Shown piece by piece: positions 1-64,000 of a stretch of 64,000 bases of DNA (positions within the stretch are counted from its first letter, which is position 1; each line of letters begins with the position of its first letter). The notes beneath the pieces were generated by a model. That model saw only the letters and a list, made by a program, of their open reading frames with translations. It did not search any database and was not told where the DNA came from. Both the position numbers and the translations under genes were made by a program. The stretch is from Tachypleus tridentatus (Eukaryota; Arthropoda; Merostomata; Xiphosura; Limulidae): positions 19,833,396-19,897,395 of the forward strand of contig NC_134833.1 in assembly GCF_004210375.1 (NCBI RefSeq). Direction: 5' to 3'.

Positions 1-1521
1 TTTCTTGAATAGGATTATATCGTCAAGTCACGTGTTTTTTTAGTGCGTTTTTTTTTCACGTTATGCATTTCCATAAAATATATAGAACTTCAGTTTTAGT
101 GCTTCACGGTAAGTCACTAGGAAATCGTGTCCCCAAGGCTTTGCTAAGTTCTGGTATATTTATGGAAAACGTTAATATAACCGCTAAGTGATCTTTAGGT
201 CAAAGACTTATAGGGTAGGGCCAATGTGCGATGATCGAGTTTAGACTGTTCTCAAATCGACAAAGCTCAACGTAAAAGAGCAAACTATTTACGTCAAACA
301 ATTTATCCTAATAAACACTTATTATACTGCGAGGTTCTCGAAATTCCAAGGGTTTCATATCTTTTTTAATCCTAATTGAAATTCAATCCTGAACATTCTA
401 TACATGTGCGTCAGATAAGAGAGATTACAGTGATGGAGACTGTTGAACCCAAGGAGATAGCGAAACGTACAAGAACGTATTTAGGCCCATCATTGAGAGA
501 CTGAAACCGTGTATTTCATTAGGCGTAATTTTTTTTTTTTTAACCATGAAGTTGTGGTTGTCATGGATAAAATATGAGAACCTTTAGAAACAAAAGAAGC
601 ACAGCACAGCACAGATAGACCATTGTCTAGTTTGGGGCGGGAAAAACAAAGAACCAAATTCTTTTCTGGGATTCATATAAAAAAAAATCACATTCTTGTC
701 ACTTGAAACAATCAAAATAAAATACCCGCAATTTTTTTCAAACATTTCTGTTTATAATACTAAATTTCGTGTCATCGATTATTGCAAGAATGCGTTACTA
801 TAGCAGTTAGCTGAGCAACTAAAAATACCAAGAACATTTCTTAAGTGAAACTTAAAGAGTTCAAATCAGTCATTAAAAAGCATATGCAATTACATTATTT
901 CATGTATAAAATACGTTAAAATGGTTTCGTACCACAGCTATCTTGCGTGGTTTTGTTTCGTGGTTAGCGTATCCGGACTTTGAATTCGAAGATTCGTGGT
1001 TTTCGTTCGTTATAAAGCAGTAGGTACACAATAAAAGCGACAGTCAAATCTCATTGTTCGGTCAAATATAAGTAGCCACAGTGTTGTTGTCTGCCTGACC
1101 TTGTTAGTTAAAAACTTGAAACAGCTATGTGAAGTTGACCTCCTGTGTAGTTTAAGGTAAACATTTAAATACTCTCTAGACTCCAGAGGCACCTGCTATA
1201 TCAATCGACCTGATGAACCCTGGTACTTACGAAAGGCCTCGTCGGCACAGGATACTATAGAAGTAATGCGATCGATATATTATGGATTGGCTGGCTTTCG
1301 CTCATAAATTTTTAGTATTCTAAAACGAATAAGAAATTTGGAAATATCAAACAGATGATTTTTATCATTACATTAATTCCATTATTTTTCAATAATTTTA
1401 TTATTCATAATTTATTTTATCTCTACAATAAAAACAATGGTTTAATACCTCCCTTTAAGCACAAAGAACATAATTCGTGTTTCTGAAATTAGCAATTATG
1501 AAATGTGGTAACAAGCATGAC
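1..1521. other. AT-rich intergenic DNA, nothing recognised
   Basis: No coding exon, SINE or tandem array was recognised here. There is a short pentamer repeat near 597-615 (CAGCA type) and several T or A homopolymers. Open frames are short and have no family resemblance. Confidence 0.6.
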
Positions 1522-1687
1522 GCCCGGCATGGCCAGGTGGTTAAGGTGTTCGACTCGTAACCTGATAATCGCGGATTCGAATCCTCGTCGTACCAAACAC
1601 GCTCGCCCTTTCAGCCGTGGGGACGTTATTATGTTACGATCAATCGCACTATTCGTTGGTAAAATTCCAAATTCAAAAACAAATAAT
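1522..1687 (+). repeat. SINE-A copy, internally deleted
   Basis: The tRNA-like head is complete: an A-box-like stretch (TGGCCAGGTGG), an anticodon-loop-like CTCGTAA and a B box (GATTCGAATCC). The body then jumps from the 'CACTATTCGTTGGTAAAA' segment straight to an A/C-rich tail, so about 120 bp of the usual 3' body is missing. Confidence 0.85.
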
Positions 1688-1924
1688 ATAACATGAAAAA
1701 AATTTTATTGGATATTGAGGACAGTTCTGTATACAATTTAAGCGTGGCCTCACTGAGATTTCTTATTCGTAATACGGTTATCATTTTGGCACTTTTATTG
1801 GATTTTAACAGAATAAACCTACTTTAACGTAAAAAGGTTTTCCGCGTAACGAAAGTCTAAACTGGAGTTTTAGCCATTTAATTTTGGTATGGTCCATGGA
1901 TTCGTGAACTGCAGCATACAATTA

Positions 1925-2052
1925 TGTGGGTATGCAGATGTGTGTGTTTTCTGACAGCAAAGCCACAGTCTATCCGCTATGTCCACCGAGGGGAATCGAG
2001 TTTAGATTTTAGAGTTGAAAATCCGAAGGCTTATCGCTGTCCCAGCGGGGTA
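1925..2052 (-). repeat. SINE-C copy
   Basis: Read on the minus strand this is a tRNA-like unit with a B-box-like GATTCCCCTCGGTGG segment followed by GGCTTTGCTGTCAGAAAACACACAC. It matches the copies at 13569 and 20330, which have an AC-repeat tail. Confidence 0.6.
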
Positions 2053-2860
2053 CGAATATGCAGGTACGCTGTTAAAAGCTCGCGTTAAGATAGGATATAT
2101 CAGACGTCTGAAAACATCGCTAAAATAAGCACGTGGAAGCGCAGTTGACACAATCGAGTCAAAATCTTGTTTAGATCATGTTCAGCAATTACTGAAAGAA
2201 AAAGAACATAAAATAAGTATTTTATTTCTTTAAACACACATTACTTTCCAATACAAACACAAAATGTAACGAAATTGTATTTTTGTAACATATATATATA
2301 TATATATCAATATTTGTTATTATTATCACGTCTGGATTATCTGTGGTTTAAATAATATACATTATCAACTAAAGAATTAACCTCTTGTCTTTCCCACGAA
2401 GCTTTCCGAATTATTAGTTTTACAAAGAGAGGCAGTGTCATGTTTCTGTTTATAGCACCTCAATCCAGATCGCAAGTGAGAAATAGGAATGTTTACACGC
2501 TTAATTAAATGGGAACGTAAATACATACAAGGTGAACGGCCGATAATTAAGTGTATGATAAAAGTCAACAGAGCAACATATTCCTTTGTTTTTGTTTTTT
2601 TAGGCACTACGTTCCTATGACAAACATACGTGCAAAATGTGAGTAAAAAAAAAACTACGCGGGACAGAAACAATTTTACTGCTTCGTTATTATGAGGGAT
2701 ATAAATACAAATTATGAGGATATACATAAAATTGGCTTTTGAATAGTTTTTCTTATTTTTGTACGCAGTTTTACGATGGCTTAAATAATTAATTAATTAT
2801 TGTATAATTTATTTTTGAGGATTTCTTTGAATGACAATACGTACAATGCTGTGCCTTTCC
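2053..2860. other. AT-rich intergenic DNA with a TA microsatellite
   Basis: A (TA)n run lies at about 2288-2307. The minus-strand open frame at 2377-2727 has no recognisable domain, signal or codon bias and is treated as chance. Confidence 0.55.
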
Positions 2861-2975
2861 TTCCCCGTGACTCAGTGATAAAACGGTGGACTTACAACGC
2901 TAACAATAAAGTTTCGATACTCGCGTTTAGCAGAACACAGACATCCTATTGTGTAATTTCGCGCTTTACGACAAT
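2861..2975 (+). repeat. SINE-B copy, diverged
   Basis: Shows the SINE-B head (CAGTG...GGACTTACAACGCTAA) and the GTTTCGATAC B-box region, followed by the AGCAGAACACAGA body. Many substitutions. Confidence 0.65.
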
Positions 2976-3167
2976 GAAAGAAGACGCTTAATGATTTATT
3001 TTCCTGGCAGAAACAGACTTTTCGATTGGTTCTTAGAAATATTATTTAAGTGACGTAAGGTTGTGTTGTGACTGAAGCCGCCCTACGGGTATTTTACTAT
3101 ATAATATATTTGGTTATTATTCAGTGTCCATTCAAATTTCTACAGATTTGATTAATTAATTTGATTA

Positions 3168-3274
3168 TTTGTAATAAAGCACAAAACCACACAATGGGCT
3201 ATCTGTGCTATACCCTTCACGGGTATCAAAACCCGGTTTTTAGCGATGTGGGTCCGCAGATACACCACTAGAGG
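3168..3274 (-). repeat. SINE-B copy
   Basis: Minus-strand SINE-B. The + strand reads GGGCTATCTGTGCTATAC, then GGTATCAAAACCCGGTTTTT and a head region ending in CCACTAGAG. The AAC-type tail is lost. Confidence 0.75.
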
Positions 3275-3275
3275 G

Positions 3276-4824
3276 CGTCAAATTTCTGCACTGTTCTGTC
3301 ATTCTCTGCTGGGGGTATGGTTTTAGTCTATTAGAAAAAAAAACAGAATGCATGCGTTTAATTACCTAAGAAATGTTAATAACATCCATCATACTCTGAC
3401 TTGATATATCTTCTAGCTTTCTCAAAATTATATTCGTTCATGTTCTCCGGTGGGTCACTGGTAGCTTAACAGACTTAGAACATTAAAAAGATCTCCAGTT
3501 TGGTTACCTGTGGTGGACACAGCACAGATATCTGATTTTGACATTTTACGAAAATCAGACAATTCTTCCTTTATTTTGTTCGAGAACTTTTGATAAAGTA
3601 TTGATTAAAGATGTCAGTTTTTAGAAGCAACTTTAATTTTTATAATTTCAAGGTATTTTTCCTCCCGAAAAGGATGACAAATATAACCTCTGTCCGGGAA
3701 ATATTACAGTATTTCAAGCTTATTTTGGTAATTTGATTTCCAGACGTAAATCTAGGTTTTCCTGAATGTTCAAGCGTTTCTCTTATGGCATCCTTTATGG
3801 AGAAGTGACGTGAAATGTCTAATTAGAAACAATGGAAGATTGGAGAATGTTAAAATCTCTATTCAGCAAGGTGTTTAAAAGCTCGAAAAAATATGTTAGT
3901 CTAAGCAGAAGGTGTGATGTCAACATTCTACTTGCTATTGGCTATCGTATTGCCCCATATTAACGCCCTCGAGGGCGTTGCAAAATGTATAGGGGGCGCT
4001 ACTTGTAGTATTTGTGCACTTCTGGATTCTGTTTTTAACATGTGTTTTACATAGGCGTTTATTTATTTTCTGTTGTTGTTTTTTTTTACAATTCGAAGTT
4101 ACGGAAATAAAAGTGGATCACATGTTGGATTACTATTGCTGTAACACAAGGTAAGCTTGATAGAAATACCACAAGAGCGACAATTAGAGAGAAGGTATTA
4201 ATTAGTAACAGTGATGACATTAATTAGAGGCTATTCGGCGTATTGGTATGTGTGTGTGTGTGTATATATATCTGTTAAAACTTCCCCATTTAGTAGTTAA
4301 TTTTACTTTGTGTAAAGGTCTATGTTTTGGGAAGCAATGTGTATTTCACGAGTATTTTCGCGTGCCCGCCATAATTGATTTTTATTGCAGAAGCAGAGAT
4401 CTTAAAATTTATGTTTTTCGCCATTAGGGGGCTAAAGTTTACGTCAGGTTTGTAAAGCAGCATGAAAGAAAGGGTAACGTATACAGTGTGACCATTATTT
4501 TCAAGAACGTCTATCGAAAGAAATTCACATATATTGTTGGTTTTAATGTGAAGATACTGGTGGGATAATCCACGATATTAAAGTAAAAAGATCGAGTTAT
4601 ACATATATATATCAAAGGTCAAGAGGAAGCCATTTACATGTAGATTTCCCGGTATCAAAGACGTTTAAAAATAGCAAAAAAGAAATACGATCTTGAAAAC
4701 AAAATTATTTCAAAGTAGCAGAACCATTTTTAAACACCAATTTTGACAACCAGCCCGTCTTGGTAGGTAAGTGTGAACAGAGAGACAATATATACATATT
4801 TCAGTCGTCACTTGTCTTGCGCCC
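3276..4824. other. Intergenic DNA; degenerate SINE-B, palindrome and TG/TA microsatellite
   Basis: A degenerate SINE-B lies at about 3454-3545 (GTGGTGGACACAGCACAGATAT). A perfect 18-bp palindrome lies at 3962-3979 (AACGCCCTCGAGGGCGTT). A (TG)n run followed by (TA)n lies at 4244-4270. No exon was recognised. Confidence 0.55.
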
Positions 4825-5305
4825 CCTCTTCAGCTGCAGAGCGATCTGTCTGCGGACTTACAACGTTAAAACCCGGGCTTCGTACCCGTGCTGGGAAAAG
4901 CACAGATAGCCCTTTGTGCAGCTTTGTGCTTAACTACAAACAACAAGACGTACCTTAAGTTCCCCAGTGGCACAGTGGTTTGTCTACGGATTTACAACGT
5001 TAAAAACCGGCTTCGTACCCGTGCTGGGAAAAGCACAGATAGCCCTTTGTGCAGCTTTGTGCTTAACTACAAACAACAAGACGTACCTTAAGTTCCCCAG
5101 TGGCACAGTGGTTTGTCTACGGATTTACAACGTTAAAAACCGGACTTCGTACCTGTGCTGGGAAAAGCACAGATAGCCCTTTGTGCAGCTTTATGCTTAA
5201 CTACAAACAACAAGACGTACCTTAAGTTCCACAGTGGCACAGTGGTTTGTCTACGGATTTACAACGTTAAAAACCGGCCTTCGTACCTGTGATGGGAAAG
5301 ATCAC
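4825..5305 (+). repeat. Tandem array of SINE-B, unit about 133 bp
   Basis: Four successive SINE-B units in direct orientation. Each has the head (CAGTGGCACAGTGGTTTGTC), TTACAACGTTAAAA, a CTTCGTACC region and the AGCACAGATAGCCCTTTGTG body, ending in ACAAACAACAAGACGTACCTTAAG. The junction TTCCCCAGTGG recurs at about 4960, 5093 and 5227. The short linker ACGTACCTTAAGTTCC is shared by all junctions, so the array grew by tandem duplication of a SINE plus flank, not by independent insertions. The open frames across it are repeat artefacts. Confidence 0.85.
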
Positions 5306-5539
5306 AGTGTATATATAATACGAAATTTATAAAGGAACGGTTTGGAATGAGTTACGTTGTGTTGTAGTTAAAAAGCGCAAAAATAAATAAATAAATAGGA
5401 TGACAAAGAAGGCAGACGTGCGAGGACTTTGATTTTAATTAGTGTTAATTCTACAATAAATATACCACGTAGCCTTGATTATTTCACAACAAATTTAAAA
5501 TTAATTAGCTTTGTTTCGTTATTTATAAATAATTTGTTT

Positions 5540-5660
5540 GTTTGTTTAAAATTAACAACAAAACTACACAATGAGCTGTCTGTGCTCTGCATACACGGGT
5601 ATCGAAACCCGGTTTCTAGCGTTTAAATTCATAGACATACCGCTATACTACTGTTCGGGG
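5540..5660 (-). repeat. SINE-B copy
   Basis: Minus-strand SINE-B: ACTACACAATGAGCTGTCTG, GGTATCGAAACCCGGTTTCT and CATAGACATACCGCTATACTACT are all recognisable on the + strand. Confidence 0.8.
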
Positions 5661-5716
5661 TATTTAAAAGTGAAATGAAGAACAGTAATAAATAAATAAC
5701 TGTTGTTTATATTAAC

Positions 5717-5823
5717 GGCGGCACAGTGGTATGTCTACCGCTGGAAATCGGGTTTCGATACCCGTGGTGGACAGAGCACAGATAGTCCTTTGTGTAGCAG
5801 TGTGCTCAGTAAAAACAATTAAA
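5717..5823 (+). repeat. SINE-B copy, internal deletion in the anticodon arm
   Basis: Reads GGCACAGTGGTATGTCTACC, then directly GGAAATCGGGTTTCGATACC and GTGGTGGACAGAGCACAGAT. The TTACAACGCTAA segment is missing. Confidence 0.75.
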
Positions 5824-5860
5824 CTAACGTTTTAGAAAGTTGATGAATCCCGCTCAGATG

Positions 5861-6135
5861 TTTGTTTGTTTGAATTTCGCGCAAAGCTACTCGAGGGCTA
5901 TCTGCGCTAGCCGTCCCTAATTTAGCAGTGTAAGACTAAAGGGAAGGCAGCTAGTCGTGACCATCCACCGCCAATACTTGGGCAACTCTTTTTATCAACG
6001 AATAGTGGGATTGACCGTCACATTATAACGCCCCTACGGCTGAAAGGGCGAGCATGTTTGGTGCGATCGGGATTCGAACCCGTGACCCTCGGATTACGAG
6101 TCAAACGCTTTAACACGCTTGGCCATGCCGGGCCC
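5861..6135 (-). repeat. Full-length SINE-A with target duplication
   Basis: Complete minus-strand SINE-A, from the tail (TTTGTTTGTTTGAATTTCGC) to the head (GGCCATGCCGGGCCC). It is flanked by a 14-bp direct repeat with one mismatch: GAATCCCGCTCAGA at 5845-5858 and GAATTCCGCTCAGA at 6137-6150. This supports retroposition. Confidence 0.9.
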
Positions 6136-6150
6136 TGAATTCCGCTCAGA

Positions 6151-7265
6151 AAAACCTTATTGGTGTGTCGAAACTCTAGTGGCCTCTTTACAAAAAGGTT
6201 TTTTTGAAGATATAAGTGGACGTATTAATCTGGAAAGAAGTTTGTTAAAACCAATATTTAACCGTATTGTGACAATGGCAATACAAAACTCTTAATGTCT
6301 GAAAAACAGTTCGTTTTCGTTAGTATTTAATATACTATTAAGCAACGATTTATTTGTATATGGGCCCAGTGGTTTCGGGTGCTCGATTCGCAGATTACGA
6401 CTAGCGGGAGCGAAACCCGTGTTCAATGACATTCGCTCTATTAACCGTGGTGGTGGTAGCTGGTGTTGGCCAAGTGCCTTCCGTCTAATACTTTACTTTT
6501 AAATTAGTGACTGCTGTTACAGATACCCCTCGGAAACCTTGGTTTTATCGTTTACTGTTTCTACGTAATGTTAACCGTGTGCCGTCTCTTCCTTTGAATT
6601 ATGCAGGTCGTAAAACGTAACAAGGGATATCAACGTGCATATGTAGTTTTCTAGTTTTACGTCCACGGACTCTGTCATCTTGTTATAAAATGTATGTTTT
6701 ACAACATCTCCATGAGCCTAAAAGTTCTTGCTTACTTTGTAGCTCTTATGCGTTTCTATAAACACGCGACTTTACGGTAATTAATCTTGGTTACATTAAA
6801 CATACATTACTTATCGCTTACAATTTATAGACGCAATTACAAACACGTCTAACATTGAGATATCATTGAAAGAAGAACGAGTTTTATTCAAAGAAAACTA
6901 AATTTAAAAAAAAGAAAATATTTTTTTTTTTATGTTTTGTAAACCGTCCTTTTCTAAGCCGAGTTGCTTAATATAGAGTCGAAGTACAACACAACAATAA
7001 GCACTTGAGAAATTGTCGTTAATCAATACGTGGAAAGAAAATTATTAGTGTATAACTACGGCTGTTTCACCTGGCAGGTGAATGTACTTCGAGAACAGCG
7101 ATAATCAAATACCTACCACGAGGTTTGGTCAACTTTCTCTAATCTGAAACCGGTTTGCACCAATATTCACATCAGATTTCTGGTTATAACAGGATCCGTG
7201 AAATGTCTATAACCTCCCGGTTTGAACTAATTTTTGTATTGATGTACCAGTATTATTTGGTGTGG
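6151..7265. other. Intergenic DNA with a possible old SINE-A relative
   Basis: At about 6361-6540 a worn tRNA-like head (CCCAGTGG...GTGCTCGATTCGCAGATTACG) is followed by GTCTAATAC and TTAAATTAGTGACTGC, resembling the end of the SINE-A body. The remainder is AT-rich and unremarkable. From about 7190, decayed monomers of the following array can be seen. Confidence 0.4.
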
Positions 7266-8795
7266 TAACTTTCACGTTAACCTCCAGGTATTTTCTGATG
7301 AGCTAATTTTTACATTAACCTCCAGGTATTTTATGATGAGCTAATTGTTTCATTAACCTCCAGGTATTTTATGATGAGCTAATTGTTTCATTAACCTCCA
7401 GGTATTTTCGGATGAGCTAATTTTTACATTAACCTCCAGGTATTTTCTGATGAGCTAATTTTTACATTAACCTTCAGGTATTTTCTGATGAGCTAACTTT
7501 TACATTAACCTCCAGGTATTTTCTGATGAGCTAATTTTTACAATAAACTCCAGGTATTTTGTGATGAGCTAATTTTTACATTAGCCTCCAGGTATTTTCT
7601 GATGAGCTAATTGTTTCATTAACCTTCAGGTATTTTGTGATGAGCTAATTTTTACATTAGCTTCCAGGTATTTTCTGATGAGCTAAATTTTACATTAACC
7701 TTCAGGTATTTTGTGATGAGCTAATTTTTACATTAACCTCCAGGTATTTTCTGATGAGCTAATTTTTACATTAATCCTTCAGGTATGTTTTGATGAGCTA
7801 ATTTTTACATTAACCTTCAGGTATTTTGTGATGAGCTAATTTTTACATTAACCTTCAGGTATTTTGTGATGAGCTAATTTTTACATTAACCTTCAGGTAT
7901 TTTGTGATGAGCTAAATTTTACATTAGCCTTCAGGTATTTTCTGATGAGCTAAATTTTACATTAACCTTCAGGTATTTTGTGATGAGATAATTTTTACAT
8001 TAACCTCCAGGTATTTTGTGATGAGCTACTTTTTACATTAACCTTCAGGTATTTTGTGATGAGCTACTTTTTACATTAACCTTCAGGTATTTTGTGATGA
8101 GCTAATTTTTACATTAACCTTCAGGTATTTTGTGATGAGATAATTTTTACATTAACCTCCAGGTATTTTGTGATGAGCTACTTTTTACATTAACCTTCAG
8201 GTATTTTGTGATGAGCTACTTTTTACATTAACCTTCAGGTATTTTGTGATGAGCTACTTTTTACATTAACCTTCAGGTATTTTGTGATGAGCTAATTTTT
8301 ACATTAACCTCCAGGTATTTTGTGATGAGCTACTTTTTACATTAACCTTCAGGTATTTTGTGATGAGCTAATTTTTACATTAACCTTCAGGTATTTTGTG
8401 GTGAGCTACTTTTTACATTAACCTTCAGGTATTTTGTGATGAGCTACTTTTTACATTAACCTTCAGGTATTTTGTGATGAGCTAATTTTTACATTAACCT
8501 TCAGGTATTTTGTGATGAGCTAATTTTTACATTAACCTTCAGGTATTTTGTGATGAGCTAATTTTACATTAACCTCCAGGTATTTTGTGATGAGCTAATT
8601 TTTACATTAGCCTCAGGTATTTTCTGATGAGCTAAATTTTACATTAACCTTCAGGTATTTTGTGATGAGATAATTTTTACATTAACCTCCAGGTATGTTT
8701 TGATGAGCTAATTTTTACATTAATCCTTCAGGTATTTTTTGATGAGCTAATTTTCACGTTAACATCCCGGTGTTATATGATGAGTTGTTTTTTTT
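7266..8795 (+). repeat. 38-bp minisatellite, about 39 copies
   Basis: Monomer core CTTCAGGTATTTTGTGATGA followed by GCTAATTTTTACATTAAC. The GGTATTTT anchor runs from 7287 to 8731 at 38-bp spacing. Common variants are TTC/TCC before AGG, TTGTGA/TTCTGA, and CTAATT/CTACTT. Worn monomers continue on both sides (about 7190-7265 and 8796-8870), so the edges are older than the centre. Confidence 0.95.
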
Positions 8796-8870
8796 ATCCT
8801 CCTAATATTAAATGATGATTCAATATTTACATTAGCCTTATTGTGTTGTCTTATGAGCTACTTTTTATAT

Positions 8871-9213
8871 GTATTATCTTTTAATATAATTTTTACATCA
8901 TTTAATGAAAAATGACGTTGTACAGACGAAACCAAAGAAAGTAGGAACAATATGAGCTTTGAATCAGATATGAGGTAAAATACACGTAAACAGTGTCTTC
9001 AATTCACGAAAACCTCAGAGCTATTTATTCATCTTTAAATATGAACTAACATATTAATACGAATTTTAAATCCAACGTTTGGGTTTTTCTGTTGCTAGTA
9101 AGTAAATACAATTATCGGCATTTTAAACAATTATTTTGAAAGAATGAAGAAAAACAAATATAAATAAAGAAATATTTATCTTTCGTTTTTGCTGTTGTTA
9201 ATATTACATTCAG
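8871..9213. other. AT-rich DNA, nothing recognised
   Basis: No exon, SINE or array was seen in this interval apart from the decayed edge of the preceding minisatellite. Confidence 0.5.
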
Positions 9214-9475
9214 CTTTGCATGGCCAAGTGGTTGGGGCGTTCTACTTGCAACCTGAGGGTCACGCATTTGAATTTCCGTCATACCAAACATGCTCGCCCT
9301 TTCAGCCGTAAGGACTTATAATCTGACGGTCAATCTCACTGTTCGTTAGTGAAAGAGTAGCTCAAGAGTTGTGGCTGGCTGGTGATCACAAGCTGCCTTC
9401 CCTTTAGTCTTACACTGCTAAATTATGGACGGCTAGCACAGATAGCACTCGTGTAGCTTTGCGCGAAATTCAAAA
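9214..9475 (+). repeat. SINE-A copy
   Basis: Head with GCATGGCCAAGTGGTTGGGG, degenerate B box, CATGCTCGCCCTTTCAGCCG, and the full 3' body to TTTGCGCGAAATTCAAA. The AAAC tail is replaced by AGAAATCAATAAA. Confidence 0.85.
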
Positions 9476-9900
9476 GAAATCAATAAATATTGTATCGTGC
9501 CTGTTAACACGAAGTAACAGTTTTACTCTCGGCTTTATATAAAAGTAATTTTTTGTGCAATTACAACTTGCAACATTAACTCTTTTGGTAGACGAGACAG
9601 GTGTCTATGAAACTGTGTCACCGAAACTAATGATTGCAGTCGAAAACTTGTCGTTTTCAACTTTACAATATGCGGTGTAGTACATGTTACAATGAATGGT
9701 GCGTTGGAAATGTGTTTATTAAGTAAGGTCTCGAACTAAATATACGTTGCAAGATAACACATTGAGCTGTTACGGGACTAAAGCCACAGACGTTGCATCC
9801 ATTGGATCACGACAGATATGCAAGACCTCTCATAAAGACCATTGTCATTACTGTAAATTGAAAACAGTATATTACTCTTACCTTTAAGAATTTGTCAACA

Positions 9901-10135
9901 AATGTTACTGTCTGACCACTGCTATCGTCATTTGAGAATCCTGAGTCCTGCGGTCAATAAAGGTAACTGTCTGACCACTGCTATCGTCATTTGAGAATCC
10001 TGAGTTCTGCTGTCAATAAAGGTAACTGTCTGACCACTGCTATCGTCATTTGAGAATCCTGAGTTCTGCTGTCAATAATGGTAACTGTCTGACCACTGCT
10101 ATCGTCATTTGAGAATATTGAGTCCTGCTGTTAAT
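9901..10135 (+). repeat. 59-bp tandem repeat, 4 copies
   Basis: The anchor CTGACCACTGCTATCGTCAT recurs every 59 bp from 9912. Copies 1-3 are nearly identical; the last diverges after TTGAGAAT. Confidence 0.95.
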
Positions 10136-10828
10136 GACAGTGACTGTCCAATTAATGCTGAAATATTGACAACCAGATACTGAGTTATTGCCAGTTATAC
10201 ATTGAAATATTTATAGTAAGATTTTGAAGTGTTAACAGTGAGATGTGTACTGACAGTAGGCGTTAAACTGTCGGCTCAGTTAAAGCTATTGTACTGGAGA
10301 AGTGACATAAAGATAAACATTAAGGCATGTGTTAGCAAAGTTTCTACAGCGGTCGTTAAACGTTATGTCATTCAGTTAAGACTTAAGTTTTAACAACAAG
10401 AAGTACAAGAAGTTCATGTCAACAGCTATCCTGTGGTTACTGTGGAACATATTTATTGGAAATTTACAGACAACGCAGTTTACTTGTGCAGACACATTTA
10501 TTTTGTTTATGACTTCTTTATTATTTTAATTTAAATTAGTAGACAATATTAAAAAAATCAGGGATAGACGAGAAATAACTTGAGTTAAGACTTAATATAA
10601 CAACTAATGGTAAACAATAGTATACAATACTAGAAGAACTATGGATAAGCAGAGGAATCATTTGAGTTAGGGTTAAATATAACAATCAATAGTATACGGT
10701 ACTAGAAGAACTAGAGATAGGCAGAGGAATCATTTGAGTTAGGGTTAATCAATAAGGCCTAGACTGGTTCAATTCTTAAATTATATAAGTCATCATTTGT
10801 CCCTTTGAAAAAAATAAAAAAACACATA
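10136..10828. other. Intergenic DNA with a short imperfect duplication
   Basis: A unit of about 80-90 bp (GGATAGAC/GGATAAGC..., GAGTTAGGGTTAA, AATAGTATAC, ACTAGAAGAACT) is present in roughly 2.5 copies at about 10560-10755. Nothing else was recognised. Confidence 0.5.
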
Positions 10829-11038
10829 CACTGCTGGCCAAAATCTTAAGGCCAATGAACATAGAGAAAAAATATGCATTTTGTATTGTTAGACTCAACC
10901 ACTTATTTCAGTAGAGCTTCGAAAGATGAAAATAAGAAAAGGGGAAATAAAAATAAAACTTTTTTAGCATTTAATATGGAAAATGTGAACACTATGAAAT
11001 TAGCCTAAATACTAGCTGGTCTAAAGTTTAAGACCATA
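10829..11038 (+). repeat. Left inverted repeat of the Tc1 element
   Basis: Starts CACTGCTGGCCAAAATCTTA next to a TA dinucleotide. The inner direct-repeat motif is at about 11011-11038. Confidence 0.92.
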
Positions 11039-11151
11039 CTGAAACGAAGCGTTAATCGGTAAACACATAACGCAATTTGGTCGTTTGTGTTCAAGCATTA
11101 GCGTTGCCAACATCTGCCACTGACATCTACTGTGTTATGTTGGGTAAAAAC

Positions 11152-12115
11152 ATGGCAAAAGCTAAAACGTTGACAGAGTTTGAACGTGGCAGAATTATCG
11201 AGCTGCAAAAGCAAGGTCTCTCTCAACGTGAGATTGGGCGAAGTAAAACTGCTGTTGGAAATTTCTTAAAATACCGTGAGGGATACGGAACGAGAATTTC
11301 AAGTGGTCAGCCCAAGAAACTTTCGCCGGCGTTGAGCAAGAGGATTCGACGAGTTGTCCGGCAAGACACCAGCCGATCGTCCAACCAGATTAAGGCCCTT
11401 ACGGACGCAGAATGCAGCTCAAGAACGAGAGAAAGGTTTTAAAAACCGCTAACGGCTTTAAAGGCTACGTCTTCTTCCACATCACGAAATAGCTCTGTTA
11501 AACTTTGCTGAGAAGCACCAAACACGGGACGTATAAAAGTGGACGAAGGTTTTGTTCTCTGAGGAGAAAAAATTTAACCTGGATGGTCTAGATGGCTTTC
11601 AACGTTACTGGCACGATAAGGATATCCTACCGGAGACATTTTCTACACGACACAGTGGAGGAGGTTCCATCATGATCTGGGTTGCTTTCTCCTTCCAGGA
11701 AACAACGGAGCTTCAGGTTATACAGGGGCGTCAAACAGCAGCTGGCTACATTAGCATGTTTGAGAGAGCATCTTTATTGACTAGAGGCCCTCTCTTGCGT
11801 GGAAATGACTGGACCTTTCAGCATGCAATCCACAATGTCCGCAGGACAAAGGACTTTTTCATGGCGAATAACGTGATTCTTTTGAACCATCTAGCGTGTT
11901 CGTCCGAACTGAACCTCATTGAAAATGTTTGGGGGTGGGTGGCAAGGGAAGTCTATAGAAATGGATGTCAATTCCAAACAGTGCACGATCTCCGTGAAGC
12001 CATCTTCACCACTTGGAATAACATTCCAGCCAGCCTTCTGCAAACGCTCATATCGACCATGCCAAAGCGAATGTTTGAAGTTATTCGCAATGACAGCCGT
12101 GCAACTCACTACTGA
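11152..12115 (+). pseudogene. Tc1-family transposase pseudogene (DD34E type)
   Basis: Tc1 transposases cut and paste DNA using an N-terminal paired-type helix-turn-helix region and a DDE catalytic domain. The first part (11152-11442) shows MAKAKTLTEFERGRI, LSQREIGRSKTAVGNFL and SGQPKKLSPALSKRIRR, the HTH region, with a small deletion between REI and GRS. Stops and a frame change follow at about 11439-11551. The catalytic part (11552-12115) includes SGGGSIMIW and ends in IENVWGW and [17 protein letters not shown]. Key sites are damaged. The first aspartate, in the usual 'FSDE' context, is glutamate (FSEEKKFNL). The 'QDNA' block with the second aspartate is deleted (TFQHAIHN). Only the glutamate of IEN remains. 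The ATG at 11152 is the most plausible start. The protein cannot be active, but the ends could in principle be moved by a related enzyme. Confidence 0.93.
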
Positions 12116-12160
12116 GACTTTTGTTGGGCATTTCCTACCCTGGTTAGGACTTCTTTTTGG

Positions 12161-12372
12161 TATGGTCTTAAACTTTTGACCAGCTAGTATTTAGGCTAAT
12201 ACCATAGTGTTTATATTTTCCTTATTAAATGCTAAAAAAGTTTTTTATTTTTATTTTTCATTTTCTTATTTTCATCTTTCGAAGCTCTACTCAAATAAGT
12301 GGTTGAGTCTAACAACGCAAAATGCATATTTTTTCTTTATGTTTATTTGCCTTAAGATTTTGGCCAGCAGTG
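12161..12372 (-). repeat. Right inverted repeat of the Tc1 element
   Basis: Mirror of the left repeat, ending CCTTAAGATTTTGGCCAGCA-GTG before TA and a (TA)n run at 12371-12388. The insertion appears to have used a TA-rich site, or the microsatellite grew afterwards. Confidence 0.92.
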
Positions 12373-12669
12373 TATATATATATATATACGAAAATATATC
12401 GGAGATGCAAATTTTTCAGAAATTTGTAAACCAGTAACAATCTGTAACTCATCAATGTACACCATAGCACCATCAGAGAAGGAATGCTCGTTATTTTCAA
12501 CACACACATAAAAACATTCGAGAGACGTTAGAATTATTAGGATAGCTACTGCATATCCGGGTATTTATATACTAATAAGGATATACTTTCTAAAAAACAC
12601 CGAGTAAAAAGTATTTGACGACGGTAAACTTAGGTCTGTAGGTGAGTAAATATCAGAACAGAGATCGAT

Positions 12670-12946
12670 TTGGTTTGGTTTGCTTTGAATTTCGCGCAAA
12701 GCTACACGAGGGCTATCTGCCCTAGACGTCCTTAATTTAGCAGTGTAAGAGTAGAGGGAAGGCAGCTAGTCATCACCACCCACCATCAACTTTTGGGTTA
12801 CTTTTACCAACAAATAGTGGGATTGATCGTCACATTATAACGCCCCCATGGTTGAAACAGCAAGCATGTTTGGTGTGACGAGGATTTGAGCCCGCGACCC
12901 TTAGATTACGACTCGAGTGCCTTAACCACCTGGCCATGCTGGGGCC
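12670..12946 (-). repeat. Full-length SINE-A with target duplication
   Basis: Minus-strand SINE-A from TTTGAATTTCGCGCAAAGCT to GGCCATGCTGGGGCC. It is flanked by the 10-bp direct repeat AGAGATCGAT at 12660-12669 and 12951-12960. Confidence 0.92.
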
Positions 12947-12960
12947 TCAAAGAGATCGAT

Positions 12961-13568
12961 CATATTAGGTTATTAGAACAGAAGTTTTTTTTAGAAGCTA
13001 TTTGAAAAATTACCGAAGTTAAAGCCTAATTTAAACAATTTTCAGATCTGAGAAAACATCATGCATTCCTAATAATTTATCTCATAGACCTGTTTTTGTT
13101 TATTTGCATTCGTTAAAACAGCCCTACACCCTTCCCCACACACATATATTACAACCATATTTTCGTAAGTTTTACTATTTGAACGTTTCATATATAATTT
13201 TGTTATAATAAAATTTATCTGCTATGCACCATTCTAAATGTAATATACACTCAAGTTTGAGCTTTAAATTAATTTAAAAATCAGCTTGTTCAATCAAAGA
13301 TATTATGCCTTCATGCCAGTCTTGTTCATAAGCCGTCTTTAATCTTCCATGAAATCCAAGAGTAAATTAGTCTGTTGTTTATTCCCTGCAGCATTTATTA
13401 ATAATTTAATTATTAAATCAGTAATTTAATATCATTCTTCCAGCTTGGAATGTTCACTCCAACTCTCGTTATTTAAACTGTTTCCGCCTCATGACAAAGT
13501 AACATGTTAAATGTGTGGAAATGGTAATTACAAGTTCAACAGTTTGAGTTTTTTTCTTTATAAAAGCC
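12961..13568. other. AT-rich intergenic DNA, nothing recognised
   Basis: No exon, SINE or tandem repeat could be identified. Confidence 0.5.
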
Positions 13569-13690
13569 CCCTCTAGAACAACGGTAAGTCTACGAATTTA
13601 CAACGCTAAAATTAGGGGTTCGATTCCCATCGGTGGGCTCAGCAGATAGTTCGATGTGGCTTTGCTCTAAGAAGAACACACACACACATT
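13569..13690 (+). repeat. SINE-C copy
   Basis: Reads CTAGAACAACGGTAAGTCTA, TTTACAACGCTAAAATTAGG, GGTTCGATTCCCATCGGTGG, then CAGCAGATAG and GATGTGGCTTTGCTCTAAGA with a terminal (AC)n tail. Related to SINE-B in the head but with a different body and tail. Confidence 0.8.
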
Positions 13691-13821
13691 CTTTGAAAGG
13701 TCTTAACAAATGGCTTCCATTTTTAATTACTTTTAATCAAAATAACAAACACTTGTGCTTTAGTATATCAAAGTCATCGTTTGAAACCTTCCTGACAAAC
13801 AAAATAAAGAAGAATATTAAA

Positions 13822-14101
13822 GGCCCCGGCATTGCCAGGTGGGTTAAGGCACTCGACTCATATCCGAGGGTGGCGAGTTCGAATCCCTGTCGTACCAAAA
13901 GTGCTCGCTCTTTCAGCAGTAGGGGCGTTATAATGTTCGGTCAATCCCACTATTTGTTATTAAAAGAGTAGTCCAAGAGTTGGCAGTGAGTGGTGATGAC
14001 TAGCTGCCTTTCCTCTAGTCTTACACTGCTAACTTAGGGATGGCTAGCGCAGATAGCTCTCGTGTAGGTTTGCACGAAATTCACAAGACAAACAAACAAA
14101 C
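13822..14101 (+). repeat. Full-length SINE-A with target duplication
   Basis: Head GGCCCCGGCATTGCCAGG, B box GAGTTCGAATCCC, full body, and tail ACAAACAAACAAAC. It is flanked by AATATTAAA at 13813-13821 and 14102-14110. Confidence 0.92.
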
Positions 14102-14110
14102 AATATTAAA

Positions 14111-15179
14111 ATAACACACACACAAAGGAAAGGATACACTTTTTATTATACCAGCTGAAAGAATTAGCTCCAATTATTTTGTTTCGAAGGCTACTCTTGT
14201 GAACATTATTCAGAGATTTTCAGCTTTGTTTTGTTTCATTTTCAGATACCAGGTGTTATTTGAACATAATATTATTTTTGAGAAACTATCCTATTTTATA
14301 CTAGATTAATTTTCTCAGTTATTTTCCTTGTTTTATGAGAACCTAAGTGTGACAGAAGTGAAAAAAAAAGGAATTTCTGACATACTTTTGTGATTATTAT
14401 GGCTCTCCTTGGATATTCCATCCATAAGAATCTATGCAAGATTTTTGCCATGTATTGGTCACACTGACACACATAAGGTCAACTTTCACATCCTTTCGTG
14501 ATCATACGTGTCTTAAGGTGCTAACTTGTTGTTATTAAAAGTGATTACCGAATTCTTTTCTGTACAGTAAATATACCGTCAGCACAAGTCGATAGACACG
14601 CAATGCATTTGGAGTTCAAAGGCCAGTATTAACAGAGGGCTAAGTACACATATTCATTATTTGGAAGAAAACCTGTAGATAGAGGCATCTGAACCAACAA
14701 TATTTGTTTTCATACACACGATAAAAAAACAACAACACACACACAAAACACAAACAACGATAGTTCTTTTGACTATGTTGGAGGTTAATACGTCTATTGG
14801 CGCGTTGATTTATATAGTTTAAGGGGAGATTCTCGAATGTTCAACAATGTTCGAAAACACGTTAGACTTTTCGTAAAACAAATATTGTTGATTATTAAGA
14901 ACTCTGTTTGTGTAATGTGATGAACTGCTACATATTTTTTTGATAAGAGAGTGAAGCCAATGGAAATTTTGTGCATACACTCTCATGTAACACACATTAA
15001 AGTTTCATTCTTTAAATACTGTTTAAAATAGGTAAATTACTGGTGCGTGACTCGTACTAAAATTTTCCAAACTAGAAAAAAAAACAATACCGAAAACAAT
15101 AACCAATACGTGTTTTAACAAATGAAAACTAAAAAGTCAAACCATATCAGAGTTTAACTGTGTGTTATTAATGTATCTG
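14111..15179. other. AT-rich intergenic DNA
   Basis: Contains short AC and AAC runs near 14111-14124 and 14733-14756. No exon or larger repeat was recognised. Confidence 0.5.
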
Positions 15180-15420
15180 CTTTGGCGTGGTTTATTGGTT
15201 ACAGACGGTGAGAGAAAAGTCCAAGGTTCGAGTTGCGATTTATTGCGAAATATACTCCGCGTATTTAAGTTTGGGGAAACTATGACTGTGATAGTCAATT
15301 CTTTACACGGATAAAATCAGCTGTTTTGACGACAGGTGCCGTTAAACGGCGTCTCTATTTTGTCAGCAGTTTAAAATTAGTGATAGCTAATACGCGTAAA
15401 CTTTGGGGTTTCTGACCCAG
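15180..15420 (+). repeat. Possible degenerate tRNA-like SINE
   Basis: A GGCGTGGTTTATTGGTTACA head-like stretch and a GGTTCGAGTTGCG B-box-like stretch are followed by GTCTCTAT and TTTAAAATTAGTGATAGCTA. The layout resembles a worn relative of SINE-A. Confidence 0.4.
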
Positions 15421-15547
15421 TCTCTTAGTTTATAAATCGTATAAAATTATGGTTCAGATTGAAAAGTGTTAATTTTATGAACCATTTTAAAGAATTTCCA
15501 AATCTGTACCGCACTAATGATAAGTATTAAGTTCATTTTGGACATCT

Positions 15548-17434
15548 AGTACCACAATGGATATCTGAACCTTCTGAATGTCATACTATCACAAGTACCA
15601 CAATGGATATCTGAACCTTCTGAATGTCATACTATCACAAGTACCACAATGGATATCTGAACCTTCTGAATGTCATACTATCACAAGTACCACAATGGAT
15701 ATCTGAACCTTCTGAATGTCGTACTATCACAAGTACCACAATGGATATCTGAACCTTCTGAATGTCATACTATCACAAGTACCACAATGGATATCTGAAC
15801 CTTCTGAATGTCATACTATCACAAGTACCACAATGGATATCTGAACCTTCTGAATGTCATACTATCACAAGTACCACAATGGATATCTGAACCTTCTGAA
15901 TGTCATACTATCACAAGTACCACAATGGATATCTGAACCTTCTGAATGTCATACTATCACAAGTACCACAATGGATATCTGAACCTTCTGAATGTCGTAC
16001 TATCACAAGTACCACAATGGATATCTGAACCTTCTGAATGTCGTACTATCACAAGTACCACAATGGATATCTGAACCTTCTGAATGTCATACTATCACAA
16101 GTACCACAATGGATATCTGAACCTTCTGAATGTCATACTATCACAAGTACCACAATGGATATCTGAACCTTCTGAATGTCATACTATCACAAGTACCACA
16201 ATGGATATCTGAACCTTCTGAATGTCATACTATCACAAGTACCACAATGGATATCTGAACCTTCTGAATGTCATACTATCACAAGTACCACAATGGATAT
16301 CTGAACCTTCTGAATGTCATACTTTCACAAGTACCACAATGGATATCTGAACCTTCTGAATGTCATACTATCACAAGTACCACAATGGATATCTGAACCT
16401 TCTGAATGTCGTACTATCACAAGTACCACAATGGATATCTGAACCTTCTGAATGTCATACTATCACAAGTACCACAATGGATATCTGAACCTTCTGAATG
16501 TCATACTATCACAAGTACCACAATGGATATCTGAACCTTCTGAATGTCATACTTTCACAAGTACCACAATGGATATCTGAACCTTCTGAATGTCATACTA
16601 TCACAAGTACCACAATGGATATCTGAACCTTCTGAATGTCATACTATCACAAGTACCACAATGGATATCTGAACCTTCTGAATGTCATACTATCACAAGT
16701 ACCACAATGGATATCTGAACCTTCTGAATGTCATACTATCACAAGTACCACAATGGATATCTGAACCTTCTGAATGCCATACTATCACAAGTACCACAAT
16801 GGATATCTGAACCTTCTGAATGTCATACTATCACAAGTACCACAATGGATATCTGAACCTTCTGAATGTCATACTATCACAAGTACCACAATGGATATCT
16901 GAACCTTCTGAATGTCATACTATCACAAGTACCACAATGGATATCTGAACCTTCTGAATGTCATACTATCACAAGTACCACAATGGATATCTGAACCTTC
17001 TGAATGTCATACTATCACAAGTACCACAATGGATATCTGAACCTTCTGAATGTCATACTATCACAAGTACCACAATGGATATCTGAACCTTCTGAATGTC
17101 ATACTATCACAAGTACCACAATGGATATCTGAACCTTCTGAATGTCATACTATCACAAGTACCACAATGGATATCTGAACCTTCTGAATGTCATACTATC
17201 ACAAGTACCACAATGGATATCTGAACCTTCTGAATGTCATACTATCACAAGTACCACAATGGATATCTGAACCTTCTGAATGTCATACTATCACAAGTAC
17301 CACAATGGATATCTGAACCTTCTGAATGTCATACTATCACAAGTACCACAATGGATATCTGAACCTTCTGAATGTCGTACTATCACAAGTACCACAATGG
17401 ATATCTGAACCTTCTGAATGTCATAGTATCACAA
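15548..17434 (+). repeat. 46-bp satellite-like array, 41 copies without indels
   Basis: Monomer AGTACCACAATGGATATCTG / AACCTTCTGAATGTCATACT / ATCACA. The ACCACAATGG anchor runs from 15551 to 17391, exactly 40 periods of 46 bp, so no net length change has occurred. Variation is limited to a few substitutions: GTCGTAC for GTCATAC near 15720, 15995, 16041, 16409 and 17375; CTTTCAC for CTATCAC near 16321 and 16551; GCCAT once near 16775. This near-identity suggests recent homogenisation or recent expansion. Confidence 0.97.
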
Positions 17435-17565
17435 TATCGTCGTGATAGGCAATAACTTCAAGTGTGTTGTGGTCAGTTAAACATGCCAATCCTGTTAGCT
17501 ATCCCTAATTAATTAAGGTAAGCTGAGTTATTGTTTTAATAGGGTGGTTGGGCTTTCTTATTGTG

Positions 17566-17576
17566 TCGCTGTTTTC
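17566..17576 (+). repeat. Target-site copy 1 of the double SINE insertion
   Basis: TCGCTGTTTTC. The same sequence is at 17859-17869, and TCGCTATTTTC (one mismatch) is at 18143-18153. Confidence 0.85.
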
Positions 17577-17858
17577 GGGCCCGGCATGGCCTAGCGCGTT
17601 AAGGCGTGCACTTCGTAATCTGAGGGTCGCGGGTTCGCGCCCGAGTCGCGCCAAACATGCTCGCCCTCCCAGCCGTGGGGCGTTATAATGTGACGGTCAA
17701 TCCCACTATTCGTTGGTAAAAGAGTAGCCCAAGAGTTGGCGGTGGGTGGTGATGACTAGCTGCCTTCCCTCTAGTCTTACACTGCTAAATTAGGGACGGC
17801 TAGCACAGATAGCCCTCGAGTAGCTTTGTGCGAAATTCCAAAAAAACAAACAAACAAA
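17577..17858 (+). repeat. Full-length SINE-A, 'CGCGTT' subfamily
   Basis: Head GGCCCGGCATGGCCTAGCGC, GTTAAGGCGTGCACTTCGTA, and a GGTTCGCGCCCGAGTCGCGC B-box region. These differ from ordinary SINE-A in a way shared with the copy at 34865. Ends in an AAAC tail. It has an 11-bp target duplication at 17566 and 17859. Confidence 0.92.
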
Positions 17859-17869
17859 TCGCTGTTTTC

Positions 17870-18142
17870 TGTTTGTTTGTTGTTGTTTTTTAATTTCGCG
17901 CAAAGCTACTCGAGAAATATCTGCGCTAGCCGTCCCTAAGACTAGAAGGAAGGCAGCTAGTCATCACCACCAACCAAAAACTCTTGGGCTACTCTTTTAC
18001 CAACAAATAGTGGGATTGACTGTCACATTATAACGCCTCCAAGGCTGAAAGGGGGCGAGCATGTTTTGTGCGACCGGGATTCGAACCCGCGACCCTCGGG
18101 TTACGAGTCGAACGCTTTATCCCACCAGGCCATGCCGGGGCC
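17870..18142 (-). repeat. SINE-A in inverted orientation, tail to tail with the previous copy
   Basis: Minus-strand SINE-A from a TTTGTTTGTT tail to GGCCATGCCGGGGCC. It lies between TCGCTGTTTTCTG (17859-17871) and TCGCTATTTTCTG (18143-18155). A segment ('TTTAGCAGTGT') is missing in the body. With the preceding copy it forms an inverted repeat with arms of about 270 bp and a spacer near 12 bp. Confidence 0.9.
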
Positions 18143-18155
18143 TCGCTATTTTCTG

Positions 18156-18776
18156 GATTCATGCAGTACGTGCTGATCTCTGATCAATAAATAACACCTA
18201 CTTGCAAGAAAACACAAACCCATACCAGAAGTACCGGACTATTGTTTCACTGCAATTTGTGCGAACCAGGTAGGCACGGCACAAGTAGATAATTTGAACA
18301 CAGTTAGATAACATTCGAACTAGAGATTTCGTTTATAGAAATGTAGCGTTAATGGAATTTGTTTTAAGCTAGGTTTTAATAATTCAGATGAGAAACTGTG
18401 TCCATGGAGCGTGACCTACTTATTGTCTCTAATATCGGTTTTGCAAATTAAACAGTACCACCTAATAAAAACTACGGATTGTGATAGATTAATAAAACTA
18501 TCTGAAAATAGTTTTATCAGATACTCAAAATAAAATACGTTTTCAACTGGCACCACGTGCGTGCTCCTCATTCTAAAATTAGTTTTCTTTTTTCTTATTG
18601 TCCCAGTATTTAAGGACTGACAGTGTCTTGTAGATTTTGGTCGCATTATGACACGAGACGTGACTATTTCTTTTATTATGAAGCGTATTAATAACAAGAA
18701 GAAATAACATAGCATCATATATTACTGATTATTAACATTAGATTTATCGTACGTGAATAAATAAGGAATATTAACT
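18156..18776. other. AT-rich intergenic DNA, nothing recognised
   Basis: An open frame at 18416-18718 on the minus strand has no recognisable domain and is considered chance. Confidence 0.5.
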
Positions 18777-18893
18777 GGTTTGTTGTTGTTAACCAGAAAG
18801 TGACACAATGAGCATCTGAGTTGTGCCCACTACGAGTGTGTTGAAACCGATTTTTAGCATCGTAAGCCCACAGACTAGCCGCTGAGCAAGTGG
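18777..18893 (-). repeat. SINE-B copy, diverged
   Basis: TTGTTGTTGTTAACCAGAAA tail side, TTGAAACCGATTTTTAGCAT middle, and GCCCACAGACTAGCCGCTGA head on the + strand. Confidence 0.75.
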
Positions 18894-18899
18894 GGGATA

Positions 18900-19849
18900 G
18901 GGTAACACGTTACATAACATTATTCCATCTAAGGCCATTGTACATGAACTGATGCATAAATAAAACAGACCAGTTTTGAGTATGTTGACAGTAAATACGA
19001 CAACCCCACGAGGATCAGAAATGTGCTTGTCCTTGTTGTTATATAGAGAGGAATGCGGCCAGGTCAACCATTTAAAACTTTCATGTTTCACGAAACCCAC
19101 ACACACAAAAAACAACAACAACAACCACGTAATCAGTATTAGAACGCCCCCTTCCACCTCTCTGATGAGAAAAAAACACCAAAATTTTTACCGTGACCCA
19201 TTTGGGTTAGATTGGCACTATTTTCAAACTAAAGAGAGTTTCTAACACGTTTTCGATGTCCATCAAGAATCCCCTCTTCATTTACCTGGTGTCACGATTG
19301 AAACACGAAATATGCCGCAGTAATGGATCAATCTACTATCTCCTTCAGTGAAGCTGTCTCAAGAAGTGAACCTCTTGACCTCGAAGAACGTTTGACATAT
19401 ATATGACCTCTAGAGATGCTGAAACGTCCTTGAACTTCCTATTTATCTACCTACTTGGTCTCCTATATTTATTAGGTAATCACTGACTTATCATTGCGCA
19501 GCTGGTTGGCTACAATTCGAAATCGGATCTTTTTAGCAAAACTTTGTGGATTTATTGTTATTTGTGTCTTAGTTTTGAAAATATTATTAATAGCATAATA
19601 ACTTAAGCTTGTGATGTGATAAATTAAAATACATTACAACTTATATGCATTGCACAACTCTTAATTTTTACAAAACGAATTTAACTCACAGTGTGTATTC
19701 AGTAAAGATTTTAAACTGATAATTTATAGTAATTAATTTAATATCATTATTCTGATCACGTGGTTTGAGTATTAAAATATTTTGTGGAATGCACAATAAG
19801 TACGTTGGCAAAATTAATTTGTATTTATTATTAATCAACTAACTGTTGT
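18900..19849. other. AT-rich intergenic DNA, nothing recognised
   Basis: AAC-type runs occur near 19108-19122. No exon or family-level repeat was seen; the open frames here look like chance. Confidence 0.5.
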
Positions 19850-20060
19850 GGCTCGGTATGGTTAGGTGGTTAGGGTGCTCGGGTCATAATCTGAGGGTCG
19901 CTGGGTCGAATTCCAGTCGCGTCAAACATGATCGCTCTTTCAGCCATGGGGGCGTTATAACGTAACTGTCAATCCCAGTATTCGTTGGTAAAAGAGTAGC
20001 CCAAGTGTTGGCGGTGGATAGTGACGACTAACTGCATTCTCTCTAGTCTTACGCTTCTAG
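19850..20060 (+). repeat. SINE-A copy, 3' truncated
   Basis: Head GGCTCGGTATGGTTAGGTGG, B box GGGTCGAATTCCAG, body up to TCTCTAGTCTTACGC. The final ~60 bp and tail are absent. Confidence 0.85.
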
Positions 20061-20168
20061 ACCCACTCAATGAACCTAAATACGGACACTTAAAAAGGTG
20101 AACCAGCGACCTTTGCTGCATGTCAAAATATTAAATTAAGAAAAAGCACAAACTCTTTATTTTGTTAT

Positions 20169-20302
20169 GTAAGCCTTCCAGTGGCTCAACGGCATGTCTG
20201 TGGACTTACAACGCTAAAATCCGGGTTTCGATACCCGCGGTGGGCAGAGCACAGATAGCCCATTGTGTAGCTTTGCGCATAATACAAAACAACAACAACA
20301 AT
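20169..20302 (+). repeat. Full-length SINE-B with AAC tail and target duplication
   Basis: CCAGTGGCTCAACGGCATGT, GGACTTACAACGCTAAAATC, GGGTTTCGATACCCGCGGTG, GGCAGAGCACAGATAGCCCA, ending in (AAC)n. The flanks TTGTTATGTAA before the head and after the tail form a target duplication. Confidence 0.92.
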
Positions 20303-20329
20303 TGTTATGTAAAATAAATAAGTAAATTG

Positions 20330-20440
20330 GTACACAAGTCTATGGATTTACAACCCTAAAATCAAGGGTTCGATTCCCCTCAGTGGACTCAGCAGAGACC
20401 CCGAAATGGCTTTGTTAAAAAAAAAACACACATACGTACA
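20330..20440 (+). repeat. SINE-C copy
   Basis: TCTATGGATTTACAACCCTA, AAGGGTTCGATTCCCCTCAG, GACTCAGCAGAG, GAAATGGCTTTGTTAAAA and a CACACATAC tail. It lies only about 30 bp after a SINE-B. Confidence 0.75.
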
Positions 20441-21350
20441 TAAACACTAAAATACCGGTTTCATGTCTTAAACGATTGTCTTAGATTTTTATAACGGTTT
20501 CGTATCTTCAAGGAACTTTTAGGTTTTAAAATAAAAATCTCTTTAAGATGTACTTAACAGCGTAAAACTATATATGTTCCATAATTATGTTTGGCAGTGC
20601 ACGTTATGAATATGCATTACGTGCGTTTCGTAAGAAACTATACATTGGGAATGAATACTACATTAAGAACCCTGCTTGAATTTTGCTGTTGGTTGTGGTT
20701 AGATATCGTGACCAAATCCTATTATCTTATAAATTGAAATAATTTCTCAAGAAGTCTGAAAATTTATGCAACGAGATTACACTGTCTGCTTACTAGACTT
20801 GAGTGGATGAGTTGTCAAAAAGGGTAACTGATAAGACAGCGTGGTCTCTGCAGACTAATCAATGCTGTAATATTAAACTGTCACTCATTTTCGTTTAATC
20901 TCCGTTTACAGAAGTAATACAAATGATAAGCCTAGTCTCTGTGAGAGTACGATACTTATTTTGTTTTTTAAATGAAATACTCATAAGAATGGACACGCAC
21001 AAAACATTAGCATAACCACGTGTTTGCCTGGTCAAACATCCAATAACAAAAAACAACAAAAAACAGCTCATACCAAAGGAACGTGCATATGAAGTACGTT
21101 CATTTGAGATAAGATAAGAAGACAAATTAACTTATTTAAATAATAGTAACGTTTTGTTTTCAAACTTCGTATTAAATTTATGTTTTTCGAATGAGACAGC
21201 TAGAAATGCAATGCAGTTGTCCTGTTCTATCTAAAACTCAAAACGTAGTGTATATTCTGTTGTTTTTTTATACTTTTAGAGATAAAATATTCACTCAAAC
21301 TTATATTCATCTCAACATCAGTAATCTTTAACCACGAACCTGGTAAGGAA
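20441..21350. other. AT-rich intergenic DNA, nothing recognised
   Basis: No exon, SINE or array was identified here. Confidence 0.5.
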
Positions 21351-21985
21351 GACTGTATATTAGGTGCCGTACAGATAAATTAGGTGCAGTACAGAAACAT
21401 TGGGTGCAATATAAATATATTAGGCACAGTATAGACATATTAGGCGCTATACAGACATACTAGGTGCCGTACAGATATATTAGGTGCTGTACAGACATAT
21501 TAGGTGCCGTACAGATATATTAGGTGCTGTACAGATATATTAGGTGCTATACAGACATATTAGGTGCGGTACAGACATATAGGGTGCAGTAGAGATATAT
21601 TAGGTGCCGTACAGACCTATTAGGTGCAGTACAGATATATTAGATGCAGTACAGACATATTAAGTGCCGTACAGATATATTAGGTGCTGTACAGACATAT
21701 TAGCTGCCGTACAGATATCTTAGGGGCAGTACAGACATATTAGATGCAGCACAGACATATTAGGTGCCGTACAGATATATTAGTTGCTGTACAGACATAT
21801 TAGGTGCAGTACAGACATATTAGATGCTGTATAGACATATTAGCTGCCGTACAGATATATTAGGGGCAGTACAGATATAGTAGGTGCAGTATGGATATAT
21901 TAGGTGCAGCATAGTTATATTAGGTGTAGTAAAGATATATTAAGCCGTACAGATATATAAGGTGCCATATAGACTTATTAGGCGA
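21351..21985 (+). repeat. 20-bp tandem array, about 31 copies
   Basis: Monomer TAGGTGCCGTACAGATATAT, with alternating CAGATATAT/CAGACATAT and GCCGT/GCTGT/GCAGT variants that suggest 40-bp double units in places. Substitution load is high, so the array is older than the 46-bp array. Confidence 0.93.
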
Positions 21986-24751
21986 TATTATGGTAATGTC
22001 TTAATCTCTCCTCATAGCCATGTGTATGACGTCGTGTCTTTCAATGCAGTGACTACAACTTACATGTATGGAACTTTGTAGTATGGACAACAATTGCCTT
22101 TTGTCTTCAGGTAGTGTCTAAACGTCCTCTTCACTTGTGTCTCCACAACAGACAATTGTTATCCATTCTACAAAGTTTCATCATGAATACTCTGCCCAAA
22201 CAATTTATCAAACAAACGTACATGTAAGAATCATTAACCAAAAGTTACCTTTCAAAATGTTTTATTTAAATAAACAATTTGACAAGCTATTAACATTCGT
22301 TTGTACAAAATGTCTACTGAAGTGTACCTACATCAGCATTTTGTTTACATCGGTAATCAGGATGAGTATCAACAGATTGGTTAATTTACTTCTATCTGGT
22401 CTTTAACGAGATCACGTATGGATCTGATGTTTGATAACTTGTTCATACATTGTACAATTTATTATATATTATTCTGACTCCTTTTACAGTTTATTGAACA
22501 ATTTTTTTCGTTTCCTTGTTACCACTCACACACATAAATAAATATAAATGGAACACCTTCTGTAACTTCTCCCTGGATAATCTGTAGTTAAAAAGCCAGT
22601 CGAAAGTCATTTATTTTCGATTATACAATGATCAAAAACGACAGTCTGGGACTGAGAAATCGGGTTTCATCGGCCATTCGTCGATGTTTTAGAGTATTAT
22701 ATAGCAATTAAGTTTTGTCACGCTTACTCAAGCAGTCAAGGGCGAAACATCAGTGTAATTATAGGATAGGGCACTGTGTTTATGGCACTTAAGGTATTTC
22801 TTAAATTTATTCAACTTTTGCTGTGAGATGTGTGCTATTACAAGTATAAGTATACTTGTCAGTATATTCACGTGTAATGTTTTGCTAAACGGTGTGGATT
22901 ACTGAACTAAACAATTTATGTTTTAGGTTTAATGACCATATTCGTTTCTCTTGAGATTTTGTTTCATCAAATCTTATTGTTTATAATATTTTGGAATTGG
23001 TATTCATTTTTAAATTAATTTTCATGCTTAAGACGATGAGCAAAGTTAGCTATCATATAGAATTAAAACATCTAAGTTTATTGCACATTGTACGATGCTA
23101 TTGGGTTTACGACCAGCAATACAGATAATAGCGTAGGATCCCAACTTGTGTGTCTCTGTAGTTTAATTTTCATATATTTTAAGGTAAATAAATTTATAAT
23201 ATTAGGCTATTTTAATTTATATCAGAGATATGCGAATGATAAGGTCTGGTTTTAATTTTTTTATTTGTTTAATAGTTTTAATCTGGTTTAGAAGATGGGA
23301 AAGCCGAGATGAACCAGACAGGTCTCTCGTAATCCTTAAATGTTATGTTATTTTTACATGACAGGTTACATTAACAATAATTTACCTTTTCGTTCTGAGC
23401 TATGTAAGTAGCTTACATTTTGACTGGTAAATTGTATTTGCATTTAAAAGCAGTTATGCGATAATTTTCATGTAATTCAACGACTTTGTGTAAATATAAG
23501 TGCAAGATTTTTATTAGCTTATTCGCAATGCTCGTAAATACTTAGGAATACTGTATCTGATTAAACATTGATTTCTACGAAAGTTAAAACAAAGTCAGGC
23601 TTAAGTCAGCACATGAGAGTTTCCGAGATGACCTGACAACACACGTGGATAACATTCAACGAAAGTCTATAGCCTTCCACTACAGGGTGCTGGGTGGAGA
23701 TCCTCTCTTTTCCACAGCAGGGCACTAGGCGGAGTTCCACTTTCTATTCCACCACACAGCGAGCAACCCAGAATGTCGCTCAGTCATTGTAAGTGTGTTG
23801 ACGTTACTTTAAACTGGGGGTTGGTGATTATTAACTGTGGTATATTACAAAAACAGATGTTGCAACGCATAGCTCAAAATAGGGTCAGTTGATATTTTAA
23901 AATACATATATATATATATATATATAAAGTAGGCATAGTAAAAAATAAACATTTTAACAAGTTAACAACAAAAACTAGTCTATCATGTACTTTTAGGACA
24001 CTGTGCTGAATATTTGATACAAGGAATTAGTTTTCAGTTGACGATATGCACAACGAAACTAATATAAACTATTTTATCGTTTTAGGGCCTAAACATAGAT
24101 AGTTGAGAAGTATGTTGCATACAATTTTATCCATTATATTTGTCAAAAACCTATGGAAGTGAACCGTGATAACAATATTGGAAGAGCTCTAATTTTTTCT
24201 AACTAACCAATCTGAAATATTAAAGCCAAGCGAACTGAATTCAGCGCCATTTTGCTTTGTCTGGACGGTACTGTATGAAAACTACAAGTTATTAGAACTG
24301 TCGTGCGTAATTACTGATTGCTTTTGGGATTGAGTAATTAGAACTTGAAGTTTAGTTTCCATAGTAATTCATAAATAAACGCAAAGTTCACTATTTTAAT
24401 TTTACCAGCTTCTATAGCAAAAATTTCGCGTCGCTGATTTGTTTTCTATGAAAGTACTTCTCATCATTCGTTTTATTTTACGATTATCGCTTTAGTGAGG
24501 GCATTAATTTATTATTATCAAATATTTATTCCTTTCAACTGAGTAAAAGAGACGAGTTTCTCAGCAAATTTAAACTGGGTAGAAACAACATGTGTCAGTT
24601 CCTAGAAATTCCCGAGATTTAGAGTTTCCACTCAAACTACATCATAAAATCAGTTACTACTTGTGCATGGCGTAGTGTATGTAAAATTGTAATTTTACAC
24701 CCATTGTAAACGTGTAATTTAGAAACACGATGCTCTGAATTGTTTAATAGG
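21986..24751. other. Long AT-rich interval without a recognised gene
   Basis: Contains a (TA)n run at about 23908-23926 and otherwise mixed AT-rich sequence. The open frame at 22137-22406 has no family resemblance. A noncoding RNA or a distant exon cannot be excluded. Confidence 0.5.
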
Positions 24752-24878
24752 ACCCCTCAGTGACACAGCGGTATGTCTGCTGTCTTACAATGCTAGAAAC
24801 CGGGTTTCGATACCTCTGGTAGACAGAGCATAGACAACCAATGGTGTAGCTTTTTACATAAATTCAACCAACAACAAC
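24752..24878 (+). repeat. SINE-B copy with AAC tail
   Basis: CCCTCAGTGACACAGCGGTA, CTTACAATGCTAGAAACCGG, GTTTCGATACCTCTGGTAGA, CAGAGCATAGACAACC, ending in CAACCAACAACAAC. Confidence 0.88.
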
Positions 24879-24880
24879 GT

Positions 24881-25150
24881 TTTGGTTTGAATATCGCGCA
24901 AAGCTCCACACGAGCACTATCTGCGCTAGCCGTCCCTAATTAAGCAGTGTAAAGCTAGAGGGAAGGCATCTAGTCATCACCACCCACCGCAAACTCCTTG
25001 ACTACTCTTTACCAACGAATAGTGGGATTGACCGTAACATTATAACGCCCCCACGGCTGAAAGGGCGAGCATGTTTGGTGTGACGGGGATTCGAACCCGC
25101 GACCCTCAGATTACGAGTCGAGTGCCTTAAACACCTGGCCATGCAGGGCC
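24881..25150 (-). repeat. Full-length SINE-A directly abutting a SINE-B tail
   Basis: Minus-strand SINE-A (AATATCGCGCAAAGCTCCAC to GGCCATGCAGGGCC), starting at the end of the preceding SINE-B tail. Insertion into or next to the A-rich tail of an older SINE is likely. Confidence 0.9.
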
Positions 25151-25452
25151 TCACTACACTGTTTAAACAGAAACTTCATCAACCTTCATAAATATGAAAT
25201 GAGCGTATATCACTATTATTACTGTCGTCAGTTGGCACATCTGGATCATATTTTCCTAATTGTACTATCTGTTACTTTATTTGTTGGTTTTTCATAAGGT
25301 TTTAATAATTATTTCACTTTCGAGTGGCTGTGGCTTACGATATAAAATAAACTTACATTTATACACTAATTGATTGAAAGAACGAGTTCATCTAATGCAA
25401 CACGCTAGGAACTTCTATAATTATATATACTCTTATTTTAGAGAAACATAGA

Positions 25453-25715
25453 GATCGTTAATTATGTATACCCTCATTTCAAAGTAGCTGAATCATCATT
25501 AATTATGTACACCCTCAATTTGTGGCAGCTGAATGCTCGTTAATTATGTATATCTTCACTTTATGGCAGCTGAAAGATCTATAATTATGTATATCCTTAC
25601 TTTATGGCAGCTGAAAGATCGTTAATTATGTATACCCTCACTTTAGGACAGCTGAAAGATCGTTAATTATGTATACCCTCACTTTAGTGCAACTGGAAGA
25701 TCGTTAATTATGTAT
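25453..25715 (+). repeat. 41-bp tandem array, about 6 copies
   Basis: Monomer CGTTAATTATGTATACCCTC followed by ACTTTAGGACAGCTGAAAGAT, with increasing divergence towards the left. Confidence 0.9.
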
Positions 25716-25767
25716 ATATTCAATTATCTTTAAATGTGTGCACTCGTAGACCAATTTTTCAAAATTA

Positions 25768-25895
25768 TTTTGATCCCCAGTATTACAGCAATATAAAAAA
25801 AAAGTATAACTTCAAATTTGAAGCTCAAAATCCTGCGATTGGCAGGGGCGCAGATAACTCATTCTGTGGCTTTTCGCTTGGGAACAAAGAAAAAA
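25768..25895 (+). repeat. Possible degenerate SINE-C
   Basis: CCCAGTATTACAGCAATA at the head side, and GGGGCGCAGATAACTCATTC / TGTGGCTTTTCGC near the end, match the SINE-C layout loosely. The middle is A-rich and unrecognisable. Confidence 0.4.
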
Positions 25896-25897
25896 AA

Positions 25898-28800
25898 GTA
25901 TTACTCAAATTATACCACTTCGCTATCTGTGCTTTTCATTGTTAAGCAGTAAACTACTCAACTGGCTACCTGTGCTCTTCATTGTTAAGCAGTAAACTAC
26001 TCAGCTGGCTATTTGTGCTCTTCATTGTTAAGCAGTAAACTACTCAGCTGGCTATTTGTGCTCTTCATTGTTAAGCAGTAAACTACTCAACTGGCTCCCT
26101 GTGCTCTTCATTGTTAAGCAATAAACTACTCAGCTGGCTACCTGTGCTCTTCATTGTTAAGCAGTAAATTACTCAGCTGGCTACCTGTGCTCTTCATTGT
26201 TAAGCAGTAAACTACTCAACTGGCTACCTGTGCTCTTCATTGTTAAGCAGTAAATTACTCAACTGGCTACCTGTGCTCTTCATTGTTAAGCAGTAAATTA
26301 CTCAACTGGCTACCTGTGCTCTTCATTGTTAAGCAATAAACTACTCAGCTGGCTACCTGTGCTCTTCATTGTTAAGCAGTAAACTACTCAACTGGCTACC
26401 TGTGCTCTTCATTGTTAAGCAGTAAACTACTCAGCTGACTACCTGTGTTCTTCATTGTTAAGCAGTAAACTACTCAGCTGGCTACCTGTGCTCTTCATTG
26501 TTAAGCAGTAAACAACTCAGCTGGCTACCTGTGCTCTTCATTGTTAAGCAGTAAATTACTCAACTGGCTACCTGTGCTCTTCATTGTTAAGCAGTAAACT
26601 ACTCAACTGGCTACCTGTGCTCTTCATTGTTAAGCAGTAAACCACTCAACTGGCTACCTGTGCTCTTCATTGTTAAGCAGAAAATTACTCAACTGGCTAC
26701 CTGTGCTCTTCATTGTTAAGCAGTAAACTACTCAACTGGCTACCTGTGCTCTTCATTGTTAAGCAGTAAACAACTCAGCTAGCTACCTGTGCTCTTCATT
26801 GTTAAGCAGTAAATTACTCAACTGGCTACCTGTGCTCTTTATTGTTAAGCAGTAAACTACTCAACTGGCTACCTGTGCTCTTCATTGTTAAGCAGTAAAC
26901 CACTCAACTGGCTACCTGTGCTCTTCATTGTTAAGCAGTAAATTACTCAACTGGCTACCTGTGCTCTTCATTGTTAAGCAGTAAACTACTCAGCTGGATA
27001 CCTGTGCTCTTCATTGTTAAGCAGTAAATTACTCAACTGGCTTCCTGTGCTCTTCATTGTTAAGCAGTAAACAACTCAACTGGCTACCTGTGCTCTTCAT
27101 TGTTAAGCAGTAAATTACTCAACTGGCTACCTGTGCTCTTCATTGTTAAGCAGTAAACTACTCAACTGGCTACCTGTGCTCTTCATTGTTAAGCAGTAAA
27201 TTACTCAACTGGCTACCTGTGCTCTTCATTGTTAAGCAGTAAACTACTCAGCTGGATACCTGTGCTCTTCATTGTTAAGCAGTAAATTACTCAACTGGCT
27301 TCCTGTGCTCTTCATTGTTAAGCAGTAAACAACTCAGCTGGCTACCTGTGCTCTTTATTGTTAAGCAGTAAATTACTCAACTGGCTACCTGTGCTCTTCA
27401 TTGTTAAGCAGTAAAGTACTCAGCTGGATACCTGTGTTCTTCATTGTTAAGCAGTAAACTACTCAGCTGGATACCTGTGCTCTTCATTGTTAAGCAGTAA
27501 ATTACTCAACTGGCTTCCTGTGCTCTTCATTGTTAAGCAGTAAACAACTCAGCTGGCTACCTGTGCTCTTTATTGTTAAGCAGTAAATTACTCAACTGGC
27601 TGCCTGTGCTCTTCATTGTTAAGCAGTAAACTACTCAGCTGGCTACCTGTGCTCTTCATTGTTAAGCAGTAAATTACTCAACTGGCTACCTGTGCTCTTC
27701 ATTGTTAAGCAATAAACTACTCAGCTGGCTACCTGTGCTCTTCATTGTTAAGCAGTAAACTACTCAACTGGCTACCTGTGCTCTTCATTGTTAAGCAGTA
27801 AACTACTCAGCTGACTACCTGTGTTCTTCATTGTTAAGCAGTAAACTACTCAGCTGGCTACCTGTGCTCTTCATTGTTAAGCAGTAAACAACTCAGCTGG
27901 CTACCTGTGCTCTTCATTGTTAAGCAGTAAATTACTCAACTGGCTACCTGTGCTCTTCATTGTTAAGCAGTAAACTACTCAACTGGCTACCTGTGCTCTT
28001 CATTGTTAAGCAGTAAACCACTCAACTGGCTACCTGTGCTCTTCATTGTTAAGCAGAAAATTACTCAACTGGCTACCTGTGCTCTTCATTGTTAAGCAGT
28101 AAACTACTCAGCTGGATACCTGTGCTCTTCATTGTTAAGCAGTAAATTACTCAACTGGCTTCCTGTGCTCTTCATTGTTAAGCAGTAAACAACTCAGCTG
28201 GCTACCTGTGCTCTTTATTGTTAAGCAGTAAATTACTCAACTGGCTACCTGTGCTCTTCATTGTTAAGCAGTAAACTACTCAACTGGCTACCTGTGCTCT
28301 TCATTGTTAAGCAGTAAACCACTCAACTGGCTACCTGTGCTCTTCATTGTTAAGCAGTAAATTACTCAACTGGCTACCTGTGCTCTTCATTGTTAAGCAG
28401 TAAACTACTCAGCTGGATACCTGTGCTCTTCATTGTTAAGCAGTAAATTACTCAACTGGCTTCCTGTGCTCTTCATTGTTAAGCAGTAAACAACTCAGCT
28501 GGCTACCTGTGCTCTTTATTGTTAAGCAGTAAATTACTCAACTGGCTACCTGTGCTCTTCATTGTTAAGCAGTAAAGTACTCAACTGGCTACCTGTGCTC
28601 TTCATTGTTAAGCAGTAAATTACTCAACTGGCTACCTGTGCTCTTCATTGTTAAGCAGTAAACTACTCAGCTGGATACCTGTGCTCTTCATTGTTAAGCA
28701 GTAAATTACTCAACTGGCTTCCTGTGCTCTTCATTGTTAAGCAGTAAACAACTCAGCTGGCTACCTGTGCTCTTTATTGTTAAGCAGTAAATTACTCAAC

Positions 28801-29331
28801 TGGCTACCTGTGCTCTTCATTGTTAAGCAGTAAATTACTCAACTGGCTTCCTGTGCTCTTCATTGTTAAGCAGTAAATTACTCAACTGGCTACCTGTGCT
28901 CTTCATTGTTAAGCAGTAAACTACTCAGCTGGCTACCTGTGCTCTTCATTGTTAAGCAGTAAATTACTCAACTGGCTTCCTGTGCTCTTCATTGTTAAGC
29001 AGTAAACAACTCAGCTGGCTACCTGTGCTCTTTATTGTTAAGCAATTAACTTTCAGCTGGCTACCTGTGCTCTTCATTGTTAAGCAGTAAACTACTCAAC
29101 TGGCTACCTGTGCTCTTCATTGTTAAGCAATAAACTACTCAACTGGCTATCTGTGCTCTTCATTGTTAAGCAGTAAACTACTCAACTGGCTACCTGTGCT
29201 CTTCATTGTTAAGCAATAAACTACTCAACTGGCTACCTGTGCTCTTCATTGTTAAGCAATAAACTACTCAACTGGCTATCTGTGCTCTTCATTGTTAAGC
29301 AGTAAACTACTCAACTGGCTATCTGTGCTAT
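25898..29331 (+). repeat. 43-bp satellite-like array, about 79 copies, with higher-order structure
   Basis: Monomer TTAAGCAGTAAACTACTCAA / CTGGCTACCTGTGCTCTTCA / TTG. The GTTAAGC anchor runs from 25941 to 29294, 78 periods of 43 bp less one base; the lost base is in the monomer near 29041. Monomer types (AAATTACTCAA, AACAACTCAG, CTGGATACC, CTGGCTTCC, CTTTATTG) recur in fixed order, giving higher-order units of 5-7 monomers in the right half. A block of about 440 bp at 26288-26730 is repeated at 27664-28106, exactly 32 monomers (1376 bp) apart. The right end runs without a break into a SINE-B remnant. Confidence 0.97.
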
Positions 29332-29402
29332 GCCTACCGCGGATATAGAAATCTGATTTTTAACGTAACAGACATTCAAACTTACTGCCAAGCCACCAGT
29401 TA
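29294..29402 (-). repeat. SINE-B remnant at the edge of the 43-bp array
   Basis: From the last monomer the sequence continues GGCTATCTGTGCTATGCCTA, CCGCGGATATAGAAATCTGA, TTTTTAACG and GCCAAGCCACCAGT. This matches a minus-strand SINE-B from its 3' body to its head. The last monomer itself (TTAAGCAGTAAACTACTCAA) aligns with the SINE's TTAAGCACAAAGCTACACAA. Confidence 0.8.
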
Positions 29403-30486
29403 AGAGTTTAAGTTTTATGAAAGATCGTCGCTTAATGTTTATCGTTCTAATATTAAACGTTGTTTTTTTCTGGAAACGGAAAACTGAATTGAAAATTCAG
29501 CCCATGTTTAGCAGATAGATGCTCATGGTAGGTTCTGTACAACAGACTTAGAAGAAAGGAATATTTACATACTTCGTAGTGTAGTAGCTACCAACAATTT
29601 TATTACACTTATAAGCTCTTTCTTGTCACGTATTTCACTCGACTTTACTACATTTATTACTCATATTCCTCATTCCACGATATGTCATTAACCTAGCTGG
29701 TTTTTTTTTTGTCTTGTATTTAACTTTACCTTCTATCTCGTGATGTCACTGGCAGTTCTTATGTTTATTAATCTTATACGAATTTGATTGTGTTGGTTTT
29801 TCTTTCAAACCTTATTTTTGACAGTCTGTTAATTTTTCAAATGTAAATATATACAATTAAGCCTTCTCATTCTAAATAATATTTACCTTACTACAAGTTA
29901 AGTCAAAGGTCAAAGTATATCTCTCCTAGCTTAACCCTTCTTTGGCGTACTGTCACGCTACCTGTTGTTCAGTTGTTACTGAAGATATTAATACATAGGA
30001 TCGTTTCGTGTTTCTTTTATTTTTGTTTAGATCATTTAACCAACAGAAAGTTATTATTTGAGAACCACCAACAGATGGGAAGTAATACATTAAATTAACC
30101 ATCATACAACTTGTAACAAGCATTGTACTGATTATAAATTTTAAACAGAATCCGTTCTTTTGAAAAAATATTAATAAAATCAAATATATTACAAAATACG
30201 TGGTGGTTTTATAAACTGTAACATACATTCACATATACATAAAAGGAAAAACCAGCCATTATTAAAATAAACAAGTTAGCATTTTGAAATAAACTTATTG
30301 CGACCTAAATAGCAATTAGTGTTTTAATTTAAAATGAATAAACTTAATCTGATAACGGCATGAAAAACAAAATAAAACAGTTACAAATGCAACATAAAGT
30401 TTAAAGAAACAATACTTATTTTTAAGGGAAGTTGGAATGGCCAGACTAGTTTCCAAGTATATGATGTTTGAATTACAAGAGTTGGC
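29403..30486. other. AT-rich intergenic DNA, nothing recognised
   Basis: Open frames here (for example 29953-30228, minus) lack domains or supporting signals. Confidence 0.5.
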
Positions 30487-31220
30487 ATCAGGATAGATGT
30501 TAGAGTGGTTAGACTAGCTATCAGGATAGATGTTAGAGTGATTAGATTAGCTATCAGGATAGATGTTAGAGTGGTTAGACTATCTATCAGGATAGATGTT
30601 AGAGTGATTAGACTAGCTATCAGGATAGATGTTAGAGGGGTTAGACTAGCTATCAGGATAGATGTTAGAGTGGTTAGACTAGCTATCAGGATAGATGTTA
30701 GAGTGGTTAGATTAGCTATCAGGATAGATGTTAGAGTGGTTAGACTATCTATCAGGATAGATGTTAGAGTGATTAGACTAGCTATCAGGATAGATGTTAG
30801 AGGGGTTAGACTAGCTATCAGGATAGATGTTAGAGTGGTTAGACTAGCTATCAGGATAGATGTTAGAGTGGTTAGACTAGCTATCAGGATAGATGTTAGA
30901 GTGGTTAGACTAGCTATAAGGATAGATGTTAGAGTGATTAGACTAGCTATCAGGATAGATGTTAGAATGGTTAGACTAGCTATCAGGATAGATATAAGAA
31001 TGGTTAGACTAGCTATTAGAACAGTTGTTAGAATAATTAGGCTAGCTATCAGGATAGATGTTAGAATGATTAGACTAGCTATCAGGAAAGATATTAGAAT
31101 GGCTAGAGTAGTCACCAGGATAGTTGTTAGAATGGTTAGACTAGCTATCAGGATTGATGTTAGAATGGCTAGAGTAGTCACCAGGATAGTTGTTAGAATG
31201 GTTAGACTATACATCAGGAT
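30487..31220 (+). repeat. 33-bp minisatellite, about 23 copies, open on both strands
   Basis: Monomer ATCAGGATAGATGTTAGAGT / GGTTAGACTAGCT. The ATCAGG anchor spans 30487 to 31213, exactly 22 periods of 33 bp. Because the unit is a multiple of three and free of stops in two frames, it yields long reading frames on both strands (11-residue repeats ILIASLTTLTS and RLAIRIDVRVV). I see no start context, splice sites or conserved flank that would make either a gene. Confidence 0.93.
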
Positions 31221-31641
31221 ATTTATTGATATCACACGCTTTGCAGCTGTTTCAATTAAACAAAATATGAAAACGTATATGACAGGTGTTAATTTACTCA
31301 TATGACACAAAATACAGGGTATGTCAATTAATCGCAACGTTAATAAACTCTTAATGTTTCATACTGTTGCGAATGACATGCATTCACACTTTACTGATTT
31401 GTTATCAATGTGTTTAACACGGTTCATCATTCGCTATCTCTCACCTCTTTTCTACAATTCTAAATTTGGACGTAAAACAAAGTGAGTTGAATAATAAAAA
31501 CGTTTTAACAACTTTGACAGTAAAACACGAATTTGAGTTTGCAATAAAGACGGAACTTGGTTTTCTAATTAAAACTGACTTTTGTGAAATACTTTTTGAT
31601 AACTAGAAACAGTTCCGGAAATATTTGAGAGATTCCTTGAA
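31221..31641. other. AT-rich intergenic DNA, nothing recognised
   Basis: No feature was identified between the 33-bp array and the next SINE. Confidence 0.5.
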
Positions 31642-31920
31642 GGCCCCGGCATGGCCAGGTGGTTTAAGGCGTTCGACTTGTAATCTGAGGGTCGCGGGTT
31701 CGAATCCCCATCATACCAAATATGCTCTCCATTTCAGCCATGAGAGCATTATAATGTGACGGTCAATCTCACTATTCGTTTGTGAAAGAGTAGCTCAAGA
31801 GTTGGCGGTGGATGGTGATAACTAGCTGCTTTCTCTCTAGTCTTACATTGCTAAATTAGGGATGGGTAGCGCAGATAGCCCTCGTGTAGCTTTGCGCAAA
31901 ATTCAAAACCAACAAACAAA
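31642..31920 (+). repeat. Full-length SINE-A
   Basis: GGCCCCGGCATGGCCAGGTG, CGCGGGTTCGAATCCCCATC, CTATTCGTTTGTGAAAGAG, ending AACCAACAAACAAA. Close to the family consensus. Confidence 0.93.
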
Positions 31921-32425
31921 TCATTTACTTAAAAAAAGATTCAATAGTTTGAACCGTTTATTCTTTTTTATGTCATTTTGTTTAAATAATCCAATATTAA
32001 GAATACGGATGTTTTAAAATGCTAAGTCGCTTTAAAGTACAAAGTTTGGGGTAGTGACTGAGATGAAGAACACAATGTTCGGTGAATGTTTTTGTTTTGT
32101 AAACTTGTATAAAATAGCATATCACTATTATTTGCTTAACGCTGGAGTATTGGAAAGTTTTTGGAGAGACATTTGGATTCTGTTCAAGAACTAAAAGTAA
32201 TGTTACGGATGTCCTTACCGTGACAGAACACTAGCAATGAATGAATGTCTTTATTGTTAACGACATTTGTTGTATTTATATTAAATAATTTTGACAGCTG
32301 AATCTATCTTGACTGGATGGTAACAGTGGCTAATTATCTCAGGCTTCACATTCAATTACAAAACAGTAATTTCAAATCATGAAATTATATTAACTTATTC
32401 CAAAACAACATGTATGCAATATGAG
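31921..32425. other. AT-rich intergenic DNA, nothing recognised
   Basis: No exon or repeat was identified. Confidence 0.5.
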
Positions 32426-32558
32426 CCCCCCCCAGTTGCTCAGCGGTATGTTCGTGAACTTACAACGCTAAAACCGGGTTTCGATACCTGTGGTGGGCAG
32501 AGCATAGATAGCCCATTGTGTAGCTTTGTGCTTAATTCAAAACAACAACAACAACAAT
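32426..32558 (+). repeat. Full-length SINE-B with AAC tail and target duplication
   Basis: CCCAGTTGCTCAGCGGTATG, CTTACAACGCTAAAACCGGG, GGTGGGCAGAGCATAGATAG, ending in (AAC)n. The direct repeat ATGCAATATG flanks it (about 32413 and 32556). Confidence 0.92.
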
Positions 32559-33650
32559 GCAATATGGTGTCAACTAAACGCCTAGATTGGTCAAGCGTGA
32601 TCTATCTCTTCATATTACCTTTGTTGTCTCACAAACGACCCATATAATGAACGTTTTGAATAAGGCTTTGCGTGTATTGAACACGATAACTTGTTGAGCT
32701 ATAAATTTGAGTAAAAAGTCTCGTCGACAAGAGCGTGTCACGTGCAAAGCGTGTCATTGAAATGTTTTCATACACCCATCTTTCTGTCACATGGGACAAT
32801 TAAATAAAAGTGTAAGAAGAATTATTGTACTTTTTATTATGCGTGATATTACTAACATATGTATCCAATATTTCGTTAGGTTATTTTGTTTGAATGAGCA
32901 GCCAATAGAAAGAAATGGACCAGAAGATTATATAAATGGTAAACAAAGGCAACCAAAAGAAAACTAAGATTACTGAATACAAATGTGGACGTGGATGATT
33001 TCTAACAAAACAAAATACAGGTTTATCCTGAAAATAAGGTTCAAGAGTTGAGTTGCAAGAATTTTGTATTTTCAAGTTGCAACGCAATTAGAAACTGCAA
33101 TGCTCAGCTGGAACAACAGACCAGCGCGTGCGACAAAAAGGAGAAAACAACACCCACTCGCTGCCTACTTAAACCCGCTTCGCTTCTTCTTTGTGGGTAT
33201 TTGGGTATGTTTAATTTTTCAATACCCAGGAGGGTCAGGTGCACAAGACCTCTTCCTCCATCCATAGCTTTCATGTCGGCTACTATTAAGAATTTGTTGT
33301 TGTAGTGCTTTTGGGCCAGAGTGACCCACAGTACTCTGACCCTTTTCAGGGCAATGTCCATGTACTGTCTTGATTTGCCCTTCTTTCGTTTTTTTTCTTT
33401 TATCCATTTACAACTTAAACCCATAGAAAGGAGGTTGGTTGTTTGTAAGCACTAGTTGCTCTGGGTAAATCTGACGCTAGGGTTTCAGTAACTAACATGA
33501 GAGTTATTCAAACTGGAAAACTTTCCCCAAAATCTGAATAAACAGTAAACCTGTAAAAATTATGGTGAATTAATTCAATGATATAAAATATCGAAATTAA
33601 ATGTTATTATTTTTACTATGGTACTGTTTTATAAAACGTTATGCTAAAGT
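32559..33650. other. Unidentified interval with a moderately GC-rich core
   Basis: The stretch 33100-33480 is richer in GC than its surroundings and contains CpG-rich words (CAGCGCGTGCGAC, CACTCGCTGCC). Frames on both strands are open for 60-106 codons, but none has a recognisable domain. It could be the remains of the hAT element whose end is at 33750, or an old exon or UTR. Confidence 0.4.
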
Positions 33651-33750
33651 ACTGTGTGTAAGGGGGGGATATTTGAAAGCATTTTCGTGATTAAAACTTG
33701 TTTTATTCACACCAAGGGAGCCTCAATCTAAAAGAGTTTGGGAACCACTG
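33651..33750 (-). mobile_element. Probable hAT element end (solo terminus)
   Basis: Ends AAAGAGTTTGGGAACCACTG. Read inward this is CAGTGGTTCCCAAACTC, a terminal inverted repeat typical of hAT elements. The inner flank has a G run (AAGGGGGGGAT) often seen near such ends. No partner terminus was found upstream, so the element is truncated or its other end has diverged. Confidence 0.6.
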
Positions 33751-34864
33751 ATCTGGAATACAGCCGTTAGAGATAAAGTTTGGAATTAGAAATATCCAGT
33801 TCACATAATTGGTACTTTAACTGTCTTGTAGAAGGACTCGTCCTTTGTAACTTTATTTCTTTTAAATAAATATTGTGTATTGTGATTGTACGTTGTGTTC
33901 GGTCTCTATTTATGACGAGCTTGACAGTTAGTAGACATAGAATTTCAATCAGAGTAAACATATTGTCGGATGTTCCGCTGTTAGAGGACTGTTTTTGTCT
34001 CCCTGAGTGATACCAGTCTTACCTGAAAAGTACCACACACGCACGCACAAAATTCAGAAATGTAACTACACTAAATCTGTCATACATACTGGCACCGTTG
34101 ACAAAATATTGGAAAATGGTTTTAGGCTAAACTGTTCAGATGTAAAATAAAACCATACACTTCTTGACTCACCTTGAAAACAGCAACTGTTAACTTAATT
34201 TTGATTGGCTCACAAACGAAATTACTGACACGTGATTGCCTCGTCTATACATTTTCTGCGTCTTTGTTGGCCAAGTTTCATTTAGCAAAACTTATTTAGT
34301 TAAATTAACTATGGAATGTGAGGTTAGAGTATAATTTGGGATGGGGAGTACATTCCCCCTCATTTGTAACAAGCTTGTCTTTCGTTCCTTTATATTCTGC
34401 ACCCACCGAATGATCTACTCATTTATGGGTTATAGTTCAAAGGATAAACAACATCTGAACTACACATACGACGATAATCACGTAAAGCGCACAATTATTG
34501 GATTTTACGGTAGGAAAGGAAAACCTTATTTTCGCGAGACCTTGACATGGATCGTTTCAACGTTTTAGCGGCAGGTTCAAACTATCCACAGAATGTAACT
34601 CATCACAGGGTAAACGACATTCTTTGTCCGTAACTAATATTAAAGTGCTAACTTACATCACGTTCGTGACTAGAATTCGCTTTTTATTTTACTAAAATGT
34701 TTTTTCTGCTCAAAAACAAAAGATTGGCGGACAGTTTGAACTTTATTAAAGTTTTGAAAGTACGTCGTAATGCGTTCTTACTACAGTACTCGAAATAATC
34801 ATTGGCTCAGGGCTGATAATAGTTTTTAGTGTACGTGCTCTAATACAGATTATGTTACCACTTA
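33751..34864. other. AT-rich intergenic DNA, nothing recognised
   Basis: The open frame at 34341-34568 (+) has no recognisable domain; no repeats were identified. Confidence 0.5.
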
Positions 34865-35147
34865 GGCCTGGCATGGCTTAGCGCGTTAAGGCGTGCGCTT
34901 CGTAATCTGAGGGTCGCGGGTTCGCGCCCAAGTCGCGCCAAACATGCTCGCCCTCCCAGCCGTGGGGGCGTTATAATGTGACGGTCAATCCCACTTTTCG
35001 TTCGTAAAAGAGTAGCCCAAGAGTTGGCGGTGAGTGGTGATCACTAGCTGCCTTCCCTCTAGTCTGACACTGCTAAATTAGGGACGGCTAGCACAAATAG
35101 CCCTCGTGTAGCTTTGTGCGAAATTCCAAAACAAACAAACAAACAAA
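34865..35147 (+). repeat. Full-length SINE-A, 'CGCGTT' subfamily
   Basis: GGCCTGGCATGGCTTAGCGC, GTTAAGGCGTGCGCTTCGTA, GGTTCGCGCCCAAGTCGCGC. These head and B-box variants are shared with the copy at 17577. The flanks GTTACCACT and GTTCCCACT may be the target duplication. Confidence 0.9.
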
Positions 35148-35367
35148 TGTTCCCACTCACAGAACGACGGTTGCTTATTTTTACGTGTGAAACATTCCAA
35201 ATATTATTTAATAATGTTTGTTTTGTGTGTTTTTTTTGCAATTCACAAAATCACACGTTCATCCTCTAAATGCTAATATTTACTATTAGCTCAGTAGTAG
35301 GGTGAACAACACAGAATTATTAATAATGAGTAACAGACAAGCTGCTTGTAAAAAAAAAAAGTAATTT

Positions 35368-35639
35368 GATTTGTTTTGAATTTCGCGCAAAGCTACACGA
35401 GGGCTATCCGCACTAGCCATCCTTAATTTAGCAGTGTAAGACTACAAGGAAGGCAGTTAGTCATTACCACCCACTATCAACTCTTGGGTTACTCTTTTTA
35501 CCAACGAATAGTGGGATGGACCATTACATTGTAACGCTCCCACGGCTGAAAGGGCGAGCATGTTTGGTGCGACTGGGAATCGAACCCGCGACCCTCTGAT
35601 TACGACTTGAACGCCTTAACCATCTGGCCATGCCGGGCC
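35368..35639 (-). repeat. Full-length SINE-A with target duplication
   Basis: Minus-strand copy from TTTGAATTTCGCGCAAAGCT to GGCCATGCCGGGCC, flanked by AAAAAGTAATTT on both sides (35356-35367 and 35640-35651). Confidence 0.92.
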
Positions 35640-35718
35640 AAAAAGTAATTTATCATCGAAACTTTGGCTTAAAAAAAATTTTTAATCTATCAAAACATGT
35701 TTCATTACATTTTATGTC

Positions 35719-35986
35719 TGACCCGACAGGTTAGGGCGCTCGATTCGTAACCTGAGGATATCCAGTTCGAGTTCCTGTTGCACCAGATGCGCTCACCCTT
35801 TCAGCTGTGAGAACGTTACAATATTAAAGTCAACCCCACTATTCGTTGGTAAAATAGTAGCTCAAGAGTTGGCGGGGGTAGATGGTGATTAGCTGCCCTC
35901 CCTCTTGTCTATCACTGATAAATTAGAGATGGCTAACGCAGATAGCTCTCGTGTAACTTTGCGCAAAATTGAAAAACAAACAAACA
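35719..35986 (+). repeat. SINE-A copy with deleted head
   Basis: The A-box half is shortened (GACCCGACAGGTTAGGGCGC), then CGATTCGTAACCTGAGG, a CAGTTCGAGTTCCTG B box, the full body and an AAAC tail. Confidence 0.85.
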
Positions 35987-36740
35987 TCTTTCCACGCTAG
36001 ACAAAACCTTTATTTCTCATGAATAAAATAAATACACCTCACTTGAGTTTTTACAGTTTCGAATAAAGAAATAGTTATTTATTTGGCAAATTCTTGCAAC
36101 AATGAAAAATGGATTTTCAGATCTGTATGAACAAGGAAATGACAAAAGACAGCGCGCGAGTTTAACAGTATCCGGTTTTAACTTACGTTTAAGCATCTTT
36201 AGTATGTTTTCAATCAATCATGTGATAGGCCTTATCTTTGGTACATCAGACGCTGTTGTATTAGAGAACTTGAAAAGCTTATAGCGAAAAATAATAACGA
36301 AACAAAAAAAGTAAAAAGTGAGAGACAACAATATTTCTTTAAGCCATCCTTACTAAATCCTATTAAATGTTGCCACTGAAAGTGACGTACTAAACTGTAC
36401 CTGAACATAATCTTGCCAACAAATATGACGTAATTAGTGAGTCGTCACTATTTAAGGTTTGGCATCCAAATTCATGCTATCAGTCATGACGTTAGAAGCT
36501 ATTGATAACAAATTAGCTTTTAGGAAACAACCAGATGTTCTTTTGTCACGGAATCGTGACTTTATTTAGCTTCATATTTAACATTATGATATTTTACACT
36601 GATATTTTATCACGTTTAATAAACGTTCTCAGAAATATAACCTTGAATAGTTAAGTACTTGTATTACGCCATAAATTTCATTTCTCTTCTAATTTAAGAA
36701 AAATTCTTACGCTTAAGTTAGCAGTCTTTACGAATCCATG
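35987..36740. other. AT-rich intergenic DNA, nothing recognised
   Basis: No exon or repeat was recognised; overlapping short frames on both strands near 36017-36284 look like chance. Confidence 0.5.
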
Positions 36741-37006
36741 GGCCCAACATGGCCAGGTGGATTAAGGCGTTTGACTCGTAATCTGAGGGTCGCGGGTTCG
36801 AATCCCCATCGCACCAAACACGCTTGTACTTTCAACCGTGGGGGCATCATAATGTGACGGTCAATCCCACTATTCGTTGGTAAAAGAGTAGCCCAAGAGT
36901 TGGCGGTGGGTGGTGATTAGTTGCTGCATACCCTCTAGTCTTACACTGCTAAATTAGGGACGGCTAGCGCAGATAGCCCTCGTGTAGGTTTGTGCAAAAC
37001 AAACAA
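36741..37006 (+). repeat. Full-length SINE-A
   Basis: GGCCCAACATGGCCAGGTGG, CTCGTAATCTGAGGGTCGCG, GGTTCGAATCCCCATCGCAC, full body, short tail AAAACAAACAAG. Confidence 0.92.
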
Positions 37007-38089
37007 GTATCGGGATAATAAACGCTAGCTAAACGTATCTATATGAACTATAAGGACATACGCAAGAAGTGGAAACTTATCTCTCTATATTCGTGAATAA
37101 CTGAATTTGTTCTGCGTATTCCTTTTAGAACGCGGTGTGTTATCATACACAAAAATAATATTCATACATTTTAGTAAATGTAGAAGGAAACGTACGGTGT
37201 AAATTTGCTGTAAACATTGAACAAAAGTAACTTATTGTTTTCAGTAAAATTATAATTTAAATGTCAAAGGTAATGCATATTATAAACGTATTGAACAAAA
37301 ATTGGCATACTTATTTGTTTCCAATAAAATTATAATCTCACATTAAGTTGGTCCAGTTGGGAAATCTGAGTACAAGATCAATAACCATTGAAATTTGAAC
37401 ATATATTGTATGTTTGTCTGAAATTAAGCTCAAAGCTACACAAATGGTTATCTGTATTCTGGCCAGCACGGGTTTCAAAAACAGGTTCTTATCGTTATAA
37501 GTCCATAGACATACCGCTATGCCACTTGGGGAGGTTCAACATTAAAGAGTTGCACAATCAGCAGTGTTTTTAAACGTTAGGTAATTTGCAACGCATAAAA
37601 AAAAACACGATTTTATCTTACTCTTAAAAATAGCTGTACATTTATTTAAAGTAGCCTAGCTGTGGTCGGTTCTTTATAGTCTGAACTCAAAATAAATTTG
37701 TGTTTATTCTATCAAAAACCTGAACCACATATTCTAACATAATGCAGTATTTGCCATAGGAACCATGAGAGAATTCGGAACCTTTTCCATTTCTGTCTCA
37801 TTGATTCCAGCCACATAAGGTTTATACTTACATACGATATTAAATGTTTATGATTATTACAAACAGTATGTATTCTGCGCACATACGTTCCGTAATTTTA
37901 TTCGATATCAAAGCGTCACTGTTTAGAAGGAAATGTGTCGTAATTAACATAAGAACGTTGTAAATAAATTCACGAGCACTTCATTGGCAGTCGTCAAGTT
38001 GATCTAGGTCAAACAATAGATTTTCATAACCTTGGTATCATACAGAAGAAAACTGTTCGTTCATTTTTTTCTGCTCTAATCATGTAAGG
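37007..38089. other. AT-rich intergenic DNA with one SINE-B
   Basis: A minus-strand SINE-B lies at about 37407-37537 (GCTCAAAGCTACACAAATGG, CACGGGTTTCAAAAACAGGT, CCATAGACATACCGCTATGC). The remainder has no recognised feature. The 8-bp target copy ATGTAAGG of the next element is at 38082-38089. Confidence 0.6.
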
Positions 38090-40763
38090 TAGGGGTCACC
38101 AAACTACGGCCCGCGGGCAGGGTACGGTCCTCGAGGTCATTTTGTCCTGCCCGCCAGCAGCTAGCCGCTTGGAAATAAGAAGTGACATTTCATCAAATGT
38201 CCGACTGTCATAACAAAATAAATCACACCGATGGTCGCTTTAAGCTGACAAACACAAGACGTTATGATAAAAAGAAACAAAGATGTCACGCGCATTTTTA
38301 ACCAATAGGATAATTCTTCTTTCGTCCTTGCTGCCCGTTTATTCATATCGAGGCGCGTGTTTATGAAAGCATTAGGATTTCAAAAACAAGTACAGACTTA
38401 ACCCTCGTCATATCGACTCGTCTTGTAATTTCAGCTGCCTTGGGTTACCGCTTCAGCAAGCTCATTTCTCTTAGTAGTCGGGTTATGCGCTTTTCGTAAC
38501 TCGTTCTTAGGTAAGTGTCGTGGCAAACCTACGTTTCAATATATTTTGTTTGTGCGTTCTTGGACCAGTACAATACTTTTCTCACAGTGTTCTGTGTTTT
38601 TCATTTTCAGGTCCTGTTTTTTTTTTTCACACATCATTATGGCTGCTTTTAAAAATAAGAAAAGTGGACTCTGAGTCTCGTGCTTTCAATGCAGAATGGG
38701 GAGAAAAGCACTTCTTTGTGGAAACAAAAAAACCAGAAAGCTACTTGTGTGATATGCACCGAAAGTGTTGCCGTTTTGAAAGAGTACAATCTTCGGCGTC
38801 ACTATAAAACAAAACATCTATCAACATATTTGAAATTTTCAGGAAGGTTCGGTTCTGAGAAATTTGAATCCATGAAACGTGTTTTTGAATCTCAAAAGAA
38901 TCTCTTCACGAGAAAGTTTGCTGAAAATAAATCTGTCACTCGTACAAGTTACAAAATAGTTCATAGGATGGCAGAGCGAGGAAAACCTTTTACTGACGGC
39001 AACTTCATCAAAGAGTGTGTGATGGAAGCAGCAAATGAGCTGTGTCCTGAAAAAGACAATTTCTTTGAATGTATCAGCCTTTCAGCAACTTCAGTTGTAC
39101 GGAGAGCAGAAGAACTTGGAGAGAACATCGCATTACAGATACGCCAAAAAGCTAGAAACTTCCTATGGTACTCTCTAGCACTGGATGAGTCTACTGATCT
39201 CTCGAATACGTCACAACTTTTCGTGTTCATTCGTGGAGCTAATTTGGACTTTTAGATCACGGAAGAGTTTGCATCAGTTTGCAGCAAGCACGGAAGAACA
39301 ACTGGAGAAGACGTTTTCATGGAAGTGCATAAAACTTTGCAAGACTATAACCTTCAGTGGAATCAGCTTAGAGGTGTAACAGTTGATGGAGGAACGAAAA
39401 TGGCTGGAGTAAAGAATGGTCTGGTGGGGCTGATCAGGAAACAGTTGGAAGATCTTCAACTCTCAAGCACTCTGTTCATACACTGCATCATACATCAGAA
39501 AGCACTCTGTGGAAAAGACTTAGATATTTCTTGCGTACTGAAACCAGTCATTTCTGCAGTGAACTTCATTCGGGGTCATGCACTTGATCATCGCCAGTTC
39601 AAGGCGTTTCTTGAAGAAATTGATTCGGATTTCTGTAACTTGCCTTATCACATGGCAGAGAGGTGGCTCAGCTGCGGTAAAGTCTTGTCTCACTTTTATA
39701 AGCTGAGAAGAGAAATAAATATATTTTTTATCGAGAAATACAGAGCCGATCCACTTCTGTCGGATCCAACCTGGTTGTCAAAGTTGTCATTTTTGGTTGA
39801 CATCACATCCCACATGAATGAATTGAACTTAAAACTTCAGGGGAAGAATAACCTTGTCTGTGATCTCTATAGAATCATTAAAGGATTTCGGAGAAAGCTG
39901 TCATTGTTTGAAGCACATTTGGAAGGAGGAAACCTCTCTCATTTTCAGTGTTTCAATGGGTTTCATGCTGGAATCACAGAAGATGTCAACCTGGAGTTTC
40001 AGAAAAAAATTATTGGTGATTTAAATAAACATTTTTAGAGATATTTTCGGATCTCAACAGAATCGAAAATGACATTCTCCTTTTTCAGAATCCTTTTGAT
40101 TGTATCATTGATGACGTGCCAGTGGAACTTCAGCTGAAGATCATCGATTTGCAAGGAAATGACTTGTTGAAAGCAAAACACAGAGAGAAGCAACTTATTG
40201 AATTTTACAGCTGGATGCCTGAAGATGATTTTCCAAAGCTGAATCAGTTCGCATCTGGTATGGCATCAGTATTCGGAACAACTTATGTCTGTGAACAAGC
40301 ATTTTCAAAAATGAAGTATGTGAAGTCGGTACTTCGATCAAGGTTGACTGATGAACATTTGAAAGCAATTCTAATGATTGGATGCAGAAATTCAAAACTA
40401 AACATTGAAGATATTTTGAAAGCCAAACGCCAGTTTAATAAATCTTACTAACATTTTTGCGGCTCAGTGAAATTCAAATATGTACTCACTATATGCGATG
40501 TGATAATTGTTTTTGCTAATGTCACCTTCTTTGATAACCTTTTGGTAAATAAAAATGTTGGTTGTATTTCTGTTTGTTTTTATTATATGTATGTATTGCA
40601 TGCTACTCCCACATGGCTAATGTAGCATCCTAAACTTAGTGTTAAGTCTTTTACAGAGAGCTTTCGTTCTAACTTATGAGTATTGAACATAATGATAATG
40701 TGGCCCGTGCTTCTCATTCCCCAAGTAATCTGGCCCCCTGTGAAAAAAGTCTGGTGACCCCTG
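38090..40763 (+). mobile_element. hAT transposon, Buster-like, complete with target duplication
   Basis: A 2674-bp element. The ends are imperfect inverted repeats: TAGGGGTCACCAAACT at 38090-38105 and AGTCTGGTGACCCCTG at 40748-40763. They are flanked by the 8-bp direct repeats ATGTAAGG (38082-38089) and ATGCAAGG (40764-40771). hAT elements make 8-bp duplications. The Buster branch prefers nnnTAnnn, which the left copy fits; the right copy differs at position 4. The interior has one transposase frame set on the + strand with a few lesions. The first base of the left end (T, not the expected C) is itself a likely point change. Confidence 0.9.
38639..40451 (+). pseudogene. hAT transposase pseudogene (BED zinc finger, GTF2IRD2/ZBED-like)
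   Basis: The frames together describe a BED-finger hAT transposase of the kind domesticated in vertebrate GTF2IRD2 and ZBED proteins. A likely start is the ATG at 38639. RKVDSESRAFNAEWGEKHFF is read in one frame. After an indel in the A-run near 38730 the zinc finger follows (CVICTESVAVLKEYNLRRHY, then KTKH). Next come the catalytic-domain words LALDESTDLSNTSQLFVFIR, VTVDGGTKMAG and the CxxH-type HCIIHQKALC. The C-terminal hAT dimerisation region is YVCEQAFSKMKYVKSVLRSR. Lesions: a frame change in the A-run near 38650, the indel near 38730, an in-frame TAG at 39253-39255, and a frameshift at the T-run near 40033. Apart from these the reading is continuous, so the element died fairly recently. 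Confidence 0.93.
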
Positions 40764-41640
40764 ATGCAAGGTGTAACTGAAGCACAACCATTGTTAATAA
40801 ATAATATCATTAAAGTTCATGTTTATTTGGTTTATTTTACAATCTCGGACACCAGCGCATGTCGTACGTCGATTAAGTGAATTCGGAATGATTAATTCAA
40901 TGTGTTGCTATGGCACCATAGTTTACCTTTGACCTGAAATGTTTTCCAGTTCATCTATTGATTGAAAATGGACCACGTGATGCCAATTATCTTCCCATGG
41001 TATATTAGTTTGGTCCATTTTTCGATCAGATCTGTGTTTCAATTCATCAACACGATTTGAGAATGAATCACTTGAACTAACCATCCTTTATTTGACCAAT
41101 ACACGTGTTTTTCACACCACTGAAAGGTGACCAATTTATATTGATGAGTTAGAGTAACGCATAGCCTTTACCATTTGGCATGGTCTGCCTTTTACGTCCT
41201 TTAGAGGAATACCGGTAAGTCTACGGCCTCATAACTCTAAAATTAGTGGTTCAATTTCTTGCGATAGACACAGCAGATAACCCACTGTAGCTTTCCTCTG
41301 AAAATCTCATCTGCTGTCTGTTATCTTCTCTGTGTTATTGATTAAACTAGAAAGTTGAGGTTATGTTGAGTTCCTGTTTTTAACAAGTGACCATTTTGTA
41401 GGGTTGTCTACATGGTTCTACCCTGTGGAGGTCTCCGGCCAGTTGTATTGGACGAGACTAGCCACACGTTGTGAAGTAGCCACTCTGCTACGACACATTG
41501 TGTCTTAGTAGTAAATAGCTCTAGATAAATAATAAAATTATCTTATGTCTTCTCCGGGGTTCTGACATATTTCACTTTAAATATGGGTGTCTTTACTCAA
41601 TATACGAATTTTAAAAGTTATGTTATGTTACTTTAACTTT
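40764..41640. other. Intergenic DNA with a hairpin and a SINE-C
   Basis: An imperfect inverted repeat lies at 40960-41027: arms GATTGAAAATGGACCA and TGGTCCATTTTTCGATC around a ~35-bp loop. A SINE-C-like copy lies at about 41196-41310 (TTAGAGGAATACCGGTAAGT, GGTTCAATTTCTTGCGATAG, CAGCAGATAACCC). No exon was recognised. Confidence 0.5.
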
Positions 41641-41920
41641 GGTCCGGCATGGCCAGGTGGTTAGGGCGCTCAACTCGTAATATGAGAGTCGCGGATTCGA
41701 ATTCCCGTTGCACCAAACATGCTCGCCTTATCAGCTGTATGGGCGTTATAATGTGACAATCAGTCCCACCATTCGTTGCTAAAAGAGTAGCTCAAGAGTT
41801 GGCGGTGGGTAGTGATGACTAGCTGCCTTCCCTCTAGTCTTACACTGCTAAGTTAGGGACGGCTAGCACAGATATCCCTCGAGTAGCTTTGTGCGAAATT
41901 CAAAAACAAACAAACAAACA
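41641..41920 (+). repeat. Full-length SINE-A
   Basis: GGTCCGGCATGGCCAGGTGG, GGATTCGAATTCCCGTTGCA, full body, tail CAAAAACAAACAAACAAACA. Confidence 0.93.
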
Positions 41921-43320
41921 TTAGGAGATAGATAGCAAACGAACGTCACACACAACCAACACATTGTAATGTTTCTACGTCTGAAAGAGCAAGCTTTTTG
42001 GATGACAAGATTCGACATTTAAATGGCTTATCAATGTACCTGTACATATATATATATATATATTATGCAACAATTTATTTTCAACTTTAAAACTGTTTTG
42101 AATTATTTTCTTTCAAACTGACCCTATACCTGAAAATTTTGACGTCACAGGTTTTTGCAAGGAACTGATTGAATGAATCTCCATACAAGATTGGCAGAGT
42201 GACTCAGGGTGGCCCTCGGAAATCGATTTTAAGTGAAATAAGTAACTAGGCAAAGTATTTTGGAAAGCATCCATCTCAATTTTTACTTCGTAGAAAAGTG
42301 ACGTCAAATAGAAGAGTTAACTACGTGAGTGCTCAGTTGACTTGAATGACAAATTACTTACAACGTGCTAGTTCTCCATCGAATGAAGCACGTGCCATAC
42401 GAAGTTCGCTTACATTTGCTAGTATCGTATACAAAATAAGACATTACTTTTGACGTCACTATAATTTATATCTTACACAGTCACCTCTAGTGACCATGCA
42501 ATCATCTTTTTATTACCGTTTGTCTGGTTTATATGAAAATGTTTTGGAAAATAGGAAAAGAAACTGAAATCCTCTTCAAACTGATATATATAAACATATA
42601 AAGTAATAACAACTATTTTCTTCACAGTTTTCATCAAGACTACAGAAACAAGAGGAATATTCAATAGCCACGGCTTTATTTTTCTTCCAAATTGCTCAAC
42701 AGATGGAGCTGTGAACTAAAAGTTTCTACTTGAAAAATGTAGATTTTACTAACGAAATACTCTGTAAATGAAAGCCAACCTTAAACTTCTGTCTTAATTA
42801 AAGGTTCTTATTTAATTGGAAAGTTGTAGTTATTTATGAAGATACATCTTTTCTATGGTATTTCTACAGAGTTTTAATATTAAAACTAATAAATTTAATA
42901 TTAAACTCGTAACGTAATTAAATAGACTGAATTAATTATGTTATCTGGTTTATATACCGGTCAAACATTAGGGAGACTTTTAATTGAATATTTGAGTAGG
43001 TAACTCCGAAATCCTACAATTAAAATATCCAGAATTTCCTAATCAACGATAACTAGTGGAATTTACATGTTTCAAACAACTCTTGACTGAGTCTTTTGAT
43101 GTTAAATGATTTAGGTTTCTATTTGCTTTCACTATTAAAACTATAGCTTAGAAACGGCAACCTTTGTACTAATCGACATAAAATGGATAAATTACTATTG
43201 AAGGAAACTGAATAATCCATAACGTAATTTTATGAAATGAAGCGCAGTGAAGTAATTTATATAAATAGACGAAACATGAAATATTTATTGTTATACCCTC
43301 TACAAGTGAGGCTGTTGTGT
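41921..43320. other. AT-rich intergenic DNA with a TA microsatellite
   Basis: A (TA)n run lies at about 42047-42062. The stretch 41961-42000 (TGTAATGTTTCTACGTCTGAAAGAGC) may be a fragment of a SINE-A body. No exon was identified. Confidence 0.5.
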
Positions 43321-43574
43321 TTGTTTTTGAATTTCGCGCAAAGCTACACGAGGGCTATCTGCGCTAGCCCGTCTCTAATTTAGCAATGTAAGGCTAGAGG
43401 GAAGGCAGCTAGTCATCACCACCCACCACCAACTCTTGGGCTACTCTTTTACCAACGAATAGTGGGATTGACCGAAACACTATAACGCCCCACGTCTGAA
43501 AAGGCGAGCATGTTTGGTGTGGTGGCGATTCGAACCTGCGACCCTTCGATTTCGAATCGAGCGCCTTAACCACC
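43321..43574 (-). repeat. SINE-A, head truncated
   Basis: Minus-strand body from TTTTTGAATTTCGCGCAAAG to TCGAGCGCCTTAACCACC. The outermost head (TGGCCATGCCGGGCC) is missing. Confidence 0.88.
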
Positions 43575-43783
43575 GTTAGTTATTCCTCAACTATCACAAT
43601 ATTACTGTTGCCTTTGTTGTTGTTGTTATCTCATCATCAGAAGTATGTTTAAAATAAACCTAATGCATTTCACGAAACTCGTACTATTCCTTAATAATCA
43701 AAGTTATTTAATTAATTTAAACTAATGAACGATCAAGATAATTATATTTCGGTTAGCTGTTTTTTTCTATCTCTCTCGAAAAA

Positions 43784-43983
43784 GGCCCGGCATGGCCAGG
43801 TGGTCGCGGGTTTAAATCCTCCGTCGCACCAAATATACTCGCCCTTTCAGCCGTGGGGACGTTATAATGTTGCACTCAATCCCACTATTCGTTGGTTAAA
43901 AAAAGTAGCCCAAGAGTTGGTGGTGGGTGGTGATAACTAGCTGTTTTCCCCTCTAATCTTACACTGCTAAATCAGAGACGGGT
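43784..43983 (+). repeat. SINE-A with deletions in head and 3' body
   Basis: GGCCCGGCATGGCCAGGTGG jumps directly to TCGCGGGTTTAAATCC, skipping the anticodon arm. The body stops after CACTGCTAAATCAGAGACGG. Confidence 0.85.
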
Positions 43984-46766
43984 GGTGTCGCTAACAAATA
44001 CAGCGTAATATTTTAATAAAATTGCAAAACGATTAGATGTTAGATACTTAAAAATTAACATGCCGGAATGTGTACCGAGGTTCCATGATTCGCGCTAAAA
44101 AAAAAAAAAGAGAAATATACATGAATGTTAATACAGTAGTAAGGTTACGATATAAAAACTTGTAATTATTTATTTACCGGAATCTCTACTTTATTAATGA
44201 TAGAGTGCAGAGCCGGTGTTTCACTGTAGATATAATGGACAAGTAAGACGGTTATTGATTTTTATTTTGCATTTTATTTATTTTATGGGAACTAAAATAT
44301 ACATAGTGTTTCGTGTCAGGTTCTCTTATGAATGTTGAAAGTGACCTTTTTTTATCAATCGTATCCCTCCAACCAAGAAAATCGAAAATCTACCAAATAA
44401 ATCGTAAGACTAAAAAAGCCAACTTTACTTCCAATGCTTTTGATGTGACCCAAAGCTTTAATTTTTATTTTTACTGATAAAAGCAGTGTTACTCTATATT
44501 CAAACAATAATGCTCATGATAAACTATGGATTTTTAATAATCTAATAAAAAGTAATTTTCTAGGATCAAAAGCCATAACAATTGCATCATTAAACCTAAC
44601 GCGTGAGCCATCTGTTGGGAAATACTGAAGGTACGTTGTATATCGCGGCATAATGAAATACATTGTGGAATGTGAAATTGCTGGAGAGATAATAAATATT
44701 ATTCCACTGATAATGTGATGCTACACGAAGATTTTACTTAATTTGTCTATGTAAAATAAAGCCGATAAAGAATTCATAGGTTGTCAAGATATAAACTCGT
44801 TTTCATCCTCTAACCTATATAAAAGCTAGATTGTACCACGTGACTTCACGCTTGATTTATCGAAATAGGAGGAGTCATAAAAACGAAACTGCCTTTAACG
44901 GGAAAGAATAATTAGATTACTGTCTGCTTATTAAAATTTTAGTGAGGAAGTGCAAGTGGGTCTTGAAAAAGAGGATGCCATGAAACCTTATAAGTGTAGT
45001 GAGTATTGGTAAAATAAGCCTGAGGTAAGTAAAGATATAGTGTGGAATTACTTAGCATAGAGCAGAACATTTAGCCTGAAAATGAAAGTGTCGAATCATT
45101 TTTAAACATAAATTGTTTCTGAATTAAGTCATCTTCTGCTATATCACTAACGATTTTAACAAAAAAAATCCAACAAATAAACCTTTTAAATCAAAGGAGA
45201 CTCTAAATTAAGAAATCAACAAATATTTTTCCAGATTTTTGTTGTTGTCTATACGTTTCATTTTACACTTTCAGTACATAAGTAACAACAATATTAGGTT
45301 ACACTTTTGTTGCTAAGCAACATCACATAAAAGCCAAACCCTCCTCAGCCCCCAATATTGTTTTCTACATATATTCATAAAATATGGAAGACACAATTGT
45401 CGTTGTTGCTTAATAATTAACATCAAAGAGATAATAGATCTGTAGAACTCAACGTATTCATTAAGACGGAAGTATGTGTCATGCATCCCATAGCAACGTA
45501 CTGAATGCACTGAAACTCATGTATTGTATTGCCGCTCTCTGTGTAATGTCATTCTATCTTGATCTTTGACGAAGATTAGACAACCACGTTGATTTCAAGT
45601 TACAACAGATCATCAGGGATTTTACTTGATAAACCAAAGATTTCACAGGTATTTACCCATTAATTTCATTTATCTTTGATTGAAAAGTAAAACATAGTAT
45701 GCATGTATAAGTGTATTGTGTATAGGTCAAAACTATGAAGCATTTAGCCGGTGTTGTGTCTTCTGTGAGATCATTTTGCATTGTGTATCAGCCATCCAAA
45801 ATTGTACTGATGATTGTGGCATACACTTAAAATTGCGATTTACAATCCAATTAATACTATACTTATGACTAGATAATAACCTTACATGTTAACTGACCAA
45901 GTAATATTTCTAAACAATTCTAGAATGAATTTTGAAATTGTCATTGGGCTATTTAGAAGTGCCTAATTTAATGTAATGTAGTAGTTACATTATTGTAACA
46001 GGTGCTTGTCACACTTATGATAATGAGAACAATATCACAATCACAGTTTGACCTGTGTGAATAATGTGAAAAACCAGCCTTTCTGTGAAGGCCAACTGTA
46101 ATTTAGACATTTTGTTTTGGTGCTACTATGACCATTCAATATCCAGGCCGCGGGTTTGCTTTGTTCCAGCGCGCGATTCCCGCCTCGAACGTCTTAAGTG
46201 TATGATCACCGAGCCGCTGACCATGGTGTACGCTCTGCATACGGCTAACGATCAGCTCAGCACGATCGAGATCCAGATGCCAGCCGCACGCCATCCCCCG
46301 CTCACTCCCATTAGCTGCCCACAGTTTTACAACATGCCCTATCAAAGCTGTGTTTGTGTTCCCCAATTAGCCCTGTAATTTGACATTATCACTACCCTCT
46401 GATTAAGTACTAGTGCTATATGGATAAAGATAAGCACTTTCTTTAACAGTGTTTCACGGATATGTTCTGGATTTTTATGTGCTATTAATATAATTTGATT
46501 ATTTCAATGCCGCAGAGCAGTTGTTCGTAATGTTGAACTATGTTTAGTTGTTATTTGTTCCTTATTCATGAAATGACCCAATAGTATGTATGTTACATCT
46601 TTTTTTTTAGATTTCGATGTCTGAAATGAATATCCTTTGTAAACCCTAATGCCAATATAAGGAGAGAAATTCCCATTTGTTTCATACAAACTAACACAAC
46701 TTGGAAGTAAGAAGTGGTACCAGCATTCAGCCTGCTCGGTGGTCACTTTGACGTTCGTGCGCTCTG
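43984..46766. other. Intergenic interval with two unexplained segments
   Basis: Mostly AT-rich. A TATA-like CTATATAAAAG lies near 44815-44825. At 44983-45016 a short frame MKPYKCSEYW ends in a stop, followed by GAG|GTAAGT near 45023, a possible splice donor. A GC- and CpG-rich island lies at about 46139-46377. Their roles are unknown. Confidence 0.4.
46139..46377. other. GC/CpG-rich island, open on both strands, unidentified
   Basis: About 240 bp with base composition unlike the surrounding AT-rich DNA. On the + strand the frame 46085-46378 ends at a stop and uses many G/C-ending codons (it includes ERLKCMITEPLTMVYALHTA). On the minus strand 46136-46366 is also open. I do not recognise either product. 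It could be a fragment of a transposon, virus or bacterial-like sequence, or an exon. No confident splice sites were seen. Confidence 0.35.
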
Positions 46767-46774
46767 TATAAAAG
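46767..46774 (+). promoter_or_regulatory. TATA box upstream of the hAT transposase
   Basis: TATAAAAG, followed by GGAG, in a locally GC-richer stretch about 200 bp before the first transposase ATG (46968). It is the most TATA-like site near this frame. Confidence 0.5.
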
Positions 46775-46967
46775 GGAGTTATGTTTGTTTACGCGGCTCT
46801 CGCTCTCTCTGGTACTCGGCCTCACACTGGAACACACACTCAGTTTAGATTAATAAAAGGATATCAAAATCAGCGCTCGTTTTCAAACAAGGACACCAAC
46901 ACACAAGACAAGAGTCAGACATCACCCACCAAAATATGAACTGGTCATACTACACATAGGGTTGATT

Positions 46968-49278
46968 ATGCAACGCTACCTGCTACCCAAGAAGAGACAG
47001 CAAGTAGATGGTCCTACAAACACATGTGGTGCAAGTGAGGAGGACAGTGGTGATCGTGATGGTGAGAATGCGGGCACGACTAGTGCGGGATCCAGCCGCA
47101 AGAGGACACCACTAACACCTAGGGTGAAAAACTACTACCAGGACCCAAGGACCTGAGCCAGCTTCCAGATAGTGGTCCAACCTGTCCATACTTGAAGAGA
47201 TACCCGGCCACAGAATACAGCGGCCAGTCAAGGTCATTCAACAAGAAATGGCGTGATCAGCACTCGTGGTTGGAGTACTCTGTGACCCAAGATGTTGCAT
47301 TCTGCTTCGCATGTCGTATTTTCATTCACACACACTTCAGTAAAACTGAGAAGTCCTTCACCCTTGAAGGCTTCCGGAACTGGAAGAAGGCGACCACATC
47401 ACTGAAGTCCCATGATAACTCTACAGGACACAAGTTTGCCATGCAAGCTTGGGCAGAGTTTAAATTGCAGAAAACAAAGGGTGCAAGGATCCAACATGCT
47501 CTCGATGCAAGCCATGCTAAAACTGTGGAGGAAAGCCGACATTACATAAGAGTCGTGATAGATGCACTGCTCTACACAGCCTGCCAGAATGAAGCCCAGA
47601 GAGGTCACAGGGAAGATAGTCAGTCAGATAACAGGGTAAATTTCCTGGAACTTCTTAACATGATCTTCAGGTATGATGAAATCGTGAAGAAGAAGCTAAG
47701 TGGTCCTGGCAATGCCAAGTACACACATCATGATATCCAAAACGAACTGCTTGACATCATAGCTGAAATGATCAGGAAGGATATCAGTTAAGAGGTCATG
47801 GAAGCTGAGCGTTTTGCTCTAATGGTGGATAAAACAAAGGATGTGAGCAAACAAGAACAGTTATCCATTGTGGTAAGGTACCTCCACCAACAGAGCCTTG
47901 ACAAGGAGTTCCTGGACTTCACAACTGCTAAGGGTCTGGATGCAGATTCATTGCTCAAGAAAATCATGGAGACTCTGGCTAAATGTGGTATTGACCACAA
48001 TGCCTGCATTGGCCAGTGCTATGACCGAGCTACAGCCACGTCAGGGCACATCAGTGGCGTACAGAAGAGGTTCAGGAGAGAGGTGTCTCAGGCTGTGTAT
48101 GTCCACTGCTATGCACAAAGGCTCAACCTTGTGCTAGTTGATTGTGTGCACAACGTCCAGGCTGCAGCAGAGTTCTTTGTGACAATTCAGAAGCTGTACA
48201 AGTTCTTCTCTACATCTGTTGTGCATGAAGAATTTCTGAAGGTACAGAAGGAGCTTGAACCCGTGAACCAGCACATAGAGTTGAAGCGACTGTCAGATAC
48301 AAGGTGGGCCTGACAACATGCTGCTTGTCTGGCTGTGAAAAGAACCCTCCCTACCATTGTGTCAACCCTAAAGCGTCTTGTGGAGGGGGACAATGTCCAC
48401 AGAGCCACTGAATCAAAGGGCCTGTGCATCCTCCTAGATAAGCAGTTCGTAACCAGTCTAGTGGTCATAGAAAAACTACTGCTGATAACAAAACAGCTAT
48501 CAGACCCCCTCCAGTCACCTGACCTGTAGCTGGCCTTTGCAGAGGACCTAGTACAATCTGTCATCTCTGATCTCTCAGAAATGAAAACTGAAGCAGTATG
48601 GAAAGTCTTGGATGAATCTGCTGAGGATATATGTAAGAAAGTGGGAATGCTTGAGACGGTGCGTCAAGGTGGACAGCGATCTGTCCCCAGACACCTGGAC
48701 GAAATCATAAGCACATCTAGTACTGGCCAAAGAGATGAACCAACACCAGATGTCAGGAGACACACCTTCTATGCTATAATAGACAGGATGCTTAACGAAT
48801 TGAATAGAAGATTCTTCTCTGATGCTTGCAGTGTTCTGATGGGTGCAACTGCAGTGAACCCCAAACACTCCACATTTTGGACAAGCAAGCACTCTTAGGA
48901 ATGGCAGCAAACTATGGTGTGGCAGAAGATGACCTCGCAGTGGAGGCTCACCAATTGAACTGGCTAATTGCCAGAAAGAAAGATAAAGGGCAGGAAGTAT
49001 CCACACCATTGGAGCTTGCAATCATGCTGGAGCCATACAAGGATGCCTTCATGGATCTCCACAAACTTGTATGCATCACTGTGACCCTGCCTGTCACTTC
49101 AGTTGCCTGTGAGAGAAGTTTCTCATGTCTGAAGCTTCTCAAGACATACTTGTGCAACAGCAGTGGTAACAACCACACCAGCAACCTTACTGTCATATCA
49201 GTAAACTCCAGGAGGACAAAACAACTTGATATTAATACTGTTATAGACACATTTACTGCCAATCACCAGAACAGGTGA
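46968..49278 (+). pseudogene. hAT transposase pseudogene (TTF zinc finger, ZMYM1/DUF4371-like)
   Basis: A different hAT lineage from the one at 38 kb. The N-terminus MQRYLLPKKRQQ is followed by a frame change near 47140. Then come a TTF-type zinc-finger region (RSFNKKWRDQHSWLEYS, AFCFACRIF), a DUF4371-like part (ALMVDKTKDVSKQEQLSIVV) and GQCYDRATATSGHISGVQKR. VHCYAQRLNLVLVD follows, where the family usually has His instead of Gln, then LKRLSDTRWA. The C-terminal hAT region is LPVTSVACERSFSCLKLLKT. Lesions: TAA at 47789-47791, TGA at 48311-48313, TAG at 48527-48529, and a frameshift near 48880. Related sequences often have aspartate and cysteine codons where two of these stops fall, so they look like simple point changes. 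Confidence 0.9.
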
Positions 49279-49787
49279 ATTGTTTTGAAGTAATATTGAC
49301 TATAAACACAACATGATAAAAGATAGTTAGCCTGATAGTGACCTTACTTTTCCTCAGAGTGTATTAACTTCACATGGGATAATTCGTTTCTGCTATGTAA
49401 ACTATGTCTTTATGTTATATTTCTTTTGATTTGTAGCTTTACTCTTAATGGTATATTAAATGTTCAATCTAAGCTAATCTTGATTTTCTTTATTATTATG
49501 TATTACCTTAGGTGGAATTTAGGTGAGCTTCCTCTTTTACATATACGCATATTTTCATAAACAGATTATTTCTAATTTGTAATAATGAATTATTAATCAG
49601 AGTATGAGTTTCCAATGATAACTGTATTAAAAACACAGTTCAAAATAGTACACCTTCCTGATATGTACCTTGGTATTTACATTATTATAATTTGCCATCT
49701 ATACTTCATATTGATGGCATTTTGGGAAGTCCCTCCACAGTTTACCTCGGCCCTCCCCCCAACGAAAATATCCTGGCGCCGCCACTG
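49279..49787 (+). mobile_element. 3' end of the second hAT element
   Basis: Non-coding tail of the element, ending ATCCTGGCGCCGCCACTG at 49787. Read inward this is CAGTGGCGGCGCCAGGAT, a good hAT terminal repeat. I searched upstream by eye for the partner terminus and did not find it, so the left end is lost or diverged. Confidence 0.7.
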
Positions 49788-49845
49788 ATTTGTAGGTTTT
49801 CATGTTATGTACTCTTATAACCGTTGAAGATCATCTATTATGCTT

Positions 49846-49970
49846 CTCCAGTTATCTCAGTGGTTAAACTATAAATCTACAGACCTAAAACGCTAAAATT
49901 CGAGGTTCGAAACACGTGGTAGGTAAATTACACATGGTTCATTATGTATCTTTGCGTTTAACAACAACCA
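49846..49970 (+). repeat. SINE-B/C-like copy, diverged
   Basis: CCAGTTATCTCAGTGGTTAA, CCTAAAACGCTAAAATTCGA, GGTTCGAAACACGTGGTAGG, TTCATTATGTATCTTTGCGT, ending in AACAACAACC. Confidence 0.7.
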
Positions 49971-51956
49971 ACTCTGTCATTTTATTTATTTACTTTTGCT
50001 AGAGGAATTTTGATCTTTAAGTACCGATGACTTCCACATTAGAACTGTTACAGTTTAATAGATATTAGACTTTTCGATACTGTCGAAAACTCGAAAGTAC
50101 AACAGCTATTAACGTTCGCTTTGATCAAGCGTGTTGCCAGGAGCTCACAGGTCTTCACGTGTTAAGATTGCAGCTGTGTCAAAAAAAATCACGTTTTAAA
50201 GAAAGCCACAGTGATTTTGTTGCACTCAATGTGGTTTCATACGCATGAGCATTACCCATAATCCTTGCGCATGAATGCCGATAAATTCGAAAGGTTAACT
50301 CCAGTTTCGTATCACTGTTTATTGTTGGTATAGCTACACAGTGGATTGTCGTTGCTGTGTCAACCAGGGGTATTTAAATCCGTATTTCAGCGTTATAATG
50401 TTTCAAATGTATCACTGAGCCACTGGAATGAGGTTGGCGTTGCAAATACGTCTTTTCAATCGCGAATTTTAAGGACTGATATAAGTTAATTTACCGAAGT
50501 TCATGGTTATGTGCGTCATTGTGATAAATATGAAATATTGGAGTGATTTCAAGAATTTAAATGACACATTGACATCAGAAGCGTCATCTACTGAGCATGT
50601 TGATAAATTATTCCGGAAGAATAACGTTTCCCGCCATAAACTAGGTATGACCCACGCCTGATTTCAAAGTAATAAAATCAGTAAGTTGAAGTGAATATTA
50701 CCCTTACAAGTCGTAAGGGGACGATACGAAGCAGGTAATTCGAGCGCTTGGACCAGGACCTTCAAGTTTACATCTGATGAAGCTTACTGGACCGCTATAA
50801 AACCAGACTACAGAAGATACCGTGTTACAACCTTCTCTCAGAGAAGCAATAGTTGTTTAGGATAATGGTAGAACAACATTGTTATACTAAGCACGTTAAC
50901 AGTACAGATCGACAAGGATATCAAATAATTCATGCGACTTAAAATCACCCTATCAAGTTCTTAAGCGAAAAACCGACCATTCAAAACATTAGTTACGATA
51001 TATCATGCGTTAAGAAGATCGTTAACATTTTCGGTATAATAATTTAAAATGTTCTTAATAATTAACGTTTTCGTCTACTACGTATCTACCTGACCACATC
51101 ACCGGGGCTAGTGCCTAGACGGGTCGGATTATCGCTACAAGGTTTCTCTAGGTTATCTAACAGGTCTGTTAATATCCGCTTATAATATTCTGATAAATAT
51201 ATGTTTCTTTGTTGTTGTTGTTGTTTTTTTTATAAATGGTAAACAAATCACGCACGTACCTAAACATCTTTTCATTCCAATTTAACCCAAGAGATGGCGA
51301 TACATATCGTTGGATATACATGCGATCGTTTTAAACATAAAGTGTATGTATACCTTATACAGGTATAACACGACAAAAAATAAACAAACAAGAGTATTAA
51401 ACATTAAGAATTTTAAAATGACGTAGAGTTAGTCCTATAAAACGTAATGAAGAAATAATTTAAACCACAATCATAGATTTATAAAATATAATCTCTACTT
51501 TGGCAACATTATGCACTTATATATTTGTGATTGTGGGTTTTAAATCTTGTAAAAGTTATATCTGTCAGGGATTTGGCTATACTGAAAGTTTATAGATGTT
51601 GTCTTCATTCCATGCACATACAAAACCTGAACAAACCAATGGGGAAGAAAATAAATTAACGGAAAGTAGAGGTCAATAATTATTTGTATAATTTAACAGA
51701 AAGTAGAGGCCAATATTTATTTGTATAATTTAACAGAAAGTAGAGGTCAATATTTATTTGTAGTATTGCCATGAGAAATACCAAAAACAAAATAAATGCT
51801 GAAATACAAATATCACTGATACTCGCTGGATAGATATGAAAACGATTTTATTAAACTGTTTCATTTAGCAACTCAAGTCCCAATGGCTGGACCAAAACCC
51901 TTAATTTCACGAGTGATAAAACTTATGAAACAATGATATAGACACACAGGTTTGAT
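49971..51956. other. AT-rich intergenic DNA with minor repeats
   Basis: A worn minus-strand SINE-B lies at about 50326-50432 (CTACACAGTGGATTGTC, GGGGTATTTAAATCCGTATT, CACTGAGCCACTGG). Three imperfect copies of a ~40-bp unit (AACAGAAAGTAGAGGTCAAT) lie at about 51658-51765. No exon was recognised. Confidence 0.5.
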
Positions 51957-52168
51957 TTTGTTTGGTTTCTTTTGAATTTTGCGCAAAACTACGCGAGGGC
52001 TATTTGTGCTAGCCGTCCCTAGTTTAGCAGTGTAAGACTAGATGGAAGGCAGCTTGTCATCACCACTCACCGCCAACTCTTAGGCTACTCTTTAACCCAC
52101 GAATAGTGGGATTGACCGTAACATAACGCCCCCACTGCTGATAGGGCGCGCATGTTTGGTGTGACGGA
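51957..52168 (-). repeat. SINE-A, head truncated
   Basis: Minus-strand body from TTTTGAATTTTGCGCAAAAC to GCGCATGTTTGGTGTGACGG. The tRNA-like head is absent. Confidence 0.88.
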
Positions 52169-52478
52169 TAGGCAAAGAGAAAAAGACAATTAGCTACAGG
52201 GATAACAATGAACAGAACAGATCAAAAATCCCAGTTTCACAAGTGATAAAAGATTATGAAACGATGGTATAATCAAACTGAACAAAAGAGCTACGCAGAT
52301 CACGATGCCACTTACATTAACGAAACAAACTCACACTGTCATTCTCAGTACAACTAGTTTGTATATCAAATCGTACGGGTACTTTTAAATAACCTTCATT
52401 AGAATTGGGGAAGAAGCCAACACGGAACTTACAATATATACAAAAAATGTTCATATAAAACCTACCAGTTCTTTCACT
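52169..52478. other. AT-rich DNA, nothing recognised
   Basis: Short interval between a truncated SINE and the next tandem array. Confidence 0.5.
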
Positions 52479-53830
52479 CATGTTTAGAAACAAACTATAC
52501 AAAACTAGTAGTTCTACATCTCATGTTTAGAAACAAACTACACAAAACTAGCAGTTCTACATCTCATGTTTAGAAACAAACTAGCAGTTCTACATCTCAT
52601 GTTTAGAAACAAACTATACAAAACTAACAGTTCCTCCCCTCATGTTTAGAAACAAACTACACAAAACTAGCAGTTTTACATCTCATGTTTAGAAACAAAC
52701 TACACAAAACTAGCAGTTCTACATCTCATGTTTAGAAACAAACTACAGAAAACTAGCAGTTCTACATCTCATGTTTAGAAACAAACTACAGAAAACTAGC
52801 AGTTCTACATCTCATGTTTAGAAACAAACTACAGAAAACTAACAGTTCTACATCTCATGTTTAGAAATAAACTACACAAAACTAGCAGTTCTACATCTCA
52901 TGTTTAGAAATAAACTACACAAAACTAGCAGTTTTACATCTTATGTTTAGAAACAAACTATACAAAACTAGCAGTTCTACATCTCATGTTTAGAAACAAA
53001 CTATACAAAACTAGCAGTTTTACATCTGATGTTTAGAAACAAACTACAGAAAACTAGCAGTTCTACATCTCATGTTTAGAAACAAACTACACAAAACTAG
53101 CAGTTCTACATCTCATGTTTAGAAACAAACTACACAAAACTAACAGTTCTACATCTCATGTTTAGAAACAAACTACACAAAACTAGCAGTTCTACATCTC
53201 ATGTTTAGAAACAAACTACAGAAAACTAGCAGTTCTACATCTCATGTTTAGAAACAAACTACAGAAAACTAGCAGTTCTACATCTCATGTTTAGAAACAA
53301 GCTACAGAAAACTAGCAGTTCTACATCTCATGTTTAGAAACAAGCTACAGAAAACTAGCAGTTCTACATCTCATGTTTAGAAACAAACTACACAAAACTA
53401 GCAGTTCTACATCTCATGTTTAGAAACAAACTACAGAAAACTAACAGTTCTACATCTCATGTTTAGAAATAAACTACACAAAACTAGCAGTTCTACATCT
53501 CATGTTTAGAAACAAACTACACAAAACTAACAGTTCTACATCTCATGTTTAGAAACAAACTACACAAAACTAACAGTTCTACATCTCATGTTTAGAAACA
53601 AACTACACAAAACTAGTAGTTCTACATCTCATGTTTAGAAACAAACTACACAAAACTAACAGTTCTACATCTCATGATTAGAAACAAACTACACAAAACT
53701 AGCAGTTCTACATCTCATGTTTAGAAACAAACTACACAAAACTAGCAGTTCTACATCTCATGTTTAGAAACAAACTACACAAAACTAGCAGTTCTACATC
53801 TCATGTTTAGAAACAAACTATACAAAACTA
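52479..53830 (+). repeat. 43-bp tandem array, about 32 copies
   Basis: Monomer CATGTTTAGAAACAAACTAC / ACAAAACTAGCAGTTCTACA / TCT. The anchor runs from 52479 to 53802, equal to 31 periods less 10 bp; one short monomer at about 52575-52610 lacks TACACAAAAC. Variants ACACAAAA/ACAGAAAA and CTAGCAG/CTAACAG are interspersed. Its sequence is unrelated by eye to the other 43-bp array. Confidence 0.96.
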
Positions 53831-54270
53831 CTTTTCAAAAAACAATAATTTGTGGAATTAACGTTCATCGTTTAAATAAAAACAGGAGTTTCGAGCTGTT
53901 TAAAGTGAGTTGTGTAAGAACAGCCAATCAAACTCTTAGTTAAATAATCCTTCTTTATTTATCGGTGTTTTTCTCCAATGAATGACTATAGTACATACAG
54001 GAATACAGAATATATATTTCATAATGAGGATATACTTTTGTTCACTTTAAGTAATGAATGAATGATGTTTCTGAATACCAGGTTTAGATGAAAACTTAAT
54101 CATACCTTAACATTTATTAGTAGATATAACACTTAGCAGAACAGAAAAAGCATACATTTAGGATTTAGTTTATCAACACAAAACTAGTTAGGAATAATGT
54201 ACATTGTTTACCAATCACATTGTATAATGACATAAGTTAAAGTTAGTGGACTTTATACTTGGAAATATAT
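53831..54270. other. AT-rich DNA downstream of the host gene
   Basis: No repeat or exon recognised. It may include the very end of the host gene's 3' UTR if a distal polyadenylation site is used. Confidence 0.45.
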
Positions 54271-54289
54271 TTATGTTTCGACATCATAA

Positions 54290-54477
54290 AAAAACTTATT
54301 ATTCTTTAATTTATTTAAAAATATATACTTGCAAAAGGTATAAAATCTTGCACGTTTAATTACGGTTTTTACAAAATACGTGTTAAAAGCTCTCCATTTA
54401 TTTCTTTTTATATTAAATCGTGAATAGTTTGATCTTGGAAGATTCTTCTTTTGGTCTCCAGTTACAGTCACCATGTT
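54290..54477 (-). other. Last exon: stop codon remainder and 3' UTR
   Basis: The acceptor is TTTTTACAG|AACATGG. Joined to the previous exon, the codon T|AA is a stop. Downstream, AATAAA occurs on the minus strand at about 54402-54397 and again near 54315-54310, so the transcript could end at about 54380 or 54290. A frame beginning MVTVTGDQKKNLPR follows the stop but is not in frame with the transmembrane exon by either splicing I tried. Confidence 0.6.
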
Positions 54478-57400
54478 CTGTAAAAAGGAAACAAATATAT
54501 CTTAATTAGAGTATTTAAAAAATCACTAAGGTAAAAACAGCATATTACTGGTGAACAATATGTATTTTTAAACAATACTTATAAAGTAATGTAAACAGGT
54601 TTGATTAGTTACACGTGAGCATAGAAACCCAACTCTGACAATATTTTAAACTAATTTAAACATAACAAATATTCGTCACTGTACTTACACTAGATAGAAC
54701 TATATACGTGTATTAAAGACGCTGTTTTATTGGTTATATTTTGATACAAACATAAATCTAAATTATGTATACTTTACGATATCAAACTTACATTCTTTGA
54801 ACATTCCTCGAGAATCTGTCTTCTTCATTCTACAAATGGAAACAGACAGATTAATAAGCATCTATACAATATCATCATTATATTAATAGGTAACTACTCT
54901 ATATTGTGCCTTATGTTTGACGTACTTTAGTTATTGAATGACAGCCTACATTATAATAAATATGAAGGCCTTGCTCGACATATAATCACCAAGCTACATG
55001 TGCTCTTAAAACGTATATAAACTGTATTAAAATTAATGTATAATACATACATAGTATTTTTGCTAGCGGCTTCTCTTCAAAGGTTTGTTTGTTGATGTAT
55101 TTGTAATTAAGCACAAAGCTACACAATGAGCTATCTCTGATGTGCCCACCATGGAAATCGAAACCCGGGTTCAAGCGATGTAAGTCCACAGACATACCGC
55201 TATGCCACTAATGGGCTCCCTTCAAATTAGTAATTCATTTATTAGGTAAATACAAAAAAAAGATATTTACCTGAATATTACCACTCCGCTGATAACAAGG
55301 ATTAGCAGTAAAACAACGCCAAGGACAACACCCACAACCACAGTGTTTGTCTGTGCAGCTGTAACAAAGAAATAAAGTTCACACAAGTGTTGTAGTTTAC
55401 TTCTGTATCTGAGAAACTAATCAATCTAAACACAACGAAAACTTTGTGCTAAAAGCAATTCAGTAGGAAGTATTTAAGCTACATAAAACGTTACGTAATT
55501 TAGTCACTTATAGGTTTATATCATTAATTTTCTAGCTGTTTGTATTAATATTTCTTTCGTTAAATGACACACAGAATATTTATAAACAATCATAAATTAG
55601 GTTCTCACCACTGCTGACTTAGATTATGATGTAGAACCAAACAAATCAACACATTGTTTGAGGAACATTAACAGAACCAAACAAATCAACACATTATTTT
55701 AGGAACATTAACAGAACCAAACAAATCAACACATTGTTTGAGGAACATTAACAGAACCAAACAAATCAACACATTGTTTGAGGAACATTAACAGAACCAA
55801 ACAAATCAACACATTGTTTGAGGAACATTAACAGAACCAAACAAATCAATACATTGTTTGAGGAACATTAACAGAGCCAAACAAATCAACACATTGTTTG
55901 AGGAACATTAACAGAACAAAACAAATCAATACATTGTTTGAGGAACATTAACAGAACCAAACAAATCAACACATTGTTTGAGGAACATTAACAGAACAAA
56001 ACAAATCAACACATTATTTTAGGAACATTAACAGAACAAAACAAATCAACACATTGTTTGAGGAACATTAACAGAACAAAACTTAAAACATAACAGAATT
56101 ACCAATGTGATATAACAGATAAAAACAAAATTACGGTTTAAACAGTAAATTAAGATATAGTTAACATTCTCACCAGGCAAGACAAGAAATTACAATGTTT
56201 CCGAATCATGAACAGTGGTTACACAATAACGAATCCAGACACACAAACACCGTGTGACTAGACAATAAAGAATCCAGACACACAAACACCGTGTGGCTGG
56301 ACAATAGAGAATCCAGACACACAAACACCGTGTGACTAGACAATAAAGAATCCAGACACACAAACACCGTGTGACAGGACAATAAAGAATCCAGACACAC
56401 AAACACCGTGTGACAGGACAATAAAGAATCCAGACACACAAACACCGTGTGACTGGACAATAAAGAATCCAGACACACAAACACCGTGTGACTGGACAAT
56501 AAAGAATCCAGACACACAAACACCGTGTGACTGGACAATAAAGAATCCAGACACACAAACACCGTGTGACTGGACAATAAAGAATCCAGACACACAAACA
56601 CCGTGTGACTGGACAATAAAGAATCCAGACACACAAACACCGTGTGACTGGACAATAAAAAATCCAGACAAACAAACACCGTGTGACTGGACAATAAAGA
56701 ATCCAGACACACAAACACCGTGTGACTAAACAATAAAGAATCCAGACAGACAAACACCGTGTGACTAGACAAAAAAATAATTCAGACAGACAAACACCGT
56801 GTGAGTAGACAATAAAGAATCCAGACAGACAAACACCGGGTGACTAGACAATAAATAATCCAGACAGACAAACACCGTGTGACTAGACAAAAATAATTCA
56901 GACATACAAATACTCTGTGACACAACCAGACAGTGAATAACCAAGTTAAACGAATATCATGTTATTAGAGAGTAAAACAATCAAGAAGAATGAATATCTA
57001 ATTAAATATTAAGGAATCAATACATGCGAGTATGTTGTTGTTAAACAGAAGAGAATCAACACATGCGAGTATGTTGTTGTTAAACAGTAAAGAATCAACA
57101 CATGCGAGTATGTTGTTGTTAAACAGTAAAGAATCAACACATGCGAGTATGTTGTTGTTAAACAGTAAAGAATCAACACACGCGAGTATGTTGTTGTTAA
57201 ACAGTAAAGAATCAACACATGCGAGTATGTTGTTGTTACACAGAAAAGAATCAATATATGCGAGTATGTTGTTGTTAAACAGAAAAGAGTCAATACATGC
57301 GAGTATGTTGTTGTTAAACAGTAAAGAATCAACACATGCGAGTATGTTGTTGTTAAACGGTAAAGAATCAACACATGCGAGTATGCTGTTGTTAAACAGT

Positions 57401-60400
57401 AAAGAATCAACACATGTGAGTATGTTGTTGTTAAACAATAAAGAATCAATACATGCGAGTATGTTGTTGTTAAACAGTAAAGAATCAACACATGCTGTTG
57501 TTAAACGGTAAAGAAAGTCATGTAAGTAGACAATATTTCAGTAATATAAAATATATGTTGGAAGAAACACCATAACTGTGTTTAGTTGAAGAGCAGTAAA
57601 CAGTTGTGTACAAAAATAAATATTTATCCTCGGTTTTATTTATAGAAGGTACGTCACTTCTGGTACAGAATCAGACACTATGGTTCTAAGTGGACTTTGA
57701 AATTCACGATAAAGGGAAGACAACTTCTCTTTAATATGTTCCAAAATTGTTCACTTACACTTTAGAGCTTTGTTCTCTTCTTTACAAAGTCTTCCAATGT
57801 ATCCTTTTTCACAACTGAAAAATGCATAACAAATCTCTGTTACTTTAATACCAATCATAAGAATATAAGGAAACAGTTCTAGCTTTCAAATACACACATT
57901 ATACCATTCTAAATATACAAGTTTATCGTTAAAAATAACTATTTGATCACAAACTTACTTGCAAAAAAAACCATTATCTTCCCTGATACACTTTCCGTTT
58001 TCACAAGGATCGTCTTCACAATTACCTAAAACACAAGAACATTTGTTACAATAACCTATTTTACACGTTTTCTTTTTATATTTATGGCAAAGATTGTTGT
58101 TGTTGTTTTTGAATTTCGCACAACGCTACTCGAGGGCTATCTGTGCTAGCCGTCCCTAATTTACCAATATAAGACTAGAGGGAAGGCAGTTAGTCATCAC
58201 CACCCACCGCCAACTCTTGAGCTACTCTTTTACCAATGAATAATGGGATTGACCGTCACTTTATAACTCCCCATGGTTGAAAGGGCGAGTATGTTTGGTG
58301 CGACAGGGATTTGAACCCGCGACCCTTAGATTACGAGTCGAACGCCTTAACCCACCAGGCTATGCAGGGCCGTAATATAAAAGAGACAGTTACTATCCTA
58401 GCTAGCTCTCATAAACACGTTATCTTTCCGTAAACAGAACTGAGAGTTATTTTATCTAAGTTTCATTGGATAATTTTGTGTGAGCTTCATCCATCAATGA
58501 GAACCCGCTGTTAATTACATGCATCACTTATAAACATTACCTCCAGTAATTTGATCAACATCTAATAGCTTTGCTAGCAGTGTCAAAAGGATAGCTTCAT
58601 AAAATCCGGACACTGAATAGGTTGTTACAAGGTTCGGCATGGCCAAGTGGTTAGGGGGCGCTCGACTCGTAATCTGGGGTCGCGAGTTCGACTCCCCGTC
58701 ACACCAAACATGCTCGCCCTTTCAGTCGTGGGGAGCGTTATAATGTTACGTTTAATCCCAACTATTCGTTCGTAAAAGAGTAGCCCAAGAGTTGGCGGTG
58801 GGTAGTGATAATTAGCTGCCTTATACTTCTAAATTACGGACAAATAGCCCTTGTGTAGCTTTGCACAAAATTCAAAAACACAAAAACGTGGTTATTACTC
58901 TAAGAATTATCTATGGCACTGGTATTCCACCTTACTTTTAACTTAGTTCATCTTAGCACGGCTACTATAAGTATGACTAGTGAAATATTAGCTAATAAAC
59001 ATGTTACAGTGACAAACAATAAAACTATACATTATCATGCGCAGATATTTAATATTAATAATGAATATAGTAGCACGCTTACCGATACAACCCTGTCTTG
59101 GGTCTGTCTTATGTTTGGGTAACTTGTAACCGCTTTTACAAACACACGTGTAGTTGCCTTCTTCGTTCATACAATCTGTGGAATCCGATGGGCAATCATG
59201 TGATTTCTTAGCACATTCGTCAATATCTAAGTAAAAATAAATAACGTCATTGAATGTTGTTTTCATAATGTAAATAATCAATTAATCTTTTTTTATCAAC
59301 TGAAAATTAAACACACATAACGTGGTCCTCACATTAATGCAAAGAGAATTGCTTCAAACAGAATTAAAAAAAAAACACGCTTGCGCATACATCGAAATAA
59401 CGTTTCGTCAGTGTTAGCGTATAAACATGATATAAAGAAAGTAATTTTAATTAAAGAATGATATATAAATACGAAGGAAATTAAACAACACCGATTTATA
59501 TCTGATTTTAAGTTCTTTGAGCTATTCATGTGATGTCATCTAGGTAGTGTTGGTGAATTATTCATATACGGTGACGTAGAAGACATGATATTTCCAAGTT
59601 CTACTCTTCCTATGATTTTAAGAAAGCATTTTTGATGAAATAATCATATTTTATGAGGTTTACACCAATATACTTTTTAATTTCGAGAATACTTCATGAA
59701 TATTCTATTTGTTACTCGTCCAAAAATAGCTTAATTGGAACTTACTAATGCTTCACTTATTACATATTTACATTTTCTTTATTTTGGGGGGAGATGGTAC
59801 ATCATGCAGATGTAGTTTGTCACGTGTCCAGAATTAATTTAATTATTGGAACTTACTAATACTTCAGTTATTATATATATATACATTTTTTGGGGGGTAC
59901 ATCATTCAGATGTTGTTTGTCACGTGTCCAGAATTAACTTAATTGGAACTTACTAATACTTCAGTTATTATATATTTACATTTTTTGGGGGTACATCATT
60001 CAGATGTTGTTTGTCACGTGTCCAGAATTAACTTAATTGGAACTTACTAATACTTCAGTTATTATATATTTACATTTTTTGGGGGGTACATCATTCAGAT
60101 GTTGTTTGTCACGTGTCCAATTGGAACTTAACTTAATTGGAACTTACATCATGCAGATACTTCAGTTATTATATATTTTATTATTTTTTACATTTGGGGG
60201 TACATCATGCAGTTGTTGCTTGTCACGTGTCCAGAATTAACTTAATTGGAACTTGCTAATACTTCAGTTATTATATATATTTACATTTTGGGGGGGGTAC
60301 ATCATTCAGATGTTGTTTGTCACGTGTCCAGAATTAACTTAATTGGAACTTACTAATACACGTGCACAACCTTATATTTTTACATACCATGTCTAAATAA

Positions 60401-63400
60401 CCATATGACGAGTCTAGTTATATACCATATTATAAATTTTTGTAGAAGAGATGTATTGGTTATAAAAAAAGACCTATGATTATCCTATTTAGTGAATATT
60501 GCAAACTTGTAAGCGAACAAACTCAGGTAATGACGACAGGTCAGACTTAGAATGTTTCGAACCTTGTATTCAGTTGTTTCTTATTACAAACAGAAGTAAT
60601 AATCTGAAACGTAAACCGGAAAAAAATATTGTTTTTACAGATACGCAACACCGACATGACCTTCATAAATACAGTTAGTGGCGCTTCTCAGTGTGAGATC
60701 AAATCTAATGTAACGTGGAACTACACAGTTTGGTAAATACACAGAGATACTTCCATAAACGGTCAGTGAAAGTCAAGTGGTAGCTATCCGTGAACTTACA
60801 CTTGTTGCACCACTTAGAACTGGAAATTATATTACAGTTACTGAAAGAAATTAGTTTCGTAAAGTAACTACAGCCTGATTTTAAAGTGATTTCCTTCGAA
60901 ATAAGTGAAAAAATAAACAAAGAGCTTTGGAAACCCTGTGAACAAAACAAAACACAAGTTTTACACTGATCTTAATAAAGCTTATAAAGAATCAGTACAT
61001 TTACTCATATGCAAAAATTACTAACCAATGCAGTGGTCAATTTCTGCAATGTCGGCTATTTTAGTTGACCAAACGTTTTGATATCCTTTATAGCATCGAC
61101 ACTTGACCTGTCCATTTTCGTCAGAACACGAACTGGGAGTTGGACAGAAGTTGGGTTTGTTGTTTGCATCACATCGTTTATACTCTGATAAACTGTCTTC
61201 TGATAAAAGAAACAGAGAAACAAAAATATCCACATTTCATAGAGGTAAACTAAATAGGTTGTATGTTTAATTTGCTCAACAGCTATAACGTTGTGTATTC
61301 CAGAACACTACTTAACATTGTGTCACAGATAATATATTTTATTACTAGTTTCCTATACTAGTAATTGAAAACAATCCCATCAGGAAAATAGGAAACGGTG
61401 AACTTATGTATAATATAACATTTTAAAACACATTATTGTAAGCTGTTGTTATTTAAAAAAATCGCCTTTTATTTGGAAAGAGTGTTTGAATCTAAGTTAT
61501 TGTTTATACCCTTTCTGTTTGGTCTGAGAAAAGTTTTCTGTTTATTAAACAACCAAGAAAACAGATTATCTGATATACAAGTAAGATATAAAATAGTTAT
61601 TAAGATATATATTATTAGGATACTTTAATCGTTAACATAAAGTATCCTGTGTACAAACAATATATTATTATAATTTGAGAGCAAACAATGGTAATGTGTT
61701 TCAACAATCGCGGAATGTTTTGTCGTTTGTTAGGTAAAATAATACTTCTAGAAGAATAGTTTTCACGTGAGGTCATAAAATCCAAAGGCCAGGCATGGTC
61801 AGCTGAATAAGGCACTCGACTCATAATCCAAGGATCGCGGGTTCGAATCCTTGTCACACCAAACATGCTCGCTCTTTCAGCCGTGGAGGGTTATAATGCG
61901 ACGGTAAATCCCACTATTTGTTGGTAAAAGAGTAGCCCAAGAGTTGGCGGTGGGTAGTGATTATTAGCTGCTTTCCCTCTAGTCTTACACTGCTAAATTA
62001 GGGACGGCTAGCGCAGATAGCCCTCGTGTAGTTTTGCGCGAAATTCAAAACAAACAAAATCCAATAATTCTAAGTTACATGAAATTCAAGCAACTAAACA
62101 CAAGTTAGTAAAAAAAAACTTGTTACAAAGAAGAACAAAGTAACAACTTCATATAACTAAAGATTTTGGTTTGTTTTGAATTTCGCGTAAAGCTACACGG
62201 GGGCTATATGCGCTAGCCGTCCATAATTTAGCAGTGCAAGACTAGAGGGAAGGCAGCTAGTCATCACCACCCACCGCCAACTCTTGGGCAACTCTTTTAT
62301 CAACGAATAGTGGGATCGACCGTCACATTATAACTCCCCCACGGCTGAAAGGGGAAGCATGTTTGGTGTGCTCTCAAATTGAATACAAATAATACTTACT
62401 GAAATTTTCTATGCTTTCACTTGCAACAACCAAACTTGGTGGAATTATGCAGATTCCTGATGATGTGTTTGCACTCTTACAAACTCCTTCAACACTTAAA
62501 CGAGTTATTGGAGCTTCCTTGGAATTAAAATGAATGAAAATCTCATAATCAGCTTGTCCATCTTTCTTCTCTCTGAAATACACAATCAACCTATGAGAAA
62601 ATCTATTGTTTCATAAAGAAAATAAATAATAACTTTTTTTTCTTTTGTGGATTTTAGTGATACATTTGAAGGTGAACTTCCAGTTGTTTTTGAATGTAGA
62701 TGGACAGTTGATTTCAGTTAATAGGGAATCCGAAAAATAAGTATGATGCACACGTGCAGTTCCTACCAATTTATTATATCTTATAAATTCGATCATTAAA
62801 AGGGAATATCTTCCAAAATAAACATTTTTATAGCTCGTCCATTGTCACAATTTTGCGAAATCTATTGAAATAGAAACGTAATGTATTTATTAACATAAAA
62901 CAAATAATATCTTTAAAAAATCTTCATATAAAGCTTAAAATTGTATTTTCAACTAAAATCTCTATACAGAAAATCATTGTTGACTAGTTGTACATTTATT
63001 GAATATTTAAATCAAATTATTGTTGACTAGTTGTACATTTGTTGAATTTTTAAATCAAATTATTGTTGACTAGTTGTATATTGGTTGAATTTTTATATCA
63101 AATTATTGTTAACTAGTTGTATATTTGTTGAATTTTTATATCAAATTATTGCTAACTATTTGTATATTTATTTGATATTAATATCAAATCATTGCTAACT
63201 AACTTTATATTTGTTGAATTTCTATATGTCAAAGCTGTTAAAGACATTGAGCGAGGAAAGAAAATATATTAACTAGTTTAAACGAACTGTTCGTGTTTTA
63301 TAAAAAATGTGAATAAAAACAAAGACTAATGGCTCTAGCGATGGTCGGGATATGAGAGTAAATCGGTACATTTTAATTTAGACCGAAAATATCAAAGCAT

Positions 63401-63844
63401 TTTTATTAAGCGCAACAATAAACATTAAACAATAAGTCTTGTTTAATAAATCGATACTGATATATTTAAAGATGTTTTATGAACATAATAGTATAAGCCT
63501 TAAATACTTGAAAGCAAAACACACTTTATAGCACCAGAACATTAGACTTTAGGTATTGTTCTAATTATATGTTTATGAATAATATTTCGAGCTTTAAGTT
63601 TAGGGACAATGTAATTTAACACTCAATTTTGAAATCAATCTTCTAATTTCTCAGGTAAAAACTTAATGTCTAATTTTGTGACAAAATCACAAGTTACACT
63701 ATCAGCTAGAAGAAGAAATATTTATTGGAATTTATCTTAAGGAATGTTAACACTTGTTCATTTCATCCATTCACAATTGAATTTTACTTACGATCGATCA
63801 GAAATATAAACATCTGTGAAAGTTTGTCCAAACAAAGATTTTAG
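54476..63844 (-). CDS. Membrane protein with SEA-like, three EGF-like and one transmembrane domain (3' part of the gene)
   Basis: Nine pieces join with GT..AG introns and give one uninterrupted frame of 270 residues plus stop (813 nt). Exons, in transcript order: 63792-63844, 62400-62590, 61026-61199, 59083-59226, 57959-58025, 57759-57814, 55271-55358, 54792-54829, and the last two stop bases at 54477-54476. Domains by residue of the visible part: SEA-like region 1 to about 60, EGF 1 (about 90-139), calcium-binding EGF 2 (140-187), EGF 3 (189-223), transmembrane helix (about 233-256), then a tail of about 13 residues. Mucins with SEA plus EGF repeats and other cell-surface glycoproteins have this order. 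The ligand and role cannot be read from the sequence. The N-terminal part, including any signal peptide or mucin-type region, lies beyond position 64000. Confidence 0.88.
54792..54829 (-). CDS. Exon 8 of the visible part: short cytoplasmic tail
   Basis: A 38-bp exon between TTTGTAG| and |GTAAGT. It encodes MKKTDSRGMFKE after the split arginine codon, a basic stretch next to the membrane as expected for a stop-transfer signal, and ends with the T of the stop codon. Skipping this exon would give only a few residues before a TGA. Confidence 0.72.
55084..55220 (-). repeat. SINE-B in the last-but-one intron
   Basis: AAGCACAAAGCTACACAATG, GAAATCGAAACCCGGGTTCA, GTAAGTCCACAGACATACCG, CCACTAATGGGC on the + strand. 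It lies in the intron between the transmembrane exon and the tail exon. Confidence 0.88.
55271..55358 (-). CDS. Exon 7: transmembrane helix
   Basis: 88 bp with acceptor GTTACAG| and donor |GTAAAT, phase 1 in and phase 2 out. It encodes AQTNT and then a run of V, G, L and I residues (VVVGVVLGVVLLLILVISGV) ending in VIFR. The hydrophobic length of about 24 residues fits a single-pass type I membrane segment with GxxxG-like spacing. An alternative donor (GTG|GTAATA) is weaker. Confidence 0.9.
55634..56082 (+). repeat. Intronic 40-bp minisatellite, about 11 copies
   Basis: Monomer AGGAACATTAACAGAACCAA / ACAAATCAACACATTGTTTG, spaced exactly 40 bp from 55661 to 56061. Variants ATTGTTTG/ATTATTTT and ACCAA/ACAAA. 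Lies in the intron between EGF 3 and the transmembrane exon. Confidence 0.96.
56215..56930 (+). repeat. Intronic 39-bp minisatellite A, about 17 copies
   Basis: Monomer CAATAAAGAATCCAGACACA / CAAACACCGTGTGACTGGA. Copies in the middle are nearly identical; those at 56750-56930 carry ACAGACAAACACC and small length changes. The long minus-strand frames (13-residue repeats CLCVWILYCPVTR) are by-products of a unit divisible by three. Confidence 0.96.
57012..57512 (+). repeat. Intronic 39-bp minisatellite B, about 12 copies
   Basis: Monomer GAGTATGTTGTTGTTAAACA / GTAAAGAATCAACACATGC, anchors from 57028 to 57457 at exactly 39 bp. Open on both strands because the unit is a multiple of three. It follows minisatellite A by about 80 bp and shares the word A(A/G)TAAAGAATC with it. 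Confidence 0.96.
57759..57814 (-). CDS. Exon 6: second half of EGF 3
   Basis: 56 bp with acceptor TTTTCAG| and donor |GTAAGT. It encodes CEKGYIGRLCKEENKALK and supplies cysteines 5 (CNC, together with the previous exon) and 6 (GRLC). The split codon with the preceding exon is asparagine. Confidence 0.9.
57959..58025 (-). CDS. Exon 5: first half of EGF 3
   Basis: 67 bp with acceptor TGTTTTAG| and donor |GTAAGT. It encodes NCEDDPCENGKCIREDNGFF then C, the first four cysteines of an EGF-like domain. The intron inside this domain is phase 2, unlike the phase 1 introns around the other EGF domains. Confidence 0.92.
58095..58371 (-). repeat. SINE-A in the intron between EGF 2 and EGF 3
   Basis: From TTGTTGTTTTTGAATTTCGC to the head GGCTATGCAGGGCC on the + strand. 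It is head to head with the SINE-A at 58631. Confidence 0.92.
58631..58886 (+). repeat. SINE-A in the same intron, opposite orientation
   Basis: GGTTCGGCATGGCCAAGTGG, GCGAGTTCGACTCCCCGTCA, body with a small deletion near TGCCTTATACTTC, and a short A/C tail. Confidence 0.92.
59083..59226 (-). CDS. Exon 4: calcium-binding EGF 2
   Basis: 144 bp, acceptor TTACTTAG| and donor |GTAAGC, phase 1 on both sides, so a complete exchangeable module. It encodes DIDECAKKSHDC through KTDPRQGC with six cysteines. The DIDEC start and the C-x-N-x4-Y-x-C-x-C motif (CMNEEGNYTCVC) are the calcium-binding and hydroxylation signatures of this EGF subtype. Confidence 0.95.
59737..60357 (+). repeat. Intronic ~95-100-bp tandem repeat, 6-7 copies
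   Basis: Each unit holds TTGTCACGTGTCCAGAATTA, ACTTAATTGGAACTTACTAA, TACTTCAGTTATTATATAT and a G-run followed by TACATCATTCAGATG. CACGTGTCC is at 59821, 59921, 60015, 60110, 60224 and 60321. Lies in the intron between EGF 1 and EGF 2. The unit near 60110-60224 is rearranged. Confidence 0.93.
61026..61199 (-). CDS. Exon 3: EGF 1
   Basis: 174 bp, acceptor TTTTATCAG| and donor |GTTAGT, phase 1 on both sides. It encodes DSLSEYKRCDANNKPNFC, then SSCSDENGQVKCRCYKGY, ending in EIDHC. Six cysteines in EGF spacing; no calcium-binding consensus at its start. Confidence 0.92.
61786..62056 (+). repeat. SINE-A with target duplication, intronic
   Basis: AGGCCAGGCATGGTCAGCTG, CGCGGGTTCGAATCCTTGTC, full body and tail AAAACAAACA. 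AAATCCAA flanks both sides (61778-61785 and 62057-62064). Confidence 0.93.
62169..62370 (-). repeat. SINE-A, head truncated, intronic, opposite to the previous copy
   Basis: From TTGTTTTGAATTTCGCGTAA to GAAGCATGTTTGGTGTG on the + strand. The head is missing, and the repeat ends about 30 bp before an exon. It is tail to tail with the copy at 61786. Confidence 0.9.
62400..62590 (-). CDS. Exon 2: central SEA-like region
   Basis: 191 bp, acceptor TTCTCATAG| and donor |GTAAGT, phase 2 in and phase 1 out. It encodes LIVYFREKKDGQADYEIFIH followed by FNS, a pattern of alternating hydrophobic residues like the first strands of SEA domains. GVCKSANTSSGIC and PPSLVVASESIENF follow. No clear GSVVV self-cleavage motif is visible. 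The SEA assignment rests on pattern and context (next to EGF domains and a membrane helix). Confidence 0.75.
62957..63225 (+). repeat. Intronic 43-bp tandem repeat, about 6 copies
   Basis: Monomer AATTATTGTTGACTAGTTGT / ATATTTGTTGAATTTTTATA / TCA, with the 43-bp period visible at 63058 to 63101. It decays at both ends. Confidence 0.9.
63226..63791. other. AT-rich intron sequence, nothing recognised
   Basis: Part of the intron between exons 1 and 2 of the visible gene. No further exon with correct phase was seen. Confidence 0.5.
63792..63844 (-). CDS. Exon 1 of the visible part: start of the SEA-like region
   Basis: 53 bp between TTTTTTTTCAG| and |GTAAGT. It encodes LKSLFGQTFTDVYISDR plus a split serine codon. 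The phase-2 junction fits exon 2 exactly. The F...V-Y-I pattern followed by LIVYF resembles the helix-to-strand part of SEA domains. The exon before it is not visible in 63845-64000. Confidence 0.75.
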
Positions 63845-64000
63845 CTGAAAAAAAATGAAAAAACAGAGATTTTTAAAAATCCTTTTCGTATATGAATTCA
63901 AAGAAATAAATAAAAAAACGAGTTCTTAACATATTTTATTTGAAATATTAATCGTAGTGAGAAAGAACCTTGCTATTTAATACCCTGTGGGCACTTGAAG
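63845..64000. other. AT-rich intron up to the window edge
   Basis: The minus strand shows a pyrimidine-rich acceptor next to 63844. No further exon could be placed before the window ends. Confidence 0.5.

Follow-up and report, generated by a model that had tools for sequence, protein, structure and literature searches.

The 43-bp array and the SINE remnants beside it

The window analysed here (the whole stretch of DNA, positions 1-64000) contains 20 tandem arrays with a period of at least 15, which together occupy 13,406 of its 64,000 bases (21%). Running TRF on these 64 kb delimited a minisatellite on the minus strand at positions 25922-29329, with a period of 43, 79.3 copies and 93% matches, in agreement with the sequence-only reading, which had counted about 79 copies of about 43 bp. 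When cut into monomers, the array yields 79 units. One is 42 bp long and the other 78 have the full 43 bp; these 78 fall into 26 distinct forms and share a mean pairwise identity of 94.5%. The unit corresponds, in SINE orientation, to the 3' region GAGCACAG...CAAA of a SINE. A 21-mer specific to the array was searched throughout the genome: all 79 forward matches fall within 25922-29329, placing the array at a single locus, and 3 reverse matches were recovered elsewhere at 2 mismatches, against 1 for the control.

At its right end the array passes into a minus-strand SINE of the SINE-B family without a break, as had been read from the letters. Positions 39-110 of the SINE consensus align without any gap to 29295-29366 (minus strand), across the junction between array and SINE, with 57 identities out of 72 (0/1000 shuffles). 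When the comparison is limited to sequence beyond the TRF array (29330-29405), the top alignment with the SINE has 28/36 identities, a score that again none of 1000 shuffles reached. The head had been drawn as far as 29402; the part up to 29366 lies within the local alignment, whereas the weakly SINE-like stretch at about 29367-29402 (minus strand), seen in global but not in local alignments, is probably the poorly conserved outermost head. The nine other SINE copies of the window are 82-92% identical to the consensus and the focal SINE is 79% identical over its best 72 positions, so that it looks like an old copy. The flank to the right of the SINE, used to look for a paralogous locus without the expansion, matched itself only, with no second copy, in a genome search that skips very common words.

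To the left of the array lies a plus-strand remnant of another SINE, comprising its tail half (25832-25895), which aligns to the SINE-B consensus with 44 identities, 19 mismatches and 1 gap (score 22, 0/1000 shuffles). The array is thus flanked by two SINE remnants pointing tail to tail. A short stretch with no recognisable monomer (25896-25921) separates the left remnant from the array. The start of the array had been placed at 25898, about 24 bp too far left: it begins near 25922, and a degenerate monomer prolonging it leftwards was rejected as not significant, since the best score of segment 25886-25924 against the monomers was equalled or exceeded in 37 of 500 shuffles. Inspecting the left end of the array by eye, we found neither the 3' terminus of the focal SINE nor a target-site duplication. 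The earlier proposal that the amplification took place inside the SINE is therefore borne out on the head side, but on the left the original 3' tail could not be located.

The SINE families of the window

Alignment of 11 other SINE copies of the window separated two families, which have different bodies and a common 3' module (GCACAGATAGCCC...TTTGTGC). The focal SINE groups with the shorter one, SINE-B. Allowing at most 2 mismatches out of 31, the SINE-B tail was found at 14,266 + 14,249 = 28,515 places of the genome, and the reversed pattern used as a control at 0. As regards a tRNA-like head with pol III boxes, as in tRNA-derived SINEs, the SINE consensus contains a GGTTTCGATACC stretch resembling a B box, and ARAGORN called no tRNA within the window. 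These elements may resemble the SINEs of horseshoe crabs.

Similarity between the repeat unit and the SINE

The monomer had been noted to resemble a segment of the SINE. This likeness was assessed by aligning the doubled monomer with a SINE consensus built from 9 copies of the window, none of them taken from the array. The resulting score of 23 was reached by 0 of 5000 dinucleotide-preserving shuffles, whose maximum was 18. Without gaps, the full 43-bp unit and the SINE share 32 identical positions out of 43 (31/43 with a second consensus), and the resemblance thus stands.

As a control, 13 other minisatellite units of the window were compared with the SINE and none of them exceeded all of its own 500 shuffles, the lowest count being 24/500; this set omitted some TRF rows, including an array of 134-bp units that does match the SINE. 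A SINE origin was accordingly rejected for the 13 units of this list. In a second test, covering 75 arrays with a period of at least 15 (211,021 bases), 20 units scored higher than every one of their 100 shuffles. Sixteen of these correspond to the doubled-tail places for which loci had been fetched, and the remaining 4 are the window arrays starting at 4847 and 25922 and two arrays in fetched loci (L044 2924-2972 and L052 1835-2095). Of the 20 arrays in the window, only those at 4847 and 25922 passed this test against the two SINE consensus sequences. The former (4847-5307) is a second SINE-born array, in which a 134-bp unit made of a near-whole SINE-B and a short spacer is repeated 3.4 times.

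None of the present units of the 43-bp array is close to the SINE consensus. At 8 of the 43 positions none of the 78 full-length units retains the SINE letter, and 7 of these positions carry one fixed letter; the unit adjoining the head is no exception. Being shared even by this unit, these changes probably predate the amplification, or else were homogenised. We also noticed, after the fact, that at unit position 5 a SINE-like T is restricted to units 1, 3, 4, 76 and 79, close to both ends of the array, where it would be expected to survive if the ends are homogenised least. A test of end against interior units gave p 0.00015 for 10 end units, the limits of the ends having been chosen post hoc. 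The opposite pattern exists as well, with SINE-like letters found only in the interior at position 16 (units 22, 34, 39, 54, 61 and 67) and at position 29 (units 18 and 50).

Internal structure of the array

The mean identity between units was calculated as a function of their lag over the first 72 units and compared with 500 permutations. At lags 6, 13, 33 and 39 it lies above all 500 permutations, as does the best lag out of 40. Direct neighbours (lag 1) show an identity that 499 of the 500 permutations equal or exceed, and lag 32 is unremarkable among the ten lags printed, being reached by 90/500. Units 9-18 are repeated exactly as units 41-50. No exact repeat inside the array is longer than 472 bp, the length of a block at 26263-26734 that recurs at 27639-28110 with a shift of 1376 = 32 x 43. 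Taken together, the lag identities, the repeated run of ten units and the 472-bp block suggest that the array grew largely by blocks of many units.

Other SINE-born arrays and dimers in the genome

Other arrays were surveyed by anchoring the search on the SINE tail motif, so that the counts are not to be read as a rate. A pattern requiring two exact copies of the tail motif at a distance of 20-50 bases was matched 58 + 52 times in the genome, and the reversed pattern 0 times. Among the 100 matches listed out of 110, 57 clusters could be distinguished, 18 of which hold at least 2 listed matches; some clusters are copies within segmental duplications, for instance L044/L045 and L050/L051.

The clearest parallel to the focal array is locus L049, where the head and the 3' end of a SINE-B are both visible and enclose 6.0 copies of a 42-bp unit drawn from an overlapping segment, with no tail run between the units. 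Further SINE arrays, with other unit edges, were found in L043 (34 bp x 4.0), L050 (46 bp x 4.2), L059 (51 bp x 12.0), L060 (54 bp x 6.0) and L061 (62 bp x 4.7). In the two segmental copies L044 (3746-4230) and L045 (3788-4274), a 5'-truncated SINE-B tail is repeated 8.3 times. By eye, the repeated tail in L044 is bracketed by copies of an 11-bp sequence from the flank and the unit includes the flanking AAGGTTGCTCC, as if it had been duplicated between target-site repeats. Loci L047 (3930-4037) and L048 (3900-4062), 23 kb apart, have in common a 57-bp unit and its junction, present in 1.9 and 2.9 copies respectively. Since the BLAST matches listed between these two loci do not exceed 169 bp, a SINE bearing an array may have moved or recombined.

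Twenty-eight loci were examined, and the match at the junction was read in two-copy cases, as it is not readable in this way in arrays with more copies. Three two-copy loci are identical over the full unit, with an extra junction match of 0 (L041), 0 (L042) and 1 bp (L039), and in L050 the motif CCCTC was seen by eye at both unit edges. Little or no junction homology (0, 0 and 1 bp) is thus enough to start arrays in at least some cases. Seventeen loci (L041, L052, L054, L055, L057 and L062-L073) contain a SINE with a second tail joined at an A/C-rich run, mostly just before GCTAGCACAG or GCACAG. The two tails are non-identical in 16 of the 17 pairs, which suggests either template jumping or a second insertion that was truncated; the identical pair of L041 looks like a later DNA duplication.

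Overall, the dimers and arrays represent many degrees of expansion, between a pair of copies with 100% identity and 79 copies, and their unit edges differ. We raise only tentatively, and as somewhat improbable, the idea that the 3' module of the two SINE families is a recurrent start point for tandem arrays; the search having been anchored on this module, it says nothing on a preference over other parts of the SINE. Some arrays may have been started by the insertion itself, as the tail-to-tail dimers and the truncated tail between 11-bp flanking repeats (L044) illustrate. If so, retrotransposition would directly sow minisatellites.

Origin of the array

From the comparisons above, the 43-bp minisatellite, confined to a single locus, very probably formed in situ out of an individual old SINE. 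The direction from SINE to array, which had been advanced as an inference, is well supported: the SINE tail occurs at 28,515 places and the array-specific forward matches at one locus only, so that the SINE family cannot descend from the array.

That a SINE landed within or next to a pre-existing array unrelated to it, their resemblance being coincidental, is a very improbable reading. The array and the SINE do adjoin and minisatellites abound in the window, but the match between unit and SINE lies far beyond that of shuffled sequences (0/5000) and the SINE alignment crosses the junction ungapped. An insertion into an array also fits poorly with the array being found on the tail side only, while the flank beyond the head gave no other copy in the genome search that skips very common words. 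It is even harder to believe that the array came first and that the SINE family acquired its 3' region from this satellite or a similar one. The 3' segment is common to two SINE families with different bodies, and so behaves as a module that can be acquired; against this stand the 28,515 dispersed tails, compared with one array locus that lacks the SINE letter at 8 positions.

Derivation of the array from the SINE is compatible with a variant in which the first duplication happened during retrotransposition, by template jumping or a second truncated insertion leaving two tails in a row, and later growth took place at the DNA level. Such a start would find precedents in 16 of the 28 examined loci, where a second, non-identical tail is joined at an A/C-rich run just before GCACAG, and the focal unit begins at nearly the same place as these second-tail joins. 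We nevertheless consider it unlikely here. The focal unit has no A/C-rich run between tails, nor do the units of L049, and the 51-bp copies of L041 are identical down to their private variant and the final bases of the tail, which points to a duplication at the DNA level after insertion.

Under the preferred derivation from an inserted SINE, the element would have inserted and aged, and a segment of about 43 bp, which begins immediately ahead of GCACAG and ends where the A/C-rich tail starts, would then have been tandemly duplicated, probably through an error of break repair or template switching that requires little homology. Subsequent growth would have proceeded by unequal exchange or by renewed duplication of blocks comprising many units. 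No functional role has to be invoked for the 43-bp array, nor is one suggested.

Comparison with known systems

In their survey of the human genome, Ahmed and Liang (2012, PMC3389668) describe 7,276 repeats derived from TEs and 5,747 single-locus clusters, one of their examples being 17 copies of 52 bp from AluJo. The present array resembles the human TE-derived minisatellites as that survey describes them in having a unit taken from part of a SINE, a single locus and a local expansion. Set against the survey's definitions, its unit is longer than 20 bp, is present in at least 2 copies, matches a TE consensus (0/5000 shuffles) and has a G+C content of 18/43, above the 40% filter. The mean pairwise identity of the 78 units, 94.5%, falls just under the 95% filter, which is a survey filter and not a biological criterion. 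It differs from the AluJo example in its SINE family and genome and in its length, 79 units against 17.

The squamate sSats described by Vassetzky et al. (2023, PMC10702118) have units of about 70-290 nt, occur at many loci in some species and show a subtelomeric preference; whether they are restricted to squamates is called uncertain there, and the genome studied here is presumably not a squamate one. As in these sSats, the unit of the present array is a piece of a SINE, the terminal unit runs into the remaining SINE (here at the right end), variants alternate and origins are independent. In contrast to the sSats as characterized in that work, the unit is only 43 bp long and confined to one locus, with no homogenisation between loci, and the array lies away from the subtelomeric position they prefer, at C9:19.86 Mb, that is 19.86 Mb into a contig of 169.0 Mb. 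The reviews PMC6947457 and PMC9659126 mention mouse B1-derived (GGCAGA)n VNTRs, human Alu-derived minisatellites and the salamander Hy/Pol III case. These are likewise tandem repeats derived from SINEs or SINE-like elements, although from other parts and other SINEs.

SINE-derived minisatellites are thus already known in human, mouse and squamates, with related satellites in salamanders, and the locus studied here is a long and well-preserved further example. It illustrates clearly how a repeat of one type turns into a repeat of another type while remaining joined to its parent. With smaller SINE-born arrays forming a graded series in the same genome, it becomes possible to ask how such arrays start, a question for which established start mechanisms explained only about 6% of the human cases according to the human survey (PMC3389668).
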